From an uncultured Verrucomicrobiota bacterium (GTDB taxonomy: Bacteria; Verrucomicrobiota; Verrucomicrobiia; Limisphaerales; UBA9464): a DNA stretch of 64,000 bases. Position numbers and translations under genes: made by a program. The notes beneath the pieces were generated by a model. It was not told the origin of the DNA and searched no databases. It worked only from the letters and a program-made list of their open reading frames with translations. Position 1 is the stretch's first letter; each line of letters starts with the position of its first letter. The stretch is from contig CAIXUG010000052.1 in assembly GCA_903922605.1 (NCBI GenBank), positions 1-64,000 of the forward strand, written 5' to 3'. Shown here one piece after another: positions 1 through 64,000 of the stretch.

Positions 1-80
1 GCCACCGCCGCCTGGGTGGCCTCACCCTGGTCGTATGCCGCCAGAATCCGTTCCCGCAAATCCACCGACAGAGTGCGCAT
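1..80 (-). CDS. IS630-family transposase, N-terminal fragment (partial)
   Basis: The reverse strand from the ATG at 78-80 translates to 26 residues beginning MRTLSVDLRERILAAYDQGE, which is the typical start of the helix-turn-helix DNA-binding region of IS630-family transposases. The reading frame stays open to the window edge, so the catalytic DDE domain lies outside. The protein would bind the element's terminal repeats and cut and rejoin DNA at TA targets. It is too short for a subgroup assignment, and whether the full gene is intact cannot be judged here. Confidence 0.75.
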   Translation of the reverse strand, partial: MRTLSVDLRERILAAYDQGEATQAAV

Positions 81-135
81 GCCCAAACCCTGCCAGAACC
101 CCCACAAAATAGCTACAGTTTTATTTAAAACGCTC
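1..135 (-). mobile_element. IS630-type insertion element, one end only
   Basis: This is the terminal part of an insertion sequence that continues off the left edge of the window. Its transposase reads leftwards from position 80. The 55 bases in front of that start are AT-rich towards the tip and contain the near-palindrome GTTTTATTTAAAAC (118-131), which fits a terminal repeat. The TA at 136-137 is the dinucleotide that IS630/Tc1-type elements duplicate on insertion, so I place the element boundary at 135. The boundary is inferred because the other end is not visible. Confidence 0.7.
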
Positions 136-199
136 TAGGCCCAAAAACATATCACAACGCTGCAATTTTTCGACCGAGACCCTTATCAACATTCTCCTC

Positions 200-1066
200 A
201 TGAACTACCGACTTCGCAATTGGCTCGCCCTGACCGCCGGTTTGGCGGCTGTTACCCCGGCTTGGGCGACCTACCGGAGCGTTACGGATTGCCCGTTCTG
301 CGAAACTTTCGACAACTTGGCGACCAGCGGCACTGCGACGTGGCAGAATGACATGAGCGGTGAGACGGGTTGGTTCATCCAATCCACCGGCAGTATCGGC
401 GGTAACGGCAGCGGCCTCACCTACAAGGCGGACAGCGGAAGCACCAGCACCGTAGGTATTTACAGCTACGGCACTGGCACTGCCACGGATCGCTCCGTGG
501 GTGCCATTACCGGTGGGACGGGGGCGACGTCGGTGGCCTTTGGTTTGCTGTTGAATAACAACACCGGTTCGACGGTTCATTCGGTAGGAATCACCTACAA
601 CGGCGAGCAGTGGCGCTCCGCCAGCACCTCGGCACAGAGCCTCCAGTTCTCCTACGCGGTGGCGACCGGGACCTCGGGCAATTTTTATGACGTGGATGGC
701 ACCGGCGCGAAGGGTTATCTCTCGCCGGGTGTTGCCTCCGGCTTGGATACCGCAGGTGACAACAAGGGCCTGACGTGGGTGACCGCCTCGGCGGGAAATT
801 TCACCTCCCCAAATCTCACCGGGTCGGGTGCGATCACTGGCACTACCACGGGGATCGCTTTCACACTGAACGGTCTGAACATTCCCAGCGGATCCAGCAT
901 CATGCTGCGCTGGGTTGATCCTTCCGGCAATACGGACGGTTTGGCAATTGACGACGTCTGCCTCTCCATTCCGGTGCCCGAAACCAGCACTTACATGGCG
1001 GGTGCCGCAGTGATGCTGATGGTTGGTGGCACGGCTCTGCGCCGCCGTATGCAGAAGAAGGCCTGA
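200..1066 (+). CDS. PEP-CTERM sorting domain protein
   Basis: A 288-residue exported protein of unknown specific function. Residues 1-23 form a signal peptide (basic MNYRLRNW, hydrophobic stretch, AWA cleavage-like site). The middle is rich in Gly, Ser and Thr, as is usual for surface or extracellular matrix proteins. Residues 259-288 are a PEP-CTERM anchor: VPET, a hydrophobic helix, then an RRR cluster. In known systems exosortase cleaves this signal and the protein is delivered to the outer surface, often in association with exopolysaccharide. No exosortase gene lies in this window. The ATG at 200 gives a well-formed signal peptide, although no clear Shine-Dalgarno sequence precedes it. 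The IS630-type element ends only about 60 bases upstream, so the native promoter may be displaced. A strong terminator follows at 1091. Confidence 0.85.
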   Translation: MNYRLRNWLALTAGLAAVTPAWATYRSVTDCPFCETFDNLATSGTATWQNDMSGETGWFIQSTGSIGGNGSGLTYKADSGSTSTVGIYSYGTGTATDRSVGAITGGTGATSVAFGLLLNNNTGSTVHSVGITYNGEQWRSASTSAQSLQFSYAVATGTSGNFYDVDGTGAKGYLSPGVASGLDTAGDNKGLTWVTASAGNFTSPNLTGSGAITGTTTGIAFTLNGLNIPSGSSIMLRWVDPSGNTDGLAIDDVCLSIPVPETSTYMAGAAVMLMVGGTALRRRMQKKA

Positions 1067-1090
1067 GCCTCTTTTCCGTCAAATTTCAAA

Positions 1091-1115
1091 GGGCGCCCTC
1101 TGCGGCGCCCTTTTT
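1091..1115 (+). terminator. Rho-independent terminator after the PEP-CTERM gene
   Basis: A perfect 7-bp stem GGGCGCC / GGCGCCC (1091-1097 and 1104-1110) with a 6-base loop is followed directly by TTTTT. It lies 25 bases after the stop codon of the PEP-CTERM gene and separates that gene from the dehydratase gene. Confidence 0.9.
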
Positions 1116-1205
1116 CTTGCCCGCAACCATCGGCTGCGTTTTCCGTCTCCGTAACTCCACGTTTGCGCCCCGGGGTATCTGCCCGCTACGTTCCCCGCCT
1201 GCTTT

Positions 1206-2582
1206 ATGACGCTGACTGAAAAAATTCTCGCCCGCGCTGCCGGCAAAAGCTCCGTCCAGGCCGGCGACAATATCTGGGTGAACACCGACGTGCTGATGAC
1301 GCACGACGTCTGTGGTCCGGGAACCATTGGCGTGTTCAAACGTGAGTTCGGCAAGAACGCCAAGGTCTGGGACCGCCAGAAGGTCGTCATCATCCCCGAC
1401 CACTACATCTTCACCGCCGATTCGCTCTCGAACCGCAACGTGGACATCCTCCGCGCCTTCGCGCAGGAGCAGCAGCTGCCGTATTTCTTCGACGTGATCG
1501 ACGATCCGAACGGCCTGTGGAAGTTCGACACCACGAAAGGGCTGTTGAAGAAGCAGTATGGCGCGAACTATGCCGGTGTCTGCCACGCCGCGCTGCCGGC
1601 CAAGGGCCACATCCGTCCGGGTGAGGTGCTCTTCGGCACCGATTCGCATACCTGCATGGCGGGGGCGTTCAACCAGTTCGCCACCGGCATCGGCAACACC
1701 GACGCCGGCTTCGTCATGGGCACCGGCAAGCTGCTCATCAAGGTCCCGGAGACGATGCACTTCCGCATCGAAGGCAAGCTCCAGCCCGGCGTGATGGCCA
1801 AGGATGTCATCCTGCATTGCATCGGCGAGATCGGCTTCGACGGTGCCACCTACCGCGCGATGCAGTTCGACGGTCCCGGTGTGGCCAGCCTCTCGATGGA
1901 TGACCGCATGACCATTGCCAACATGGCCATCGAGGCGGGCGGCAAGAACGGCATCTTCGAGTTCGACTCGCGCACACAGGAATACGTGGAAAACCGCACC
2001 CGCCTCAATGGCACCAAGACGGCCTTCACGCCGGCCGAAGTCGATCGCGATCAGAAGTTCGTTTACGAGACGGTCATCAACCTTGACCAACTCGAACCGA
2101 CCGTCGCGTGCCATCCCGATCCGGGCCAGCGCAAGAAGGCCAAGGAGCTTGGCGACGTGAAGCTGGATCGCGCCTATGTCGGCTCCTGCACGGGCGGCAA
2201 GACGAGTGACTTCGTGGAATTTGCCCGCGTGCTGCGCGGCCGCCACGTCACAATCGACACCTTCGGCGTGCCGGCCACCCCCGAGATCGTCCATGATCTC
2301 CAGACCACCCGTTGGGGTGATCAGACCATCTGGCAAATCCTCGAGACCGCCGGTGTTCGCATGACGGAGAATGCCGGCTGCGCGGCGTGCCTCGGTGGTC
2401 CGGTGGACACTTTTGGGCGAATGAACCTGCCCGGCCTGAAGTGCATCAGTGCGACGAACCGCAACTTTCCCGGCCGAATGGGCCACAAGGAATCGCAGGT
2501 GTTCCTCGCCTCGCCCGCGACGGTCGCCGCCAGCGCCATCACCGGGTGGATCACCGATCCCCGCGAATACGTGGCGAATTGA
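1206..2582 (+). CDS. leuC: 3-isopropylmalate dehydratase large subunit / homoaconitase-type hydro-lyase
   Basis: A 458-residue aconitase-superfamily large subunit. LeuC proteins carry a [4Fe-4S] cluster and isomerise 2-isopropylmalate to 3-isopropylmalate in leucine synthesis; close homologues act on homoaconitate or related acids. The three cluster cysteines are visible: Cys328 in GSCTGG, and Cys392 and Cys395 in AGCAACLGG. The substrate-loop segment GTDSHTCMAG is also present. Length and architecture match the single-domain LeuC/HacA large subunits, which need a separate LeuD/HacB small subunit; no small subunit is encoded in this window. The GSCTGG box differs from the GSCTNGR found in most LeuC proteins, so the substrate is uncertain. 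The gene stands alone between two terminators. Confidence 0.85.
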   Translation: MTLTEKILARAAGKSSVQAGDNIWVNTDVLMTHDVCGPGTIGVFKREFGKNAKVWDRQKVVIIPDHYIFTADSLSNRNVDILRAFAQEQQLPYFFDVIDDPNGLWKFDTTKGLLKKQYGANYAGVCHAALPAKGHIRPGEVLFGTDSHTCMAGAFNQFATGIGNTDAGFVMGTGKLLIKVPETMHFRIEGKLQPGVMAKDVILHCIGEIGFDGATYRAMQFDGPGVASLSMDDRMTIANMAIEAGGKNGIFEFDSRTQEYVENRTRLNGTKTAFTPAEVDRDQKFVYETVINLDQLEPTVACHPDPGQRKKAKELGDVKLDRAYVGSCTGGKTSDFVEFARVLRGRHVTIDTFGVPATPEIVHDLQTTRWGDQTIWQILETAGVRMTENAGCAACLGGPVDTFGRMNLPGLKCISATNRNFPGRMGHKESQVFLASPATVAASAITGWITDPREYVAN

Positions 2583-2600
2583 ACCGCCCGACGCTCTCCA

Positions 2601-2630
2601 GCCCCGCCGCCAGGCGGGGCTTTTTGTTTT
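2601..2630 (+). terminator. Rho-independent terminator after the leuC-like gene
   Basis: An 8-bp stem GCCCCGCC / GGCGGGGC (2601-2608 and 2613-2620) with a 4-base loop is followed by TTTTTGTTTT. It lies about 20 bases after the stop codon and is a textbook intrinsic terminator. Confidence 0.9.
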
Positions 2631-2712
2631 CAGCAGGGAAAAGCCGTGGGGTTTCAGCACTGAGCGTGCGTGCGGGCTTGCCCGTGAGCGCTGCTCCGCT
2701 CTACTCTCTGCC

Positions 2713-4830
2713 ATGCGTCGCTTGTTCCCCGCATTGGCCAGCCTGGCTGGTGTTGCGTTCCTGCTGGCCGCCTGTACCACGATGATTTTCGACCCTTCCC
2801 TGCCGCCCGTTGCGCGGCGTGAACCACACGTCCGCGAGGTGCATGGCGACCGCTTTGTGGATGACTACTTCTGGCTCCGGCAGAAGACGAATCCGGCCGT
2901 CATCGCGCACCTTGAAGCCGAGAACGCCTACACGGCGGCGGTGATGAAACCGACGGAGCCGTTGCAGCATAAGCTCTATGCCGAGATGGTCGGCCGCATC
3001 CAGGAGACCGATCTCGATGTGCCCTATCGGCTGGGCCACTGGCTTTATTATTCGCGCACAGAAAAGGGACAGCAGTATCGCATCCACTGCCGGAAACCGG
3101 CCGATGGCAGCGGGGCCGAGCAGGTGATCCTCGATGTGAACGCGCTCGCCCAGGGCGGAAAGTTCATGGCGGTAGAGGAATTCGAGGTCAGTGACGACGG
3201 CAACCTGCTGGCGTACACGACCGACAACACGGGCTACCGCCAGTACACGCTGCACGTCAAAGACCTTCGCACCGGCAAAACGTTGTCGGACGCCGCACCG
3301 CGCGTGACCTCCGTGGCCTGGGCGGCGGACAACCGGACGCTGCTCTTCAGCATGGAAGATGACACCACGAAACGCAGCGATCGGATCTTCCGGCAACAGC
3401 TGGGCGACGCGAAGCCCACGCAGATTTTCGAGGAGAAGGACGAACGCTTTGAAGCGGGCGTGGGACGCACGCGCAGCGGCTCCTATGTCACGCTCCAGGT
3501 CAGCAGCCACACCACCAGCGAATGGCGCTGTCTGGATGCGAAGAACCCCACGGGGGAATGGATGCTCGTGGCGGCGCGCGAGGCCGGGCACGAATACGGG
3601 CTCGACCATCACGATGGCGAGTTCTTCATCTGGTCGAACAAGCCCGGCCGGAATTTCGCCCTCTACACCGCTCCCGTTACCGATCCGCGCCCGGCCAACT
3701 GGAAGCTCATCCTTCCGCATCGCGCCGACGTCATGATCGAGAGCGTGATGTGTTTCGCCGACCATTATGTGCTGGTCGAACGGGAAGGCGGCCTGCCGCA
3801 GTTCAAGATCGTCCGCTACCGGGATGGCGCGACCCATGCGATCCATTTTCCTGAGCCGACGTACAGCGCGTCGCCGGGGGTGAATGCCGAGTATCACACC
3901 GGCCAGTTCCGCTATGGCTACAGCTCGCTCATCACGCCGGAATCCGTGTTCGATCACGACTTGGAGGGCGCGACCGACAACCTGCTGAAGCGCCAACCGG
4001 TGCTCGGCGGTTTCGATCCGACGAACTATGTGAGCGAGCGTGTCCTGGCCCCCGCGCTGGATGGCACGCGGGTGCCCGTCTCGCTCGTCTATCGTCGGGG
4101 CACGCCACGCGACGGCTCGGCTCCATTGTTGCTCAACGGCTATGGCTCTTACGGTATCCCCAATGACGCCAGCTTCAGCTCGTCGCGGCTCAGCCTGCTG
4201 GATCGCGGTTTTGTGTTTGCCATCGCGCACATCCGTGGCGGGGGTGAGTTCGGCAAGCCGTGGCACGACGCCGGCAAGATGGCAAAGAAGCTGAACACGT
4301 TCACCGACTTCATCGCGGCGGCGGAGTTTCTGGTGAACGGCCGTTACACGAGTCGCGACCGGCTGATCATCACCGGCGGCAGCGCGGGCGGATTGCTCAT
4401 GGGAGCCACCGTGAATCTGCGGCCCAATCTCTTCAAGGCGGTGGTGACTTATGTGCCGTTCGTGGACGTGCTCAACACGATGCTCGACGAATCCCTGCCG
4501 CTCACGGTCGGCGAGTTCGAGGAATGGGGCAACCCGGCCAAGGCGGAAGAATACCCCTGGATGCGTGCCTACTGCCCTTATACGAACCTCGCGGCAAAGG
4601 ATTATCCGGCCATGCTGGTGAAGACCTCGCTCAACGACAGCCAGGTGATGTACTGGGAGCCGGCGAAATACGTCGCGCGCCTGCGGGCGTTGAAGACCGA
4701 CAAGAACCCACTGCTGCTGCACGTGAATATGGCCGCCGGCCACGGCGGCGCCTCAGGCCGCTACGATCACCTGGAGGAAACCGCGTTTGATTATGCCTTC
4801 ATGCTCACGCAGGTGGGCATCCACGAATGA
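2713..4830 (+). CDS. Prolyl oligopeptidase family S9A (oligopeptidase B-like) lipoprotein
   Basis: A 705-residue serine peptidase of the S9A family. The N-terminal half is a predicted seven-bladed propeller that restricts substrates to short peptides. The C-terminal half is an alpha/beta hydrolase with Ser557 in GGSAGG, Asp642 in NDSQV and His677 in GHGG. The spacing and length match oligopeptidase B, which cleaves after basic residues. The reading frame is open further upstream, but the ATG at 2713 gives a short basic start, a hydrophobic stretch and a lipobox, LLAAC, so the mature enzyme is probably a lipid-anchored envelope protein instead of cytosolic. Its last four bases overlap the start of the methyltransferase gene (ATGA), which implies translational coupling. 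Exact substrate preference is not determined here. Confidence 0.88.
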   Translation: MRRLFPALASLAGVAFLLAACTTMIFDPSLPPVARREPHVREVHGDRFVDDYFWLRQKTNPAVIAHLEAENAYTAAVMKPTEPLQHKLYAEMVGRIQETDLDVPYRLGHWLYYSRTEKGQQYRIHCRKPADGSGAEQVILDVNALAQGGKFMAVEEFEVSDDGNLLAYTTDNTGYRQYTLHVKDLRTGKTLSDAAPRVTSVAWAADNRTLLFSMEDDTTKRSDRIFRQQLGDAKPTQIFEEKDERFEAGVGRTRSGSYVTLQVSSHTTSEWRCLDAKNPTGEWMLVAAREAGHEYGLDHHDGEFFIWSNKPGRNFALYTAPVTDPRPANWKLILPHRADVMIESVMCFADHYVLVEREGGLPQFKIVRYRDGATHAIHFPEPTYSASPGVNAEYHTGQFRYGYSSLITPESVFDHDLEGATDNLLKRQPVLGGFDPTNYVSERVLAPALDGTRVPVSLVYRRGTPRDGSAPLLLNGYGSYGIPNDASFSSSRLSLLDRGFVFAIAHIRGGGEFGKPWHDAGKMAKKLNTFTDFIAAAEFLVNGRYTSRDRLIITGGSAGGLLMGATVNLRPNLFKAVVTYVPFVDVLNTMLDESLPLTVGEFEEWGNPAKAEEYPWMRAYCPYTNLAAKDYPAMLVKTSLNDSQVMYWEPAKYVARLRALKTDKNPLLLHVNMAAGHGGASGRYDHLEETAFDYAFMLTQVGIHE

Positions 4831-5567
4831 GCGGGGAGGTTCAGCGGCATTACGACAGCCATCTGGCCCCCATCTACGTGTGGATGGTGGGTGACGTGGT
4901 GGCGGCCTTGCAGAGGAGCCGCGATTTCTTCGCTGCCGCCGGTTTGAAACCGGGTGCGGGCGGCGTGGCGGTGGATCTCGGCTGCGGCTTTGGTTTGCAG
5001 GCGATCCCGCTCGCGGAGCTTGGCCACGAGGTGGTCGCGCTCGATTTCAGCGCGGAACTGCTGGGCGAACTTCGCGCGCGTGCCGGGGCGCTGCCTGTGG
5101 GCGCGATCCAGGATGACCTGCTCAACTTCCCGCGCCACCTCACCGCGCCGGCCGACGTGATCGTGTGCATGGGCGACACGCTCACGCATCTGCCGTCGCT
5201 GGCGGCGGTGAATGAGCTGCTGCGGCTTGCGGTGGCAAATCTCGCTCCGGGCGGGCTGCTGGCGCTGACATTTCGCGACTATGTGGGAGCGGAGCTGAAA
5301 GGAACCCAGCGGTTCATCCCGGTGCGCAGTGACAATCAACGCATCCTCACCTGCTTCCTCGACTACGGGGACGGATTTGTGGACGTGCATGATCTCGTCC
5401 ATACCCGTGTGGCCGAGGGCTGGCGGCAGAGCGTGAGCAGCTATCGCAAGCTCCGGCTGGACTGGCACGCGGTGGTGGCGGAGCTGTCGGACCTCGGTCT
5501 TGATATCATTCGCCATGATACGGAGCGTGGGTTGGTGACATTGCTTGCCAAGAGGCCGGCGGCCTGA
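4827..5567 (+). CDS. Class I SAM-dependent methyltransferase
   Basis: A 246-residue Rossmann-fold methyltransferase. Motif I is VDLGCGFG near residue 50, followed by the acidic VVALDFS that binds the SAM ribose, and a GDTLTHL post-motif region. It overlaps the end of the oligopeptidase gene by four bases (ATGA), so the two are almost certainly co-transcribed and translationally coupled. The substrate is not evident; the sequence resembles small-molecule methyltransferases. The 3' end of this gene is the origin of a duplicated segment: bases from about 5537 onward recur 1,091 bases downstream, in front of the second aspartyl protease. Confidence 0.85.
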   Translation: MSGEVQRHYDSHLAPIYVWMVGDVVAALQRSRDFFAAAGLKPGAGGVAVDLGCGFGLQAIPLAELGHEVVALDFSAELLGELRARAGALPVGAIQDDLLNFPRHLTAPADVIVCMGDTLTHLPSLAAVNELLRLAVANLAPGGLLALTFRDYVGAELKGTQRFIPVRSDNQRILTCFLDYGDGFVDVHDLVHTRVAEGWRQSVSSYRKLRLDWHAVVAELSDLGLDIIRHDTERGLVTLLAKRPAA

Positions 5568-5583
5568 GTTTGCTTGTGGCCGG

Positions 5584-6576
5584 ATGAACGTCCCCTTCCG
5601 AGCATTCGCGCTCCCGCTTTTATCTCTGGTGCTGATATTGCCCGGCCTGGCTGACAAGCCTTCGGATGACCCGCTGGCCAATTTTCTCGGAAAGCTCGGC
5701 TATGAACGGGTGCCGCTGAAGCGGGATACCCGCACCAATCTGGAGCATCCGGGCGAGGGCAACAATCTGTACCTCGACGCGCGCGTGGATGGACGAAAGC
5801 AGAAGTGGCTGCTGGACACGGGATTTTCAATCACCTGCTTCGACCGGCCGGCCGGCAAGCGATACCAGACGCTGGCCGAGCTGGGTCACCCGATTGACGA
5901 TCCGGTGTTGGGAACGATCAGCGACACCAATTTCGTGCTGATCAGGGAACTTCAGCTGGGGCCGATGCGGCTGACCAACCAGCCGGCCCAGGTAAAGGAT
6001 CTCGGAAACCGGTGGTCTTACACCGAAATGGACGCGGTTCTGGGGATGGACCTGCTCCGTCGCCATCATGCGGTGATCGATTTCCTGGGGAAGAACCTGT
6101 TTTTGCGCGCCGAAGAGCCGGACGAAAAAACTGCCAAGCTTTTCGATGCATCACTGCGACACAGCCGCTGGATTGCCATGCCGACCACAGAGTCGGGATT
6201 TTGCAACTACGTGCGAACCTCCATACGGGCCGAGCCCTTACGGCTCCTCGTAGATTCCGGAGCTGATTTCACCAAGCTGGATCTGGCTGTCGCCAAACGG
6301 CTGGGACTGAAACCGGAAGACACCCGCCTGACCTCGAGGGGCATTGAGGATCGCGCCGCCAAATCCTTCTCCGCCCGGGTCCCATTGATGGTAATGCCCG
6401 GCTTGGCATTTACCAATGTGCCGGTGCTCGTTTCCGACATGACCTTGTGGCAGCCCAAGGGAGGTGAACCCATCGATGGCCTGATCGGCGCTGATTGGCT
6501 GGCGGTGTATGAGGCGGTTCTGGATTGCCAGACTGGACAACTTTATCTGAGACCGCCCGCCCGCCCCAAGAAATGA
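5584..6576 (+). CDS. Secreted retropepsin-like aspartyl protease with two DTG/DSG motifs (copy 1)
   Basis: A 330-residue exported protein. The ATG at 5584 is chosen because it starts a good signal peptide (residues 1-19, ending PGLA-DK) and aligns with the start of the downstream paralogue. Two aspartyl-protease half-sites are visible: LLDTGFSIT near residue 78 and LLVDSGADFT near residue 220. Each is followed some 80-100 residues later by the hydrophobic-Gly element typical of retropepsin-like folds (VLGMDLL and LIGADWL). The protein therefore looks like two fused retropepsin-like halves that could form one active site within one chain. Family members of this type are found in many bacteria as hypothetical aspartyl proteases. 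The substrate is unknown, and the gene follows the methyltransferase by 16 bases. Confidence 0.8.
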   Translation: MNVPFRAFALPLLSLVLILPGLADKPSDDPLANFLGKLGYERVPLKRDTRTNLEHPGEGNNLYLDARVDGRKQKWLLDTGFSITCFDRPAGKRYQTLAELGHPIDDPVLGTISDTNFVLIRELQLGPMRLTNQPAQVKDLGNRWSYTEMDAVLGMDLLRRHHAVIDFLGKNLFLRAEEPDEKTAKLFDASLRHSRWIAMPTTESGFCNYVRTSIRAEPLRLLVDSGADFTKLDLAVAKRLGLKPEDTRLTSRGIEDRAAKSFSARVPLMVMPGLAFTNVPVLVSDMTLWQPKGGEPIDGLIGADWLAVYEAVLDCQTGQLYLRPPARPKK

Positions 6577-6674
6577 CCGCGAGGTTTTTTGCATGGCCCC
6601 ATCCTGTTCTCCCGTATGGGGGAAGCTGACGCTGCTTGCCAGAAGTCCGGTTTCCTGAGCTTGCTCGTGCTCCG

Positions 6675-7667
6675 GTGAATGCTCCAACCCGACGCCTGAT
6701 TCTCCTCACCCTGTCGTGGCTGTTGGCCTCGCCGGGCCATTCGAGCCAGCCAATTCCCGATCCGTTGGCCGATTTCCTCGGAAAACTTGGCTATGTGCGA
6801 GTCGAACTGAAGCGGTTTAAGTCAGATCGTGCCCACCCGGGCCAGGGCAACGATCTGTACCTGGATGCGCGGGTGGACGGCAAAAAGCAGAAGTGGCAGC
6901 TGGACACGGGCTTTTCGATCACCTGCCTCGATCGTGCGGCTGGCAAAAGGTATAAGACGCTGGCCGACCTGCATCGTCCAATTGAGGATCCGGTTTTGGG
7001 GAGGATCGACGGCGCTGATTTCGTGCTGATCCGGGAGCTTCGGCTGGGACCGGTGCGGATGACCAACCAGCCAGCACTGGTGAAAGATATCGAGAAGCAC
7101 ATCGGGTGGGACGAAAGGGCGGGGGTCTTGGGGATTGACCTGCTACGGCGAAATCACGCGTTGGTCGATTTCCTCGGGAAAGGCCTCTTTCTGCGCCCTG
7201 AAAAGCCGGATTACAAGACGACCACGGCCTTGGATGAAATGATGCGACGCAGCGGATGGGAAGTCATATCGCTCACCTCGGACCGTTCGCTCTGCCCGAT
7301 TGTCGAGACGCAGATCCACGGCCGGCCGCTACGGTTGGTGGTGGATTCGGGTTGCGAATTCACCCAGCTGGACCTGTCGGTGGCCGTGCGGCTCGGACTA
7401 AAACTGGATCCCACGCACATGAAGATAAACGGCATCGAGGATCGCTCGTCGAAGGCCTATTCCACAACGGTTCCCCTGCTGCAGCTGGCCGGTATCACGC
7501 TCACCAACGAACCGGTGGTCATCGCGGATATTGCGCCCTGGCAATCCAAGGACGGCCCGCGCTTCGACGGCATGATCGGGGCGGACTGGCTGGCTTTCGG
7601 AAACGGCGTGCTGGATTGCGAAGCCGGCCGGCTCTACCTGAAGCCGTTTAATCGGCCCAAGAAATGA
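6675..7667 (+). CDS. Secreted retropepsin-like aspartyl protease with two DTG/DSG motifs (copy 2)
   Basis: A 330-residue paralogue of the preceding gene, colinear along its whole length. The half-sites are QLDTGFSIT and VVDSGCEFT, again followed by VLGIDLL and MIGADWL. No ATG suits the start. The GTG at 6675 aligns exactly with the ATG of copy 1 and gives a signal peptide of matching length, so I choose it; longer readings through the frame to 6636 would spoil the signal peptide. The spread of substitutions, with conservation of both catalytic Asp-(Thr/Ser)-Gly triads, suggests that both copies remain functional and have diverged in specificity. That is inference. Confidence 0.78.
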   Translation: MNAPTRRLILLTLSWLLASPGHSSQPIPDPLADFLGKLGYVRVELKRFKSDRAHPGQGNDLYLDARVDGKKQKWQLDTGFSITCLDRAAGKRYKTLADLHRPIEDPVLGRIDGADFVLIRELRLGPVRMTNQPALVKDIEKHIGWDERAGVLGIDLLRRNHALVDFLGKGLFLRPEKPDYKTTTALDEMMRRSGWEVISLTSDRSLCPIVETQIHGRPLRLVVDSGCEFTQLDLSVAVRLGLKLDPTHMKINGIEDRSSKAYSTTVPLLQLAGITLTNEPVVIADIAPWQSKDGPRFDGMIGADWLAFGNGVLDCEAGRLYLKPFNRPKK

Positions 7668-7767
7668 CCGCCGATGGCTACGGACGTGTGGTGAAGCGTC
7701 GTCCAAGCGCAGTTGGCAAAATGGGCCTGAGCCGGTAGTTCTGGTGAAGCGAACTGTGTTCAAACCC

Positions 7768-8217
7768 ATGCAACGCGAGCTTACCGACATCATTCCCTAC
7801 CTGCAGACGGCCATCGGGCCGGTCATCCTCATCTCGGGTGTCGGCATGCTGCTGCTGGTGATGACCAACCGCTTTGGCCGGATCATCGACCGCTCGCGGC
7901 AGCTGGTGGAGGAACTGGGAGCTGCGGACGCCGCCGATGCGGTGCTGGTGCGCCAGCAGATCCGAATTCTGTTCCTGCGGGCGCGGGTGTTGCGGCTGGC
8001 CATCGCCCTGGCCTCCGGCAGCATGCTGCTGGCGGCCCTCCTCATCGTGACCATCTTCATTTCCGCCCTCGCGGGCTGGCACGCCGGCGGTCCCGTGGTG
8101 GTTCAGTTCATCGGCAGCCTGCTGTCGTTGATCGGATCGATCGTTGCCTTCCTTTACGACATCAACGTCTCGTTGGCCGCTGTCCGCGTGGACCTGATGG
8201 ACGTGGGTGCGCTCTAG
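7768..8217 (+). CDS. DUF2721 family integral membrane protein
   Basis: A 149-residue membrane protein of unknown function. It has the DUF2721 pattern: a short N-terminal region, a hydrophobic segment (about residues 15-30), the polar RFGRIIDRSRQL segment, a charged helix, then two more membrane helices and the FLYDINVSLAAVR ending. The frame is open from a GTG at 7744, but the ATG at 7768 lies in the usual position relative to the family N-terminus and is preferred. It ends seven bases before the end of the convergent purC gene, with no terminator hairpin between them. Confidence 0.75.
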   Translation: MQRELTDIIPYLQTAIGPVILISGVGMLLLVMTNRFGRIIDRSRQLVEELGAADAADAVLVRQQIRILFLRARVLRLAIALASGSMLLAALLIVTIFISALAGWHAGGPVVVQFIGSLLSLIGSIVAFLYDINVSLAAVRVDLMDVGAL

Positions 8218-8224
8218 CGGGCGC

Positions 8225-9115
8225 TCAAAGCGCGTGGCCCGTCAGCCGTTCGTAGGCTTCGAGGTACTTCGCCTGGGTCTTGGCGACAACCTCGGGCGGC
8301 AGGGCGGGGGCGGGCGGCGTTTTGTTCCAGTCGAGTGTTTCGAGATAGTCGCGGACGAACTGCTTGTCGTAGCTCGGCTGGCTGCGACCGGGCGCATATT
8401 GGTCAGCGGGCCAGAAGCGCGACGAATCGGGGGTGAGCACCTCGTCGATGAGGATGAGCTGCCCCTCAAAGAGACCGAATTCAAACTTGGTGTCAGCGAT
8501 GATGATGCCGCGCTGCCGGGCGTAATCGCGGGCAAAGGCGTAGAGCTTGAGGCTTAGGGTACGGGCCTGTTCCGCGATAGCCGTGCCGACGATTTCGGCG
8601 GCCCGCGCAAACGGGATGTTTTCATCATGGCCGGTCACCGCCTTGGTCGCGGGCGTGAAGATGGGGGCGGGCAGTTCGCTGGATTCCTGCAGACCATCGG
8701 GGAGCGGGATGCCGCAAACGGTCCGGCTTTTCTGGTATTCCTTCCAGCCTGAGCCGGCGAGATAGCCGCGGACCACACACTCGATGGCCAACGGCTGCGC
8801 CTTCTTCACGATCATGCTGCGGCCCAGGAGCTGGCCGGCAAACGGCGCGAGCGAGGCGGGCAGGGGATCGCCAGCCCGGGCGAGGCGGTGGTTGGGCAGC
8901 CAGGATTCGGTGAGATCGAACCAGAAGTGCGAGAGCTGGGTGAGCACCTCACCCTTGCGGGGAATCCCGTTGGGCATCACGCAGTCAAACGCCGAGATGC
9001 GGTCGGTGGCGACGAAGAGCAGGCGGTCACCGAGGTCGAACACTTCCCGGACCTTGCCGCGGCGGGGCGGAGGGAAACCCGGCAGATCAAGCGTGAGCAG
9101 GGGCGCAGCAGACAT
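8225..9115 (-). CDS. purC: Phosphoribosylaminoimidazole-succinocarboxamide synthase (SAICAR synthetase)
   Basis: A 296-residue PurC. It joins aspartate to CAIR using ATP to form SAICAR in purine synthesis, in the cytoplasm. Visible family features are the N-terminal GKVREVFDLGDRLLFVATDRISAFD (nucleotide-binding strand and loop), the IECVVRGYLAGSGWKEY segment, and IIADTKFEFG followed by LIDEVLTPDSSRFW. The length fits the longer, yeast- and plant-like SAICAR synthetases found in many Bacteroidota and Verrucomicrobiota. It sits alone, without other pur genes, convergent with the DUF2721 gene. Confidence 0.95.
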   Translation of the reverse strand: MSAAPLLTLDLPGFPPPRRGKVREVFDLGDRLLFVATDRISAFDCVMPNGIPRKGEVLTQLSHFWFDLTESWLPNHRLARAGDPLPASLAPFAGQLLGRSMIVKKAQPLAIECVVRGYLAGSGWKEYQKSRTVCGIPLPDGLQESSELPAPIFTPATKAVTGHDENIPFARAAEIVGTAIAEQARTLSLKLYAFARDYARQRGIIIADTKFEFGLFEGQLILIDEVLTPDSSRFWPADQYAPGRSQPSYDKQFVRDYLETLDWNKTPPAPALPPEVVAKTQAKYLEAYERLTGHAL

Positions 9116-9170
9116 GGGGCGAAGTTAGGGGGAATCCGCGCCGAGCCGAAACGAAAAAGCCGATGAGCAA

Positions 9171-9200
9171 AGGAGACAGGAGTCGGGAGACAGGAGGCTG
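9171..9200. repeat. Short degenerate word repeat (GGAGACAGGAG type)
   Basis: GGAGACAGGAG occurs at 9172-9182 and, after a 3-base interruption, as GGGAGACAGGAGG. The tract sits in the 133-base gap between purC and the ArsR-methyltransferase gene. The same word appears at 29711-29735 and around 47965, and in reverse complement near 35030-35050. Confidence 0.6.
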
Positions 9201-9248
9201 TGGTTTTCAAGCGGGTGGGAAGGTCCGGAGCAAGATTTTCTGCCCGGC

Positions 9249-10175
9249 TCATTTTTCCGCCGCCGCGAGGAGGGTTTCGAAGTGGGGCGGCTGGTCCTCG
9301 CGGGCGACGATGCTGAGCTCGATATGCGTGAAGCCGGCGCTTTCGAGCCAGCGGTGCAGGTCGGCCTCGGCGAAGCCCAGCCAGCGGTCGCCGTACAGCT
9401 CGTGGGCCTGGGCGAAATTGTGTTTTACGAGGTCCAACAGCAGGAGCTGCCCGCCCGGTTTGAGAATGCGGTGCGCGGCGGCGATGGCCTTGGCCGGATC
9501 TTCCGCGTGATGCAGGGCCTGGCTCAGGATAGCGAGATCGACCGATTCGGGATCGATGGGCGGCTGCTCCAGGTCGCCCAGGCGGAACTCCAGGTTTTTC
9601 AGACCGTTCTTCTTCGCCTTCCGGGCCCCGAAATCGACCATCTTTTCCGAATTGTCCACGGCGATGACATGCTGGCAACGGCGGGCCATGAGCTCGGCAA
9701 TCAGGCCTTCGCCGGAGCCGAGATCGGCGACGACCAGCGGGGGCAGCATCCGCAGCAGCAGATGTCCAAAGGCCTGCCATGAACGGCCCGGCCCGTAACT
9801 GCGGTCGAAGCGCCCCGCCACCTGGTTGAAATAGACCTGCGCCTGCTGCTGGCGGAGGCCGAGCACGCGCTTGAGGTTGACCTGGTCGCCCGCGTGCTCC
9901 GGCAGTTCGCGGGCGGCGCGGATGGCCAGCTGGGTGAATTCCCGACCCATCGCGTCCCGCGGGCCGAGCCGGTAAAACGTCCGCTTGCCATCGCGCCGGG
10001 AGGCCAGCAGGCGGGTCTCACTGAGGAGGCCGAGATGCGTGGAGATGCGCGACTGCGCCAGCTTGGTGATTTCCTGCAGCTCGGCGACGGAGAGTTCCTC
10101 GCCTTCCAGCAGGGCCACAATGCGCAGCCGGGTGGGATCGGCGAGGGCGCGGAGAGATTTGAGGGTGGGCGTCAC
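9249..10175 (-). CDS. ArsR-family regulator fused to a SAM-dependent methyltransferase
   Basis: A 308-residue two-domain protein. Residues 1-90 are an ArsR winged helix (DPTRLRIVALL, then AQSRISTHLGLLSETRLL as the recognition region and a RDGKRTFYRL wing). Residues 115-290 are a class I methyltransferase with DLGSGEG at 150-156 and the acidic AVDNSEKM. No cysteine pair typical of metal-sensing ArsR proteins is visible. In other bacteria, regulators of this fused type, and the related SAH-responsive SahR proteins, are linked to methionine and SAM-cycle genes. Here metK and ahcY lie about 8 kb away, not adjacent. A role in sensing SAM or SAH is therefore an inference; the gene is monocistronic as far as can be seen. 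Confidence 0.82.
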   Translation of the reverse strand: MTPTLKSLRALADPTRLRIVALLEGEELSVAELQEITKLAQSRISTHLGLLSETRLLASRRDGKRTFYRLGPRDAMGREFTQLAIRAARELPEHAGDQVNLKRVLGLRQQQAQVYFNQVAGRFDRSYGPGRSWQAFGHLLLRMLPPLVVADLGSGEGLIAELMARRCQHVIAVDNSEKMVDFGARKAKKNGLKNLEFRLGDLEQPPIDPESVDLAILSQALHHAEDPAKAIAAAHRILKPGGQLLLLDLVKHNFAQAHELYGDRWLGFAEADLHRWLESAGFTHIELSIVAREDQPPHFETLLAAAEK

Positions 10176-10285
10176 AGGGCAGCGGGAAGCCGTCGGCCAG
10201 CTTCGTGGCCGCAGGTTAGCCTCGTCCGGCCCCCGGCTTCAAGGTGATGCGTGCGGCGCAGTGGCCGGCTTTGGGGTGGGAAACG

Positions 10286-10314
10286 AAAAAGGCCGGGAGC
10301 GAAACGCTCCCGGC
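10286..10314 (-). terminator. Rho-independent terminator after the triple-repeat secreted protein
   Basis: Read on the minus strand, an 11-bp perfect stem GGCCGGGAGCG / CGCTCCCGGCC with a TTT loop (10291-10314) is followed by TTTTT (10286-10290 on the plus strand as AAAAA). It lies 28 bases past the stop codon of the gene at 10342. Confidence 0.9.
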
Positions 10315-10341
10315 CCTGCTTTTGATCGGCTTGGTGGCTGA

Positions 10342-13300
10342 TCAGTAGGTGATCACGAGCCGGCCGTTGACGATCGCCACGGTCTTGATCGCGACGGGAG
10401 GCGTGACGGTGAAGAATCCCTGCACGCCGCTTGCGGGCAGCGCAGCCGAGATCGTGTGGTTTGCGGTGTCAACCTGCACATCCGTGAACGCGCCACCCGA
10501 GAGGCCCGGGATGTTCGGATTCGGATTGACGGTCGGCCCGGTCACAACGATCACGGGCGGGATGGTGGTGACCGCCTTGCCGGCCTTGCCCGCATTGTAG
10601 ATGGCGGTGACTTCGTCCGCACCGAGGGTACGGGTCCAGACTGCGACGTCGTCGATCTGGCCGGTCCAGTAGCCCGGCGTGGTGCCGTCGAGGTGGTCGC
10701 AGGGGACGTTCGGAGGATCGACCGTGATGTCGACGGTGTTGTCGAGGATGCCACCGATGCCGATGCAGTCCGCCGTGGCGGTGGTGATCAGACCGGAATA
10801 GTCCGTGCTGCTGACGCGCTGGCCGTCACGATAGAGGGTGAGGCGGCCGCCGTCGGCCGTCATCACGAGGTGGTGCCAGTCGCCAAGGCTGAGCGGGGCG
10901 GTGCTGCCTTCGCGGACGGTCAGCGGGTTCGGGCCGGCGGCAATATAGCCGCGGGCGTCGCCGTCCGTGCCGGAGAGACCCAGCTCAAACTGGCTGAGGC
11001 GGATGCCCTGCTGCGTTTTGGAACCCGAGTTGGCGAGGACCATCGCGCTGTCGTTGGCGGAGGTGGCGTTGACCCAGGCGCTGACGGCGACGGCCGTGCT
11101 CGCCTTGGTGTAGTTGGGAACGAGGACGAACTGGCTGGCACCGTCGAAGGTGAGCGCGCCGCCGATCTTGCCGGCACCCCAAGTGGCGCCGCTGTCGTAG
11201 CCCTTGAGGTCGCCGTCACTGCCGCCGGCGACACCGTTCTTGGCCTTCAGGCCGCTCGTTTCATCGAACGTGTAGTAGGCGACGAGGTGGTCGGTGATGG
11301 TGCCGTCATACACGGAGAGCACCGCAGCGGAGCTGTTCACGCCACCGGCCCCGTTGGAGACGTTGACCGTGTAGCTGCCGGCATCGGCGGCCTGGACGTT
11401 GCCGACCGTGAGCGTGGCCGTGTCGGCGCCGCTGATGTTGCCGCCATTGCTGAGCTTGGACGTGCCCTTACGCCACTCGTACTTCAGCGGGGCCGTGCCG
11501 GTCGCGGTGGCCGCGAAGGTGGCCGAGGTCCCGATCACGGCGTTCTTGCTCGCGGGCTGGCTGGTGATCTGCGGCGGGGTGCCGACTGCCGGCGGGTTGA
11601 TCACGAGCTGGACCGCATTGACCGGGGCGGTGAGGGTGGCCGCAGTGGCCGTGAGCGTGATCGTCCCGTTCGCCGGGGAGGCCACGTTGTCGAAGCGCAC
11701 GTAGTTGGCCACGGTGCGCTGGCTTGCGTCGGTGGAGGTGCCGCGCACATATCCGGGCGAGGCATTGTACTCGTCGGAATTCTGGGCCCGGACATAGATG
11801 GTCGGAACCGCGTTGCCGTTGCCGTCCGTCAAACCGTAGTCGGCGGCGCTGAATACCAGCGGCCGGTTGACGACGTAAACGATGATGGAGTGGTTGCCGG
11901 CCGGAACACCGGAGAAGGTGATCGTCGTGGCACCGGAATCAAGGAAGCCGTTCAGGATTTTCGCCTCGGCGTTGGCCGTGCCGGTCCCGCTGCCCCAGCT
12001 GCCAGTGGAGGTGAAGTTGACCGTGACCGGTGAGGCATCCGCGTTGCTGCTGTCCGTGAACGGAATCGGGTTGCCGTCCACATCCGTGGCGGGGAAGTCA
12101 CCGTTTCCGGCGCCGTCGACGGTGTTGTTCCAGTACGCCTGCGGCTGCACGCCGGCGATGTCGGTGTTCGTGAGCGAGGTGGGCGCGCCGTTGGCACCGC
12201 TGCCGATGAAGTTGATGGCGATGCTCTTGGTGGCCGAGGGCGTGAACAGGCGGACGTGCACCACGTCGCTCTGGCTGACCAGCGCACCATTCTTGGCGGT
12301 GGCATAGTAGCCGTCACCATCGTTGGCGGCGGTGATCGGATCGGTCACGTAGAAGAGCTTGTTGGCTCCCGGGATGGTGGTGCCATCGGCCTTGTGCCAT
12401 TGGATCTGCCAGGGGCCGTTCACGACGACGTAGAAACGCGCGCTGGCACCGGCGAGGGTCGGAGCATCGACCGGCTCGGTCTTGAACTGCGGCAGCGAGC
12501 TGCTGCCGGTGGCGAAGCCGAGCAGCTCAACTTCGGCCACCTGCATGCAGCAGGTGTTGGATATCGCCGTGGTGGGGAAGGTCACGCGGTAGCTCGTATA
12601 AGCGGCCGAATTGTCGAAATCGACCTCGACCGTTTGAAAACGGTCGGTGAACGCCGGCACCGAATTGGAGGAGATCAGAGTGTAGTTGGTGCCGTCATTG
12701 GAGCCTTCCAGGGTGAAGGTGGCGGGATCGCGCTCCGGGGAGTCGTTGGCCGACTGGATGGTGATGCCGGTGACGATCGTCTTGCCGACGGACGGGGTGA
12801 CCGTGAAGCCGGTCGGATTCTCGTTGGCACCGTCGAAGTTGAGGTACTTCGCGGGCCCGTTGTCGATGGCATTGGCCACGCCTTCCGAACCGGGGGTGTT
12901 GTTGGACGACGCCACGATCGGATCACCCGGCTGGGTGACATCCTGCGGGGCCACATTGCCCAGCAGCTCGACCTCGGCGACCTGCATGCAGCAGGTATTG
13001 GATATCGCCGTCGTGGGGAAGGTCACCCGGTAGCTGGTGTAGTGCTTGTTGTTGCTGAAGAAGATCTGCACCGTCTGGAAACGGTCAGTGAACGCCGGCA
13101 CGGCGCCGAAGGAGATCGTGGTGAAATTGGTGCCGTCATTGGAGCCTTCCAGCGTGTAGCTGGCGGGATCGCGCTCCGGGGAATCGTTGGCCGACTCAAT
13201 GGTGATGCCCGTAACGGTGGTCGCCCCGACGGACGGTGTGACCGTGAAGCCGGTCGGCTGCTCGTTGGCTCCATCGAAGTTGAGGTACTTCGCGGGCCCG

Positions 13301-13908
13301 TTGTCGATGACGTTGGCCACGCCCTCGGAACCGGGGGTGTTGTTGGACGACGCCACGATCGGGTCACCCGGCTGGGTGACATCGGGCGGAACCACCGTGC
13401 CCAGCAGCTCGACCTCGGCGACCTGCATGCAGCAGGTGTTGGATATCGCCGTGGTGGGGAAGGTCACGCGGTACGCCTTGTAGGCGAAGTTGTTCGTGAA
13501 ATCCACGCGCACCGTCTGAAAACGGTCGGTGAACGCGGGAACCGCATTGGAGGAGATCAGGAAGAAGTTGGTACCGTCATTGGAGCCTTCGAGAGTGAAG
13601 GTGGCGGGATCACGTTCCGGGGAGTCATTGGCCGACTCGATGGTGATGCCGGTGACAATGCTCGAGCCGACGGACGGGGTGACCGTGAAGCCGGTCGGAT
13701 TCTCGTTGGCACCGTCGAAGTTGAGATACTTCGCGGGCCCGTTGTCGATGACGTTGGCCACGCCCTCGGAACCGGGGGTGTTGTTGGACGACGCCACGAT
13801 CGGGTCACCGGGTTGGGTGATGTCACTCTGGCCATAAAGCGCACCAGCTGCGCAGAGCGCGAGCAGTGGGGCGAGCCAGTAACGGCTGAGGATTGAGGGT
13901 TTTTGCAT
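10342..13908 (-). CDS. Large secreted protein: three identical-type 147-residue repeats, Ig-like and LamG domains
   Basis: An 1,188-residue exported protein. The ATG at 13908 (MQKPS) starts a signal peptide that ends near LYGQ; the frame extends 20 codons further but without a better signal. Residues 29-175, 176-322 and 323-469 are three near-identical discoidin-like repeats, each opening D(I/V)TQPGDPIVASSNN and closing with SNTCCMQVAEVELLG. Then come an Ig-like segment, a region of about 200 residues with unassigned fold, a second Ig-like domain (about 779-868, starting PQITSQPAS) and a LamG/concanavalin-like domain (about 871-1106). There is no PEP-CTERM tail. The domain set suggests carbohydrate or surface binding outside the cell. 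The promoter region (13909-14173) shows nothing distinctive. Confidence 0.8.
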   Translation of the reverse strand: MQKPSILSRYWLAPLLALCAAGALYGQSDITQPGDPIVASSNNTPGSEGVANVIDNGPAKYLNFDGANENPTGFTVTPSVGSSIVTGITIESANDSPERDPATFTLEGSNDGTNFFLISSNAVPAFTDRFQTVRVDFTNNFAYKAYRVTFPTTAISNTCCMQVAEVELLGTVVPPDVTQPGDPIVASSNNTPGSEGVANVIDNGPAKYLNFDGANEQPTGFTVTPSVGATTVTGITIESANDSPERDPASYTLEGSNDGTNFTTISFGAVPAFTDRFQTVQIFFSNNKHYTSYRVTFPTTAISNTCCMQVAEVELLGNVAPQDVTQPGDPIVASSNNTPGSEGVANAIDNGPAKYLNFDGANENPTGFTVTPSVGKTIVTGITIQSANDSPERDPATFTLEGSNDGTNYTLISSNSVPAFTDRFQTVEVDFDNSAAYTSYRVTFPTTAISNTCCMQVAEVELLGFATGSSSLPQFKTEPVDAPTLAGASARFYVVVNGPWQIQWHKADGTTIPGANKLFYVTDPITAANDGDGYYATAKNGALVSQSDVVHVRLFTPSATKSIAINFIGSGANGAPTSLTNTDIAGVQPQAYWNNTVDGAGNGDFPATDVDGNPIPFTDSSNADASPVTVNFTSTGSWGSGTGTANAEAKILNGFLDSGATTITFSGVPAGNHSIIVYVVNRPLVFSAADYGLTDGNGNAVPTIYVRAQNSDEYNASPGYVRGTSTDASQRTVANYVRFDNVASPANGTITLTATAATLTAPVNAVQLVINPPAVGTPPQITSQPASKNAVIGTSATFAATATGTAPLKYEWRKGTSKLSNGGNISGADTATLTVGNVQAADAGSYTVNVSNGAGGVNSSAAVLSVYDGTITDHLVAYYTFDETSGLKAKNGVAGGSDGDLKGYDSGATWGAGKIGGALTFDGASQFVLVPNYTKASTAVAVSAWVNATSANDSAMVLANSGSKTQQGIRLSQFELGLSGTDGDARGYIAAGPNPLTVREGSTAPLSLGDWHHLVMTADGGRLTLYRDGQRVSSTDYSGLITTATADCIGIGGILDNTVDITVDPPNVPCDHLDGTTPGYWTGQIDDVAVWTRTLGADEVTAIYNAGKAGKAVTTIPPVIVVTGPTVNPNPNIPGLSGGAFTDVQVDTANHTISAALPASGVQGFFTVTPPVAIKTVAIVNGRLVITY
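12502..13824 (-). repeat. Three tandem 441-bp units within a coding sequence
   Basis: Three head-to-tail units, at 13384-13824, 12943-13383 and 12502-12942, each exactly 441 bp (147 codons). The landmark CTGCATGCAGCAGGT recurs at 12541, 12982 and 13423. Long stretches are identical between units at the DNA level, including synonymous positions, which points to recent duplication or continuing gene conversion. Confidence 0.95.
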
Positions 13909-14173
13909 AGGAACGCGTTGATGAATCTTGCGACTTTTATTTATGGGGCTGCGGAGAAAGAACCTCAAATTGTGAGTTCCAAGTCAACAAATCATTGAAC
14001 ACGCGACGCCTGTTTCGCGCTTCTTACCCCGTTTTATCTGCATTTCGCCCCGGCAATCCGGCGGTTCGCCGCAAGTTGAGCGCGACCAAACATCGCCAAT
14101 CCCTTATTGAATTACATCCGTCAATTAAAATGCATATGGCTAATCTACATGCACTTATAGTGACCGTGATGCG

Positions 14174-17100
14174 TTACCGCGCTTGGCGGCGAAGAGGCGG
14201 AGCCATCACGGTGGCTGCGGTGTCTTTTGAGTATATGGAGGTGGAACTGGTCGTGCCGCCCGGCCAACGAACCTCGATATTACAAGTGTTATTAAAAACA
14301 TCCGGACGGGCAAGTATCGTGATGGCAGCATCTTGGGAACCGGTTCCGGAGCCGCCGTGAATTTCCCGGGCCGGGCCGGCAAAGCCACCGGATCTGATTT
14401 GCACCACCGCCCCGAGGCCGTCCGGGTTGCCGGCTGGCCCCACCAAACGGACCCGGACGCCCGGTTTGCCAGTGGTGTTTCGAAAAAGCCGGGTGGCCGC
14501 ACCGTTTTGGGAGACGACCAGATCCGGACGGCCGTCGTGGTCAAAGTCGGCGGTCGCCGCGCCGCGTTGTTCCCCGTAGATCAGCGCTCCCGATTCCTGC
14601 CCCGGAACCGCCGTGAAGCCGCCCCGGCCATCGCCCCGCAACAGCAGGCCACGCCCGGCATCGAGCCGCGAAACTCCGGGGCGCGTGGCGAAGAAATTCT
14701 GGCTCAGGAACACGTCCTCGTGTCCGTCCCCGTCGAAATCAGTCACCACGGGTGAGAATGCCGGGGCCAGTTGGGCCGCCTGCGGGAGAGAGTGCGCCTC
14801 AAAGTGGTCGCCCCGGTTGAGGAGGACCATCGACCGCAGTTCCACCGCCCTCCATTCATGTGCTTCCGCCCGTTGCGGACCCAGCACCTGGTCGAGGCTC
14901 ATTTCGCTGAAGGCCCGGTGGCTGGAGAATTGGCCGGCCAGAAACGGCAAACCCCGCGACAGTTCGGACAGCGGGCGGGCGACCGTGAGTGTGCTCCGTT
15001 CGGGATCGAAGACGGTTTCGACGATGCCCAGCGAGCCATCGCCCGCCCAATCTCCGGCCAGCAGCACCTGCGGACGTTCCGTCGAGGCCCGGTAGGCGGA
15101 ATTTTCTCCCCAGTTGGCCGCGATCAGATCCAGCCGCCCGTCACCGTCGAAATCTCCCGCCGCCACGCCGGACCACCAGCCAGTCAGGTGGCTCAGCGGC
15201 ACCGGCTTATCACCCGGCACTTCCGGCGAGATGATTTCGGGGTCCCATGGCACCAGCTGGCCGTGCTCGTTGCGGAACAACTTGATCGGCCCCCATTCGC
15301 ACGCGAGCACCAGTTCGGGGAAACCGTCACCGGTCAGGTCACTCCAGATGGCCGAGGTGACCATGCCGATGCGGTCGAAAGTCTGCGCAACGACGAACTT
15401 ACCCCCTTCGTTGCGCAGCAACGTCGAGGATGCGGCCTCGGGCCAGCGGCCCGGTATCACGCGCCCACCAATGAAGAGGTCAAGAACACCATCACCGTCC
15501 ATGTCGGCCAGCGCGATCGCTCCAACGGCGTTGGTGGTCGCAGGGAAAATCGCTGTCGGAGCTTTGCCTGATTCAACCATTTGGATGGCAGCTCCGTTGG
15601 TCTGGCCATCTTCATAGTTCGATTCCGCGATGAAGAGCTGGCGGCCGGAAGCGGCGAGGGCGACCTGGTCGCGTTCGGTGGGCAGGTTGGTCGCCAGGGT
15701 GAAACCACCATGCCGGTCGTTCCGAAACACCGCCAGCTGACCGCCACTGCCACTGCCAATGGCCAGGTCTTCCCAACCGTCACCATCCCAGTCGAACCAC
15801 GCGACTCCGGGACCGGCCTGGCTGAGCCGCCGGGGCAGGAGGGGTTGGCGCGCGAAATCATCGAACAGGCTTTCCTGATGGAGGTGCCCCAGCTGACCGC
15901 TGGCATCGGCAAACAGCGGAGTGGGCCGGGCCGGTTTGGATTCTGCGACGGGCTGGTCCAGGCTGGCATCCTCAGTCAGCTCGTACAGCCGGTCGGCCTG
16001 CACGTCGTGGATTTCCCGGCGCTTCCCGTTGCGCCAGCGCACTTCGAGGGTCAGAGGCGTACCGGGCTTGCCGGCGGCAAACATCAGCTGCGGATCGCTG
16101 CCGGAAAGATAGCGGCCGCCCAGGACGACTTCCTGGCGCTGCACCGGCATTGCGCCGCCGTTGAGAGTGACGACGGCGCCGACGGCCTGGGTGTTGGGAG
16201 TCCGGCCGATCAGCCGGACGGCGATCCGGGGAGCCGCTGACTCGTTGCGATACAGGGTGGCGGGGCCGTTCAGGTTGTTTACCACCAGATCAAGGTCGCC
16301 ATCGCCGTCAAAATCTGCCGTCGCGATACCGTGATGCACCCCGGGCTGGCCGGTACCCCAGTCGCCGGTCACATCGTCAAAGTGCAGATCACCCCGGTTG
16401 TGGAACGCGATGATGGGGGTCGCCAAGGGCGGGTAGAGCGGCATGTTGGCCAGCTGGGAACGGGTGAAAGCCAGGCGCCGCTCCACGGCGTTGGTGAACC
16501 CGTCGAAACTGCGCTGACGGCCATCCACGGCCGCTTGGGCGTCGAGGTCCTGCACATCGTGGGCGTGGCCGCTGGTGATGAGCAGGTCGGGCCGACCGTC
16601 CAGATCCACGTCGAGGAAGAGCGGCTGCCAGGCCCACTCGGAGGCGGACAGCCCGGCCAGTTCGGCGACCTCGGCATAGGTGCCGTCGCCCCGGGCCAGC
16701 TGCAGCGTGTTGCGCAGGCTTTGCGGGCGGTCCGCGATCACTCCCGGCAGATTGATCACGCCGGCCTGCGCTGCCGATTGACGCTTTCGCCACGAGGGCC
16801 AACGGCTGAGCATGTCCACCGTGAACAGATCGGGCAGTCCATCCCCGTTCACGTCGGCAATATCCACGCCCATCGAGCTGCCGCTGGTCTGCCGCAGGGC
16901 CAGGGCTGGTGCAGCGTGAAAATGGCCGGCCCCGTCGTTCAGCCAGAGGCGGTCCGGCGTCCAGAAGTCGTTGCAGACATACAGGTCAGGAGCCCCGTCG
17001 CCGTTCAGGTCGCGAAACGTGGCGGTCAACCCCCAATCCAGCGGTGCGCCGGTGAGCGCGTGACCTGCCTCATCCAGAAAGGTGCCGTTGGTCCAGCTGA

Positions 17101-17896
17101 CCGCAGTGAACTTCCCGGTGCCGTCATTGAGCAGCAGGCGGTCGGGCTCGCCATATTCCAACAGTTGGCCGTCCTTGAGCACCAGCCGGTTGGTCATGGC
17201 GGGTGGCACGATCACCTGGCCTTTGACTGAAATGAGCTTCACCTGCCCCCGGTCACGGATGTCGTCGGTGCGGTTGTTGGCGATGTAGAGGTCAGGGGTG
17301 CCGTTCCCGTCCACGTCGGCCAGCGCCATGGTCATGCTGCCCAGACGGCTGGCGGTGCCGGCGTTGGTGGTAAAATCGGTGAAGTGGCCATGCCCGTCAT
17401 TGATCCAGCTGCGGACGCCGGCTCCGTTGGCGCTGAGGAGCAGATCCAGCGCGCCGTCGCCATTGATGTCGGCCAGCACCACTCCCCGGGCCATGAAGTT
17501 CGTGGCCACCACGCCGGAATCGGCCGTCACATTGGTGAAGCGCCAGCCGCCCAGATTGCGGAACAGCGACAGTTTTCCTTCCAGCCCAGCCAGGACGATA
17601 TCCGGACGTCCATCGCCATCGAAATCGCCCGCCGCCACGCCCGAACCGTTGTACAAGGTTCGGTTTTGCGCCCCATCCGCCTCCCGGAGCACGTTGGTAA
17701 AGGCAACCCCGGTTTCGGATGACCCGAGCAGCTGAAAACCGGTCCGTCCCGGGGTCGGCACGGTCAGCGCGCTCCAGCGGCCGCCGGGAAATTCATGCCA
17801 GTCCGCCGCGTGCGCTCCGGCCCATGCCAGCATCAGGACCAGCGGGGCCAGCATCAGCCGGGCAAAGCTCAGAGGGTACATAGAGGGGCGCGGCAT
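14174..17896 (-). CDS. Secreted FG-GAP/VCBS repeat protein with two ASPIC/UnbV domains
   Basis: A 1,240-residue exported protein. The signal peptide ends at GAHAAD (about residue 31). Most of the chain consists of FG-GAP/VCBS-type blades with repeated calcium-loop signatures such as DFDGDGRPDIVL, DINGDGALDLLL and DVNGDGLPDLF. Two ASPIC/UnbV-like segments are present, about 560-640 (LEVRWRNGKRREI) and 1150-1225 (IEVRWPGG). Proteins with FG-GAP repeats and UnbV form beta-propellers, are common in Planctomycetota and Verrucomicrobiota, and resemble animal CRTAC1. The function is unknown; extracellular binding is likely. The start could also be the ATG five codons in (17881). It diverges from metK with a 179-base gap. 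Confidence 0.85.
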   Translation of the reverse strand: MPRPSMYPLSFARLMLAPLVLMLAWAGAHAADWHEFPGGRWSALTVPTPGRTGFQLLGSSETGVAFTNVLREADGAQNRTLYNGSGVAAGDFDGDGRPDIVLAGLEGKLSLFRNLGGWRFTNVTADSGVVATNFMARGVVLADINGDGALDLLLSANGAGVRSWINDGHGHFTDFTTNAGTASRLGSMTMALADVDGNGTPDLYIANNRTDDIRDRGQVKLISVKGQVIVPPAMTNRLVLKDGQLLEYGEPDRLLLNDGTGKFTAVSWTNGTFLDEAGHALTGAPLDWGLTATFRDLNGDGAPDLYVCNDFWTPDRLWLNDGAGHFHAAPALALRQTSGSSMGVDIADVNGDGLPDLFTVDMLSRWPSWRKRQSAAQAGVINLPGVIADRPQSLRNTLQLARGDGTYAEVAELAGLSASEWAWQPLFLDVDLDGRPDLLITSGHAHDVQDLDAQAAVDGRQRSFDGFTNAVERRLAFTRSQLANMPLYPPLATPIIAFHNRGDLHFDDVTGDWGTGQPGVHHGIATADFDGDGDLDLVVNNLNGPATLYRNESAAPRIAVRLIGRTPNTQAVGAVVTLNGGAMPVQRQEVVLGGRYLSGSDPQLMFAAGKPGTPLTLEVRWRNGKRREIHDVQADRLYELTEDASLDQPVAESKPARPTPLFADASGQLGHLHQESLFDDFARQPLLPRRLSQAGPGVAWFDWDGDGWEDLAIGSGSGGQLAVFRNDRHGGFTLATNLPTERDQVALAASGRQLFIAESNYEDGQTNGAAIQMVESGKAPTAIFPATTNAVGAIALADMDGDGVLDLFIGGRVIPGRWPEAASSTLLRNEGGKFVVAQTFDRIGMVTSAIWSDLTGDGFPELVLACEWGPIKLFRNEHGQLVPWDPEIISPEVPGDKPVPLSHLTGWWSGVAAGDFDGDGRLDLIAANWGENSAYRASTERPQVLLAGDWAGDGSLGIVETVFDPERSTLTVARPLSELSRGLPFLAGQFSSHRAFSEMSLDQVLGPQRAEAHEWRAVELRSMVLLNRGDHFEAHSLPQAAQLAPAFSPVVTDFDGDGHEDVFLSQNFFATRPGVSRLDAGRGLLLRGDGRGGFTAVPGQESGALIYGEQRGAATADFDHDGRPDLVVSQNGAATRLFRNTTGKPGVRVRLVGPAGNPDGLGAVVQIRSGGFAGPAREIHGGSGTGSQDAAITILARPDVFNNTCNIEVRWPGGTTSSTSIYSKDTAATVMAPPLRRQAR

Positions 17897-17988
17897 CGTT
17901 ATTCATCGGACGAGTCAGCGCAATGTTCCCCACGACCGGTCTGCTTTTCTGGGGCGCTTGGGGTGGGTAAAGATTTCTAAAACTCGCG

Positions 17989-18017
17989 TTGACGAGGTGG
18001 AACAATTCTCATATCAA
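17989..18017 (+). promoter_or_regulatory. Sigma70-like promoter of metK
   Basis: TTGACG at 17989-17994 and TATCAA at 18012-18017 are separated by 17 bases, a good fit to -35 and -10 elements. A transcript would start near 18024, giving a leader of only about 50 bases before the metK ATG at 18076. Confidence 0.6.
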
Positions 18018-18037
18018 CGCATCACGATACGTCAATA
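18012..18037. promoter_or_regulatory. Imperfect palindrome overlapping the metK -10 element; possible operator
   Basis: The left half TATCAACGCATCA and the reverse complement of the right half, TATTGACGTATCG, match at 9 of 13 positions. The 26-bp site covers the -10 element and likely start point, where repressor binding would block transcription. The ArsR-methyltransferase regulator encoded at 9249-10175 is a plausible binder because related regulators control SAM-cycle genes, but no second copy of the motif was found in the window. Confidence 0.4.
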
Positions 18038-18075
18038 CATTGGCTGAATTTTCGTCACAAAAACATAAAAAGTTC

Positions 18076-19257
<1,182 letters not shown>

Positions 19258-19270
19258 TTCACTCCCGGAA

Positions 19271-19358
19271 GTAATCAGTAACCAGTGATCAGTGGTCAGT
19301 CACGCAAGTGACCCGACGCTGGCCGGATGCTGATAACTCCCAACTCATCACTCGTAAC
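19271..19358. repeat. Degenerate word tracts between metK and ahcY
   Basis: 19271-19303 is built of near-repeats of the word AATCAGT/GATCAGT (GTAATCAGTAACCAGTGATC and onward), and 19330-19358 of words such as CTGATAACTC and CATCACTCGTAAC. The two halves are partly complementary in style. The second ends just before the ahcY start. Similar wording recurs at 41655-41697 and 48038-48060. Confidence 0.55.
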
Positions 19359-19368
19359 TTTTTATAAT

Positions 19369-20865
19369 ATGGCCAAAGCCAAGAAATCCGCCGCCGCCGC
19401 GCTCGCCGAAGTCGCCGCCGCCCTCCCGAACCTCCCCGTGTTTGCCGCGCAGACGCCGGCGGGCAAGGACTACATCGTCCGCGACATCTCCCTGGCTGCC
19501 TGGGGCCGCAAGGAGATCGCGGTCGCCGAGCACGAGATGCCCGGCCTCATGTCCGTCCGGAAGAAGTACGCCAAGAGCAAGCCGCTCAAGGGCGTCCGGA
19601 TCACCGGTTCGTTGCACATGACGATCCAGACCGCCGTGCTCATCGAGACGCTCGTCGAACTCGGCGCGCATGTTCGCTGGGCTTCGTGCAATATCTTCTC
19701 CACGCAGGACCATGCCGCCTCGGCCATCGCCGCGACCGGCACCCCCGTGTTCGCCTGGAAGGGCGAGACTCTCGAGGAGTACTGGGACCTCACGCTTATG
19801 GCCGTCATCCATCCCGGTGACAAGGGCCCCGAGCTCGTCGTCGACGACGGCGGCGACGTCACGCTGCTCATCCACAAGGGCTACGAGCTCGAGCAGGGCA
19901 GCGACTGGGTCAACTCCAAGAGCGGCAGCCACGAGGAACAGGTCATCAAGAACCTGCTCAAGAAGGTCGCGGCCGAGAAGCCCGGCATCTGGACAAAGAT
20001 CGTGAAGGCCTGGAAGGGCGTCTCCGAGGAGACCACCACCGGCGTCCATCGCCTCTACAAGTTCGCCGAACAGGGCAAGCTGCTCGTCCCGGCGATCAAC
20101 GTGAACGACTCCGTCACCAAGTCGAAGTTCGACAACCTCTACGGCTGCCGCGAATCGCTCGCTGATGGCCTCAAGCGCGCCACCGACGTCATGATCGCCG
20201 GCAAGGTCGCCGTCGTCTGCGGCTACGGCGATGTCGGCAAGGGCAGCGCCCACAGCCTCCGCGCCTACGGCGCCCGCGTCGTGGTCACCGAGATCGATCC
20301 GATCAACGCCCTCCAGGCCGCGATGGAAGGCTTCGAGGTCAACACCATCGAGAGCACGCTAGGCACCGGCGACATCTACGTCACCACCACGGGCAACTGC
20401 GACATCATCACGGTGGAGCACGTCCTCAAGATGAAGGACCAGGCGATCGTGTGTAACATCGGCCACTTCGACAACGAGATCCAGGTCGACAAGCTCAAGG
20501 CCGCCAAGGGCGTGAAGATCGAGAACATCAAGCCGCAGTACGACCGCTATTACCTGCCCGGCAACAAGAGCATCTACCTGCTCGCCGAAGGCCGCCTCGT
20601 GAACCTCGGCTGCGCCACCGGCCATCCGTCGTTCGTCATGTCCAACTCGTTCACCAACCAGACGCTCGCGCAGCTGGACCTGTGGGCGAACAAGGACAAG
20701 TACGAGAAGACGGTCTATCGCCTGCCCAAGAAGCTGGACGAGGAAGTCGCCCGCCTGCACCTCGAGAAGATCGGCGTGGTGCTGACCAAGCTCACGAAGT
20801 CGCAGGCCGAATACCTCGGCGTGCCGCCCGAAGGGCCGTACAAGCCCGAGCACTACCGATACTGA
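19369..20865 (+). CDS. ahcY: Adenosylhomocysteinase (S-adenosylhomocysteine hydrolase)
   Basis: A 498-residue NAD-dependent SAH hydrolase, which splits the methylation by-product SAH into adenosine and homocysteine. The NAD-binding motif [13 protein letters not shown] is followed by the acidic VVVTEIDP. Also visible are the substrate-region segments [15 protein letters not shown] and [10 protein letters not shown], and the C-terminal PYKPEHYRY, whose Lys and Tyr reach across to the neighbouring subunit's NAD. Length is that of the longer bacterial form. The ATG at 19369 is chosen because MAKAKKSA is a plausible short basic lead and the upstream extension reads through repeat sequence. It follows metK and ends at a strong terminator. 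Confidence 0.97.
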
Positions 20866-20893
20866 ACCGGCCTGGGCCAGGAGCTCGAAACAC

Positions 20894-20928
20894 GGCGCGG
20901 CGAACCCGGGAGGGCGCCGCGCCTTTTT
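20894..20928 (+). terminator. Rho-independent terminator after ahcY
   Basis: A 9-bp stem GGCGCGGCG / CGCCGCGCC (20894-20902 and 20915-20923) is followed by TTTTTATTT. It lies about 30 bases after the ahcY stop and closes the metK-ahcY unit. Confidence 0.9.
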
Positions 20929-20945
20929 ATTTGTGGGGAGCTTTT

Positions 20946-20984
20946 AACGTCCAACGTCCAACTTTGAACGTCCAACGTTCAAAG
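20946..20984. repeat. AACGTCCAACGT word repeat ending in a perfect hairpin
   Basis: Four near-copies of AACGTCCA run in a row, the last two inside a perfect hairpin CTTTGAACG / CGTTCAAAG (20962-20970 and 20976-20984) with the loop TCCAA. It lies directly after the ahcY terminator. Confidence 0.75.
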
Positions 20985-21041
20985 AGCCGTTCCCGGTTGC
21001 CGGGAGCCCGATCGCCGTTTGCGACGTGCGGGTTAACCACA

Positions 21042-21248
21042 GCGCTGGTGGGGCGGTGCTGCTGCGCCGCCCTATCTATCGCCCCGACCATACGCATCCG
21101 ACCTAAATCACCACGCCCTCGGGGCGGAGCCGTAAGGTGCTCTGGGAGACCTGAAACTCCCTGGGTCTGAGGTGGCCGGCCGCCTGCTTCACTGCGCTCG
21201 CAGGGCGGCTGAATCGAGGGTAAAACGGCAGTTTTACCCCACCAGCGC
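21042..21248. repeat. Intergenic segment bounded by a perfect 12-bp inverted repeat
   Basis: GCGCTGGTGGGG at 21042-21053 faces CCCCACCAGCGC at 21237-21248. The 183 bases between contain smaller hairpins (GGTAAAACGGCAGTTTTACC near 21219-21238, and CGCCCTCGGGGCG near 21115) and no credible gene. It could be a non-autonomous element or a structured RNA region; nothing in it identifies either. The rest of the gap between ahcY and the next gene (20866-21311) holds only the terminator and the word repeat described above. Confidence 0.5.
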
Positions 21249-21311
21249 ACCGTGCTAAATCTCCCACCACAAACGGCGACCGGCCGCCCATCCTCCGATC
21301 ATCATGGGCCC

Positions 21312-22013
21312 TCAGGCGCGGGGGGCGCGCCGACGCCAGCCGGCGAAGGCCAGCAGGGCTACGCCCGCCACCACGGCGTAGGCCGTGGGTTCGGGCACCA
21401 TCGTCGCCTGCACGACCGTCCCCCCTTCCCCGTGAAAGTCAGCCGCACCGATATTGAATCTTAAGTCATAAAGCACCAGGCCGTTGAAATCCGAAGCCTT
21501 GACCGCATCGCCCGGAGCGGGATTGGCGATCGGTGGGGCGTTAAAGCTTAGGCTGTGAACAGGGACGGAATTGGGGCCAAATTGAAAGTCGCTGGGGGAT
21601 ACACCACCCCCGACTACGTACTCATCCAGCAAAGTGGCATTCGGGTCACCATGATCGTTGGGGGTGACCCCAAAAACAAAGTCATTTGGCGTGATGGAGA
21701 AGACACCATTATTGGCGGCGACCGAGGAATCGGTCACCGTCAGTGTCACCGATGACGGCGTGAGGAGCGGGAACCCCCCGGGGTTGCCATCGTCGCCGGT
21801 CGCATAAGTGGCCTGGTTCGCGGTGATCTCGAAGCTGAGGGTCGCGCCATTCATGCCCGCGGTGTCCGGACCAGAAACGAGGGCGGCTTGGAAGGTGAAA
21901 TCCAAAATGAGGACGCCAGCGTGGGCCGTGCCCATGCTGCTGCTGGCGGCCAGGGCCGAGAGGGCCAGGAGAGCGGTGGTGCCGAGGGGTTTTAATTTCA
22001 GATTCAATTTCAT
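21312..22013 (-). CDS. PEP-CTERM sorting domain protein
   Basis: A 233-residue exported protein. Residues 1-32 form a signal peptide (MKLNLKLK, hydrophobic run, GTAHA). The body is a beta-rich, low-complexity surface-type sequence of unknown function. From residue 206 there is a canonical PEP-CTERM anchor: VPEPTAY, a hydrophobic helix, then WRRR. This is a second, unrelated substrate of the same export and sorting route as the protein at 200-1066. It stands alone, with nothing else of the PEP-CTERM/exosortase system nearby. Confidence 0.88.
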   Translation of the reverse strand: MKLNLKLKPLGTTALLALSALAASSSMGTAHAGVLILDFTFQAALVSGPDTAGMNGATLSFEITANQATYATGDDGNPGGFPLLTPSSVTLTVTDSSVAANNGVFSITPNDFVFGVTPNDHGDPNATLLDEYVVGGGVSPSDFQFGPNSVPVHSLSFNAPPIANPAPGDAVKASDFNGLVLYDLRFNIGAADFHGEGGTVVQATMVPEPTAYAVVAGVALLAFAGWRRRAPRA

Positions 22014-22342
22014 TGAGGCAGGGTTTTAGGCGGAGGGCGGAGGGCGGATGCGGTGGGCAGGTTTTGGTTGGGCTGGAACAAGGGTGAATCAGAAAGGTCG
22101 GGCGGCACTGGCGAGCCGGGCGGCGAAGTCGTTCGCCGCCACGCGCCCGCGACGGACCTGATCCTTCGGCAAGTGATGATCGGAGTGGTCGTTTTTTGGG
22201 ACGGTTTGTGGATTTTTCCAATTATTCTTCAGAAAAAGGAGCCCGGTCAAGTCTCCCGCTATAATAACTCGGGAACTGGGGCGTAGCTTTTCATCGTGGC
22301 TGGTTACGGCTGCCGAAGCCCGCCCCGAAGTCCGCGAGGTCA
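22014..22342. other. Gap upstream of the PEP-CTERM gene; no gene seen
   Basis: The segment starts with the short word repeat CGGAGGGCGGAGGGCGGATG (about 22029-22048). It then holds an AT-richer stretch around 22190-22275 that may carry the promoter, but no clear -35/-10 pair could be fixed. No coding potential was recognised. Confidence 0.5.
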
Positions 22343-22457
22343 TGGACTGCGGTAGTCCTCTACCGCTTTGGTCGGGGCAATCGTCCAGAGGCAATGATAC
22401 TTCAGCCCATCGTCGAACCATCGGCGGTCGAAAGCGCCAGAGGACTGGCGCAGTCCA
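22343..22457. repeat. Pair of inverted REP-like elements with TCCT-loop hairpins
   Basis: Unit 1 (22343-22371, plus strand) and unit 2 (22429-22457, minus strand) share TGGACTGCG..AGTCCTCT..CGCTTT. Each folds into a 7-bp hairpin with the loop TCCT: GCGGTAG-TCCT-CTACCGC and, in unit 2, GCGCCAG-TCCT-CTGGCGC. The stem bases that differ do so on both sides, so pairing is kept. The arrangement, two facing units 57 bases apart downstream of hemL, resembles bacterial interspersed mosaic elements. Confidence 0.75.
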
Positions 22458-22524
22458 AGACGCGACCGCGCCCACCAACCCCTCGGTCCAAATCACCCGC
22501 TTCGACATGAATCAGCGTATCGCC

Positions 22525-23811
22525 TCACACCGTCCGCAACACCTTTGCCGCTGCCTTCACCGTCGCTTCAATATCCGCCGATGTGTGCGCGGTGGAGATG
22601 AACCCCGCCTCGAACTGCGAGGGCGCGAAGTAAAATCCCTCCGCCAGCATCCCGTGGAAGAACTTCGCGAACTTCGTCCGGTCGCTCCGCATCGCATCGG
22701 CGAGATTCCAGATGGGGCCGGGGCCGAAGTAGCCGCAGAACATCGAGCCCAGCCGCTGCCAGGTCACCGTGACGCCTGCGGATTTCGCGGCCTCGACCAT
22801 GCCGGCCTCGAGCTGGCGGCCGAGGGCGTCGAGCTGCGCGTAGGCATCGGTCGCGACGAGTTCGTCGAGTGCGGCGAGACCGGCGGCCATGGCCAGGGGA
22901 TTTCCGCTGAGCGTGCCGGCCTGGTACACTGGGCCGAGCGGCGCGAGACAGTCCATGATGTCCGCACGACCGCCGAAGGCCCCGACCGGCAGACCGCCGC
23001 CGATGATTTTGCCGAAGCAGCTCAGGTCGGGCGTGAGGCCGTAAAGTTCCTGCGCGCCGCCCTTCGCGAGCCGGAAGCCGGTCATCACCTCGTCGAAGAT
23101 GAATACCGCGCCATGGTCGCGGCAGAGCTGGGTGAGCAGTTCATAATAGCCGAGGCGGGGGAGATATAGGCCCGCATTCGCCGGCACGCCTTCAACAATG
23201 AGCGCGGCGATCTCGGGACCGTGCGCGGCAAAGGCGGCCTTCACCGCCTCCACATCGTTGAAGGGCAGCACGAGCGTGTGCTTCGCAAAATCGGCGGGTA
23301 CACCCGCGCTATCGGGATTGCCCAGCGTGAGCGCCCCGGAGCCGGCCTTCACGAGCAGTGAATCCGCATGGCCATGATAGCAGCCGTCGAACTTGATGAT
23401 CTTGTCGCGCTTGGTGAAACCGCGCGCGAGCCGGATGGCCGACATCGTCGCCTCGGTGCCGGAGTTGCAGAACCGCACCTTCTGCACGCTCGGCACGAAC
23501 TGCTTCACGCGCTCCGCCATCGTGACCTCGGCGGGATTCGGGATGCCGAAGCTCGTGCCGCGCTCCGCCGCCGCCTGCACCGCGCGGATGATCTTCGGAT
23601 GCGCGTGGCCGAGGATGGCCGGGCCCCACGTGCCCACGTAATCCACGAAGACATTGCCATCCACGTCCGTGATGCGCGCACCCTTGGCGGACTCGACGAA
23701 GAACGGATTGCCACCCACGCCGCGAAAGGCGCGCACGGGCGAATTCACCCCGCCGGGGATGTGGTTCAGCGCGGCGGCAAACAGGGCATCGGACTTGGTG
23801 CGCGTAAGCAT
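22525..23811 (-). CDS. hemL: Glutamate-1-semialdehyde 2,1-aminomutase
   Basis: A 428-residue PLP enzyme that converts glutamate-1-semialdehyde to 5-aminolevulinate in the C5 route of haem synthesis. The PLP lysine is Lys268 in [16 protein letters not shown], with FDEVMTGFR as the cofactor-ring aspartate region and [16 protein letters not shown] as the phosphate-binding part. The N-terminus [17 protein letters not shown] is diagnostic for HemL versus other class III aminotransferases. The ATG at 23811 ([11 protein letters not shown]) is used; ten further upstream codons run into repeat sequence. No other hem gene lies nearby. Confidence 0.96.
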
Positions 23812-23816
23812 TGGTA

Positions 23817-23997
23817 GGAAGGATGAATTATGAAGGATCAATTATGAAGTGAAAGGGGAGGCGGCCCTCCGTCGTAGCGCAGATTTTCAATCTGCTGTAC
23901 CGCAGGTTTGCAACCTGCAACGCGTGAAGACGAAAGTCGGCGCACTGATTTCCGGGGGCCTCTTTTTCATCATTCATAATTCCTAATTCATCCTTCC
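23817..23997. repeat. Facing AATTATGAA/TTCATAATT tracts enclosing a tandem 23-bp hairpin pair
   Basis: 23817-23849 (GGAAGGATGAATTATGAAGG and onward) faces 23968-23997 (reverse complement GGAAGGATGAATTAGGAATT and onward). Between them two tandem 23-bp units, at 23874-23896 and 23897-23919, each begin GTA(G/C)CGCAG and each form a 7-bp hairpin with a 3-base loop: GCAGATT-TTC-AATCTGC and GCAGGTT-TGC-AACCTGC. The A-T pair of one stem is a G-C pair in the other. The right tract overlaps the last codons and stop of the glycan gene at 23988. Confidence 0.75.
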
Positions 23998-24974
23998 CAA
24001 AGCGTAAGCGCCCCTGCTGCCGCCGCCAGCGCCCAGAGCATGAGCACCGCCTGAAGTTTGGTAAGACCCGCCCGCACGAGACGGTGTGAGAAATGGTTCG
24101 TGTCGCCGATCCAAAAGGGCTTTCCGGCCCGGGTGCGCAGCCAGACGACGCTGGCCAGATCCAGCAGCGGGATCGCGAGGATGAAGAGCGGGCTCAGCAC
24201 CGCGAGGCGCGAGGGGTTGGTCAGCTTCGCCGAGTAGAAATGCGGCAGGATGCTCAGGACCGCCAGCAGGTAGCCCACGAGGTGGCTGCCGGCGTCGCCG
24301 AGAAACACGGAGGCGCGGGGGAAATTAAACGGGAGGAAGCCGAGCAGCGCACCCGCCACGAGCAGCGCGAGCGAGGCGACGAGGTATTGCCCGTTGCGGG
24401 CGGCCAGCACGGCGATCCACGTGGCGGCAATCACGCCGAGGCCGCCACAGAGGCCGTTCATGTTGTCGTTGAAGTTGAGCGCGTTGGTAACGGTGAGAAT
24501 CCACAACACCGTCACGGCGTAGCTGAAGGCGAGGCTCGGCACGAACAGGGTCACGCGTACGCCGGCGGCGGCCACCAGGAGGGCGATGGTACATTGGCCG
24601 GCGAATTTCACCGCCGGTTTGAGCTCGTGCCGGTCATCCCACCAGCCGAGGCCGACCATGCCCAGTGCGCCGACCAGAATGGCGGCGAGCTGTTGGCCGC
24701 GCTTACCGAGGCCGTAGCTGAGTTTGTCCACCGCGACGGGATCCAACAGATGGAGTTGCAGCACCCCCAATGCGCCCAGCACGACGACCGCCATGCCGGT
24801 GAAGACCGCAAGGCCGCCCGCGAGCGGTATGGGCGTGTGATGGATCTTGCGGTGCCCGGGATCATCCACGAGCCCGGTGCGCTCACACCAGGCGCGCCAG
24901 AGCGGCAGTGACGCGGCGGTGGCGAGGAGCGCACCGACAAAGGCGAGACAGTAGGCGTTGAACGGGAAGTTCAT
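23988..24974 (-). CDS. WecA/MraY-like undecaprenyl-phosphate sugar-1-phosphate transferase
   Basis: A 328-residue integral membrane protein of the PNPT family (glycosyltransferase family 4), which moves a sugar-1-phosphate from a UDP sugar to undecaprenyl phosphate to start glycan assembly. Motifs in order: DDPGHRKIHHTPIPLAGG, GWWDDRHEL, LNFNDNMNGLCGG (the Mg-binding aspartates), FLGDAGSHLVGYLL, and DTNHFSHRLVRAG with the histidines typical of the WecA/TagO branch. About ten hydrophobic segments fit the family. Its start overlaps the stop of the upstream glycosyltransferase gene by four bases, so it is part of a glycan operon. Which sugar is used cannot be read from the sequence. The final residues LWEG lie in the repeat tract at 23968-23997. 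Confidence 0.88.
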   Translation of the reverse strand: MNFPFNAYCLAFVGALLATAASLPLWRAWCERTGLVDDPGHRKIHHTPIPLAGGLAVFTGMAVVVLGALGVLQLHLLDPVAVDKLSYGLGKRGQQLAAILVGALGMVGLGWWDDRHELKPAVKFAGQCTIALLVAAAGVRVTLFVPSLAFSYAVTVLWILTVTNALNFNDNMNGLCGGLGVIAATWIAVLAARNGQYLVASLALLVAGALLGFLPFNFPRASVFLGDAGSHLVGYLLAVLSILPHFYSAKLTNPSRLAVLSPLFILAIPLLDLASVVWLRTRAGKPFWIGDTNHFSHRLVRAGLTKLQAVLMLWALAAAAGALTLWEG

Positions 24975-26161
24975 GCCGCCAGCGAGACCTCGCCCGAGGG
25001 GAGCAGGCCTTTTTCACGCGCCAGCCGGAGATAGAGCGCGTGCTGATCCTCCACCAGCCGCTCAATGGTGAAGCGGCTGCGCACATATTCGCGGCCGGTC
25101 TCGCCCAGGCGTCGCCGAAAGGCGGGATCACTGGCCAGAGTTTCAATCGCACTGACCAGCTGGCGGGTGGCGCCGGGATGGACGAGCAGGCCGGTCTGCT
25201 CGCGGAGGCAGATCTCGCTGGCGCCGTCGCAGTCGTAGGCGACGACCGGCTTGCCATTGGCCAACGCCTGGGGCAGGGCGCGCGGCAGGCCCTCGCGGAC
25301 CGAGAGATGGACCAGGCAGTCCATGAGCGCCACGTACCGCGGAACCTCGGCGGGCGGGACCAGGCCCGTCAAAATGAAACGGCCGGCCAGTTCGGGTGTC
25401 GCCGCCATCTCCTCAAAACGCGCCCGCCAGGGACCATCACCCACCAGCAGGAAGCGCACGTTGGGAATCCGCTCCACGAGCCTGGGCGCGATGGCGAACA
25501 GGTCGTCGTGCCCTTTCAGCTCGAAGAGGCGCGCGATTTTGCCGATGACGAAGTCGCCGTCGCGCAAACCCAGTTTCGCGGCCAGCGCCGGATCGCGTTT
25601 CGCCTCCAAAAACGGCTTCAGGTCGAAGCCGCTGAAGATGCGCGTGTAGTCGCGGCTGCGCCCGATGCCGACGGCCGTGTATTGGTGGGTCATCGCATGG
25701 GCCACGACGATGAAATGATCCGTGACCCGGCCGGCGGCGCGTTCGGCGGCGATGAAGACCGTGTTGGCAACGCGTCCCTGAAACGGCCCGAAGCTGGGCC
25801 CGTGGATGCTGTGGATGATCAGCGGCACACCGGCCTTTTTGGCGGCAAGGCGCCCAAGGATGCCCGCCTTGCCACTGTGGGTGTGGACGATCTGCGGCTG
25901 GCGATCGCGGAAGAGCCGGGTCAGCCGGCGATAGGCGAGCCAATCCGACCAGGGATTGACCGGACGGATGAGCTCGGGAATCACCGTGAGGCAGCCGGCC
26001 TCCGCCACGAGCGGCTCCAGCGAGCCTTCGCTGCCGCTGGTGGGGCCGGAGACAAGATCCACCTCCAGGCCCGGCCTGGTCCGGAGGCCCAGCACCGAGG
26101 CGATGGTGTTCTCCTGCGCGCCCCCGACGATCAGCCGGGTGATGACATGGGTTACGCGCAC
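24971..26161 (-). CDS. GT4-family glycosyltransferase
   Basis: A 396-residue GT-B glycosyltransferase. The N-terminal domain opens MRVTHVITRLIVGGAQ, the acceptor-side pattern common in polysaccharide GT4 enzymes, and contains HTHSGKAGILGRLAA and HSIHGPSFG. The C-terminal domain has the nucleotide-sugar site: GKIARLFELKGHDDL, then SVREGLPRALPQALANGKPVVAYDCDGASEI, with the E-x7-E signature replaced here by an EG-x(6)-A(L/N)G form as in many family members. It is cytoplasmic or membrane-associated and acts on lipid-linked sugars. It overlaps the WecA-like gene by four bases and follows the DUF2723 gene by ten, forming one operon. Confidence 0.88.
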   Translation of the reverse strand: MRVTHVITRLIVGGAQENTIASVLGLRTRPGLEVDLVSGPTSGSEGSLEPLVAEAGCLTVIPELIRPVNPWSDWLAYRRLTRLFRDRQPQIVHTHSGKAGILGRLAAKKAGVPLIIHSIHGPSFGPFQGRVANTVFIAAERAAGRVTDHFIVVAHAMTHQYTAVGIGRSRDYTRIFSGFDLKPFLEAKRDPALAAKLGLRDGDFVIGKIARLFELKGHDDLFAIAPRLVERIPNVRFLLVGDGPWRARFEEMAATPELAGRFILTGLVPPAEVPRYVALMDCLVHLSVREGLPRALPQALANGKPVVAYDCDGASEICLREQTGLLVHPGATRQLVSAIETLASDPAFRRRLGETGREYVRSRFTIERLVEDQHALYLRLAREKGLLPSGEVSLAA

Positions 26162-26171
26162 GGGCGGGCGC

Positions 26172-28985
26172 TCATTTTCCGCCCTCCAGCCGGCTTACCT
26201 TCGCCAGAACATTCGTGAATTCAAGCGTGCTCTGGGGGGCGAGTTCCAGGTAACGGCGGAAGTGTTTGAGCGCCTCGGGCGACTCCTTTTTCCGGTCGGC
26301 GATTTCGCCGAGGCCGTAGTGCAGGATGTACTGGTCGGGGTGCTTGTCGTTCAGCAACTCGTAATCACGGCGGGCATCGTCCAGGCGGTTGAGCTGGAGC
26401 AGGCAGATGGCGCGATTGGCCCGGGCCACCTCGTTGTCCGATTTATGCTGGAGAATCCGGTCCAGCAGGGACAGGGCCTGGTCGAACTGGCCCCGGGTCA
26501 TGAAGATCACCACCCGGCGCTCGGCGATCTCCGGCTCATCGGGCTGGAGCTGCTCCCACTGGCCGAGCTGCTGCTGGGCCTCGTCAAAGCGGTTCTGCTG
26601 GAGATAGAGCTGCGAAAGCAGGTCGTAGCTGACGGTTTCCTTGGGCATGGCGTCATGCGCCTTGAGCAGCGGCTTTTCCATGTCACCGGCTTTGCCCATC
26701 ATGGCGTAGGTCCCGAACTCGAGGCGGATGAGCTTGACCGTATCCTCGGTCTTGAGCGGTACGCTGGCGCGCAACTCACCGATGGCATTGCGGGCCATGC
26801 CGGGTTCACCGGCATTCAGAAGCGAGCTGATGAAAGCCAGGGCGGAGGCGGGATTGGTGGGATCCAGCTGGCGGGAGCGCAGGAAGCGGGTCGCCGCCGC
26901 CCGGGGGAGGGGAGGCTCGGTCGTGCTGTAGTACCGCCCGATCAGATAGAGCGAATGCGGTTCATCCAGTTCACCCAGCTGGATCACCACCGCCGCGAGC
27001 GATTTGTCGGCCAGCGGTTTGCGGATGTCGTCGTCGATGGGTTTGTGAGCTTTCAGGGCGGCATTGACCTGGGCATTGATCGTGGTGGAGAGATTTTCGG
27101 GATACAGCTTCAGCGCGAGGTCGAAGAGGGCGGCAGCGTCCTCCAGCCGGCCGGATTGCTGCAGGGCCACGCCGTCGTTGTTGGCCGCGCGGGACCAGAG
27201 CCGGGCCGCAACCAAGGGATTGGGCGCTTCCAGTTTGACCGCCGCGATGATGGCAGCCAAGTCGGGCCGGATTTTGTCCCAATGGGCCTTGATCGACGCC
27301 GCCTCCTCCGCCGTGAGCGGCGCGGCTTCCACGTGACCGGCTTCATACGGATACATCCGGAAAATTCCGCCTTGGGAGCGGGCCTGCCATTGCTCGGTCA
27401 GGAAGTTCACGGATGGATTCAGGTAGAAGGCGGCGTGGTTGGTGGCGGCCCGCAACAGCAACCGCATGAAGGGCTGGGCTACGCCCTGTTGGGCCGCGGC
27501 AAAGTCGGCCAGCTCCGGCCAGCGGTTGCCCTGCTCGCGCGCCAGCAGGCGCCGGTATTCCGGCAGCGGTGCCAGATTGGGGTTGAACAGCAACCGGTCT
27601 TCGCCAGCCGGTGAGCGCCGGAAATGGGCCCCGATGAGGGAATGCAGCTGGGCGTCATCCGTGACGACCAGGGCCGGTCCGGTGGGCAGACCCGAGGTCA
27701 GGTGCTCGGCAAAGCGGCTGAGCAGGGGGCCATTCTGGGCGCGAATGAGCGGCAGGTTGCGGAGGATCAGTCCCGTGGGCGTACCCACCGCGAGGAGCAG
27801 CACCAGGCCGGCCCCGAGCTTGACCAGGCCATGGCCTCCGCCGGAACCGCGTTCCCACGAGCTGCTTGGCCGGCTGGTGCCGAGGAGCAGGAAATACCCG
27901 GCGAAATACGCGGCTGCAAGCGCGGCCGCGAAGCTGAAAGTCAGCAGGGGCAGCTCCGCCTGCTGGGGATCCAGCCGGATCAGCTTGCGCACGCTGAAGA
28001 CGGGATCGAAGGCCATGTACACCGCCAGACCCAGGAAAGCGACGCGGAACAGGCCCACGGCCCCGCTGCTCAGCATGCTTTCAAACCGGGTGCCGACGGC
28101 ACCGCCCCAGCGGATGCCCACCAGCACCAGGGGCAGCAGCATGACCAGGGACAGCAGCAGGAAGCGGCTCCGTTGGAGGCTGAAGAGGTAATTCTTCTGG
28201 GTGCCCAGCGCCTCCCGCAGCACACCCCAGACACTGTTGCCCCAGCCACCATGCATTTGGCTGACCAGGGGCATCACCAGATAGGCCAGCAGGCCGAGGC
28301 CGAACCAGGCCGCCAGCCGCAGCAGGAAACCCGCATTCAGGATGGCCAGCCCGCGGATCCAGCAGAGCGCGATCAGGAAAAACGGCGCAAAGCCGATCAT
28401 GGCCCAGTTGCCCGCGATGCCCAGGCCCATCAGCAGGGCGAAGCGCCAGAGCCACGATTCGCGCAGTTCCAGCCGGTATTCCAACAGGCAGCGGATGCAG
28501 GACGCAAAGACCAGCAGGTCAAGCATTTCCCCAGTTTGCGCCGTCGCTTCCTCCCAAAACGTGAGCTGGAGCCCGAGCAGCAGGGTGGCAAAGACCGGAG
28601 GAATCCAGGCGAGCCGGATGTGCAGGAGCGGATTGTCGACATGGTCCCGCATCCGTTCCTCGCGAGCACGGTCATGCGGGAGCAGCGCCACGCAGCGCGC
28701 CAGCGTCCACAGGGAGGCGGCGGCCAGCAACGCGGCCAGCAGGTTGGCGGCGTAGGGCACGCTGGCCGCCGGCACGAACTTCAGCGGCAGGCCGAGCAGC
28801 CACTGCAACGGATGGGAATAGGGCAGGGAATTGCCCCAGCCGGCCATCTCTTCCGTGGTTGCCAGGGACTTTGCACCCACCCATTGGTTCAGGGTCAGCA
28901 GGTAGAGCGCAAAGGTCACGCCCGCGATCAGCCAAGGCAGACGACGCCGGACAAAGACGCCAAGCGCCGGTGAATTATCTTCCAT
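26172..28985 (-). CDS. DUF2723 membrane protein with C-terminal TPR repeats
   Basis: A 937-residue membrane protein, first gene of the glycan operon. Residues 15-440 contain about ten hydrophobic segments and match the DUF2723 pattern (YLLTLNQWVGAKSLATTEE near the N-terminus, then GNSLPYSHPLQWLLGLP), a group related to GT-C protein O-mannosyltransferases. The expected early acidic residues of GT-C enzymes are represented by TTEE around residue 44. The rest, about 460-937, is soluble and ends in a series of TPRs (for example LLDRILQHKSDNEVARANRAICLLQL). GT-C proteins transfer sugars from lipid carriers on the outer face of the inner membrane; that activity is inferred. Confidence 0.75.
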   Translation of the reverse strand: MEDNSPALGVFVRRRLPWLIAGVTFALYLLTLNQWVGAKSLATTEEMAGWGNSLPYSHPLQWLLGLPLKFVPAASVPYAANLLAALLAAASLWTLARCVALLPHDRAREERMRDHVDNPLLHIRLAWIPPVFATLLLGLQLTFWEEATAQTGEMLDLLVFASCIRCLLEYRLELRESWLWRFALLMGLGIAGNWAMIGFAPFFLIALCWIRGLAILNAGFLLRLAAWFGLGLLAYLVMPLVSQMHGGWGNSVWGVLREALGTQKNYLFSLQRSRFLLLSLVMLLPLVLVGIRWGGAVGTRFESMLSSGAVGLFRVAFLGLAVYMAFDPVFSVRKLIRLDPQQAELPLLTFSFAAALAAAYFAGYFLLLGTSRPSSSWERGSGGGHGLVKLGAGLVLLLAVGTPTGLILRNLPLIRAQNGPLLSRFAEHLTSGLPTGPALVVTDDAQLHSLIGAHFRRSPAGEDRLLFNPNLAPLPEYRRLLAREQGNRWPELADFAAAQQGVAQPFMRLLLRAATNHAAFYLNPSVNFLTEQWQARSQGGIFRMYPYEAGHVEAAPLTAEEAASIKAHWDKIRPDLAAIIAAVKLEAPNPLVAARLWSRAANNDGVALQQSGRLEDAAALFDLALKLYPENLSTTINAQVNAALKAHKPIDDDIRKPLADKSLAAVVIQLGELDEPHSLYLIGRYYSTTEPPLPRAAATRFLRSRQLDPTNPASALAFISSLLNAGEPGMARNAIGELRASVPLKTEDTVKLIRLEFGTYAMMGKAGDMEKPLLKAHDAMPKETVSYDLLSQLYLQQNRFDEAQQQLGQWEQLQPDEPEIAERRVVIFMTRGQFDQALSLLDRILQHKSDNEVARANRAICLLQLNRLDDARRDYELLNDKHPDQYILHYGLGEIADRKKESPEALKHFRRYLELAPQSTLEFTNVLAKVSRLEGGK

Positions 28986-29101
28986 AAAGGTCGGTACGCG
29001 AAAAGCTCACGCGCTCACGCTTTCAAAGCAAAGCAAAATGAACGTGGCCGCCGCAGTTCGTGTTCCGAGCGGCTTGCGGCCTCAGACGTTCAAGACCGGA
29101 T

Positions 29102-29659
29102 TCAAGACGGCCGCATCCGCTCCGCCTGGTGCAACGTGGGATGCAGCTCCTTTCTTCCATGAACGAATACCGCCGTCCACTCCGCCAGACGGCGGCCCAG
29201 CAGGCGGCAGACGGCCTGGGAATCCTCGTCCCGGGGCGCCCGGCTGATCACCGCGCCGTAATGCGGTGTCAGCGTCTTGGCGGCGTAATCGGTCACGCCG
29301 AACACCAGGAAGCCGAAGTTCATCAGCACGGTCAGGATGGACTGGCAGGCCAGCTCCATTCCGCCACCCCAGCCGCCCGCGCTGCTGAAGGCGCAGGCGA
29401 TCTTCCCGTCGATCTTCATCCAGTGCGAACGCATCGTCTCGTCCCAGAAGCGTTTCATCTTCCAGGACAGGATGCCCATGTTGGTCGGGCTGCCGACCGC
29501 GATGCCTTCGCACCACAGCACGTCCTCCGCCGTGGCCTCCTCCACCGAGCGCAGGCGCACCTCGGTGCCGGGCACAGAGTTAGCCCCCTCGGCGATGAAG
29601 GCCGCCATCTGGGCCACATTGCCGGTATTGGAATCGTAAAGGACGAGGACGCGGTTCAT
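29102..29659 (-). CDS. Flavodoxin-like / WrbA-type NAD(P)H:quinone oxidoreductase family protein
   Basis: A 185-residue single-domain flavodoxin fold. The FMN-phosphate loop is [11 protein letters not shown] at residues 8-18, followed by [19 protein letters not shown] and the [12 protein letters not shown] flavin-ring loop, all as in WrbA and the NAD(P)H:quinone oxidoreductase group. It is slightly shorter than WrbA (about 200 residues) and lacks the extra inserts, so it may be an electron-transfer flavodoxin rather than an oxidoreductase. The gene stands alone; its promoter region is filled by purine-rich word repeats. Confidence 0.8.
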
Positions 29660-29674
29660 TGGGGCGAGAGTCGG

Positions 29675-29956
29675 AGGGGAAGGAAAAAGGTAAAAGGCAA
29701 AAGGAAAAAGGAGACAGGAGATGGGAGACAGGAGATGGGGGTTGAATGGCGCGAGGACGACGCGAAGTCAGCAGATGACCGTGAGCTGCAAGCCCTCTTT
29801 GTTCCTCCCCTCCTTGGTGGTTCAATCAATCCGCGCAACCCAACCGAGATCCGAAGTTCCCAGTCGCAGTTCGAAACTCGAGACCCGGAATTCGCCCTGA
29901 CCCGGGCCTCTGTCCCTTTCCTTTCGCCATTTCCCTTTTTCCTTTTTCCTTCCCCC
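29675..29956. repeat. Facing purine-rich and pyrimidine-rich word tracts
   Basis: 29675-29740 consists of near-repeats of AAGGAAAAAGG and GGAGACAGGAGATG. 29914-29956 is its loose reverse complement (TTTCCCTTTTTCCTTTTTCC and onward). The outermost parts agree well: GGGGAAGGAAAAAGG against GGGGGAAGGAAAAAGG. The 170 bases between contain another word run (GTTCCCAGTCGCAGTTCGAA near 29854). No gene is seen; the gap 29660-30085 separates the flavodoxin gene and the divergent pseudopilin. Confidence 0.7.
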
Positions 29957-30085
29957 ATTCATGCCCGGTTTTGGGGGTTTGATTCTCCACCCGATGTGTT
30001 CAGCTTGGCAGCAGTTGCAACCCATCAACGGGGTATTTTCCCGTTGCCTAGCCGCCCGCTGCCTGCCCGTCGTCCATCTGTTCGC

Positions 30086-30841
30086 ATGAATGCCAACCTC
30101 AGTCGCCGTTCCCCGGTCGCCTTCACCCTGATCGAGCTGCTGGTGGTCATCGCCATCATCGCAATTCTCGCCGGCATGCTGCTGCCCGCGCTGGCCTCAG
30201 CCAAGGCGCAGGGCTTGAAAGCCGCCTGTATCAACAACAACAAGCAGATCTGCCTGGCGAACTTCATGTATTCGGGGGACAACCGCGACTACATGCCCAA
30301 CCCGATCTGGGGCAACGATTTTCCGGGCTGGCTCTACGCCCCGACCAACGGGAACCCGCCGCCGTTAATTTTGACGAATTTGGAGAAATCCTACGGTGGC
30401 GGACAGCTTTGGCCCTACCTCAAGCTCGCCAAGACCTACATCTGTCCGACGGACAGCACCAACAAGACCCAGAACCCGTACTATGCGAAACGCCTGAACA
30501 AGCTCTCCAGCTACGTCTGGAACGGGGCCGTCAACGGTTACGGAGCTTTGCTTGCAGGCAGTTACAAGCAGGGTGATTTCAATCCCGTCGCCTATTTCAT
30601 GTGGGAGCCGGATGAGGCCAACTACTACAAGCAGTTTCCCGGCGGGAACTGCTTCAACGATGCCAGCAGCAGTCCGACGCCCGGGGAGGGGCTGGGGCGC
30701 CGGCATGGCAAGAGGGGGGGTATTTTGTCTTCCTTCGATGGCCACGTTGAGGTGGTGTCTTTTGAAAAATTCGGTCAGGAGATCAATAACCACCCTGGGC
30801 TGTTGTATTGTGTACCGGGCAATAAAACTGGGGGATTTTAG
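30086..30841 (+). CDS. Type II secretion-like pseudopilin (prepilin-type N-terminal domain)
   Basis: A 251-residue protein with a class III signal: short basic leader, then [24 protein letters not shown] at residues 14-35, with Glu at position 5 of the mature chain. The remainder ([20 protein letters not shown], an aspartate-rich middle, and the [16 protein letters not shown] ending) is the DUF1559/GspG-like C-terminal part seen in dozens of copies in PVC genomes. These are exported through the prepilin peptidase route and probably form part of a pseudopilus or surface fibre. The ATG at 30086 is chosen because the long open frame upstream is antisense to the flavodoxin gene and the domain starts here. 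No other secretion gene is adjacent. Confidence 0.9.
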
Positions 30842-30849
30842 GCGGCAAT

Positions 30850-30888
30850 TGTGAATAACTACACCACCGCTTGTGGTATTGTGAATAA
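30850..30888 (-). promoter_or_regulatory. Two DnaA-box-like sites upstream of smc
   Basis: TGTGAATAA occurs at 30850-30858 and 30880-30888; on the minus strand this reads TTATTCACA, a full match to the relaxed DnaA box TTATNCACA. The sites are in the same orientation with a 30-base spacing, about three helical turns, and are embedded in a 13-base direct repeat ATTGTGAATAACT. A small inverted repeat ACCAC/GTGGT lies between them. They end 66 bases before the smc start codon. Confidence 0.5.
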
Positions 30889-30953
30889 CTTACCACGTAT
30901 CTGGTAGGTTTCGTCTTGCGGGGCCGTCGCCGACTTCCTTCACTGGAGGCGCG

Positions 30954-33900
30954 ATGTATCTCAAGAATCTGACTGTCCTCGGCTTCAAGTCGTTTGCCGA
31001 CAAAACGTCGCTGAACTTCCAGCCCGGCGTGACGGCCATCGTCGGGCCCAATGGTTGCGGCAAATCCAATGTGTCGGACGCCGTCCGCTGGGTTTTGGGT
31101 GAGCAGTCCGCCAAGGCGTTGCGCGGCGGTGAGATGGCGGACGTCATCTTTAACGGTACCGATTTACGGAAGCCGATGGGGATGGCAGAGGTGAGCCTGA
31201 CCTTGGGCGATGTTGATTCCGAACACCTGAAGGCCGCTGGGATCGCCGTGGAGTTCAATGAGGTCACGATCACGCGGCGGGTTTTCCGGGATGGCGGTTC
31301 CGAGTATTTCCTGAACAAGACCGGCTGCCGGCTGCGCGACATCCAGCAGCTCTTCATGGGCACCGGCATGGGCAAGACGAGCTACTCGATCATGGCCCAG
31401 GGCAACATCACGCAGATCCTGTCCAGCCGGCCGGAAGATCGCCGGCTGGTGTTCGAGGAGGCGGCGGGCATCACCAAGTTCAAGGCCCAGAAGCGCGAGG
31501 CGCTCCGTAAGCTCGAGAGTACCGAGCAGAACCTGCTGCGGGTGCAGGACCTCATCAAGGAGGTGAAACGCCAGATCGGCTCGCTCCAGCGGCAGGCCGG
31601 CAAGGCGCGCCGTTACAAGGCCATCGCCGCCGAGTTGCAGCATCTGGAAACCCAGCTCGCGCGGCACCAGTTCGATGTGCTGCAGGGCGAAATCACCGAT
31701 CGTCAGGCCCAGGCCGAGCGGGTCGCGAAGGAAATGGAAATCTGCCAGGAGAGCGTCCTGCGCGTGGAAGACGAGATTCTCCAACTCCGCACGCAGCTCG
31801 GCGAGCTGGACCAGGAGATTTCGCTGAACCAGCAGCACGGGCTGGAGCTGAAGGCCGAATCCGACCGGCACACGAGCCGCATCGAGTTCAACGGCCAGCG
31901 GCTGGGCGAACTCGAACGGCAGAACGAACAGGCCCTGCACGACATCAACCAGTCGCAGGAGCGCCAGTCCATTGCGGAGCAGGAACTCGTGAGCGTCACG
32001 GAGCGGCTCATTGCCTCGCAGGCCTCCCTGACGCAGCTGCGCGCCGCGTTGGAAGAGAAGCGCACCGCCCTCAGTGCCGTCGAGCGCGAGGTATCGCTCA
32101 AGCAGGAGGCACTGCGCCTGGCCCAGTCGGCCGCCTTTGCCGCCGCGCAGGGTCTGGCCCGGGCGCGCAACGAACTCAACCAGCTTGATCTCCAGAAGCA
32201 GGGTAACATCGTCCGGCTGGAAAAGCTGAACGCGGAACAGGTCGGCCTGGCCGAGGAACGCGAGCGGTTGGAAGTGCGGCTCGCCGAGTTTTCTCAGGCG
32301 GTGGAGAGCGAGCGGCTGCAGGTCCAGACCTCGCGCGGCACGCTGGAGGAACGCCAGTTGCGGCTGCGGTCCATCCAGGGCGAGATCAATGCGGCGCAGC
32401 AGGCGCTTGACGGCGTCGTGCGTCAGCAGGCGGAGAAGCGCAGCCGCCTCAACGTGCTGGAGCAGCTCGACACGCAACACGAGGGTTTCGGGGCCGGCGC
32501 GCTCGCGGCGCTCAAGCAGAGCCAGAACGTGCTCGGCTCGTTGGCGGACAAAATCCGCGTGCCCGGCGAGTTCGTCACCTCGGTCGAGGCCGCGCTGGGC
32601 CATCACCTGCAGCTCGTGCTCACGGAGCAGCCTGAGTCGGCGACGCAGATTCTGACGGACCTCAGCACGAACAAAAAAGGTCGAGCGAGCATCGCGGCGC
32701 TGGGCCTGAAAACCGGCGAGTCCGTGGATCAAACCACGCTTCCCGCGCTGTCGTTTGGCCAGCGCGTGATGAGTGTCGTCGAGTGCGATGCCTCCGTGCG
32801 TCCGCTGATCGAGGCGTTGCTGAGTCAGACCGTGATCGTTCCCGATCTGGCCACGGCGACCGAGGCCTTCCGGCAGACCGGCGGCCAATACGACTTCGTG
32901 ACGTCGGGCGGCGATCTCCTCACGCGGCAGGGCATTTTCACCGGCGGTTCGGCGAGCCAGTCGGGCAAGGCCCCGGCCAGCATCCTCGGCCGCAAGAACC
33001 AGATTGCGGAACTGCAGGGCGAGATCGCCAAGCTCAATGAGCAGGTCAACGAAGCCAGCCGCGCGAAGGCCGCCTTGCAGGCCGAGCAGACGGCGTTGCA
33101 GGCGAGCCTCGAACAGGCGCGCACCGAGCTGCGCCAGCAGGAGGTCGCCGTCGCCACACGGCAGGGCGAGTTCAACGCGCTCCAAAACTCGAAGCGCTCG
33201 CTGACCGTGAAGTTCGAGACCGTCATGCACGAGCTGAAGACGCTGACGGCGCACGAGCAGGAAGGCCTGGCCAAGCGCGAGCACCTCGTCACCCAGGTCG
33301 GCAGCTTCGAGGCGCGCGAGCAGGATGCCACCACGCAGGTCGCCCAGCTTAGCAGTGAGCTTGAATTGCTGCGCCAGCAGCGCGACGGCGCGAACCAGAC
33401 CGTCAGCGATGCCAAGGTAGCGCTGGCGACGGAGGAGCAGCTCTGTGCGAGCCATGCCCGGCAGAAGCAGCCGTTGGAGCAGCGCATCCGTGAGCTGTCG
33501 ACGCTCGTGCAGCGGTTGCAGGGCGAGCTGGGTTCCTTCGCCGGTCGCAAGGCGCAGTTCGAACAGGACATCGCCGAGTCGCGCCACCAGATTGAGCGGT
33601 TGCAGGGCCAACGGCAGACGCTGGCCGAGCAGATCGCCGCGCAGATCGAGCAGAAGTCGGCGCAGGAGGTCGAAATCGGCAGTCGCGAGGAACAGTTGCG
33701 CGAGCAGCGAAACCGGCTCACGGGTTACCAGACGCGCCGTGGGCAACTTGAAGTCGAACTCGCGCAGAAGACGATGGCCGTGCAGAACCTGCGCGAGCGC
33801 ATCCAGACGAAATACCAGCTCAACCTCGATGACATCCGGGGCGAGGGCATCAAGATCACGATGGCGGACGAGGGGCAGGCGAAAGTCGAAACCGTATCGC

Positions 33901-34679
33901 TCGACGAGTTGCAGGCCGCCGGGCTGAGCACCGACTGGGACGCCGTCGGCCAGCAGGTGTCCGCGTTGCAGCGCAAGGTGGACGAGATTGGCCCGGTCAA
34001 CCTGGTGGCCATCGAGGAATACGAGGAGACCGAGCAGCGCTACAATTTCCTCAACACCCAGCACGACGACCTCGTGTCGGCCAAGCAGCAGCTGGTCGAG
34101 GTCATCACCAAGATCAACGACGAGACGAAGGCGATGTTCGTCGCGACGTTTGAGCAGATCCGCGACAATTTCCGCGTCATGTTCACGGAGATGTTCGCCG
34201 GCGGCAAAGCCGACCTCGAACTCGTCGAGGGCGACGACGTGCTGGAGGCCGGCATCAACATCATGGCGCGCCCACCGGGCAAGCAGCTCCAGTCCATCTC
34301 GCTGCTTTCCGGCGGCGAGCAGACCATGACCGCCGTCGCGCTGCTCTTCTCGATCTACCAGGTGAAGCCGTCGCCCTTCTGCGTGCTGGACGAGCTGGAC
34401 GCGCCGCTCGACGAGTCGAACATCAACCGTTTCATCAAGGTGCTCCAGCGCTTCATCGAGCAGAGCCAGTTCGTCATCATCACCCACAACAAGCGCACCA
34501 TCGCGATGGCGGGCGTGCTCTACGGCGTGACGATGCAGGAGCAGGGCGTGAGCAAGATCGTGAGCGTGCGCTTCAACAAGGAAGAGGGCGCACCCGAGCG
34601 CAACACCGAGGTGTCGAGCATCGCCGATTCGGTGCGCGGGAGGACCCCGTCGGAGCCCGATATGGTGATGGCAAAGTGA
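30954..34679 (+). CDS. smc: Chromosome segregation protein SMC
   Basis: A 1,241-residue SMC ATPase, which dimerises at its hinge and, with ScpA and ScpB, extrudes DNA loops to organise and separate chromosomes. Domains in order: head part with Walker A GPNGCGKS at 31-38 and QGNITQIL; a long Glu/Gln/Arg-rich coiled coil; a hinge near 510-680 (GFGAGALAALKQ, then FVTSGGDLLTRQGIFTGGS); a second coiled coil; and the C-terminal head with the signature LSGGEQ at 1118-1123 and Walker B CVLDELDAPLDESN. The length is a little above the usual 1,170-1,190 residues. The ATG at 30954 opens with the standard MYLKNLTVLGFKSFADKT. scpA and scpB are not in the window. Confidence 0.97.
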   Translation: MYLKNLTVLGFKSFADKTSLNFQPGVTAIVGPNGCGKSNVSDAVRWVLGEQSAKALRGGEMADVIFNGTDLRKPMGMAEVSLTLGDVDSEHLKAAGIAVEFNEVTITRRVFRDGGSEYFLNKTGCRLRDIQQLFMGTGMGKTSYSIMAQGNITQILSSRPEDRRLVFEEAAGITKFKAQKREALRKLESTEQNLLRVQDLIKEVKRQIGSLQRQAGKARRYKAIAAELQHLETQLARHQFDVLQGEITDRQAQAERVAKEMEICQESVLRVEDEILQLRTQLGELDQEISLNQQHGLELKAESDRHTSRIEFNGQRLGELERQNEQALHDINQSQERQSIAEQELVSVTERLIASQASLTQLRAALEEKRTALSAVEREVSLKQEALRLAQSAAFAAAQGLARARNELNQLDLQKQGNIVRLEKLNAEQVGLAEERERLEVRLAEFSQAVESERLQVQTSRGTLEERQLRLRSIQGEINAAQQALDGVVRQQAEKRSRLNVLEQLDTQHEGFGAGALAALKQSQNVLGSLADKIRVPGEFVTSVEAALGHHLQLVLTEQPESATQILTDLSTNKKGRASIAALGLKTGESVDQTTLPALSFGQRVMSVVECDASVRPLIEALLSQTVIVPDLATATEAFRQTGGQYDFVTSGGDLLTRQGIFTGGSASQSGKAPASILGRKNQIAELQGEIAKLNEQVNEASRAKAALQAEQTALQASLEQARTELRQQEVAVATRQGEFNALQNSKRSLTVKFETVMHELKTLTAHEQEGLAKREHLVTQVGSFEAREQDATTQVAQLSSELELLRQQRDGANQTVSDAKVALATEEQLCASHARQKQPLEQRIRELSTLVQRLQGELGSFAGRKAQFEQDIAESRHQIERLQGQRQTLAEQIAAQIEQKSAQEVEIGSREEQLREQRNRLTGYQTRRGQLEVELAQKTMAVQNLRERIQTKYQLNLDDIRGEGIKITMADEGQAKVETVSLDELQAAGLSTDWDAVGQQVSALQRKVDEIGPVNLVAIEEYEETEQRYNFLNTQHDDLVSAKQQLVEVITKINDETKAMFVATFEQIRDNFRVMFTEMFAGGKADLELVEGDDVLEAGINIMARPPGKQLQSISLLSGGEQTMTAVALLFSIYQVKPSPFCVLDELDAPLDESNINRFIKVLQRFIEQSQFVIITHNKRTIAMAGVLYGVTMQEQGVSKIVSVRFNKEEGAPERNTEVSSIADSVRGRTPSEPDMVMAK

Positions 34680-35105
34680 GCCCACGGTGAGGAAACGGGA
34701 GTGCGGAGGGTCAGGGCATTTTGGTATGGCCCTTCGAGAGCGGACAGGTTTCATGCGCGCCTTCGCCCTCACCCCGGCCCGCTCCCGCCAGGAGAGGAAG
34801 AATTGTCGCCTGTCCTCTGGCGGAAGCACGCGCTGGATTGGCCTGATGCGCATTCAAGCAACCGAAATCGCCCGTCCGCTGTCCCCTCTCCTGGCGGGAG
34901 AGGGCTACGGTAAGGGGCAACAGCCACCCATCTACCCCCGCGTTCGGCCGTTCGCTCCCACTTTCTCCCTTTCCCACCAGCCCACTCACGGGCTCACCGC
35001 CTCCCATCTCCTGACTCCGGACGCAGTCCCTCCTGTCTCCTGTCTCCTCGCCGGAAGGCTCAGCTTTCTTTGCGCCCGCCGCCTTCTCCCCCTTAAGTTC
35101 GGGGG
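34680..35105. other. Repeat-filled gap between smc and uvrB
   Basis: No gene is seen. The gap contains a 16-bp inverted repeat (separate entry), the words CCCTCACCCCGG and CGCCCGTCCGCTGTCCC that recur near 41313-41327, and a pyrimidine-rich tract from about 34965 to 35050 made of TCTCCTG/CTCCCATCTCC words that is the complement of the purine words at 29675-29740. A uvrB promoter should lie here but could not be fixed. Confidence 0.6.
34782..34900. repeat. REP-like hairpins in inverted orientation
   Basis: CTCCCGCCAGGAGAGG at 34782-34797 is the exact reverse complement of 34885-34900. Each copy is also a hairpin by itself; the right one extends to CCCTCTCC-TGGC-GGGAGAGGG. The left copy follows CCCTCACCCCGG, the word that precedes a widespread class of bacterial REP sequences. 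Confidence 0.7.
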
Positions 35106-37172
<2,067 letters not shown>

Positions 37173-37390
37173 TGGCGTAAAGCCACCCAAGTCCTGGGGG
37201 CCAATCCCAGTAGTCGATGCGCGATGTGGCCAGAAGACGCTTCACCGCAACGCTGCCCGTCCACCGAGCCCGTGTGGAGTGTTATCGCAGTTTGCCCAGG
37301 TCGCTCTCGGTTAGAATCGCCGCCGCGGCGGTTCGCGGCTTCTTTCGGCAGGCTATTTTTCGGGCTTCTGGACTGTTGCGTGTGGCCAAG

Positions 37391-38803
37391 CTAAACCAAT
37401 AGGGAGACCGGCATCGGCTGAGGGCCCCGATTCTGATACCGGATCACTCCGTAGACAACAATCGCGGCAAGGACAATGGGCAAAGCTGAGAATTCAATGA
37501 TCCTATATGGCTCGACCGAATACGAGCTGATGGATTGCGTGGCCGTAGCAAAGGGCGACAGGCACCGACCCAGTTCGCCTCCCAACCAGATTAGGCTGCC
37601 GATCTCCAAAGGGTTCAGATTGTGATTACGGACCCTGGGCACCACAAGGGTGGTAAGGGCGGTGACCGGCCCGTCGCTAGTGCCGGTCACTGCCGCGAGA
37701 AACATCGTCAGTGTCATGGAAATGCGCCGCAGCTTCGAGTTGTCCCGGCACAGTTTTTGAAACATCACCTCGATCACCCCGCTCTTTTGGATTGAGTCCA
37801 CGAAGACCAGCGCTGCCGCCACGACCACCACGATCTTGACGAATCCATCCAGGCTGCCTTCGCCGAATTGAATGGCGGCTTTCGTGAATGGTATTCCAAG
37901 GATTGGCACTGCGATGACCGAAGAAAGAAGCATGCCGATGCCCATATAAACCGGTGTGGTGATTTTGGCTCCGTTGAACATGGCGGACCAGGCACGGTCG
38001 AAAATGACCTTTGAGGCCATCAGAATCAGAGGTGACAATGGGAGGAGTGCGCAAAGGAGGGGCGACGAAGTGCTCGCCATGGGCGCGGGCAAGAGCGGGG
38101 ACGAGGCTGCCAGCGACCCAGTTGTGGACGTGAGTTTGGCCAAGGGAGAGGCCAGCGCTTCCACGCAGAGCACGCTCCCAGCGACCAGCAGGCCGGCGAT
38201 GGCGGCGGGCAGCTGACTGAAGACCACTTTGCGGACGCTTGAAGCCGCAGAACTTGCTATCAAGGTTGCTTGGGCACTCCCGAAACTGCAGATCCCTCCC
38301 CATGTGCCTATCAGTACGCTGGCTGCGGCCAGCTCGGGCTTGAACCCTAGAGCCACCAAGGCTGGGATGGCAACGGGTGCCATCACGATTGCGCACGAAT
38401 TGGCGCTAATGATCGAGGCGCTGATCACGAAGGTCAGGGCAGTAATGGAAAAGAGGGCAGCCAAGTGCTGGGCCGCGAACGGGGTGCTGAGATAGTTTGC
38501 GAGGTACTTGCTCGCGTCACTTTGGCGGACGATTGTGGTGAAGCCGAGGATGGGAATGGACAGGCATATGAGGTTTGGAAGGGTTTTCTTCCAGCTCCCC
38601 CACCAGCCAGCAGTCCGGTCCAGCAGGACCAGGACAAGGGCGCCGCCAATCATCGTAAGGCTGAAGATTGGCGTATGGTCCGGCGTTTGCGGCTGATAAT
38701 GCAGATGGTATTGGAGCCAGCTGACGTTGATGAGGATGGAGAGCAATAGGAGGACCGGGGCGGCATTCAGCCGGACCTTGCGTGAAAAATCAGCGGTATT
38801 CAT
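37391..38803 (-). CDS. DcuC-like C4-dicarboxylate / anion carrier family membrane protein
   Basis: A 470-residue integral membrane protein with about 12 hydrophobic segments. The pattern of two halves, the conserved SANSCAIVMAPVAIPALVALG region, GTWGGICSFGSAQATLIAS, and the C-terminal LGGELGRCLSPFATATQSISS resemble DcuC-type and related ion-transporter families that move succinate, fumarate or similar anions. The exact substrate is unclear. The frame is open for 47 codons before the ATG at 38803, but those codons look non-coding, and MNTADFSRKVRLNAAP fits a cytoplasmic lead into the first helix. Base composition is visibly less GC-rich than that of its neighbours. The TPR gene 52 bases upstream on the same strand may be co-transcribed. 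Confidence 0.55.
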   Translation of the reverse strand: MNTADFSRKVRLNAAPVLLLLSILINVSWLQYHLHYQPQTPDHTPIFSLTMIGGALVLVLLDRTAGWWGSWKKTLPNLICLSIPILGFTTIVRQSDASKYLANYLSTPFAAQHLAALFSITALTFVISASIISANSCAIVMAPVAIPALVALGFKPELAAASVLIGTWGGICSFGSAQATLIASSAASSVRKVVFSQLPAAIAGLLVAGSVLCVEALASPLAKLTSTTGSLAASSPLLPAPMASTSSPLLCALLPLSPLILMASKVIFDRAWSAMFNGAKITTPVYMGIGMLLSSVIAVPILGIPFTKAAIQFGEGSLDGFVKIVVVVAAALVFVDSIQKSGVIEVMFQKLCRDNSKLRRISMTLTMFLAAVTGTSDGPVTALTTLVVPRVRNHNLNPLEIGSLIWLGGELGRCLSPFATATQSISSYSVEPYRIIEFSALPIVLAAIVVYGVIRYQNRGPQPMPVSLLV

Positions 38804-38855
38804 GCGAAAGGCAAGGTCAGTGCTGCAGTGGTAACAGGTTGAACACGCGACCCTC

Positions 38856-39710
38856 TTACCGGTTTTCTGATGGAGCCGGAGGCGGATTGTTCGCGGCTGG
38901 GGGAACCAGGTTGTCGAATTCTGGATCACCCCTGAGGCGGTCAAAATCCTTGTCCCGCTGAGCTGCCCTTACGTAGGCAGGATTCAGACTGATCGCCAAG
39001 GCTAGGTCGGTCAGTATGTCGCCTTTTCTGGAAGCGGGATCGGCACAGGTATAACAAGCTCGGTTGTACAGCGCGCGCGCGTTATCAGGGTGTTCCAAAA
39101 GCAGCCTGTTCAGGGTCGAAATGGCGGCCTTGCGATCACTCACCCGGAATTGAACCTTGGCCAGACCGATCAAGGACTGCTCGTCATGCGGCTCCTGCTT
39201 GAGCGCCTCAAGGAACTCATGTTCCGCCTCTTGGAGACGGCCCTTGTCAAGAAGCTCGTTACCTCGGATGCGATGATCAAAGCACTTCGTTTGCTTTTCC
39301 ACGGAACCCACCCGGTCCTGTAGCTTTTCCAGCAGCTGGGATGACATGAGCTGCAACAGGCGCATGCCGGTAAACCCCGACACGATACCAAACGCAATCA
39401 GGCCCAGCAACCGGTCCTCCCCGTCCGCATTTTGCAGTTTGGTGAAGTTAAGGATCGTGAACATCGCAGCGGCGGCCATGGCGGCGATCGCCCCTACGAA
39501 CATGTCACCGACAAACCCGAGCCGGATGTCCCGGTTGCTGGCAGGCAGCTTCAATGTAAGGGCTGCAGTGGAAATCAACCCGGAACTGAGACCGCCCAAC
39601 ATCCCTGAAACAGAAAGCAATAGCTCAAGTTTCACTCCGGGACGCATGAAGTCAGAAAACACGGCGTAATTCCCTTCTCTGGCTGGTGAAGCGTTTGGCA
39701 GGCAGGTCAC
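38856..39710 (-). CDS. Membrane-anchored TPR protein of unknown function
   Basis: Up to 284 residues. Three or so hydrophobic segments lie in the first 120 residues (ELLLSVSGMLGGLSSGLIST, GFVGDMFVGAIAAMAAAAMF, LLGLIAFGIVSGFTGMRLL). A short coiled-coil-like linker follows, and a TPR region (about 148-280) with GNELLDKGRLQEAEHEFLEAL and NPAYVRAAQRDKDFDRLRGDPEF, the latter being the usual closing unit of TPR proteins in this group. The start is uncertain: an internal ATG at 39647 (MRPGVKLELLL) gives a more natural membrane-protein N-terminus, 263 residues long. It lies in the lower-GC segment together with the DcuC-like gene. No function can be assigned. Confidence 0.65.
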   Translation of the reverse strand: MTCLPNASPAREGNYAVFSDFMRPGVKLELLLSVSGMLGGLSSGLISTAALTLKLPASNRDIRLGFVGDMFVGAIAAMAAAAMFTILNFTKLQNADGEDRLLGLIAFGIVSGFTGMRLLQLMSSQLLEKLQDRVGSVEKQTKCFDHRIRGNELLDKGRLQEAEHEFLEALKQEPHDEQSLIGLAKVQFRVSDRKAAISTLNRLLLEHPDNARALYNRACYTCADPASRKGDILTDLALAISLNPAYVRAAQRDKDFDRLRGDPEFDNLVPPAANNPPPAPSENR

Positions 39711-40140
39711 CTGCGGTTTGTTAAATACAATTAATCCGACAGCTCATCGTTTTAAATGTTGGTCATGCGATTAATCGTCTTAACGAGAACACGCAAGGAA
39801 TATCATGCGCTTAGCATAAGATTCGTTCCTTCAATGTCCTTTCCAGACAACTGGGCGCCAAAGGCCAGCCTGATACAGGAAGGGGGGATCGGTGACCTAA
39901 AGCAGTCTGTTCCCTCCCGCCTATCGGCCACCAAAAAACGGTCCGATCCCGGGAGTTGGCCGGACATCCGCTAGGAGACAATTCGGTTCGAGGCTCCACC
40001 TCCTAGCTGAGTCGGTTGCTAGGGACGAGAATGGCAGCGTAGTACGTCGCACATGCTCGGGTGTAGGACTTTGGAAGTCCTCCTGCGTTGATGTCCACCT
40101 CGCAAAAATCGCAGCGCCGGAATCGCGAAGGGACGACCTT
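39711..40140. other. AT-richer gap with no recognisable gene
   Basis: The first 100 bases are AT-rich and probably hold the promoter of the leftward TPR gene. A small hairpin AGGACT-TTGGA-AGTCCT lies at 40065-40081. A reverse-strand frame across 40003-40110 would end in a Cys-rich segment (CDFCEVD), but it is contained in a longer frame antisense to the next gene and I do not call it. Confidence 0.5.
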
Positions 40141-40890
40141 TTGGGAAATCATGGACGCTTCGGTGTTGACGAGCGATCCCAGTGTCGGCTTGTTCCCAGC
40201 AACTTGCGACTGCCGCTCGAAGATACTTTTATCAGTTGGTCCATCCCCCCGGGCCAGATGGACGATCTTTGGGCGGCGGGGTGGTGGTATCTGGGGCCGG
40301 TTTTCTTCCGGCGGGCCTACATCGAATGGGGTGGCCGGCTCGCGCCGCTCCAGCACTTGCGCCTGCGGCTGAACCACTTCCGGCCTTCCGACAGCCAGCG
40401 CCGTACCCTCCGCCGCAATCAGGATCTCGAAGTGCGAATCCGTCCGGCGGTGATCGACGGCGAGCGGCGGGAGCTGTTCAACCGCCACAAAATCCGCTTC
40501 AGCGACAGCATCCCCCGGGACCTGGAGGATTTTCTGGGGCCGTCGCCCAGCACGAATCCGGTGCCGGCCATGGAATTTGGCGTGTACCTGAAGGACCGGC
40601 TGGTGGCGGCGAGCTATCTGGCGCGTGGGGTGAATTCGGTCGCCAGTCTCTACTGCATTTTCGATCCGCAGGAATCCCGGCGCGGACTGGGCATCTTCAC
40701 GATGCTGAGCGAGATGCAGTGGGCGAAGGAACAGGGCTGCCGGCTGTACTATCCCGGCTACGCCCTGCTGGAGTCCTCGCCGATGGACTACAAGAAGACC
40801 TTTTTCGGACTGCAGGTGTACGAATGGGGCGGCAAATGGCACGCCTTCGCCCGCCAGCCGAAGGCGGTGAAACGGCCAGTGGTGGAGTAG
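40141..40890 (+). CDS. Arginyl/leucyl-tRNA-protein transferase (Ate1/Bpt)-like GNAT-fold protein
   Basis: Up to 249 residues. From about residue 25 the sequence follows the Ate1/Bpt family: PPGQMDDLWAAGWWYLGPVFFR, then LRLRLNHFRPSDSQRRTLRRNQDLEV, the HKIRFSDSIP segment, and the C-terminal GNAT part LYCIFDPQESRRGLGIFTMLSEM, then GCRLYYPGYALLESSPMDYKKTFFGL. Such enzymes transfer an amino acid from tRNA to protein N-termini, marking them for degradation. This copy lacks the N-terminal Cys cluster of classical Ate1 and resembles a shorter form seen in Bacteroidota. The start is uncertain: the frame opens with TTG at 40141 and another TTG at 40204 better fits the homologous core. The gene is monocistronic. 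Confidence 0.65.
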   Translation: MGNHGRFGVDERSQCRLVPSNLRLPLEDTFISWSIPPGQMDDLWAAGWWYLGPVFFRRAYIEWGGRLAPLQHLRLRLNHFRPSDSQRRTLRRNQDLEVRIRPAVIDGERRELFNRHKIRFSDSIPRDLEDFLGPSPSTNPVPAMEFGVYLKDRLVAASYLARGVNSVASLYCIFDPQESRRGLGIFTMLSEMQWAKEQGCRLYYPGYALLESSPMDYKKTFFGLQVYEWGGKWHAFARQPKAVKRPVVE

Positions 40891-41003
40891 CGTGGGGTTG
40901 TAGATCTGGTGGTCGAAACGAGATTGTTGTCGGGGCACTGTTTTGAGTGACGAGGTTGGAGGGCGACCATTCTTGGCAGGGCTGAAAGCCTGGCCGAATT
41001 ATG

Positions 41004-41199
41004 CCTGGGGTGGAGCGAGCTTTGCGAGCGTAGCCCCAGGTAGCTGGCCAAAGCGGTCGAGCGCTGTAAGCGCATCCGAGAGCGGTCGCACCTTGAATCA
41101 GGCCTTCAGCCCTCACACCGATTCAAAGAGGCTTATCCCTGGGGCTTCGCTCACTGTGTTCGCTCCACCCCAGGCATCGTTCAAACGCGCTTACAGCGC
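41004..41199. repeat. Two interleaved inverted-repeat families (CCTGGGG and GCGCTGTAAGCGC)
   Basis: A 37-bp unit CCTGGGGTGGAGCGA...GCCCCAGG lies at 41004-41040 and again, inverted, at 41138-41174 (about 30 of 37 positions equal). Each is itself hairpin-forming through CCTGGGG/CCCCAGG. A second element GCGCTGTAAGCGC at 41061-41073 recurs as an exact reverse complement at 41187-41199. The order is A-B then inverted A-inverted B. No gene is seen between 40891 and 41693; this and the next two entries fill most of that 803-base gap. Confidence 0.8.
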
Positions 41200-41323
41200 T
41201 GCGGCTCAACCGATACGTTGGAGATTCATGGAATGGGGAGAATCGTCGTCCGTCCCCATGCGAAAGCTTGTGCGGGAGTTGCCGGACGCATTGCCGGAGA
41301 ATCGGTAAGGCCGCCCGGCTGTC

Positions 41324-41344
41324 CCTTCTCCCTGAGGGAGAAGG
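41324..41344. repeat. REP-like hairpin CCTTCTCCC-TGA-GGGAGAAGG
   Basis: A perfect 9-bp stem with a 3-base loop, followed by TTAGGATGAGGGGGAAGGG. On the minus strand this reads CCCTCATCCTAACCTTCTCC, the layout of a REP class found across many bacterial phyla. It is preceded by CCGCCCGGCTGTCCC, as is the copy near 34885. Confidence 0.7.
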
Positions 41345-41440
41345 TTAGGATGAGGGGGAAGGGAGCGCGCGACCTGGGAATGTATTCGGTAGCGAGGCGG
41401 CATTCAGCTTCGGAGCGATCCGTCCGCCAATCTTCACCTC

Positions 41441-41581
41441 GGGAGGGCGCGGTTCCACCCGCGCCGTAACTGTTTTCGCGCCGGGTAGGTGCAGGTTCAC
41501 CGATCGGCGCGATTCGCATCGCGAATTTCCAAGCCGATCGGCGGAGAAGAATATGGGTCGCGGGTGGAACCGCGCCTTCCC
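41441..41581. repeat. 23-bp inverted repeat (GGGAGGGCGCGGTTCCACCC)
   Basis: 41441-41463 and the reverse complement of 41559-41581 agree at 22 of 23 positions. A smaller hairpin GATTCGC-ATC-GCGAATT lies between them near 41511-41527. To the right, 41655-41697 is a word tract of ACTGATTCACTG/TACTGATTACTGA type. Confidence 0.75.
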
Positions 41582-41693
41582 TGGCTTATCGACGAAGGCG
41601 GGTCTCAGTACTCAGGCCGAGCGATGCTCGGTGCTCCTCGCCGTCTGCCGCGGCTCACTGATTCACTGTCTTACTGATTACTGACCCACTGAC

Positions 41694-42788
41694 TCACAGC
41701 GCCTCGAGGATCTTGTCGAGCTTCACGTGCTTCGCGATCAGCTCCTGCACGAGGCGGATTTTCTCGGTGTCGTCGGGCCGGATTTTCACGATCAGGTCGT
41801 GGATCTTGCTGGCCACCTGGTAGCTGTCGTCGCTGGAGAGCAGGACGGGGCAGGGCAGGGAGCGCGCCAACTTCAGGGTGGCTGCCGAGGGCGGGATGTC
41901 GTCGGAAAGCACGATGCCCGCGAGGTTCCCGCCGTTGCCCAGGTATTCGGAAGCGGCCCGCAGGATGTCGTCACGGTCCGCCGGCGTGATGAGCACCACC
42001 CCGGGCTTGAAGAGCTTGGCGGCGCGCACCGCACCCATCGCGCCGATGACGATGCGGCTGGCGATGTTGTGGATCTGGGTCGAATGGTTGAGCACCTCGG
42101 CCTCCAGCTCCTCACGAATGAGGTCGAGCGTGGGCCGGGACAGGATCGGCTGCAGCGGCACGACGCCGAGCAGTTTCAGGCCCTTCCGCTTCAGCCCCTT
42201 CTCGGCAAACTCGGTGATGTAGTCGAGCTTCTCGGGGATCACCTTGTTGAGGATCACGCCAATGACCTCAACGCCTTCCTTCTGGAACAGGGCGGTGTTC
42301 AGCGCGACTTCGTCGATGGGCAGGCCGATGCCGCCCCGGGTGACGATGACTACCTTGGCATCCAGCACGCGCGCGACGGTGGCGTTGCTGAGGTCGAAGA
42401 CGCTGCCGACGCCGGCGTGGCCGGTGCCCTCGCAGAGGACGAATTCCTTCTCCCACGCCACGCGGTCAAAGGCCTTGTGGATGCGTTTCACGAGCACATC
42501 CAGGTTGGAGGACTGGAGGTAGCGCTTGGTGAAATCAGGTTCGACCGCGATGGGGCTCATGTCCACCAGCGGGCAGTTGAGCTTGAAGACGCGGTCCATC
42601 AGCACCGAATCCTCGTCGATCTTCTCGGCGTCGATCTCCACGAAGCGCTGGCCCACCGGCTTGATGTAGCCGACGCGGCCAAAGCGGCGCTGGAGCGCCG
42701 CGAGCAGGCCGAGGGAGTTCGTGGTCTTGCCGTCGTTCTGCCGCGTGGCGGCGATGAAGACGCGCGGGGTGTTGGAGTTAAGCAGCAT
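41694..42788 (-). CDS. AAA/BioD-like P-loop protein with DRTGG domain (Pta N-terminal-type)
   Basis: A 364-residue protein matching the regulatory N-terminal half of long bacterial phosphotransacetylases. Residues 1-200 are a dethiobiotin-synthetase-like P-loop domain (AATRQNDGKTTNSLGLLAAL at about 13-32, GYIKPVGQR, CEGTGHAG). Residues 210-320 are a DRTGG domain (IVIGAMGAVRAAKLF, then VLITPADRDDILRAA). In long Pta proteins this half precedes the catalytic half and modulates it; here it is a separate gene with the catalytic half encoded 174 bases upstream on the same strand. The two products probably act together. P-loop function is assumed from the family; catalytic activity of its own is not established. 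Confidence 0.85.
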   Translation of the reverse strand: MLLNSNTPRVFIAATRQNDGKTTNSLGLLAALQRRFGRVGYIKPVGQRFVEIDAEKIDEDSVLMDRVFKLNCPLVDMSPIAVEPDFTKRYLQSSNLDVLVKRIHKAFDRVAWEKEFVLCEGTGHAGVGSVFDLSNATVARVLDAKVVIVTRGGIGLPIDEVALNTALFQKEGVEVIGVILNKVIPEKLDYITEFAEKGLKRKGLKLLGVVPLQPILSRPTLDLIREELEAEVLNHSTQIHNIASRIVIGAMGAVRAAKLFKPGVVLITPADRDDILRAASEYLGNGGNLAGIVLSDDIPPSAATLKLARSLPCPVLLSSDDSYQVASKIHDLIVKIRPDDTEKIRLVQELIAKHVKLDKILEAL

Positions 42789-42796
42789 GGGGCGAT

Positions 42797-42943
42797 TTTC
42801 GAATTACGAATTTCGATTTACGAATGACGAGCGGCGGGCGGCGGGCGGCGGGCGGCTTCGTAATCTTAATCTTACTCATAATCTTAATCATAATCACTCT
42901 GGTTCCGGGGAGTAAGATTAAGATTAGGATTAAGATTAAGAGG
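42797..42943. repeat. AT-rich word tracts forming a long imperfect hairpin
   Basis: 42797-42829 consists of TTCGAATTACGAA-type words, 42830-42855 of GGCGGGC repeats. 42861-42899 (TAATCTTAATCTTACTCATA and onward) faces 42912-42943 (GTAAGATTAAGATTAGGATT and onward) and would pair over about 30 bases with a GGTTCCGGGGA loop. The tract lies between the two pta-related genes. Confidence 0.75.
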
Positions 42944-42962
42944 AGGACGCTGCCGCAGGCCG

Positions 42963-44018
42963 TCAAAGATCCCCCGGCAACGTATCGCCGGAGCCGGGGT
43001 AGAGTTTTTGGTATTCGATGCTCTGGAGGGCGACGATCGAGGCGACGCCAAGGATGTCGTGGGAGTTGCTGCCACGGGATACGTCGGCGGCCGGGCGGTC
43101 GAGGCCGAGCAGGATCTGGCCGTAGGCGTTGGCGCGGGCCACGTGCTGGATGAGCTTGCTGGCGATGTTGCCGGAATTCAGGTCGGGGAAAATGAGGCAG
43201 TTGGCCTGGCCGGCGACCTTGCTGTCGGGGAGTTTGCGGCTGGCAATCTCCGGGATCAGCGCGGCATCGACCTGGAGTTCGCCGTCGAAATCCGCCTCGA
43301 CCATCGCCTCGGCGGCCTTCTGCTGGGCGAGCGCGGTGGCGGCTCGGACCTTCATCACGCCGGGATGGGCGGCGCTGCCCTTGGTCGAATAGCTGAGGAA
43401 GGCCACCTTGGGCTTTACCCCGAGAATCTGCCGGGCCAGTCGCGCGGTCGAAATGGCGATGTCGGCCAGCTGGTCCACATCGGGATCGGGGATGACGCCG
43501 CAATCCCCCATGAACAGCACGCCCTTTTCGCCGAAGCGCGTGTCCTCGACCTCCATCACCATGCAGGAGGAGGCGGTGGTGGTCTTGGGGGCCACCTTGA
43601 TGATCTGGAAGAGCGGCCGGAGCACGCTGCCGGAGATCTCGTTGGTGCCCGAAACGAGGCCGTCGGCCTGGCGCATCGCAACCATCATGGCGCCGAAGTA
43701 GTTCGCCTTGGTCATGGCCTCACGGGCCTCCTTTTCCTGGATGCCCTTGCCGCGCCGGAGCAGTTCGAAGCGCTTCACAAAGCTTTCCAGGTCAGGGCTT
43801 TCCTCCGGGTTGATGATGCGAATGCCTTCGACCGACACGTTCAGGGCGGCGGCGGCCTCCTTCACCTTGGCGCGATCCCCCAGCAGGATGGGCACTCCGA
43901 GGCGCAACGAATAGAACTGCCGCGCGGCCTGCAGGACGCGCGGTTCGGTGCCTTCCGGGAAGACAATGCGCTTCGGATGGCGCTGGAGCTTGTCGATGAC
44001 GCTGCCGATGAACCTCAT
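42963..44018 (-). CDS. pta: Phosphate acetyltransferase, catalytic domain
   Basis: A 351-residue PTA_PTB-family enzyme that interconverts acetyl-CoA and acetyl phosphate. Visible segments: VFPEGTEPRVLQAA, ADGLVSGTN, SCMVMEVEDTRFGEKGVLFMGDCGVIPDPD, FLSYSTKGSAAHP, VDAALIPEIASRKLPDS, CLIFPDLNSGNIASKLIQ. The size is that of stand-alone short Pta enzymes. The ATG at 44018 (MRFIGSVIDKLQ) is chosen over an upstream start because it begins the domain. The following gene on the same strand encodes the DRTGG half. No acetate kinase gene is in the window. The gene diverges from the rhodanese gene, with 87 bases between them. Confidence 0.92.
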   Translation of the reverse strand: MRFIGSVIDKLQRHPKRIVFPEGTEPRVLQAARQFYSLRLGVPILLGDRAKVKEAAAALNVSVEGIRIINPEESPDLESFVKRFELLRRGKGIQEKEAREAMTKANYFGAMMVAMRQADGLVSGTNEISGSVLRPLFQIIKVAPKTTTASSCMVMEVEDTRFGEKGVLFMGDCGVIPDPDVDQLADIAISTARLARQILGVKPKVAFLSYSTKGSAAHPGVMKVRAATALAQQKAAEAMVEADFDGELQVDAALIPEIASRKLPDSKVAGQANCLIFPDLNSGNIASKLIQHVARANAYGQILLGLDRPAADVSRGSNSHDILGVASIVALQSIEYQKLYPGSGDTLPGDL

Positions 44019-44105
44019 GCCCGTGGTGTTAACGGAGGGGAGGCCAAACTGCAATTGCCTTTGCCGACCCGGCACGCTTCATTTGTCGCACACGTTGTTC
44101 GCACC

Positions 44106-44561
44106 ATGAAATACGCACTCGCTCTTGCCTCGGTTCTCGTTCTGTCGCCGGTCCTTGCAGAAGACGCGGCCAAACCGGCCCCCGCCGTCCAAACCAACCA
44201 ACCGGCCCAAAAATCGGGCACGGGAACCATGCAGCGCCCGCCGTTCTTCAAGCTCACCCCCGACTCCTTCGACAAGGTACGGCTGCACAATACCAACGCG
44301 GTGATCCTCGATGTCCGTACGCCGGAGGAGTATGCGAAGGGCCATATCCAAGGGGCGGTGCTGCTGGATTTCAAGTCCGCCGACTTTGCCGCCGGACTGG
44401 GGAAGCTGCCCAAAAACAAACTTTACCTGACGTATTGCGCGGTGGGCGGTCGCAGCGCCAAGGCCTGCGAGCAGATGCGAGAGCTGGGTTTCCCGCGCGT
44501 GGGGAATCTGGAAGGTGGCATCAAGGCCTGGGAGGAAGCGGGCAAGCCGGTGGTGAAGTGA
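44106..44561 (+). CDS. Exported rhodanese-like domain protein
   Basis: A 151-residue protein with a signal peptide (MKYALALASVLVLSPVLA) and a short Pro/Ala linker, then one rhodanese domain (about 48-151). The active-site loop is CAVGGR in LTYCAVGGRSAKAC, with the preceding VILDVRTPEEYAKGHIQGA and the closing LEGGIKAWEEAGKPV. Single-domain periplasmic rhodaneses handle sulfane sulfur or bind anions; the exact role is unknown. The start at 44106 is set by the signal peptide; the long frame upstream is antisense to pta. The gene faces degP tail to tail. Confidence 0.88.
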   Translation: MKYALALASVLVLSPVLAEDAAKPAPAVQTNQPAQKSGTGTMQRPPFFKLTPDSFDKVRLHNTNAVILDVRTPEEYAKGHIQGAVLLDFKSADFAAGLGKLPKNKLYLTYCAVGGRSAKACEQMRELGFPRVGNLEGGIKAWEEAGKPVVK

Positions 44562-44593
44562 GCGGGCGGCAACCGGTGTCGCTTCGCTTCGGG

Positions 44594-44637
44594 AAAAGAA
44601 AAACGCGCCGAGGGAAACCCATAAACCCTCGGCGCGT
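44594..44637 (-). terminator. Rho-independent terminator of the degP-like gene
   Basis: A perfect 12-bp stem ACGCGCCGAGGG / CCCTCGGCGCGT (44603-44614 and 44626-44637). Read on the minus strand it is followed by TTTTTCTTTT. It lies 30 bases past the degP stop and also marks the end of the facing rhodanese gene. Confidence 0.92.
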
Positions 44638-44667
44638 CGCGTGTTTCCAACCCTCTCCGACCTAACC

Positions 44668-46104
44668 TCAGTCGGAGTGACCTTTGTAAAAGAGGAACGT
44701 CTTCGCACCGTTCCTCAACAGCTTGATACGGGCACCCTTGCCCTTGTTCGACTTGAGGGCCGAACGGAATTCCTTGGGTGAAGTCACCGGTTCCCCGTTG
44801 ATTTCAGTGACCACATCACCGGGCTGCAGGTCGGCCTTCGAGGCCTCGCTGTTCTCCTCGACATCCGTCACGACCACGCCCTTGGAGATGCCCTTGAGAT
44901 CGTATTCCTTGGCGAGGTCCTCGGTCAGCGCCTTGACCGTGGCGCCAAAGCCGCTGCCGGGTGCGCTCCACTCGGGCTGACTGCCGCGCCGGAAGTTCGC
45001 ATTGAGCATCTTCTCATCGGGCATGGCCTCCGGTTTGACGGTCACCCGGAGCGATTTCTGTTCGCGCAGCACTTCAAGAACAACGTCTTTGCCGGGAAGT
45101 TTCCGGGCGATCTCGGCGCGGAGCTGGGAGCTGGCGGTCACCGGTTTGCCGTCCACCGACTTGATGATGTCGCCGGGCTCGAGCTGCGATTTGCTGGCCG
45201 GTCCATCGGGGGCGATGCTGCGCACCAACACGCCGGGCTGCTGATCCTCATCGTTGTCGTGCAGTTGCTGGTACTCCTGGGGCGTGCCCATGATGATGCC
45301 GAGCCAGGAGCGGTTGAACTTGCCGTCGGCGATGAGCCGGTCGCTGATCTCGTGGGCGTTGTTCCCCGGGATGGCAAAGCCGATGCCGGTGCCGACGCCG
45401 CGGATCATCGAGTTGATGCCGATGATCTCGCCATTGAGATTCACGAGCGGGCCGCCGCTGTTGCCCGGATTGATGCTGGCGTCGGTCTGGATGAAATCCT
45501 GGTCGCTCGGACCGCCGCCAAGATTGCCCCGGCCCTTGGCGCTGACATGGCCGTAGGTGACGCTGTAATCGAGTTCAAACGGCGCCCCGACGGCGATGGC
45601 GAACTCGCCCACCCGCACCTTGTCCGAGTCGGCGAATTTGGCCGCGTGCAGGTTCTTCACGTTTCCCTTGAGCTTCACGACCGCGATGTCCGCATCCGGG
45701 TACGTGCCACGGACTTCCGCGTCAAATTCACGGCCGTCCTTCAGGCGCACGCGGATTTTTTCCGCGTCATTCACCACGTGGTTGTTGGTCACGATGTAGC
45801 CATCGTCACGGACGATGACGCCGGAACCCTGCCCGGTGCGCTGGGGGACATCCCCCTCCTGCATTTCGGGCGGAAGCATCTGGAAGAAGCGGTGCATCTG
45901 CTTAACGCTTTCCGTGTCTTTCTTTTCCGTGACGGTGATGACGACGACCGACGGGGAAATGTTGTCGGCCACCTCGATAAAGGCCTCGTTCAACTGCTTG
46001 GCAATCTGCAAGGCGTCGCTGTCTTTTGCGAAGGCCATCGGCGGCAGCGCCGCAGTGAGGCTGGCCAATGTCAGCACAGCCATGGAAGTGCGTATCATAT
46101 TCAT
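44668..46104 (-). CDS. Periplasmic serine protease DegP/HtrA
   Basis: A 478-residue HtrA-family protease and chaperone for damaged envelope proteins. A signal peptide (residues 1-24, PMAFA) is followed by the trypsin-like domain with His109 in NNHVV, Asp139 in DADIAVV and Ser216 in NPGNSGGP. Two PDZ domains follow, about 285-370 (GVLVRSIAPDGPASKSQLEPGDII) and 400-470 (GVVVTDVEENSEASKADLQPGDVV). The start at 46104 (MNMIRTSM) is set by the signal peptide; the longer frame upstream runs into the promoter region of the divergent gene. A small hairpin in the leader is described separately. Long DegP-type LA loops and substrate rules cannot be read from the sequence. Confidence 0.93.
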   Translation of the reverse strand: MNMIRTSMAVLTLASLTAALPPMAFAKDSDALQIAKQLNEAFIEVADNISPSVVVITVTEKKDTESVKQMHRFFQMLPPEMQEGDVPQRTGQGSGVIVRDDGYIVTNNHVVNDAEKIRVRLKDGREFDAEVRGTYPDADIAVVKLKGNVKNLHAAKFADSDKVRVGEFAIAVGAPFELDYSVTYGHVSAKGRGNLGGGPSDQDFIQTDASINPGNSGGPLVNLNGEIIGINSMIRGVGTGIGFAIPGNNAHEISDRLIADGKFNRSWLGIIMGTPQEYQQLHDNDEDQQPGVLVRSIAPDGPASKSQLEPGDIIKSVDGKPVTASSQLRAEIARKLPGKDVVLEVLREQKSLRVTVKPEAMPDEKMLNANFRRGSQPEWSAPGSGFGATVKALTEDLAKEYDLKGISKGVVVTDVEENSEASKADLQPGDVVTEINGEPVTSPKEFRSALKSNKGKGARIKLLRNGAKTFLFYKGHSD

Positions 46105-46115
46105 AGTTTGACTTA

Positions 46116-46134
46116 GGCCGCCATTTGTGCGGCC
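46116..46134 (-). promoter_or_regulatory. Hairpin in the degP leader
   Basis: A 6-bp GC-only stem GGCCGC / GCGGCC with a 7-base loop ends 12 bases before the degP start codon, where it could affect ribosome access. No -10/-35 pair was fixed for degP. On the other strand, TTGACC (46202-46207) and GATAGC (46224-46229) may serve the divergent zinc-ribbon gene with a very short leader. Confidence 0.35.
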
Positions 46135-46238
46135 ACATGGAAGTAAGAACACCGCCGACGGCAAAACGTTCAAACATTTCCGCGCCGGGCCGGGTTGCGC
46201 GTTGACCGTTCCGCACTGCGACCGATAGCTTCGGGGCA

Positions 46239-46955
46239 ATGCTTCCGATCATTGAACAGCTCCTTGTCCTGCAGGATCGTGACCGTCGGCTGATCCGGCT
46301 GCGGGCAGAACTGGCCGATGTGCCGTTGCAGCGGAAGCGTTTGCAGGACAAGGCGGCCAGCACGGCGGCCGCTTTCGAGACCGTGAAGCTGCGCGGTCGC
46401 CAGATCGAGAGCGACCGCAAGAAGCTGGAGCTGGAGGTCCATTCCAAGGAGGACTTCATCCGCAAGATCGAGACGCAGCAGGGCGCCACGAAGAGCAACG
46501 AGGAGTACAAGCGCTACACCCACCAGATCGAGACCACCCGGCACGAGATCTCCCTGCTGGAAGACCAGGAGCTGGTGCTGATGGAGCAGGCCGACGTCGC
46601 GGCCAGGGAACAGGCCGCCGCCGCCCAGGTGGCGGCCACCCAGAAGACGGAGAGCGACCGGCAGCTGGCCGACCTCGCCGCGCGCGAGGCCAATTTGCAG
46701 AAGGAACTCGCCTCCGTCGTCGCGGAGCGCGAGGCGCAGGCCGGCAAGATCGACGAGCAGGTGCGCACCCGCTACGACCGCATCCTCAAGATGAAGGGCG
46801 AGAACGTCGTCGTGGGGGTGGCCAACGTGACCTGCGGCGGCTGCCACATGAAGCTGCCCCAGCAGCAATTCCTCGGGGCCAAGGCCCAGTCGGAAATCAT
46901 CACCTGCCCCAACTGCGGCCGGATGCTCTACTACACCCGCGACATGGAGGGCTGA
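46239..46955 (+). CDS. Coiled-coil protein with C-terminal C4 zinc ribbon (CdsZ / DUF164-like)
   Basis: A 238-residue protein. Residues 1-185 are a long charged antiparallel coiled coil (DRDRRLIRLRAELADVPLQRKRL and onward). Residues 200-235 are a zinc ribbon with CGGC and CPNCGRMLYYTRD as the two metal-binding pairs. This matches the widely distributed zf-RING_7/DUF164 family, including chlamydial CdsZ, a chaperone-like protein; in other bacteria the role is unknown, possibly in RNA or ribosome biology. It is divergent from degP. A complex inverted repeat begins 15 bases after its stop. Confidence 0.85.
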   Translation: MLPIIEQLLVLQDRDRRLIRLRAELADVPLQRKRLQDKAASTAAAFETVKLRGRQIESDRKKLELEVHSKEDFIRKIETQQGATKSNEEYKRYTHQIETTRHEISLLEDQELVLMEQADVAAREQAAAAQVAATQKTESDRQLADLAAREANLQKELASVVAEREAQAGKIDEQVRTRYDRILKMKGENVVVGVANVTCGGCHMKLPQQQFLGAKAQSEIITCPNCGRMLYYTRDMEG

Positions 46956-46969
46956 GAAGCTTGCTGCCA

Positions 46970-47046
46970 CGGAGCGCCGGTCTCCGACCCGGCGCGGAGG
47001 AGATCGAACAGGCAACCACCGCGCCGGATCGGAGATCGGCGCTCCG
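46970..47046. repeat. 28-bp arms in inverted orientation (GGTCTCCGACCCGG family), copy 1
   Basis: The left arm 46970-46997 (CGGAGCGCCGGTCTCCGACC and onward) and the reverse complement of 47019-47046 agree at 26 of 28 positions. Each arm can also fold by itself through GCGCCGG / CCGGCGC around TCTCCGAC. It lies 15 bases after a stop codon, as does the second copy at 51127. Confidence 0.85.
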
Positions 47047-47066
47047 CCCGGCGCGCGGTCGCCCCA

Positions 47067-47927
47067 CTACAACCGGCCGTTGTCGATCAGCCGGGTTTTT
47101 CCGAAAAACACCGCGAGCGCCATGTGGCTGCCGCGTTTGACCGCAGTCACCGGTTCCAGCGTGTCACTGTCGAAGAATTCCACGTAGTCGAGCCGGCCGG
47201 CCGGCCGCGTCTTCACCAATCGGGCGACGGCCTTTTTCAGTTCGAGGACGGGCACGGGCGACTTCTTTACCGCCTGACGGCAGGCCGCGATGGCCTGGGA
47301 AAGGATGGTGGCTTGCGACCGGTCTTCGGCCGACAGATAGGCATTGCGCGAACTCATGGCGAGGCCATCGCTTTCCCGGCGGGTGGGTGCGACGACGACC
47401 TTCAATGGGAAGTTGAGATCGGTCGTCATGCGGCGGATTGCGGCGGCCTGCTGCCAGTCCTTCGCGCCAAACACGGCGACGTCGGGCAGCACGCAGTTGA
47501 ACAGCTTGGTGACGATGGTCGTGACTCCGCGGAAGTGCGTCGGCCGTGAGCCGCCCTCCATGCCCTGAGTGAGCCGTTCCTCGACGACGTAGGTCGAGTA
47601 GCGGCCTTCGGCGCGCCCCGGATACATCGCGGCGTCGGAGGGCAGGAAGACCGCATCCACGCCCTCGCCCCGGCAAAGCGCGTAATCACGTTTGAGGTCA
47701 CGGGGATACTTGGCGAGGTCTTCGGTCGGTGCGAACTGTGTCGGGTTCACGTAGATGCTCACGACCACGAGGCCGTCCTGGCCAACGCGGCGTCGTGCGT
47801 CGCGCACGAGGCTCATGTGGCCGTCGTGGAGATAGCCCATCGTGGGCACAAAACCGATGCGTTTGCCGGCGCGACGCCACGCCAGCGCGGCGCGTTGCAT
47901 GGCCGCGACCGTCCGAAAAGTTTGCAC
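47067..47927 (-). CDS. panC: Pantoate-beta-alanine ligase (pantothenate synthetase)
   Basis: A 286-residue PanC, which joins pantoate and beta-alanine using ATP in pantothenate and coenzyme A synthesis. Motifs: VPTMGYLHDGHMSLV near the N-terminus (the HDGH nucleotide-binding signature), SIYVNPTQF, VFGAKDWQQAAAIRRM, and SSRNAYLS, which replaces the KMSKS loop. The start is assigned to the GTG at 47927 (VQTFRTVAAMQRA) because it gives the family N-terminus; further upstream the frame reads through word repeats and is not credible. No other pan gene is nearby. The gap to the SBBP gene (47928-48135) contains GACAGGAG and ATCACTCGTCACTCG word tracts. Confidence 0.93.
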   Translation of the reverse strand: MQTFRTVAAMQRAALAWRRAGKRIGFVPTMGYLHDGHMSLVRDARRRVGQDGLVVVSIYVNPTQFAPTEDLAKYPRDLKRDYALCRGEGVDAVFLPSDAAMYPGRAEGRYSTYVVEERLTQGMEGGSRPTHFRGVTTIVTKLFNCVLPDVAVFGAKDWQQAAAIRRMTTDLNFPLKVVVAPTRRESDGLAMSSRNAYLSAEDRSQATILSQAIAACRQAVKKSPVPVLELKKAVARLVKTRPAGRLDYVEFFDSDTLEPVTAVKRGSHMALAVFFGKTRLIDNGRL

Positions 47928-48135
47928 GGCGCGGAGGATGCGGACGGGGCGCGGTTTGCCAAGACAGGAGACAGGAGTGGCGGAATGGGGTCTGGGATCT
48001 GGGGTTTGGCGTCTGGGCTCTGAAATCCGGGTGTCACTCATCACTCGTCACTCGCCTGGACTTTGCCGTTGCCGGAATGGCCGGCTGGGCCTCCCATGCC
48101 GGTGATAGCGTCACTCCCAAACTTCCTTTTTTACC

Positions 48136-51117
48136 ATGAAGCAATTTCTCACGGTCCTGCTGAGTGTCGTTTGGCTTGGCCTCCCTTTGCGTTCCACGGC
48201 GCAACCGGCGCCGACGGCCTCCACGGCGTATGCGAGCTACCTTGGGGGCGGGGGCAATGGGTACACGGGAGATTCGGGCTTTGCCGTCACGGTCGGTGGC
48301 GACGGGGCCGTGTATGTGCTGGGTCAGACCACTTCGGAGCCGTTCCCGCACACCGCCGTCATTGGCGGGTTCGACACCGGCTATGGCACGTTCGTGACGA
48401 AGCTTTCCCCGGACGGGAAGACGCTGGTGTATTCCACCTTCATCTCGGGTGTGGGCGGCCGGGCCCTCGCGGTGGATGGTGCCGGCAGCGTTTATATGAC
48501 CGGCGAAACCGGCGGTTCATTGCCAGGCACCAGTTCCGCCCAAGCCGATTTCGGCGGCAGCTACGACGCCTTTGTGCTGAAGCTGACGCCGGACGGCAAG
48601 TCGGCCGCCTACGCGACGTATCTGGGCGGCGGTGATCTTGAGTTGGGCCGCGGCATCGCGGTGGACGCGGATGGCAACGCCTACATCGTGGGCTGGACGA
48701 CCTCGACGAATTTTCCGGCCACGGCCGGGGCCGCCCAGACGGTGATCGGCGGCGGGTTCGACGCGTTTGTCGCGAAACTCAATCCGGATGGCACCCAGTT
48801 CATTTATGCGACCTATCTCGGGGGAACCGGCTTTGAATCCGGCGCAGCCATCGCACTCGATTCCCAGCGCCGGGCCGTGGTCGTGGGGCGGACCATCTCG
48901 ACGAATTTCCTCAGCGCCCCCAACCCGACCCGGTTCGGTTCCAATGTGCGATCATTGGACGCCTATGTGGCCCGGTTGAGTGCCAACGGCCAGAACGTGG
49001 ATTACCTGTCGGTGATCGCGGGCGAAGGTGACGACGCGGCCGCGCGGGTCATGCTGGCCGCCGACGGTTCGCCCGTGATCCTCGGGCAGACCGAGTCGGC
49101 GCAGTTCCCGACCACCTCCGGAGTGCTGCAGCCTGCGTATCGCGGTTCGCGCGACCTCTTCGTGGCCAGGCTGACGCCGGAGGGCGGGGCATTGACGTTT
49201 TGCACGTATCTGGGCACCGCCGGCTTCGATAGCGTGGGCGATTCGCAATATGCCGGCGGCTTCACCGTGGGCGGCGAGTTCGTGAGCGACACCAGCCTGC
49301 TCACCGAGACCGGCGGTCTCGCGCTGGATGCCAATGGCAACGTGCTCGTCAGCGGCACCACCGGAGCCAACGACTGGCCTGACGCCAAGGCCCTGGGTGC
49401 GGGCGGCATTGAAGCCTTTGCCGCGAAACTGAGCGCCACCGGCGACCGCCTGATCTGGCTGAGCTTCTTCGGCAGCCTCGGCGACGATTACAACTTCGGT
49501 CTGGCGTCCGACGGTCAGGGTGGGGCGTGGATTACGGGCCAGGCCGACCGGCCCTTTCTGCCGCCGTACCTGCCGACGACCAGCGGGTCCGAACAGCCGG
49601 TGTTTGGCGGCGGAATTTTCGACGCGTTTCTGGCGCGCCTCACCGACACGCCGGGATTGCCGGCAAACGACGACTTCGTCGGACGGCTGCCGCTCATTGG
49701 CGGTCGCATCACCACGACGGGCCGCAGCGTCGGCGCCACGAAGCAGCCGGGCGAGCCGGACCACGCCGACAACCCCGGCGGGGCCTCGCTCTGGTGGAGC
49801 TGGACCGCCCCCGCGAACGGCCGGCTCACGCTCAACACGGAGGGCAGCGATTTTGACACGCTGCTCGCCGCCTACACCGGTGATGCACTCAGTGCCTTGA
49901 CTCCCATCGCCGCGAACGACGATGCCGCGCCGGGGGTGAAGACCGGCCTGATGAAATTCCCGGTGCTCGCCGGTGTCACCTACCTGATCGCCGTGGATGG
50001 CAAGGATGGCGCGACCGGCGAGGTGAAGCTGACCCTGACCTTTTCACAGCCGCCCAATGACGATTTTGCCGACCGCATCGTGCTGACCGGTTTTCCGGTC
50101 ACGACGACGGGTGCCAATGTGAACGCCACGGCCGAAAGCCGCGACGATGCCGGTCGCGCCGGTGTCCCCGGCGGTCAGTCGGTGTGGTGGGAATGGACCT
50201 CTACCACCAACGGGGTGGTGGCCATCAGCACCTCCGGCAGTTCCTATAACACCACGCTCGGCGTCTATACCGGCACAGCGCTGGAGGCGCTCCAGGAGGT
50301 GAAGAGCAACGACAACTATTCGAGCCAGCCCGGCGCCGACCAGACCAGCCAGGTCACATTCTCCGCCACCGCCGGCACGCGCTACCTCATCGCGGTGGAT
50401 GGCTACTATTCCGACACGGGCACGATCCAGCTGAGCATTTTTCCGGGTGATCCCCCGCTGAATGACAACTTCGCCGACCGGTTCCCGCTCACGGGTTTCT
50501 TTGCGACGGTGAAGGCCTCCAGCATCAACGCCACCACCGAGACTGCGGCGGGGGAAACGCTCCTCACGTTCACCAACAGCACCACGGGCAACGTGGATAT
50601 CAACAGTGCCGGCTATTCGGTGTGGTGGACCTGGACGGCTCCGACCAATGGGCGGGTGAAGATTTTCACCTCGGACATCACGTTCGATACGCGCCTCGGG
50701 GTCTTCACCGGAACCACGCTCGACCAGCTCCAATTCGTCGCGTCCAATGACAACCAGGGCGGCACGCCGTTTGACTATTCGAGTCACGTCACTTTCCCGG
50801 TGGTTGCGGGCACCGCCTACCAGATCGAGGTGGATGGCAACATCTACGGCGGCCACTCGGGCGGCTTCACACTGAATCTGCTGTTGGAACGGCCGCCGGT
50901 CATCGTGTCCGGCACGACGGTCGTGAACGCGGCTGGCGGGGTGCAGTTCCAGGTGCAGGGCCTGCCGGGCGTCACCTATCAGGTGGAGCATTCCACCGAC
51001 CTTAAAACGTGGACCCAAGGCCCGTCAGTCACGCCGGACACGGAGTTTTTCACGGTGACGGACCCGATTGCGCCGGGGGAGCAGTGGAAATTCTACCGCC
51101 TGACCGCGACGGAGTGA
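48136..51117 (+). CDS. Secreted SBBP beta-propeller protein with three C-terminal sugar-binding-like domains
   Basis: A 993-residue exported protein with a signal peptide of about 22 residues. Residues 30-510 are SBBP/beta-propeller repeats, with recurring YATYLGGxG, AVDxxGNxYxxGxTxSxxFP and DAFVAKLxPDG patterns. Three homologous domains follow from about 511, 640 and 775, each opening N(D/N)DFADR-LTGF and containing SVWWEWTxPTNG and TRYLIAVDG. These resemble bacterial pre-peptidase C-terminal (PPC)-like beta sandwiches. The last 75 residues (GVTYQVEHSTDLKTW) are a C-terminal module frequent in verrucomicrobial secreted proteins. There is no PEP-CTERM tail. The role is probably extracellular binding; no enzyme domain was seen. 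Confidence 0.82.
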   Translation: MKQFLTVLLSVVWLGLPLRSTAQPAPTASTAYASYLGGGGNGYTGDSGFAVTVGGDGAVYVLGQTTSEPFPHTAVIGGFDTGYGTFVTKLSPDGKTLVYSTFISGVGGRALAVDGAGSVYMTGETGGSLPGTSSAQADFGGSYDAFVLKLTPDGKSAAYATYLGGGDLELGRGIAVDADGNAYIVGWTTSTNFPATAGAAQTVIGGGFDAFVAKLNPDGTQFIYATYLGGTGFESGAAIALDSQRRAVVVGRTISTNFLSAPNPTRFGSNVRSLDAYVARLSANGQNVDYLSVIAGEGDDAAARVMLAADGSPVILGQTESAQFPTTSGVLQPAYRGSRDLFVARLTPEGGALTFCTYLGTAGFDSVGDSQYAGGFTVGGEFVSDTSLLTETGGLALDANGNVLVSGTTGANDWPDAKALGAGGIEAFAAKLSATGDRLIWLSFFGSLGDDYNFGLASDGQGGAWITGQADRPFLPPYLPTTSGSEQPVFGGGIFDAFLARLTDTPGLPANDDFVGRLPLIGGRITTTGRSVGATKQPGEPDHADNPGGASLWWSWTAPANGRLTLNTEGSDFDTLLAAYTGDALSALTPIAANDDAAPGVKTGLMKFPVLAGVTYLIAVDGKDGATGEVKLTLTFSQPPNDDFADRIVLTGFPVTTTGANVNATAESRDDAGRAGVPGGQSVWWEWTSTTNGVVAISTSGSSYNTTLGVYTGTALEALQEVKSNDNYSSQPGADQTSQVTFSATAGTRYLIAVDGYYSDTGTIQLSIFPGDPPLNDNFADRFPLTGFFATVKASSINATTETAAGETLLTFTNSTTGNVDINSAGYSVWWTWTAPTNGRVKIFTSDITFDTRLGVFTGTTLDQLQFVASNDNQGGTPFDYSSHVTFPVVAGTAYQIEVDGNIYGGHSGGFTLNLLLERPPVIVSGTTVVNAAGGVQFQVQGLPGVTYQVEHSTDLKTWTQGPSVTPDTEFFTVTDPIAPGEQWKFYRLTATE

Positions 51118-51126
51118 GCCTGACGA

Positions 51127-51200
51127 CGGAGTGCCGGTCTCCGACCCGGCGCGGCTCGTTCCAAACAAACCTCCACGCCGGGTCGGAGACTGGCGCCCCG
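51127..51200. repeat. 28-bp arms in inverted orientation (GGTCTCCGACCCGG family), copy 2
   Basis: 51127-51154 and the reverse complement of 51173-51200 agree at 24 of 28 positions and match the family described at 46970-47046. It starts 10 bases after the stop codon of the SBBP gene and lies between two converging genes. Confidence 0.85.
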
Positions 51201-51222
51201 CGAGGTTCACCTGTGGCGAGGT

Positions 51223-53175
51223 TCAGAACATCCGCGGCTCGCGGGTGGGCACCGGTGACGGCCACGGCCAGTCGAGATCCTGCATCCGGCGTGCCCTGGT
51301 GTCCTCACGATAGATGCCGCCGTCGTCCTTGCCATCCGGGCCGACACTCCAGAGGCGGAACCAGCCATCTTGCGTGCGTTCGTAATGGAACGGGTCGCCG
51401 CTCATCCAGTCGGTCGGCATCGTCGCGAGATACGCCGGTGTAAGTTCACCGAGGGTGGCGGGGTAGGTGCCGTGGGCGAGGCGGTGGCGCTCCAGGGCGC
51501 AGGCGATGATCGCCATCTGGGCAATGGTCTGCGCCCGGTCCGCCGTGTCCGTGGCTTTGCCAATCGCCGGCAGAAGCATCCTTACGATGAGGTTGAACGG
51601 GGACCGGTTCACGGCAATCCGCTGGAGATACTCATCCGCAGGGTCATTCTGGCGGTTTTGGGTGGCGAGCCGCTCCTTCCGGTTGGCCGGATTCATGACC
51701 GTGCGGGCGTGATCCAGAGTCATCTGGTAGCCGCGTAACAGCCCGATCTGGTTCTGGCGGAACCAACCCGAAGGCATGAGGACTGGCATGAGGGCTTCAA
51801 AGGTGATGCTCCCGTTGTCTGGATAGTTGCCAACGCGGTCCAACTGGGTCAGCGCCCGTAGGCGATGGTTGACCATCGACTCCATGGCATCATTGCCCAG
51901 CGCCCGCTCCCCTTCGAAGGCGTGAAGGATGGCCGCGCCGTAATCCAGCTGGCTGAGCCGTTGCTGGAAGGCCACCAGTTGGACGTCGTTCCAGCGGTGG
52001 GCCACCAGCCCTTCCCACAGCGCGTGATGGGTGATGGCATCCATCGCAAAGCGCACCAGCTGTGAGATGAGCACCGGCTCCTCGTTCATCGATTCTCCGA
52101 GGCGGTAACCCAGCAGTGTGTCCGCGGCGGCACCGTCGGAGTCACCCGCAGCCAGCCGGGCAACGGCCCGAAGCTGACAGATGCGGGCGCCGGCTTTCAT
52201 CGCGGCCAGATTGGGCAACGCCGCGAGGAAGCCCTCTTCATAGTGGATGGGATACCGGTTCCGCGGGCGGGAGGCGGCGGCGGCGAATTCGGCCAGGGTC
52301 GCGTCAAACTTGCCCAGCGCCAGCAGCACATCGTCGGCCGGCTTCCCGGGGGTGGCCGGCAGCGGGAACTTGGGCTGGTTCCAATTCGGTGCTTTGCCCT
52401 TCCCGGTATTGGTGGTCACGAACCGAAGGTGGGCGGCCCAGGCCGCGAGATCGATCCGGCCATCGGTGGGCTGCTGGCTGAACCCGGCGACCCGTTTCAC
52501 CGTTTCGGGTGCCTCGGGCAGCGTGAAGTTGGTCGTGTAGGCAAACCCGGGACCGTGCAGCCAGATGTTGGTCGAGCCGCCGTTGGGGAGCCGTTCCTGC
52601 CGGTAAATGAACTGCTGCCAGAACGGGGTGCTGAAGAAATTTTCCTCGTCCGAGGCCCGGGGCGGGATGACGCAGGACAGCTCGAAGCATTCGCCCTTGG
52701 CCTTCAGCTCGGCCCGCAGCTGTCGCCAGGCCCAGGCCCCGCGCATGTTCTCGATCGCGTGGAAGAGCAGCAGCGGCGTCACCAGACCGACGATGACGGT
52801 GTAGAAAAGGCTGAAGCAGAAGCGGAGGAAAAAACCGCGTTGTGGCCGGGGCGCGGTCGCGTCCGGACTGTCCGGGGTGGCGGCCAGCCGGGCCGCGCGC
52901 TGGTTCCAGCACAGGCGGGACAGGAGGCCGATGCCCAGGCCCACGCAGGCACCGAATTCGGCGGCGGCAAGGGCGATCCAGGACGCTAGTCCGGGTTCGC
53001 CCAGGATCACAAAATAGGAGGCCAACGGAACCGCAAACAGACCGGCGACGAAACCGGTGAACGCGAGGACACGACCCCAGGAATAGCGGGAGGTCCGTGC
53101 AGGTCTCCAGCCACGGATGAAACACCACAGGGCAGGTCGTTCGTTCCAGCGAAGCAGAAATTCGGAGAGACTCAT
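51223..53175 (-). CDS. Membrane protein with pseudopilin-like C-terminus, in an ECF sigma factor module
   Basis: A 650-residue protein. The ATG at 53175 (MSLSEFLLRW) precedes three or four membrane helices within residues 35-150. The large remainder is predicted to lie outside the membrane and contains helical segments without a recognised enzyme motif. Near the C-terminus, LAHGTYPATLGELTPAYLAT followed by MPTDWMSGDPFHYERTQDGWFRLWSVGPDGKDDGG closely follows the ending of GspG-type pseudopilins. Such long proteins are commonly encoded beside sigma-factor genes in Verrucomicrobiota. It follows the short anti-sigma-like gene by 52 bases on the same strand. The function is unknown. Confidence 0.7.
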   Translation of the reverse strand: MSLSEFLLRWNERPALWCFIRGWRPARTSRYSWGRVLAFTGFVAGLFAVPLASYFVILGEPGLASWIALAAAEFGACVGLGIGLLSRLCWNQRAARLAATPDSPDATAPRPQRGFFLRFCFSLFYTVIVGLVTPLLLFHAIENMRGAWAWRQLRAELKAKGECFELSCVIPPRASDEENFFSTPFWQQFIYRQERLPNGGSTNIWLHGPGFAYTTNFTLPEAPETVKRVAGFSQQPTDGRIDLAAWAAHLRFVTTNTGKGKAPNWNQPKFPLPATPGKPADDVLLALGKFDATLAEFAAAASRPRNRYPIHYEEGFLAALPNLAAMKAGARICQLRAVARLAAGDSDGAAADTLLGYRLGESMNEEPVLISQLVRFAMDAITHHALWEGLVAHRWNDVQLVAFQQRLSQLDYGAAILHAFEGERALGNDAMESMVNHRLRALTQLDRVGNYPDNGSITFEALMPVLMPSGWFRQNQIGLLRGYQMTLDHARTVMNPANRKERLATQNRQNDPADEYLQRIAVNRSPFNLIVRMLLPAIGKATDTADRAQTIAQMAIIACALERHRLAHGTYPATLGELTPAYLATMPTDWMSGDPFHYERTQDGWFRLWSVGPDGKDDGGIYREDTRARRMQDLDWPWPSPVPTREPRMF

Positions 53176-53227
53176 AAGCGAGAAGGCGGTGGAGCAGGGG
53201 TGCAGGGGAGAAAGGGAGCAGGGGGAT

Positions 53228-53671
53228 TCAGCCGTAGGCGGGGAGGGAAAGACTGCTGCGGGGGCGGGGCAGGCGGGCGGGTGGGGGTTCGGCGGGCTCG
53301 GGCTCGGTGAGGCCGGCGAGCTGGAGCATTTCCCGGCGTTGGGCCCGGACGGCGGCGAGCTGCTCAGGGGCGAACCCGGTGTAGGCGAAACTGCCCGCCG
53401 GTGATTCCGAAGACTTGGCACCGGTAAAATGGTTGATCGTGAGGCAGACGATCCAGACGGCAGCGAGTGTCCGCCAGGCGGGCGACAGCCCGCCCCACCA
53501 GGCAAGGAACTGGCCGGGCAGTGAGGAGCGGGGAGCGGGGAGCGCGGAGCGCGGAGCGGATTTCGCTGCGGAAAGGATTTCTGCCCGCCACGCGGACGGC
53601 GTGGCGCGACGCGGCACCTGCGCGAGACGCTCCTCGAAGTCGTCGGCAGGCGGGGGATTGTTCGGTTTCAT
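53228..53671 (-). CDS. Small single-pass membrane protein, possible anti-sigma factor
   Basis: A 147-residue protein directly downstream of the ECF sigma gene (12 bases apart). The N-terminal half is soluble; one hydrophobic helix lies near residues 62-82 (AWRTLAAVWIVCLTINHF), and the C-terminal half contains a Pro/Arg-rich tail. Position and topology suggest the membrane-bound partner that holds the sigma factor, but no anti-sigma zinc motif (HxxxCxxC) is present. Part of the gene (about 53520-53558) is a GAGCGCGGAGCGGGGAG word repeat encoding AP-RS-AL-PAPRSSLP, so the linker has variable, repeat-derived sequence. Confidence 0.6.
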   Translation of the reverse strand: MKPNNPPPADDFEERLAQVPRRATPSAWRAEILSAAKSAPRSALPAPRSSLPGQFLAWWGGLSPAWRTLAAVWIVCLTINHFTGAKSSESPAGSFAYTGFAPEQLAAVRAQRREMLQLAGLTEPEPAEPPPARLPRPRSSLSLPAYG

Positions 53672-53683
53672 GGCAGGTTCAAT

Positions 53684-54193
53684 TCAGCGAATCTCGTCGT
53701 AAAGGGGACGCAGCCGGCTGCGGAGTTTGTCTAAGCCGTAGCGGTAGCGGCTGGCGGCGGTGTTCAGCGGAATTTCCAGCGCCTCGGAAATCGCCTCGAA
53801 GGTAAGCTCTTCCCACAGCTTGAGGTGGACGACGGCGCGCTGGTCGGGCGGCAGTTCGCCGAGCGCTTCGGCCAGCTGGTGGCGGAAGCCGGCCGCATCG
53901 GGATCGGTCGCCGTGGCGAAGAATCGCGGCGGCTCCCCGGCCAGTGCACCATGGGCCCGGTCCCGGGCGGATCGCCGGCGCATGAGGTCGATGGCGAGGT
54001 TGTGGGCGAGCCGGATCAGAAAGCCGCGTTCGTCGCGGGCGCCCCGGATCAGCTCGGGCCGGTTGGCCAGCTTGGTGAAGATTTCCTGGAGCGCGTCCCG
54101 GGTGTCGGCCTCATCCCGCGTGAGGTTCAGCAGGAAGGCGAACAACGCATCGGCGTGGTCATCGTAGAGGCGTTCCAGTTCGCGGGGCGGCAT
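53684..54193 (-). CDS. ECF-type RNA polymerase sigma factor
   Basis: A 169-residue sigma-70 family ECF factor. Region 2 is LERLYDDHADALFAFLLNLTRDEADTRDALQEIFTKLAN and continues to FLIRLAHNLAIDLMRRR; region 4 is LPPDQRAVVHLKLWEELTFEAISEALEIPLNTAASRYRYGLDKLR. It directs RNA polymerase to a small set of promoters, presumably including this module's own. The gene heads a three-gene minus-strand group with the small membrane protein and the 650-residue membrane protein. The complete IS element lies 43 bases upstream of its start, so its native promoter could be disrupted. Confidence 0.9.
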   Translation of the reverse strand: MPPRELERLYDDHADALFAFLLNLTRDEADTRDALQEIFTKLANRPELIRGARDERGFLIRLAHNLAIDLMRRRSARDRAHGALAGEPPRFFATATDPDAAGFRHQLAEALGELPPDQRAVVHLKLWEELTFEAISEALEIPLNTAASRYRYGLDKLRSRLRPLYDEIR

Positions 54194-54232
54194 GGTGGCT
54201 GAGGACAGGACGCGCGCCGCCGGACAATTTGT

Positions 54233-54691
54233 CTAGAGCGTGTTAACACTAATTCGAAGAGCTTCGACAATGAGTGCGAAGACTAGGAATCCGGCGTAGA
54301 GCACATCCAGTTTGTCGTAACGGGTAAAAACCCGGCGGTAGGCCTTGAGCCGGCGGAACAGCCGTTCGATCTCGTTGCGCCGGCCATAACGCTCCCGGTC
54401 GTAGTCCCAGGGCTTGAGCCGGTTCGGGTTGGGTGGCACGACGGGGACATATCCCAGGGCCTCGGCCAGTTGGCGGGTTTCATCCCCTTCGTAGGCCCGG
54501 TCCATGACCAGATGACAGCCGGTGGGGGCCGGTCCGCCGGCCCGCAGGAGTTCCCTGCCCTGAGGGGCATCCCCGGCCTGGCCTGGGGAGAGCTTGATCA
54601 TCAGGGCGCACCGAGCATCCGCGGCAACCAGATGAATCTTGGTGGTGCAGCCTCCGCGGGAGCGGCCGAGGGCTTGCGGGCCGGCTTTTTT
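54233..54691 (-). CDS. IS5-family transposase, OrfB (C-terminal frame, reached by -1 frameshift)
   Basis: The C-terminal part of the transposase (KKAGPQALGRSRGGCTTKIHL and onward) carries the second aspartate, in HLVMDRAYEGDE, and the glutamate, in RRNEIERLFRRLK, completing the DDE triad. The frame is the -1 frame relative to OrfA. The last sense codon is inside the terminal repeat, and the stop TAG at 54233-54235 is formed by the duplicated target TA plus one flanking base, so termination depends on the insertion site. The element appears intact. Confidence 0.82.
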   Translation of the reverse strand, partial: KKAGPQALGRSRGGCTTKIHLVAADARCALMIKLSPGQAGDAPQGRELLRAGGPAPTGCHLVMDRAYEGDETRQLAEALGYVPVVPPNPNRLKPWDYDRERYGRRNEIERLFRRLKAYRRVFTRYDKLDVLYAGFLVFALIVEALRISVNTL

Positions 54692-55062
54692 AGGGCGCCG
54701 GTGCCATCGGGATGGACTTTGACCACCGTGCTGTCCAGGCACACCTGTTCGAGTCGCAACGAGAGGATCTGCTCCTGTTGCAGCCGCGCGAAGACCCGGT
54801 CCAACACCCCGGCTTTGCTCCAGCGGTTCATCCGCGTGTAGATCGTGTGCCAGTTGCCAAAGTACGGCGGCAGGCCCCGCCATTTGCAGCCGTTCTCCAA
54901 CACGTACAGCAGCGCGTTGAGCAACCGCAGGTTGCTCAGGCTCACATTGCCCCGCTGGCGGGGCAGGCAGTCCGCGATCCGTTGATACTGCGCCTCGGTG
55001 AGTTCCATTCCCCAGAGCCTGCCATCCCTCACCTTCTTTGGTCAATTAGTGTTAACACGCCC
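54236..55062 (-). mobile_element. Complete IS5-family (IS427-group) insertion sequence, 827 bp
   Basis: The terminal inverted repeats are GAGCGTGTTAACACTAATT at 54236-54254 and, inverted, GGGCGTGTTAACACTAATT at 55044-55062 (18 of 19 equal). Both ends are flanked by TA (54234-54235 and 55063-55064) within CTAG, the target of this group. The element encodes two overlapping frames joined by a -1 frameshift. It has inserted between the ECF sigma factor gene and an NHL-repeat gene. Confidence 0.92.
54601..55008 (-). CDS. IS5-family transposase, OrfA (N-terminal frame)
   Basis: A 135-residue product starting at MELTEAQYQRIADCLP, the DUF4096 N-terminal domain of IS5/IS427 transposases (GCKWRGLPPYFGNWHTIYTRMNRW). 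It carries the first catalytic aspartate, in CLDSTVVK. At 54686-54691 the minus strand reads CTAAAAAAGCC, a slippery A6G run; a -1 shift there moves translation into the OrfB frame and yields the full-length enzyme. Without the shift OrfA ends at 54601. OrfA alone may act as a regulator, as in related elements. Confidence 0.85.
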   Translation of the reverse strand: MELTEAQYQRIADCLPRQRGNVSLSNLRLLNALLYVLENGCKWRGLPPYFGNWHTIYTRMNRWSKAGVLDRVFARLQQEQILSLRLEQVCLDSTVVKVHPDGTGALKKPARKPSAAPAEAAPPRFIWLPRMLGAP

Positions 55063-55119
55063 TAGGGCGGTTGCAGAAATGTCCCTGCATACAGATGAGA
55101 TGGACGGGCGCGATGTTCG

Positions 55120-56196
55120 TCACGGTCGCAGATGTAGAATGCGGTGATTCTCGCTGTCCGAGATGAAGAGTGAACCGTCGGCATCGGCAAACACGCCGTG
55201 GGGCCGATTGAGCTGGGTCTTGAGGGGATCGGTGGCGAAGGCAGAGCCTTTTTCTCCGGTCCCGGCGACCCGGCCGATCATCCCATTCCCGGGAGTGTAC
55301 CGGAGAATGGCATTGTTTTCGGTGTCGGCGAGATAGACGGAGCCATCCATGGCGATGGAGATCCCTTTGGGCCCGGAAAGGACGGCCTCAAGGGCGGGTA
55401 CGGGGTTCTGATTGAAGCCCGATTTGCCCGTCCCGGCGAGGTGTCGGATGAGGCCCGCTTCCGGATCGAAGCGCAGGACCTGATTGCCTTCCCGGGTCAC
55501 GAGCCACAGCCGGCCTTGCGGGTCGAAGTCGAGGGAGCGTGGGTCGCGCAGCGGGGTGCCGTGGAGGGCCGCGCCATCGGGCGTTGGCCCTGGTTGTCCC
55601 GTGCCGGCCCAGGTCGTGATAAGACCTGTTTTGGCATCGATCCGGCGCAAGACGTTATTGCCGATGTCCGCGACGAAAAGATCGCCCGAGGGCGCGAATT
55701 GCAGGCTGATCGGTTCGCGAAACGTCGCCTGGGTCGCGGGGCCGCCATCACCGGCATAGCCGGCGGTGCCCGTGCCGGCGACCGTGACGATCGTTTTCTT
55801 CCGCGGGTCGTACCGGCGAATCGCATGATTGCCCGTATCGGCGATCGCGAGCCGGCCCTCCCGATCGAAGCGAAGTTCGTGCGGGTTGCGCAGACTGGCG
55901 GCTTTCGCGGGACCCCCATCGCCCGAGTATCCGGGGGTGCCGTTGCCCACCACCGTATCGATCGTGCCATCGGGCGCGATCCGTCGCACCACGTTGGCAT
56001 CATAGTCCGCAAACCAGATGGCCTGGTCGGGGCCCCGGACGAGGCCGAAGGGGCTTTTGAGCGCGGCCTTCAGGGCGGGGCCGGCATCGCCGTCGTTGCC
56101 GGCAACGCCGGTTCCTGCAAAAGGAGCAAGACTTGCGGCGCTGACGGGGCCGGCTGCGAGGAGGAAGGCGAGAGACGGGGCGAGGAGGTGGTTCAT
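55120..56196 (-). CDS. Secreted NHL-repeat beta-propeller protein
   Basis: A 358-residue exported protein (signal peptide about residues 1-20, PVSAA). It consists almost entirely of NHL repeats: recurring GTGxxGxxGDGGPAxxAxxxxP and LxxAPxGDLFVADxGNNVLRRI patterns, six or so blades, closing with SLFISDSENHRILHLRP. NHL propellers bind proteins, nucleic acids or ligands. No catalytic motif is seen. The gene is monocistronic, 57 bases from the IS element. Confidence 0.85.
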   Translation of the reverse strand: MNHLLAPSLAFLLAAGPVSAASLAPFAGTGVAGNDGDAGPALKAALKSPFGLVRGPDQAIWFADYDANVVRRIAPDGTIDTVVGNGTPGYSGDGGPAKAASLRNPHELRFDREGRLAIADTGNHAIRRYDPRKKTIVTVAGTGTAGYAGDGGPATQATFREPISLQFAPSGDLFVADIGNNVLRRIDAKTGLITTWAGTGQPGPTPDGAALHGTPLRDPRSLDFDPQGRLWLVTREGNQVLRFDPEAGLIRHLAGTGKSGFNQNPVPALEAVLSGPKGISIAMDGSVYLADTENNAILRYTPGNGMIGRVAGTGEKGSAFATDPLKTQLNRPHGVFADADGSLFISDSENHRILHLRP

Positions 56197-56300
56197 GTCT
56201 TTGTGAGCGTTTGATGATACGTGGGCGGATCAAAGGGGGCGAACTCCCGTTTCGCCGGTCATTTGCTAGGGTCCCGCCACGCGCTCGGCTGAAAGCGGAA

Positions 56301-56327
56301 CCGGCCGCAGCGGTGAGCTGCGGCCGG
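56301..56327 (-). terminator. Possible terminator hairpin of the Spy-like gene
   Basis: A perfect 10-bp stem CCGGCCGCAG / CTGCGGCCGG (56301-56310 and 56318-56327) lies 28 bases past the stop. The following T-run on the minus strand is weak (TTCCGCTTTC), so it may stall or stabilise RNA instead of ending it. Confidence 0.5.
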
Positions 56328-56355
56328 TCGAAAACGGACCAGTCTGCCGGCGACC

Positions 56356-56805
56356 TTACTTGGTCTCGGCGGGAGCCGGACGGCGACCACCGCCGCCACC
56401 CATGCGGCCACCCATGCCGGCCGGCATGTTCTTGAAGGCCTCGATCTGCTCGCTGGTGAACTTGCTGCGCACCTTGGCAAAGGCCTTGGCGCGGGCGACG
56501 TACAGGTCGGCGTCAACCTTGGCCACGGCGGCCGCCTTCTCGCGGATCTGCGCCTCGTCCACCTTTTCAGCATAGACGGCCGCACCCAGCTCCTTGCGGG
56601 CTTCGGTCAGCTTGGTGTTCAGATCCTTGGTTTCCTCGTTGACCTGCGTGAGTGCCTCCCGCTGTTCGGGGGTCATGTTCTGGAAGGCCGCGCCAGCGCC
56701 GGCGCGCCGACCGCCATTGGCGGCGGCGTCCTGCGCGGAGACCGAGGCGATTCCCAGCAGGAGGGAGGCTGCCAGGAGGGAGATTATTGTATTTGTGCTC
56801 TTCAT
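56356..56805 (-). CDS. Spy/CpxP-like periplasmic LTXXQ protein
   Basis: A 149-residue exported protein. The signal peptide ends at SVSAQ (about residue 25). The mature part is a charged helical bundle with the MTPEQREAL motif, as in Spy/CpxP proteins, which bind unfolded envelope proteins. The C-terminal tail is glycine-rich (GGRMGGGGGRRPAP). Spy-like proteins are chaperones or stress sensors in the periplasm. The gene is monocistronic; the gap to the LysE gene (56806-56995) shows nothing else. Confidence 0.78.
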   Translation of the reverse strand: MKSTNTIISLLAASLLLGIASVSAQDAAANGGRRAGAGAAFQNMTPEQREALTQVNEETKDLNTKLTEARKELGAAVYAEKVDEAQIREKAAAVAKVDADLYVARAKAFAKVRSKFTSEQIEAFKNMPAGMGGRMGGGGGRRPAPAETK

Positions 56806-56995
56806 AACTTTTAACGGATGACTGTTGACCGGTCAGACGACCGCCATAGGACCGATCGGTCCGGCGGGCAGGGGTTGACCACTCAAAAAGACGTGGGCCG
56901 GGTGCTTTGGTTACGAGCAGGAGCCAAACGGGACGCTGTGCAGGCCTGAAAAACCGTTGGAACACTTTGGAACCGAAGGGGAAGCCGCGTTGGAC

Positions 56996-57724
56996 TCAGC
57001 GCCGCGCCAGGAGGTGAATGAGCCGGCTGGCGATGAGCACGGCCGTCACCAGCAGCACGATTCCGCTGAACTGCGAGATGCGCCGCAGCACCTTCCCGGA
57101 GAAGCGCCCATGGCCGCGGGACACCCCCCAGCTCAGGCCGGCAAACCAGATCCATCCGCTGCTGGCGACCCCGGCGCAGAATGTACCCTTGCTGGCCCAG
57201 GTGTTGGTCAGCGCCCCATGCGACAGCAGCGAGGCGGTGATGCCGAGCCAGAGCAGCAGGACGCCGGGATTGGCCAGCACCCGCACAAAACCGATCCAGA
57301 AGGCGGCATGCGGATGCAGGCGCGATTCGACCACCTTCAGGCTGCGCTCCTCGCCCGGTACCTGGCCGGCGAAGAGGTATTTCAGGCCGAGCCACAGCAC
57401 GAGGATGAAGCTGGCCAGCTGCATCGTCGCCTGCACCGTATGGGAGTCAAAGACCGAGCTGAACCCGGCAAAGGCGACGGAGCAGTAGATCGTCTCCATG
57501 ACGACGGCCCCGGCAGCGATGAGGAAGGCCCGTAGGAAACCGCAACGGGCACTCTCGTTGACAATGGTGACGTTGATCGGGCCGCCGAGCGCGGAAGTGA
57601 TAAAACCGGCCGCCAGCCCGAGCGCCCCACTGAGAGCAAGATCCCCCCAGTCGATGTTGGCGGGCGGCAAGGAGTTCAACGCAAGCACAGGAAGCGAGGT
57701 TGGGGCACGCAAGGAGGCCATCAC
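56996..57724 (-). CDS. LysE/RhtB-family translocator-like membrane protein
   Basis: A 242-residue integral membrane protein with six hydrophobic segments and the family pattern GFITSALGGPINVTIVNESARCGFLRAF, then METIYCSVAFAG and WIGFVRVLANPGVLLLWLG. LysE-type proteins export amino acids or other small solutes from the cytoplasm. The substrate is not evident. Its start overlaps the end of pssA by four bases, so it belongs to the phospholipid operon. Confidence 0.78.
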   Translation of the reverse strand: MMASLRAPTSLPVLALNSLPPANIDWGDLALSGALGLAAGFITSALGGPINVTIVNESARCGFLRAFLIAAGAVVMETIYCSVAFAGFSSVFDSHTVQATMQLASFILVLWLGLKYLFAGQVPGEERSLKVVESRLHPHAAFWIGFVRVLANPGVLLLWLGITASLLSHGALTNTWASKGTFCAGVASSGWIWFAGLSWGVSRGHGRFSGKVLRRISQFSGIVLLVTAVLIASRLIHLLARR

Positions 57725-58593
57725 CCCTTGGAACCGGGCGTGACTTCCTCGTCGGGTTCGTCGGGCTCGTCATCCACCTCGATCTCGCGCTGCATCCGGC
57801 GCGAGATGCTGGGCCGGATGAAGCCGTAGAGCAGGTACGACGTGATCAGCAGCGGGGCCGCATAGGGCAGCACCTGCTGCCAGAGCATGAAGAGAAAGGC
57901 GACCGCCACCACAATGATGAGGGTCTTCACAAACGGCCGCTGCATGCGCCAGTCGAGCTTTTTGAACGTGGGATACTTCACCTCGCTGACCATCATGGCT
58001 GAGAGCAGCACGAGGATGACCGGTAACGCATAGCGCCAGTTGCCGACGCGGAGATTCTGGTCGTCCATTTGCAGCAGGAGCAGGGTCAGCGACGCCACCA
58101 TGCCGGCGGCGGCCGGGATGGGGAAACCAAGGAAGTACTTGCCGCCGCCGCCGCCGCTCATGGCGGCGAGACAGTTGAAACGCGCGAGTCGGAAGGCCCC
58201 GCAGATCACATAGAGCGAGGCGATAAACCACCCAATCTCAGGATGATTGACGAACACCGGCTTCAGCACGATCCGGTGTACGAGGAAGGCCGGCGCCACG
58301 CCGAAGCTCACGATGTCCGCCAGCGAGTCGAATTCGCGGCCGAACGGCGATTCAAAGCCGCCCATGCGCGCCACCCGGCCATCCAGGAGGTCGAGGATGC
58401 AGGCGATCAGGATGTAGCCGAGCGCGTGCCGGATGACGGTGTTGAAGTTGTCCGCCGCCGGGTCCGCCTCGACGATGCGCGTGAGGGCCAGGAAGCCGCA
58501 GAACAGGTTGCCCGCCGTGAACAGGTTCGGCAGCAGGTAGATCTTCAGCTTCTCGTCGCTGTTGGCCGGCTGGATCTGGGGGGCGGGTTCCAT
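57721..58593 (-). CDS. pssA: CDP-diacylglycerol-serine O-phosphatidyltransferase
   Basis: A 290-residue membrane enzyme that condenses CDP-diacylglycerol with serine to give phosphatidylserine. The CDP-alcohol phosphatidyltransferase signature is complete: DLLDGRVARMGGFESPFGREFDSLAD, followed by IVSFGVAPAFL. About eight hydrophobic segments follow. It sits three bases downstream of psd on the same strand, so the two steps to phosphatidylethanolamine are encoded together. The C-terminal tail is acidic (DEPDEPDEE). Confidence 0.93.
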   Translation of the reverse strand: MEPAPQIQPANSDEKLKIYLLPNLFTAGNLFCGFLALTRIVEADPAADNFNTVIRHALGYILIACILDLLDGRVARMGGFESPFGREFDSLADIVSFGVAPAFLVHRIVLKPVFVNHPEIGWFIASLYVICGAFRLARFNCLAAMSGGGGGKYFLGFPIPAAAGMVASLTLLLLQMDDQNLRVGNWRYALPVILVLLSAMMVSEVKYPTFKKLDWRMQRPFVKTLIIVVAVAFLFMLWQQVLPYAAPLLITSYLLYGFIRPSISRRMQREIEVDDEPDEPDEEVTPGSKG

Positions 58594-58596
58594 GGT

Positions 58597-59271
58597 TCAG
58601 AGCTTGGCGACGACGCTTTCGCCGCCCACGACACGGTCTCCGAGCTTCACGACCACCTCCGCGTTCAAAGGCAGGTACAGATTCACCCGTGAGCCGAACT
58701 GGATCAGCGAGATGCGTCCGCCCTTGGTGAGCACATCGCCCGTCTGCACCCACGGGATGATGCGGCGGGCGATCAATCCCGTGATGAGGCGAACCCCGAT
58801 TTTCACGCCGGCGGGGGCGGTGGAATCGAAACCGATCAGCACGTTCTCGTTGTGCGCGGCGGACTCGGTCTTCAGCGCGTTCAGAAAAAGACCGGGCGTG
58901 TGGCGCAGGTAGGTCACCTTGCCGGCGACCGGGGACTGCTGCACGTGCATGTCGAAGACCGAGAGAAAGATCGAGACGCGCCGGCAGCGGCCGCCCATCA
59001 CGTTCGGCTCGTCGGTCTCGTCGATCACGTCCACCTTGCCGTGGCCGGGGGCGACCACGAGCCGCGGATCTTCGGGCACGCTGGGGTCCGGGTCGCGGAA
59101 GAACCACAGCGCGAACAGGGAAAAGAGCAGCCCCAGCGCGCAGAACAGGGAGGCCAGCAAAAAACTCTTCGGCCAGAGAAATGCCGTCACTCCGGCGCAC
59201 ACGACCACCACGATCAGCGTTTTGCCGAGCATGGCCGCGGCGGCATCCAACGCTTTGCCTTTATGCTTCAC
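58597..59271 (-). CDS. psd: Phosphatidylserine decarboxylase, short (type II) form
   Basis: A 224-residue precursor that self-cleaves at Gly193-Ser194 (QFGSRVNLYLP) to create the pyruvoyl cofactor, then decarboxylates phosphatidylserine to phosphatidylethanolamine. A membrane anchor of two helices occupies residues 15-60, followed by FFRDPDP, VVAPGHGKVDVID and VSIFLSVFDMHVQQSPVAGKV, all typical of the short archaeal/bacterial form. It is the first gene of a psd-pssA-lysE operon. The upstream gap to the next gene is 79 bases. Confidence 0.94.
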   Translation of the reverse strand: MKHKGKALDAAAAMLGKTLIVVVVCAGVTAFLWPKSFLLASLFCALGLLFSLFALWFFRDPDPSVPEDPRLVVAPGHGKVDVIDETDEPNVMGGRCRRVSIFLSVFDMHVQQSPVAGKVTYLRHTPGLFLNALKTESAAHNENVLIGFDSTAPAGVKIGVRLITGLIARRIIPWVQTGDVLTKGGRISLIQFGSRVNLYLPLNAEVVVKLGDRVVGGESVVAKL

Positions 59272-59350
59272 GGGCGAAACGTAACCGCACGTTGCGCGAC
59301 AGGGGAAGCGCGGGTTGCAGCCGGTTTTTTCCTACCTCAACCGGCGGAAA

Positions 59351-59857
59351 TCACGTCAGTTGTGCGATCTGGCTCCAGAGGGGCTTCAGGTCGTCATCCG
59401 CCAGGGCCATTTTCCGCAGGTCCTTGGGATTTCCGAGACCACGGGCCTTGCGATACCACTGCCAGGCTTCGGCCAGCCGCTCCTTCTGGGCGCAATAGCA
59501 GGCGAGATTGTACGGGATGGTCACCTCCTTGGGGAACTTCTCCGAGGCTGGCAGGAGCAGCGCAAAGGCGTCGTCCAAGCCGCCGCCGGTCTTCCGCCGG
59601 GCGGCAAAGGCCCGCTGAATCCAGCCGCCCACATCCTCCGGGTGGAGCTGTACGCTGCTCTCCGCGACCGCATACGCCGCGTCCCAGGCGGTGTTCTCGG
59701 CGTGGATGGCAAACTGCACGTCCAGGGCCAGGCGGTGGTTCTGCAGCTCGGGCGGCAGCCGGTCCAGTTCCGCCTGCGCCTCGGCCGTCATGCCCAGCCC
59801 CAACCAGCCCGACGCGGCGTTCAGCGTATGATGGTGTGGTGGGGGCAGCGGTGCCAT
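59351..59857 (-). CDS. Small TPR-like protein of unknown function
   Basis: A 168-residue helical protein with two or three degenerate TPR motifs (NAASGWLGLGMTAEAQAEL near the start; PYNLACYCAQKERLAEAWQWYRKAR near the end). The start is placed at the ATG 59857, four bases after the stop of the upstream cytochrome gene; the frame extends six more codons into that gene. No signal peptide. It is likely co-transcribed with the cytochrome gene. Similar proteins are found as hypothetical products in PVC bacteria, and no function can be given. Confidence 0.7.
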   Translation of the reverse strand: MAPLPPPHHHTLNAASGWLGLGMTAEAQAELDRLPPELQNHRLALDVQFAIHAENTAWDAAYAVAESSVQLHPEDVGGWIQRAFAARRKTGGGLDDAFALLLPASEKFPKEVTIPYNLACYCAQKERLAEAWQWYRKARGLGNPKDLRKMALADDDLKPLWSQIAQLT

Positions 59858-59861
59858 GCGC

Positions 59862-61886
59862 TCAGTTGAGCACAAAGCTGCCGTCGGACACGAGCCGAAG
59901 CGAATCCGGGATGAGTTTTGGATCGAGCTTCACGATCACGCGATGCTTTCCGGCGGGCAGATCCACCGAGGATTCGCCCGTGCCGCCGATCCTTTTTCCG
60001 TCCACCCAGACCTCGCCATGGGTCGCGTCGAGCTTGAGCTTCACCGGCCCCGCCTGCGTGGTCTGCAACTCGGTGGCCAGGTAGATGGCTAGCGTGCCCA
60101 CCCAGAACTGCCGTTTGGCCGCCTCATCCATCACCGGGCGGGTGAGCTGGCCGCTGACAAGGGCATAGGTGGGACTCCACTGCTGGGCATCGAGCGGCGA
60201 CTCCCACATGGAGTTGCCCAGGCCGTTCTGCTGGTCGGTATGAGTTTCCACATAGATCCGCCACCTGCGGGCGACTCCGCCCTTGCTGGCGTCGAAGTCG
60301 CCCGGCTTGCCCAGTCGCGAGAGGAACGCAAAGAGGTCGAGCTGCTCCTGCTCGCCGACCGGGTCCAGCAGGCCGCCGGGCATGAGGGAAAGGGTGCCCT
60401 GTTCCCGCTTGGCCACGTCGGCCTTGGCAATCGCCTGCTCGGCTCCGGCGGCATTGCGCAGGACGATCTCCTGCGGGGTCTCGCGGGCGAGAGTGCCCGT
60501 GTATTCCGTCCCGTCCTTGGTGGTGACGATGAGCGAATGGTAGCCCTCCTTGATCTTCGCGTTGGGCAGCAGCACGGACTCCACGAGGTAGTCGATGGGC
60601 GCGCTGGCCCCGATGCTGGTCATGTCGGGACCGACCTTGCCGCCGGCCCCGCCGATGGCGTGGCAGCTTTGGCAGGCGAGGTCCGTGCGGCGGAAGATCA
60701 TCTCGCCGCGATGCGGGTCACCCTTGTCAGCGGCCTTGGCGGCCAGCTCCTTGATGAGCTGCCCTGTGAACGCCTGCGTGTCGGCGGCGAGCCCCGAGGC
60801 CTTGGCCAGCGCCAGCACCAGGTCCATGTCGTTGCGACCGCCCTCCCGGGCGACGCGCATGCCCGCCCGCGCGGCGGACTGCGGAATGCCGTTGGCCGGC
60901 AGCGCCTCGGCGATGGCCTTGCCGGCACCCTTCACCGGCAGGATGGAGCGCCAGAAATCTTGCGCCTGCGTCTCGTCTGCCAGGGACTTGGCCACGTCCA
61001 CGATGGCCGGCATCGCCTGGCCCAGATTCAGTGTGGCCAGAGCCGCGACAGCTTGCCGGCGGATCGCCGGCTCCTGGCCGGCGGCGCTCAATGTCGTGAG
61101 CGAGTCCAGGGCACCTTTGCCACCGATCGCGCGGAGTGTGTCGAAGGCGGCGGTGCGCACCGCAGGGTTCGAACCTGCACTCCCTGCGAGGGCAGCAAGT
61201 TTCGGGAAATAGGGGCCGAGCTCCTTCCACACAGCAGCGAGCCTCAGGGTTTCCACCCGGACCGCATCGGAAGGCGAATCAAGCAGCTTGCCAATTTCGA
61301 CGGTTGAACCGCCGGGCTTGAGCTTGCGGAGGCGGGTGGCGTCGGCGAGCGATTTGAGGGCGCGGGTGGCGGCCGTGTCATCGAAGCCGCCAGCCAGCAT
61401 CTGGTCCAGCAGCACGCGCAGCTCCTTTTCGGTGCCGGCGGAGCCGATCAGTTCGATCCACGGCCCCTGTCCGTCGCGGGTGAGCGGGTGCTGTGCAAGC
61501 AACTGGCCGAGCACCTGGCTGGCCTGTTCCGGCTTGATGGCGCGCAGGCCAAATTCGAGCTGCTTTTCGCGGCCTTCCGGCTTCCACGCACCGCTCTGGA
61601 GCGCGGCGATCCACGGTCCGGACAGGTCATTGATCGTGAGCCACAGCGCGTAGTCGAGGTTCGGGTCCATCGGCTGGTCGAGGACGCTGAGAGCCAGCTC
61701 GGCGGACTTCGCCGTGGGAATTTTCGCCAGCGCGCGCAGGGCTTCGAGCCGCACGCGCGGCGTGGGGTCATGAACGAGCTGACCGAGCGCGGTCAGCCGG
61801 CTTTCACGGGGCTCGGCGGCCAGGCATGTCACGGCGCAGGCGAGGGTGGTGAAGCCGAGGGCTGCCGAAACATGGAACTTTCGCAT
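59862..61886 (-). CDS. Secreted HEAT-repeat cytochrome c protein
   Basis: A 674-residue exported protein. The ATG at 61886 (MRKFHVSAALGF) gives a signal peptide ending near CLAAE. Residues 30-370 are HEAT-like helical repeats (PTPRVRLEALRALAKIP and similar). One haem-binding site CQSCH lies at residues 405-409, with the distal Met probably in MTSIGA or LMPGG. The C-terminal 130 residues form a beta-rich domain. This is the C-terminal half of the large PVC-type haem-binding proteins, which normally start with a dehydrogenase-like propeller; that part is absent here. Periplasmic electron transfer is inferred. Confidence 0.8.
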   Translation of the reverse strand: MRKFHVSAALGFTTLACAVTCLAAEPRESRLTALGQLVHDPTPRVRLEALRALAKIPTAKSAELALSVLDQPMDPNLDYALWLTINDLSGPWIAALQSGAWKPEGREKQLEFGLRAIKPEQASQVLGQLLAQHPLTRDGQGPWIELIGSAGTEKELRVLLDQMLAGGFDDTAATRALKSLADATRLRKLKPGGSTVEIGKLLDSPSDAVRVETLRLAAVWKELGPYFPKLAALAGSAGSNPAVRTAAFDTLRAIGGKGALDSLTTLSAAGQEPAIRRQAVAALATLNLGQAMPAIVDVAKSLADETQAQDFWRSILPVKGAGKAIAEALPANGIPQSAARAGMRVAREGGRNDMDLVLALAKASGLAADTQAFTGQLIKELAAKAADKGDPHRGEMIFRRTDLACQSCHAIGGAGGKVGPDMTSIGASAPIDYLVESVLLPNAKIKEGYHSLIVTTKDGTEYTGTLARETPQEIVLRNAAGAEQAIAKADVAKREQGTLSLMPGGLLDPVGEQEQLDLFAFLSRLGKPGDFDASKGGVARRWRIYVETHTDQQNGLGNSMWESPLDAQQWSPTYALVSGQLTRPVMDEAAKRQFWVGTLAIYLATELQTTQAGPVKLKLDATHGEVWVDGKRIGGTGESSVDLPAGKHRVIVKLDPKLIPDSLRLVSDGSFVLN

Positions 61887-61922
61887 GGTAGGTTTCAAAG
61901 GCGTGGGAAAAAATGGGGTTGG

Positions 61923-64000
61923 CTATTCGGTCAACCGGGCGCGGTAGAATTCTTGGGCCGAACCGGGCGCGGGCTGGTTGGTGAAATCGCGGTGCAGGCT
62001 CAGGGGGGAGTTGGTGAGCCAGGGGCTGAGCTGGTTGGGCAACGGACCGCGCTCCAGCACCAAGGTGCCTGCGTGGCCGCTGTCCCAATGGAGCGGGTAG
62101 CTCCCGTCTGCCGACTGACTCAGGATCAGATCCGTGGTGGTGTCATGCCAGATGGCGAAGCGGCCGGCTTCCACGTCACCCATGCCGTAAAAGAGTCCGG
62201 CCACGAACAGGTCATGCCCCTGCCATTGCAGCGCGTTCACCGTCTTGTCCCCAAACGTCTGCCCAATGGGCTCCCAGATGGTTTGATGACGCACCCAGGC
62301 CTCGGAAGTGTTCGGGTTGAGGCTGCCGCACACCGCGATGGTGCCATCCTCCCGGACGGCAACGGTCGATGGGGCCACCAAACCCAGCCCATCCGCCAGG
62401 GATTGCCAGCCGGTGGCGGTCCAAAGAGCCACGCCACGGGCTGCGATGCCGCCGATGTTGGTGAATGAGCCGACAACCACCAGGTCGTTGCCCCGGCGGG
62501 CAAAGGCGCTAATGGGGCCATCGGGCGCGGGCGTTACAGGCTGCCAGGCGATTCCGTCCCAGCGGGCCAGATTGGTAACGGGCAGGCCGGCGATGGTTTT
62601 GAACGCCCCACCGGCCACCGGCTGCCCGCCGAACAGGTCCAGAGCCTGCAGGGCGCCGTTCCCAAAATATCCGCCGAGCCGCTCCCAGGCGGCATTTTGC
62701 CAACGGGCCACCGCGACGGGCTTGCCCGTCATGGCATCATCGGTGCCGCTGACATAGATGGTTTCGCCATCGGCCGCCAAAGCGGTCGAGGATTTTATGT
62801 TGAGCGTCATTGGCGCGGTGAAAGCCACCCAATTGGTACCCTCCAGACGGGCCACCAAGTTTGCACCGGCGGGCGTCGTCGGACTCCGGCTTGCCTGGCG
62901 GTAAATGTGGGCGGGCGTGGCGACAGTCCGGTTCCCCAATGTCAGGTTTGCCCCTGGCTCCGGAGGGGAGACGCCCAGCGTTTTCAGAAAGAATCCATCC
63001 CAGACAAAACCATAGGTGCCCGGATAATTTCGCACTCCGCCCGAGACCGACAAAATCATGCCGGACGGGGATGCCTTGACGTCGTTGACAATGTCAAAAG
63101 AAGCCAGTCCATTGCCATGCAGCCACCAGTCGTGCCCGTCGAACTGCCAGAGGGCGTGGTTGAGGTTGCCGTTGGTCAGGCCGAACTCAAGGGGCAGGAA
63201 GCTGATGATGAACAGCTCATCCCGGGTTGCCACTAGCGCCGGGGCGCCGGTGTGTGCAACGCCTGGGGCGTACTCTACCGGGCGCCATTGTCCATCCGTC
63301 AGACGAGCCACTCCGAAAAGGGGGTGGGTGAGGCCTTCCAGGCTGAAACCGGAGCCGGCGACATAGATGTCTCCTTGGAAAACCGCCAGTGAACTGGCCG
63401 TGCCGGTCAGCTTGGAGCTGCCATAGGGCTCCCAATGGTCGCCGGTCCAGGCCAGCACCGCAGCATTGGTGATGGAACTGACGGCGGCAATCAGCCTGCC
63501 ACCGTACCAGACCAGATCCTTGATCTGGCGAAAAGCCAGGTCCTCGCCGGATATGGGACCCAATTGCGACCAGACCGTCCCGTCCCAGTGCCAGACGGTG
63601 GCCGGTTGTACGTCGCTTTCCGCGATTCCGGCAAACAGGCCGCCTTCGGTCGCAGACAGCTTGACGACTTTGCCCGGAACTCCCCCGCCCAGCGCTTCCC
63701 AGTTGGTGCCATTCCAGCGTGCCACATTGGTGGCGGTGTTTCCTGGTCCGGCCACGAATTCACCGCCCGCGAGCAGCCCGACGCCATCAACGGTCAACGT
63801 GAGCATGCTGCCCGCCACTGCCGGAAGCACCACGGATTGGCCACCGGGGTTCACCTGGGTGACAGAATTGGTGCCGGGCAGACCCGCGAGCCAGGTGACT
63901 CCGTCCGAGCCGACCAAGTCCACGGGCGGGCGGGCGGATAGAGCGGTCCAATGATGGCCGTCCCAGCTCCCCACCGAAACGCCCGAGGAATTTGGGTTGA
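61923..64000 (-). CDS. Large beta-propeller protein with VARWxGxxWxxLG repeats (partial)
   Basis: At least 692 residues; the frame continues past the right edge, so the true start and any signal peptide are outside. Repeats of the form N(L/V)ARWDGxxWxxLGGG and GxxLFVAGxFxxxxG indicate kelch-like or galactose-oxidase-like propeller blades, as in secreted proteins with delta-60-like repeats. The end (LHWDSGHAGTLVLERGPLPN, then SAQEFYRARLTE) is a common C-terminal module of verrucomicrobial secreted proteins. It is 36 bases upstream of the HEAT/cytochrome gene and may be in the same operon. Confidence 0.72.
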   Translation of the reverse strand, partial: NPNSSGVSVGSWDGHHWTALSARPPVDLVGSDGVTWLAGLPGTNSVTQVNPGGQSVVLPAVAGSMLTLTVDGVGLLAGGEFVAGPGNTATNVARWNGTNWEALGGGVPGKVVKLSATEGGLFAGIAESDVQPATVWHWDGTVWSQLGPISGEDLAFRQIKDLVWYGGRLIAAVSSITNAAVLAWTGDHWEPYGSSKLTGTASSLAVFQGDIYVAGSGFSLEGLTHPLFGVARLTDGQWRPVEYAPGVAHTGAPALVATRDELFIISFLPLEFGLTNGNLNHALWQFDGHDWWLHGNGLASFDIVNDVKASPSGMILSVSGGVRNYPGTYGFVWDGFFLKTLGVSPPEPGANLTLGNRTVATPAHIYRQASRSPTTPAGANLVARLEGTNWVAFTAPMTLNIKSSTALAADGETIYVSGTDDAMTGKPVAVARWQNAAWERLGGYFGNGALQALDLFGGQPVAGGAFKTIAGLPVTNLARWDGIAWQPVTPAPDGPISAFARRGNDLVVVGSFTNIGGIAARGVALWTATGWQSLADGLGLVAPSTVAVREDGTIAVCGSLNPNTSEAWVRHQTIWEPIGQTFGDKTVNALQWQGHDLFVAGLFYGMGDVEAGRFAIWHDTTTDLILSQSADGSYPLHWDSGHAGTLVLERGPLPNQLSPWLTNSPLSLHRDFTNQPAPGSAQEFYRARLTE

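Follow-up and report, generated by a model that had tools for sequence, protein, structure and literature searches.

The window analysed here is a stretch of 64,000 nucleotides from the genome of an uncultured bacterium of the order Limisphaerales (Verrucomicrobiota), and about 50 bp past the stop codon of a class-III aminotransferase gene, which we take to be hemL, it carries the repeat element that is the subject of this report (Table 1). A neighbouring ORF has a C-terminus that, we presume, resembles a PEP-CTERM motif. The original prediction was that two hairpins face each other downstream of hemL, and direct reading bore this out: between positions 22343 and 22457 lie two inverted hairpins with 7-bp stems and TCCT loops, their heads (TGGACTGCG) pointing outward and their tails (CGCTTT) inward. 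Unit 1 is made up of the head CGAGGTCATGGACT, the hairpin GCGGTAG-TCCT-CTACCGC and the tail TTT, with a core (22343-22369, + strand) that reads TGGACTGCGGTAGTCCTCTACCGCTTT; unit 2 is made up of the head TCGCGTCTTGGACT, the hairpin GCGCCAG-TCCT-CTGGCGC and the tail TTT, with a core (22457-22431, - strand) that reads TGGACTGCGCCAGTCCTCTGGCGCTTT. An inverted-repeat search returned the pair as 31-nt arms, 84% complementary and 61 nt apart. The conserved ends of the whole doublet, judged by eye, fall at roughly 22331-22470, where the low end reads GAAGTCCGCGAGGTC on the + strand and the high end GGGCGCGGTCGCGTC on the - strand.

Table 1. Features at the hemL site, with positions in the window and the basis of each assignment
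Feature	Positions	Strand	Basis or composition
Neighbouring ORF	21312-22013	-	PEP-CTERM-like C-terminus
Whole REP doublet	22327-22473	no strand	Alignment A1, 18 subfamily-A doublets
REP unit 1	22335-22369	+	R1 model match, 50.1 bits; exact pattern match
Unit 1 stem-loop	22349-22366	+	Stem 22349-22355 with 22360-22366, loop 22356-22359
Internal spacer between units	22370-22430	no strand	Alignment of subfamily-A doublets
REP unit 2	22431-22465	-	R1 model match, 54.5 bits; exact pattern match
Unit 2 stem-loop	22434-22451	-	Stem 22451-22445 with 22440-22434, loop 22444-22441
Class-III aminotransferase gene	22525-23841	-	Pfam PF00202

The hemL-site element is one copy of a repeat of about 140 bp, and it has no match in the plasmid collection. 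In ORF 22342-23169 of the window, and in 1806-2720 of locus L276 from a relative (G036), such doublets, if read in frame, yield tell-tale peptides (ALECGDLSPL, CGSPLPL and KRQRTGAVQDA), which are handy markers of REPs in protein files.

A family of paired hairpins

The whole-genome search that had been proposed for the hairpin pattern returned 16 exact matches in the 5.3-Mb source genome, eight on each strand and both window copies among them; the pattern written backwards, our control, returned none. Pairing was no part of this query, which left the free stem positions unconstrained, and all 16 matches pair at all four of those positions, one of them through a G.T pair. The two findings that had been named as telling against the prediction, just two copies in the genome or unpaired stems, were therefore not what we saw. 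At up to three mismatches the pattern was found twice in the window against a mean of 1.23 in shuffled windows (33 of 100 shuffles reached two), and genome-wide 151+164 matches stood against 122+131 for the control; because these loose counts lie so near the control, we relied on near-exact matches of the right layout and on matches to a covariance model.

That model, R1, was built from 67 aligned units, which remained from 80 candidates after 13 were dropped for poor pairing or loop. It identified 103 units in the source genome at E <=1 (among the best 150 of 6475 candidates), at least 90 of them at E <=0.001. Eighty-four of the 103 fall in 42 head-out pairs that span 102-144 bp; the remaining 19 are unpaired under the pairing rule, though a search of the single locus reveals a weak partner for at least five of these. 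The repeated unit is thus a pair of inverted REPs, as in a REPIN, and the single unit is, like REPs in general, a palindrome of 20-50 nt that is present in high copy and mostly intergenic: at 30 of 38 loci no ORF, by rough calls, crosses the element, which often lies between convergent genes.

The unit consensus consists of a head AGCGTCTTGGAsT, a hairpin GCGNNNN-loop-NNNNCGC and a tail TTT. Stem types GCGGCAG, GCGCCAG, GCGGTAG and GCGCGAG recur; a second subfamily, with a TGCT loop, uses GCGCCGG, GCGGCGC and GCGGTGC, and a third has one long arm. Among 27 pairs from subfamilies A and B, not one joins two identical arms, an outcome that random re-pairing gave in 4.5% of trials for A (18 pairs) and 6.2% for B (9 pairs). 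The foot is GGACT in 35 of the 67 units, GGAGT in 26 and something else in six. None of the 67 has GTAG or GTGG within 0-2 nt of the stem, so these are not REPs of the GTAG type (many heads of subfamily A do have a GTAG, some 12 nt upstream); nor are they of the CGTC type, as the CGTC lies 7 nt off, the stem opens with GCG and the tail is TTT.

It had also been claimed that the differing stem positions change together. By three of five measures the stems do covary: 98.5% of their cells are paired, in an alignment whose rows were selected for at least six of seven stem pairs; 80 cells carry changes on both sides where shuffles give 25.4, a figure that none of 500 shuffles reached; and the covariation score is 0.539 against 0.182 in shuffles, none as high, and at most 0.166 in slid controls. 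The other two are unremarkable: two-sided changes occur at 5 pairs where shuffles give 3.9 (26 of 500 reach as many), and further pair types number 11 where shuffles give 10.0 (140 of 500). Kinship among the rows inflates all such comparisons with shuffles. Because the rows were picked for pairing and are related, the pairing in all 16 exact matches is the cleaner, unbiased test. When the doublets were folded jointly with RNAalifold, the heads formed an outer stem of eight pairs in subfamily A and seven in B; these pairs hardly vary and therefore tell us little about the joint fold, and the position beside the outer stem is C.C in some copies.

Distribution and turnover among relatives

Of 58 genomes of the order, 39 have R1 matches at E <=0.001, the source genome among them, and the other 19 have none, so that the number per genome runs from 0 to at least 120. 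A pattern scan of named genomes gave at least 105 loci; among the matches listed, the names are verrucomicrobial for about 80 (Limisphaerales, Pedosphaera, subdivision 3 and others) and chlamydial for nine. Pattern matches in bins named Chlamydiae or Parachlamydiales include L088, L096 and also L115, and in the first two the units lie just 46-47 bp apart, start to start.

The closest relative, G004, has a hemL that is 97% identical and shares at least seven sites with REP-bearing loci of the source genome, among 17 unit-bearing regions of G004 that were compared. At the six shared sites where both units could be aligned, one-sided changes affect seven of 84 stem pairs and two-sided changes none. 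Substitutions amounted to 7/168 in stems (4.2%), 10/227 in heads (4.4%), 3/48 in loops (6.2%) and 0/36 in tails (0%), against 55/369 in spacers (14.9%) and 370/2780 in flanks (13.3%), although the low rates at the ends are biased, the sites of both genomes having been found through the consensus ends. Spacers diverge like flanks, and the difference between loops and either of these is not significant.

These comparisons bear on the further claim of the original prediction, that covariation marks selection on structure. Such selection is expected if the host keeps the element at each locus as an RNA or DNA structure, be it a stabiliser of mRNA 3' ends, a terminator, or a gyrase or nucleoid site. 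The placing of most copies outside ORFs and often between convergent genes is in keeping with such a role, as are the predicted folding of the hemL-site element (z of -3.35 as RNA and -4.33 as DNA) and the slower change of stems, heads, loops and tails than of spacer or flank at the six shared sites, the last of these being subject to the bias of choosing sites that match the consensus ends. Against it, we found no intrinsic terminator (a hairpin followed by a T run) between 22000 and 22600 and no Rfam match at E <=1 between 21900 and 22900; the repeat is patchy among relatives and is linked to one clade of transposases (below); and the absence of any two-sided change among the 84 stem pairs is not what upkeep site by site would give. 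We therefore regard a host-selected structure as unlikely. Pairing is indeed kept, but because changes at shared sites are one-sided only, the paired differences resemble alternative types of arm that spread as copies, pairing being needed for copying, rather than compensation site by site.

A possible sign of turnover came from the comparison with G004. One of its doublets (L331) is absent from the syntenic interval of the source genome; the interval is divergent and the junction is not clean, and neither a clean empty site nor a target duplication was seen there. Another doublet of G004, located beyond the C60 site, could not be matched to an empty site. We considered the hemL locus itself as an empty-site test and rejected it: none of the 19 other hemL loci examined has the element, but homology ends near the hemL stop codon in the eight relatives compared, so that its absence there says little. 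At another interval, where the source genome has an IS200-like Y1 gene (L047), G004 (L336) has a doublet of the studied family together with other sequence.

A RAYT clade flanked by the same hairpins

Among relatives, 15 of the 18 RAYTs (TnpA_REP) of one clade carry the studied hairpins on both sides. Three are in the source genus (G004:C31, G003:C2 and G002:C175), and the others are in G041 (two), G017, G046, G016, G014 (two), G048, G039, G032, G007 and G036. Matches reach E <=0.01 on both sides in 14 of them; in the last, L276 of G036, one side has an E of 0.042. The locus of G002 is identical to the public sequence CAIWVP010000175.1, which holds the clade RAYT, at about 26380-26784, with its REPs. 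The RAYT domain of G036 is preceded, in the same frame, by a REP doublet. The clade RAYT has no match in the plasmid collection.

The survey covers the loci examined, a subset of all RAYT matches. In a tree of 52 RAYTs, all 15 flanked members fall inside one clade of 18 with support of 99/99, and the flanking label changes three times, against 13.3 times in shuffles; BLAST places all of twenty further RAYT loci nearest other clades. A joint search at E <=0.1 found no two-sided hairpins at 54 RAYT loci outside the clade (weak partial matches occur in L379 and L393, one each), where 13 of the 54 have less than 400 bp on one side and are thus well tested on the other side alone. The three remaining clade members (L368, L371 and L372) have no R1 match, but by eye they are bordered by hairpins that have diverged and yet retain GGAsTGC, on both sides in L368 and L372 and downstream in L371. 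Around the 15 flanked RAYTs the foot is GGAGT or GGACT in 69 of 74 unit matches (one row by eye), a count that is favoured by the GGAsT head contained in R1, and the stems and loops differ in sequence as well as in length.

The NCBIfam model NF047646 was the profile that picked out this clade: it finds all 18 members at E <=0.001, of which three pass its 80-bit cut-off. Pfam Y1_Tnp (PF01797) was tried as a RAYT finder and rejected; of 73 loci (33 + 40) among the matches listed whose surroundings were tested for REPs, L276 alone was placed in the clade, most of the other 72 having stayed off the RAYT tree. One clade member was typed further, and its best PDB match is the E. coli TnpA_REP (4ER8, E 6e-6; next best 0.028); it matches no Pfam family at E <=0.001. 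H70 and Y132 are invariant in nine aligned members, eight of which have NHYH (L388 has NYYH). The clade thus has the HuH and tyrosine motifs of RAYTs as well as similarity to TnpA_REP.

Clade RAYTs share a genome with the studied hairpins in G002, G003 and G004 of the source genus. The source assembly, which is 95.84% complete, contains none: it has five Y1_Tnp matches (Pfam) and three NF047646 matches, none of these genes adjoins studied hairpins, and the three NF047646 matches at E <=0.001 group in other clades. The look-up of a genomic RAYT that had been suggested therefore did not yield a gene of the linked clade in the source genome itself. None of the Y1_Tnp or RAYT matches lies in the window, in agreement with what had been noted there. 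What moves the repeats had been left open; the relatives now provide a specific and testable candidate.

It might be argued that the RAYTs merely landed in REP-rich DNA and that the REPs are spread by something else. No clade member is present among the loci examined in REP-rich G006 and G010, nor in the likewise REP-rich source genome (G000), and a few other Y1 genes (L236, L258, L259 and L261) have single REPs nearby. Chance landing does not account for two-sided flanking that is seen in 15 of the 18 clade members and at none of the 54 other loci, or for the few changes of the label on the tree, and where clade members have diverged their hairpins have diverged too and yet kept the foot. We think this explanation quite improbable. 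With the doublets abundant in the source genome and a RAYT among the same hairpins in relatives, the description of the pair as REP-like stands in a stronger form than was proposed, namely as a doublet.

Other Y1 and RAYT-type genes were seen along the way. G010, G011, G015 and G008 have multi-copy Y1 proteins of about 330-360 aa, and RAYT-model matches number up to 29 per genome (G010); the loci tested in G010, G011 and G015 have no two-sided hairpins of the studied family. The IS200-like Y1 gene at L047 (G000:C6:70553) has copies of another hairpin repeat, ACCGGGCTGAAGCCCGGT, on either side, and a hairpin resembling that repeat lies upstream at L049 (G000:C3:97403); these hairpins probably represent another REP family. 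RAYT-type domains also occur in frame and without stops inside essential genes of the order (L375, L367, L274, L373, L273 and L371). Alanyl-tRNA synthetase has such an insert in the source genome (L375, G000:C61:115432-115860), G055 and G036, at two different positions; further hosts are threonyl-tRNA synthetase (G043) and DnaE (G036), and in G037 a RAYT-type domain is fused to proline racemase. Pfam confirms the alanyl-tRNA synthetases (L375, L367), threonyl-tRNA synthetase and the racemase as hosts, and those of L274 and L273 were named by their reading frames. Judged by eye, the alaS insert (L050 1381-2070, G000:C61) has at its two ends a perfect inverted repeat of 23 bp or more, GGGACCGCGCCCGCCTCGGGCGC, resembling the terminal repeats of TIR-bounded tyrosine transposases. 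The choice of host genes recalls that of inteins, if only by analogy, and our literature search found nothing on RAYT-type domains inside essential genes.

A REPIN-like doublet with its own foot

REP doublets known as REPINs or BIMEs are reportedly present in E. coli and Pseudomonas (the account of Bertels and Rainey from 2011). The studied element is like these in having two inverted REPs with a short spacer, in its many copies, in its intergenic placing and in the REP-flanked RAYT gene, and, like some such families, in its non-identical arms; it is unlike them in having the foot GGAsT instead of GTAG or GTGG and in that the RAYT is missing from the source assembly. To our knowledge, GTAG is the foot read by the REP transposases that have so far been examined experimentally, and it helps to choose the cut site.

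In one survey (PMC3733652), two tagged REP superfamilies are described, GTAG and CGTC, the latter reported without a transposase, and the verrucomicrobium Opitutus terrae is listed with GTAG families. The studied units share with both superfamilies a palindrome with a conserved unpaired end, the frequency of heterodimers, a verrucomicrobial host and some copies in frame within genes. They differ from the GTAG superfamily in having no GTAG at the foot, and from CGTC REPs, which are characterized there by CGTC at the foot, AT pairs at the start of the stem and a CCA tail, in that their CGTC is 7 nt from the stem and the stem is without those AT pairs (PMC3733652). For the transposases, a classification (PMC6006769) points to subclass 2.8 of TnpA_REP, whose genes are reported with long GT[AG]G REPs in Cyanobacteria and have relatives elsewhere: the clade is similar in NHYH, in a proline-rich N-terminus and in that some genes have a REP inserted, and differs, as compared by description only, in the Y motif, YVHQNP in the clade and YIHYNP in subclass 2.8. 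Class 3 TnpA_Y1 is also similar, as its RAYT-like genes occur among hairpins that are present in high copy and whose foot, CnGA, is not GTAG, but it has Y----Q and the clade has Y---NP, the class 2 type; atypical hairpins are described for subclass 2.6 as well (PMC6006769). According to a further report (PMC8266576), the E. coli TnpA_REP cuts at CT next to REPs with the GTAG foot as guide. In searches of open-licence literature on REPs, RAYTs and Verrucomicrobia, made by topic and not by foot letters, neither a GGAsT-footed REP nor its clade came up. The system is thus of a known kind, REPIN/RAYT-like, with a foot that differs from the described GTAG and CGTC tags.

We conclude, with a probability of roughly 0.88, that the pair downstream of hemL is a copy of a non-autonomous mobile REP doublet that was spread by the HuH-tyrosine RAYTs of one clade. 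The repeat family, the pairing of its stems, the doublet layout, the patchy copy number and the link to the clade are observed, as is presence and absence at one syntenic interval, and together these are consistent with a population of REPINs that a RAYT serves; the hemL-site repeat is very probably mobile. Recognition, cleavage, copying and movement by the RAYT are what we infer from these observations. A MITE of an ordinary DDE transposon, with terminal inverted repeats that fold by chance, would share the inverted ends and the spacer, but a separate hairpin sits at each end, it is a HuH-Tyr gene that such ends flank in one clade, and no target duplication was seen at the single interval compared, all of which makes it highly improbable. 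The observation behind the original prediction is confirmed, and its first interpretation is partly supported.

The mobile doublet would work as follows. The hairpins would fold when the DNA is single-stranded, and a RAYT of the defined clade would recognise the GGAsT foot and the base of the hairpin, nick at the ends and help to copy the doublet into new, mostly intergenic places. The CT dinucleotides kept in TCTTGG and GCTTT might, at a guess, be the cut sites. Mispaired arms would not be copied, so that the copies that spread would show paired stem changes. The copies in the source genome may now be orphans, or their RAYT may lie in the unassembled ~4%.

Going one step further, we lean towards the view that GGAsT-footed elements are a third tagged REP superfamily with its own verrucomicrobial RAYT clade, which would read the foot and the stem base while the apical stem and the loop drift in pairs; loops in GGAsT-footed hairpins range from 4 to about 20 nt. 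If this is true, the family and its transposases would provide a natural set of guide-swapped REP/RAYT systems, and a clade with a different foot across many genomes, stems and loops would be a natural experiment on how targets are recognised and chosen. A widespread verrucomicrobial repeat is now tied to a transposase, and paired stem changes in mobile repeats need not mean that the host selects for structure at each site.
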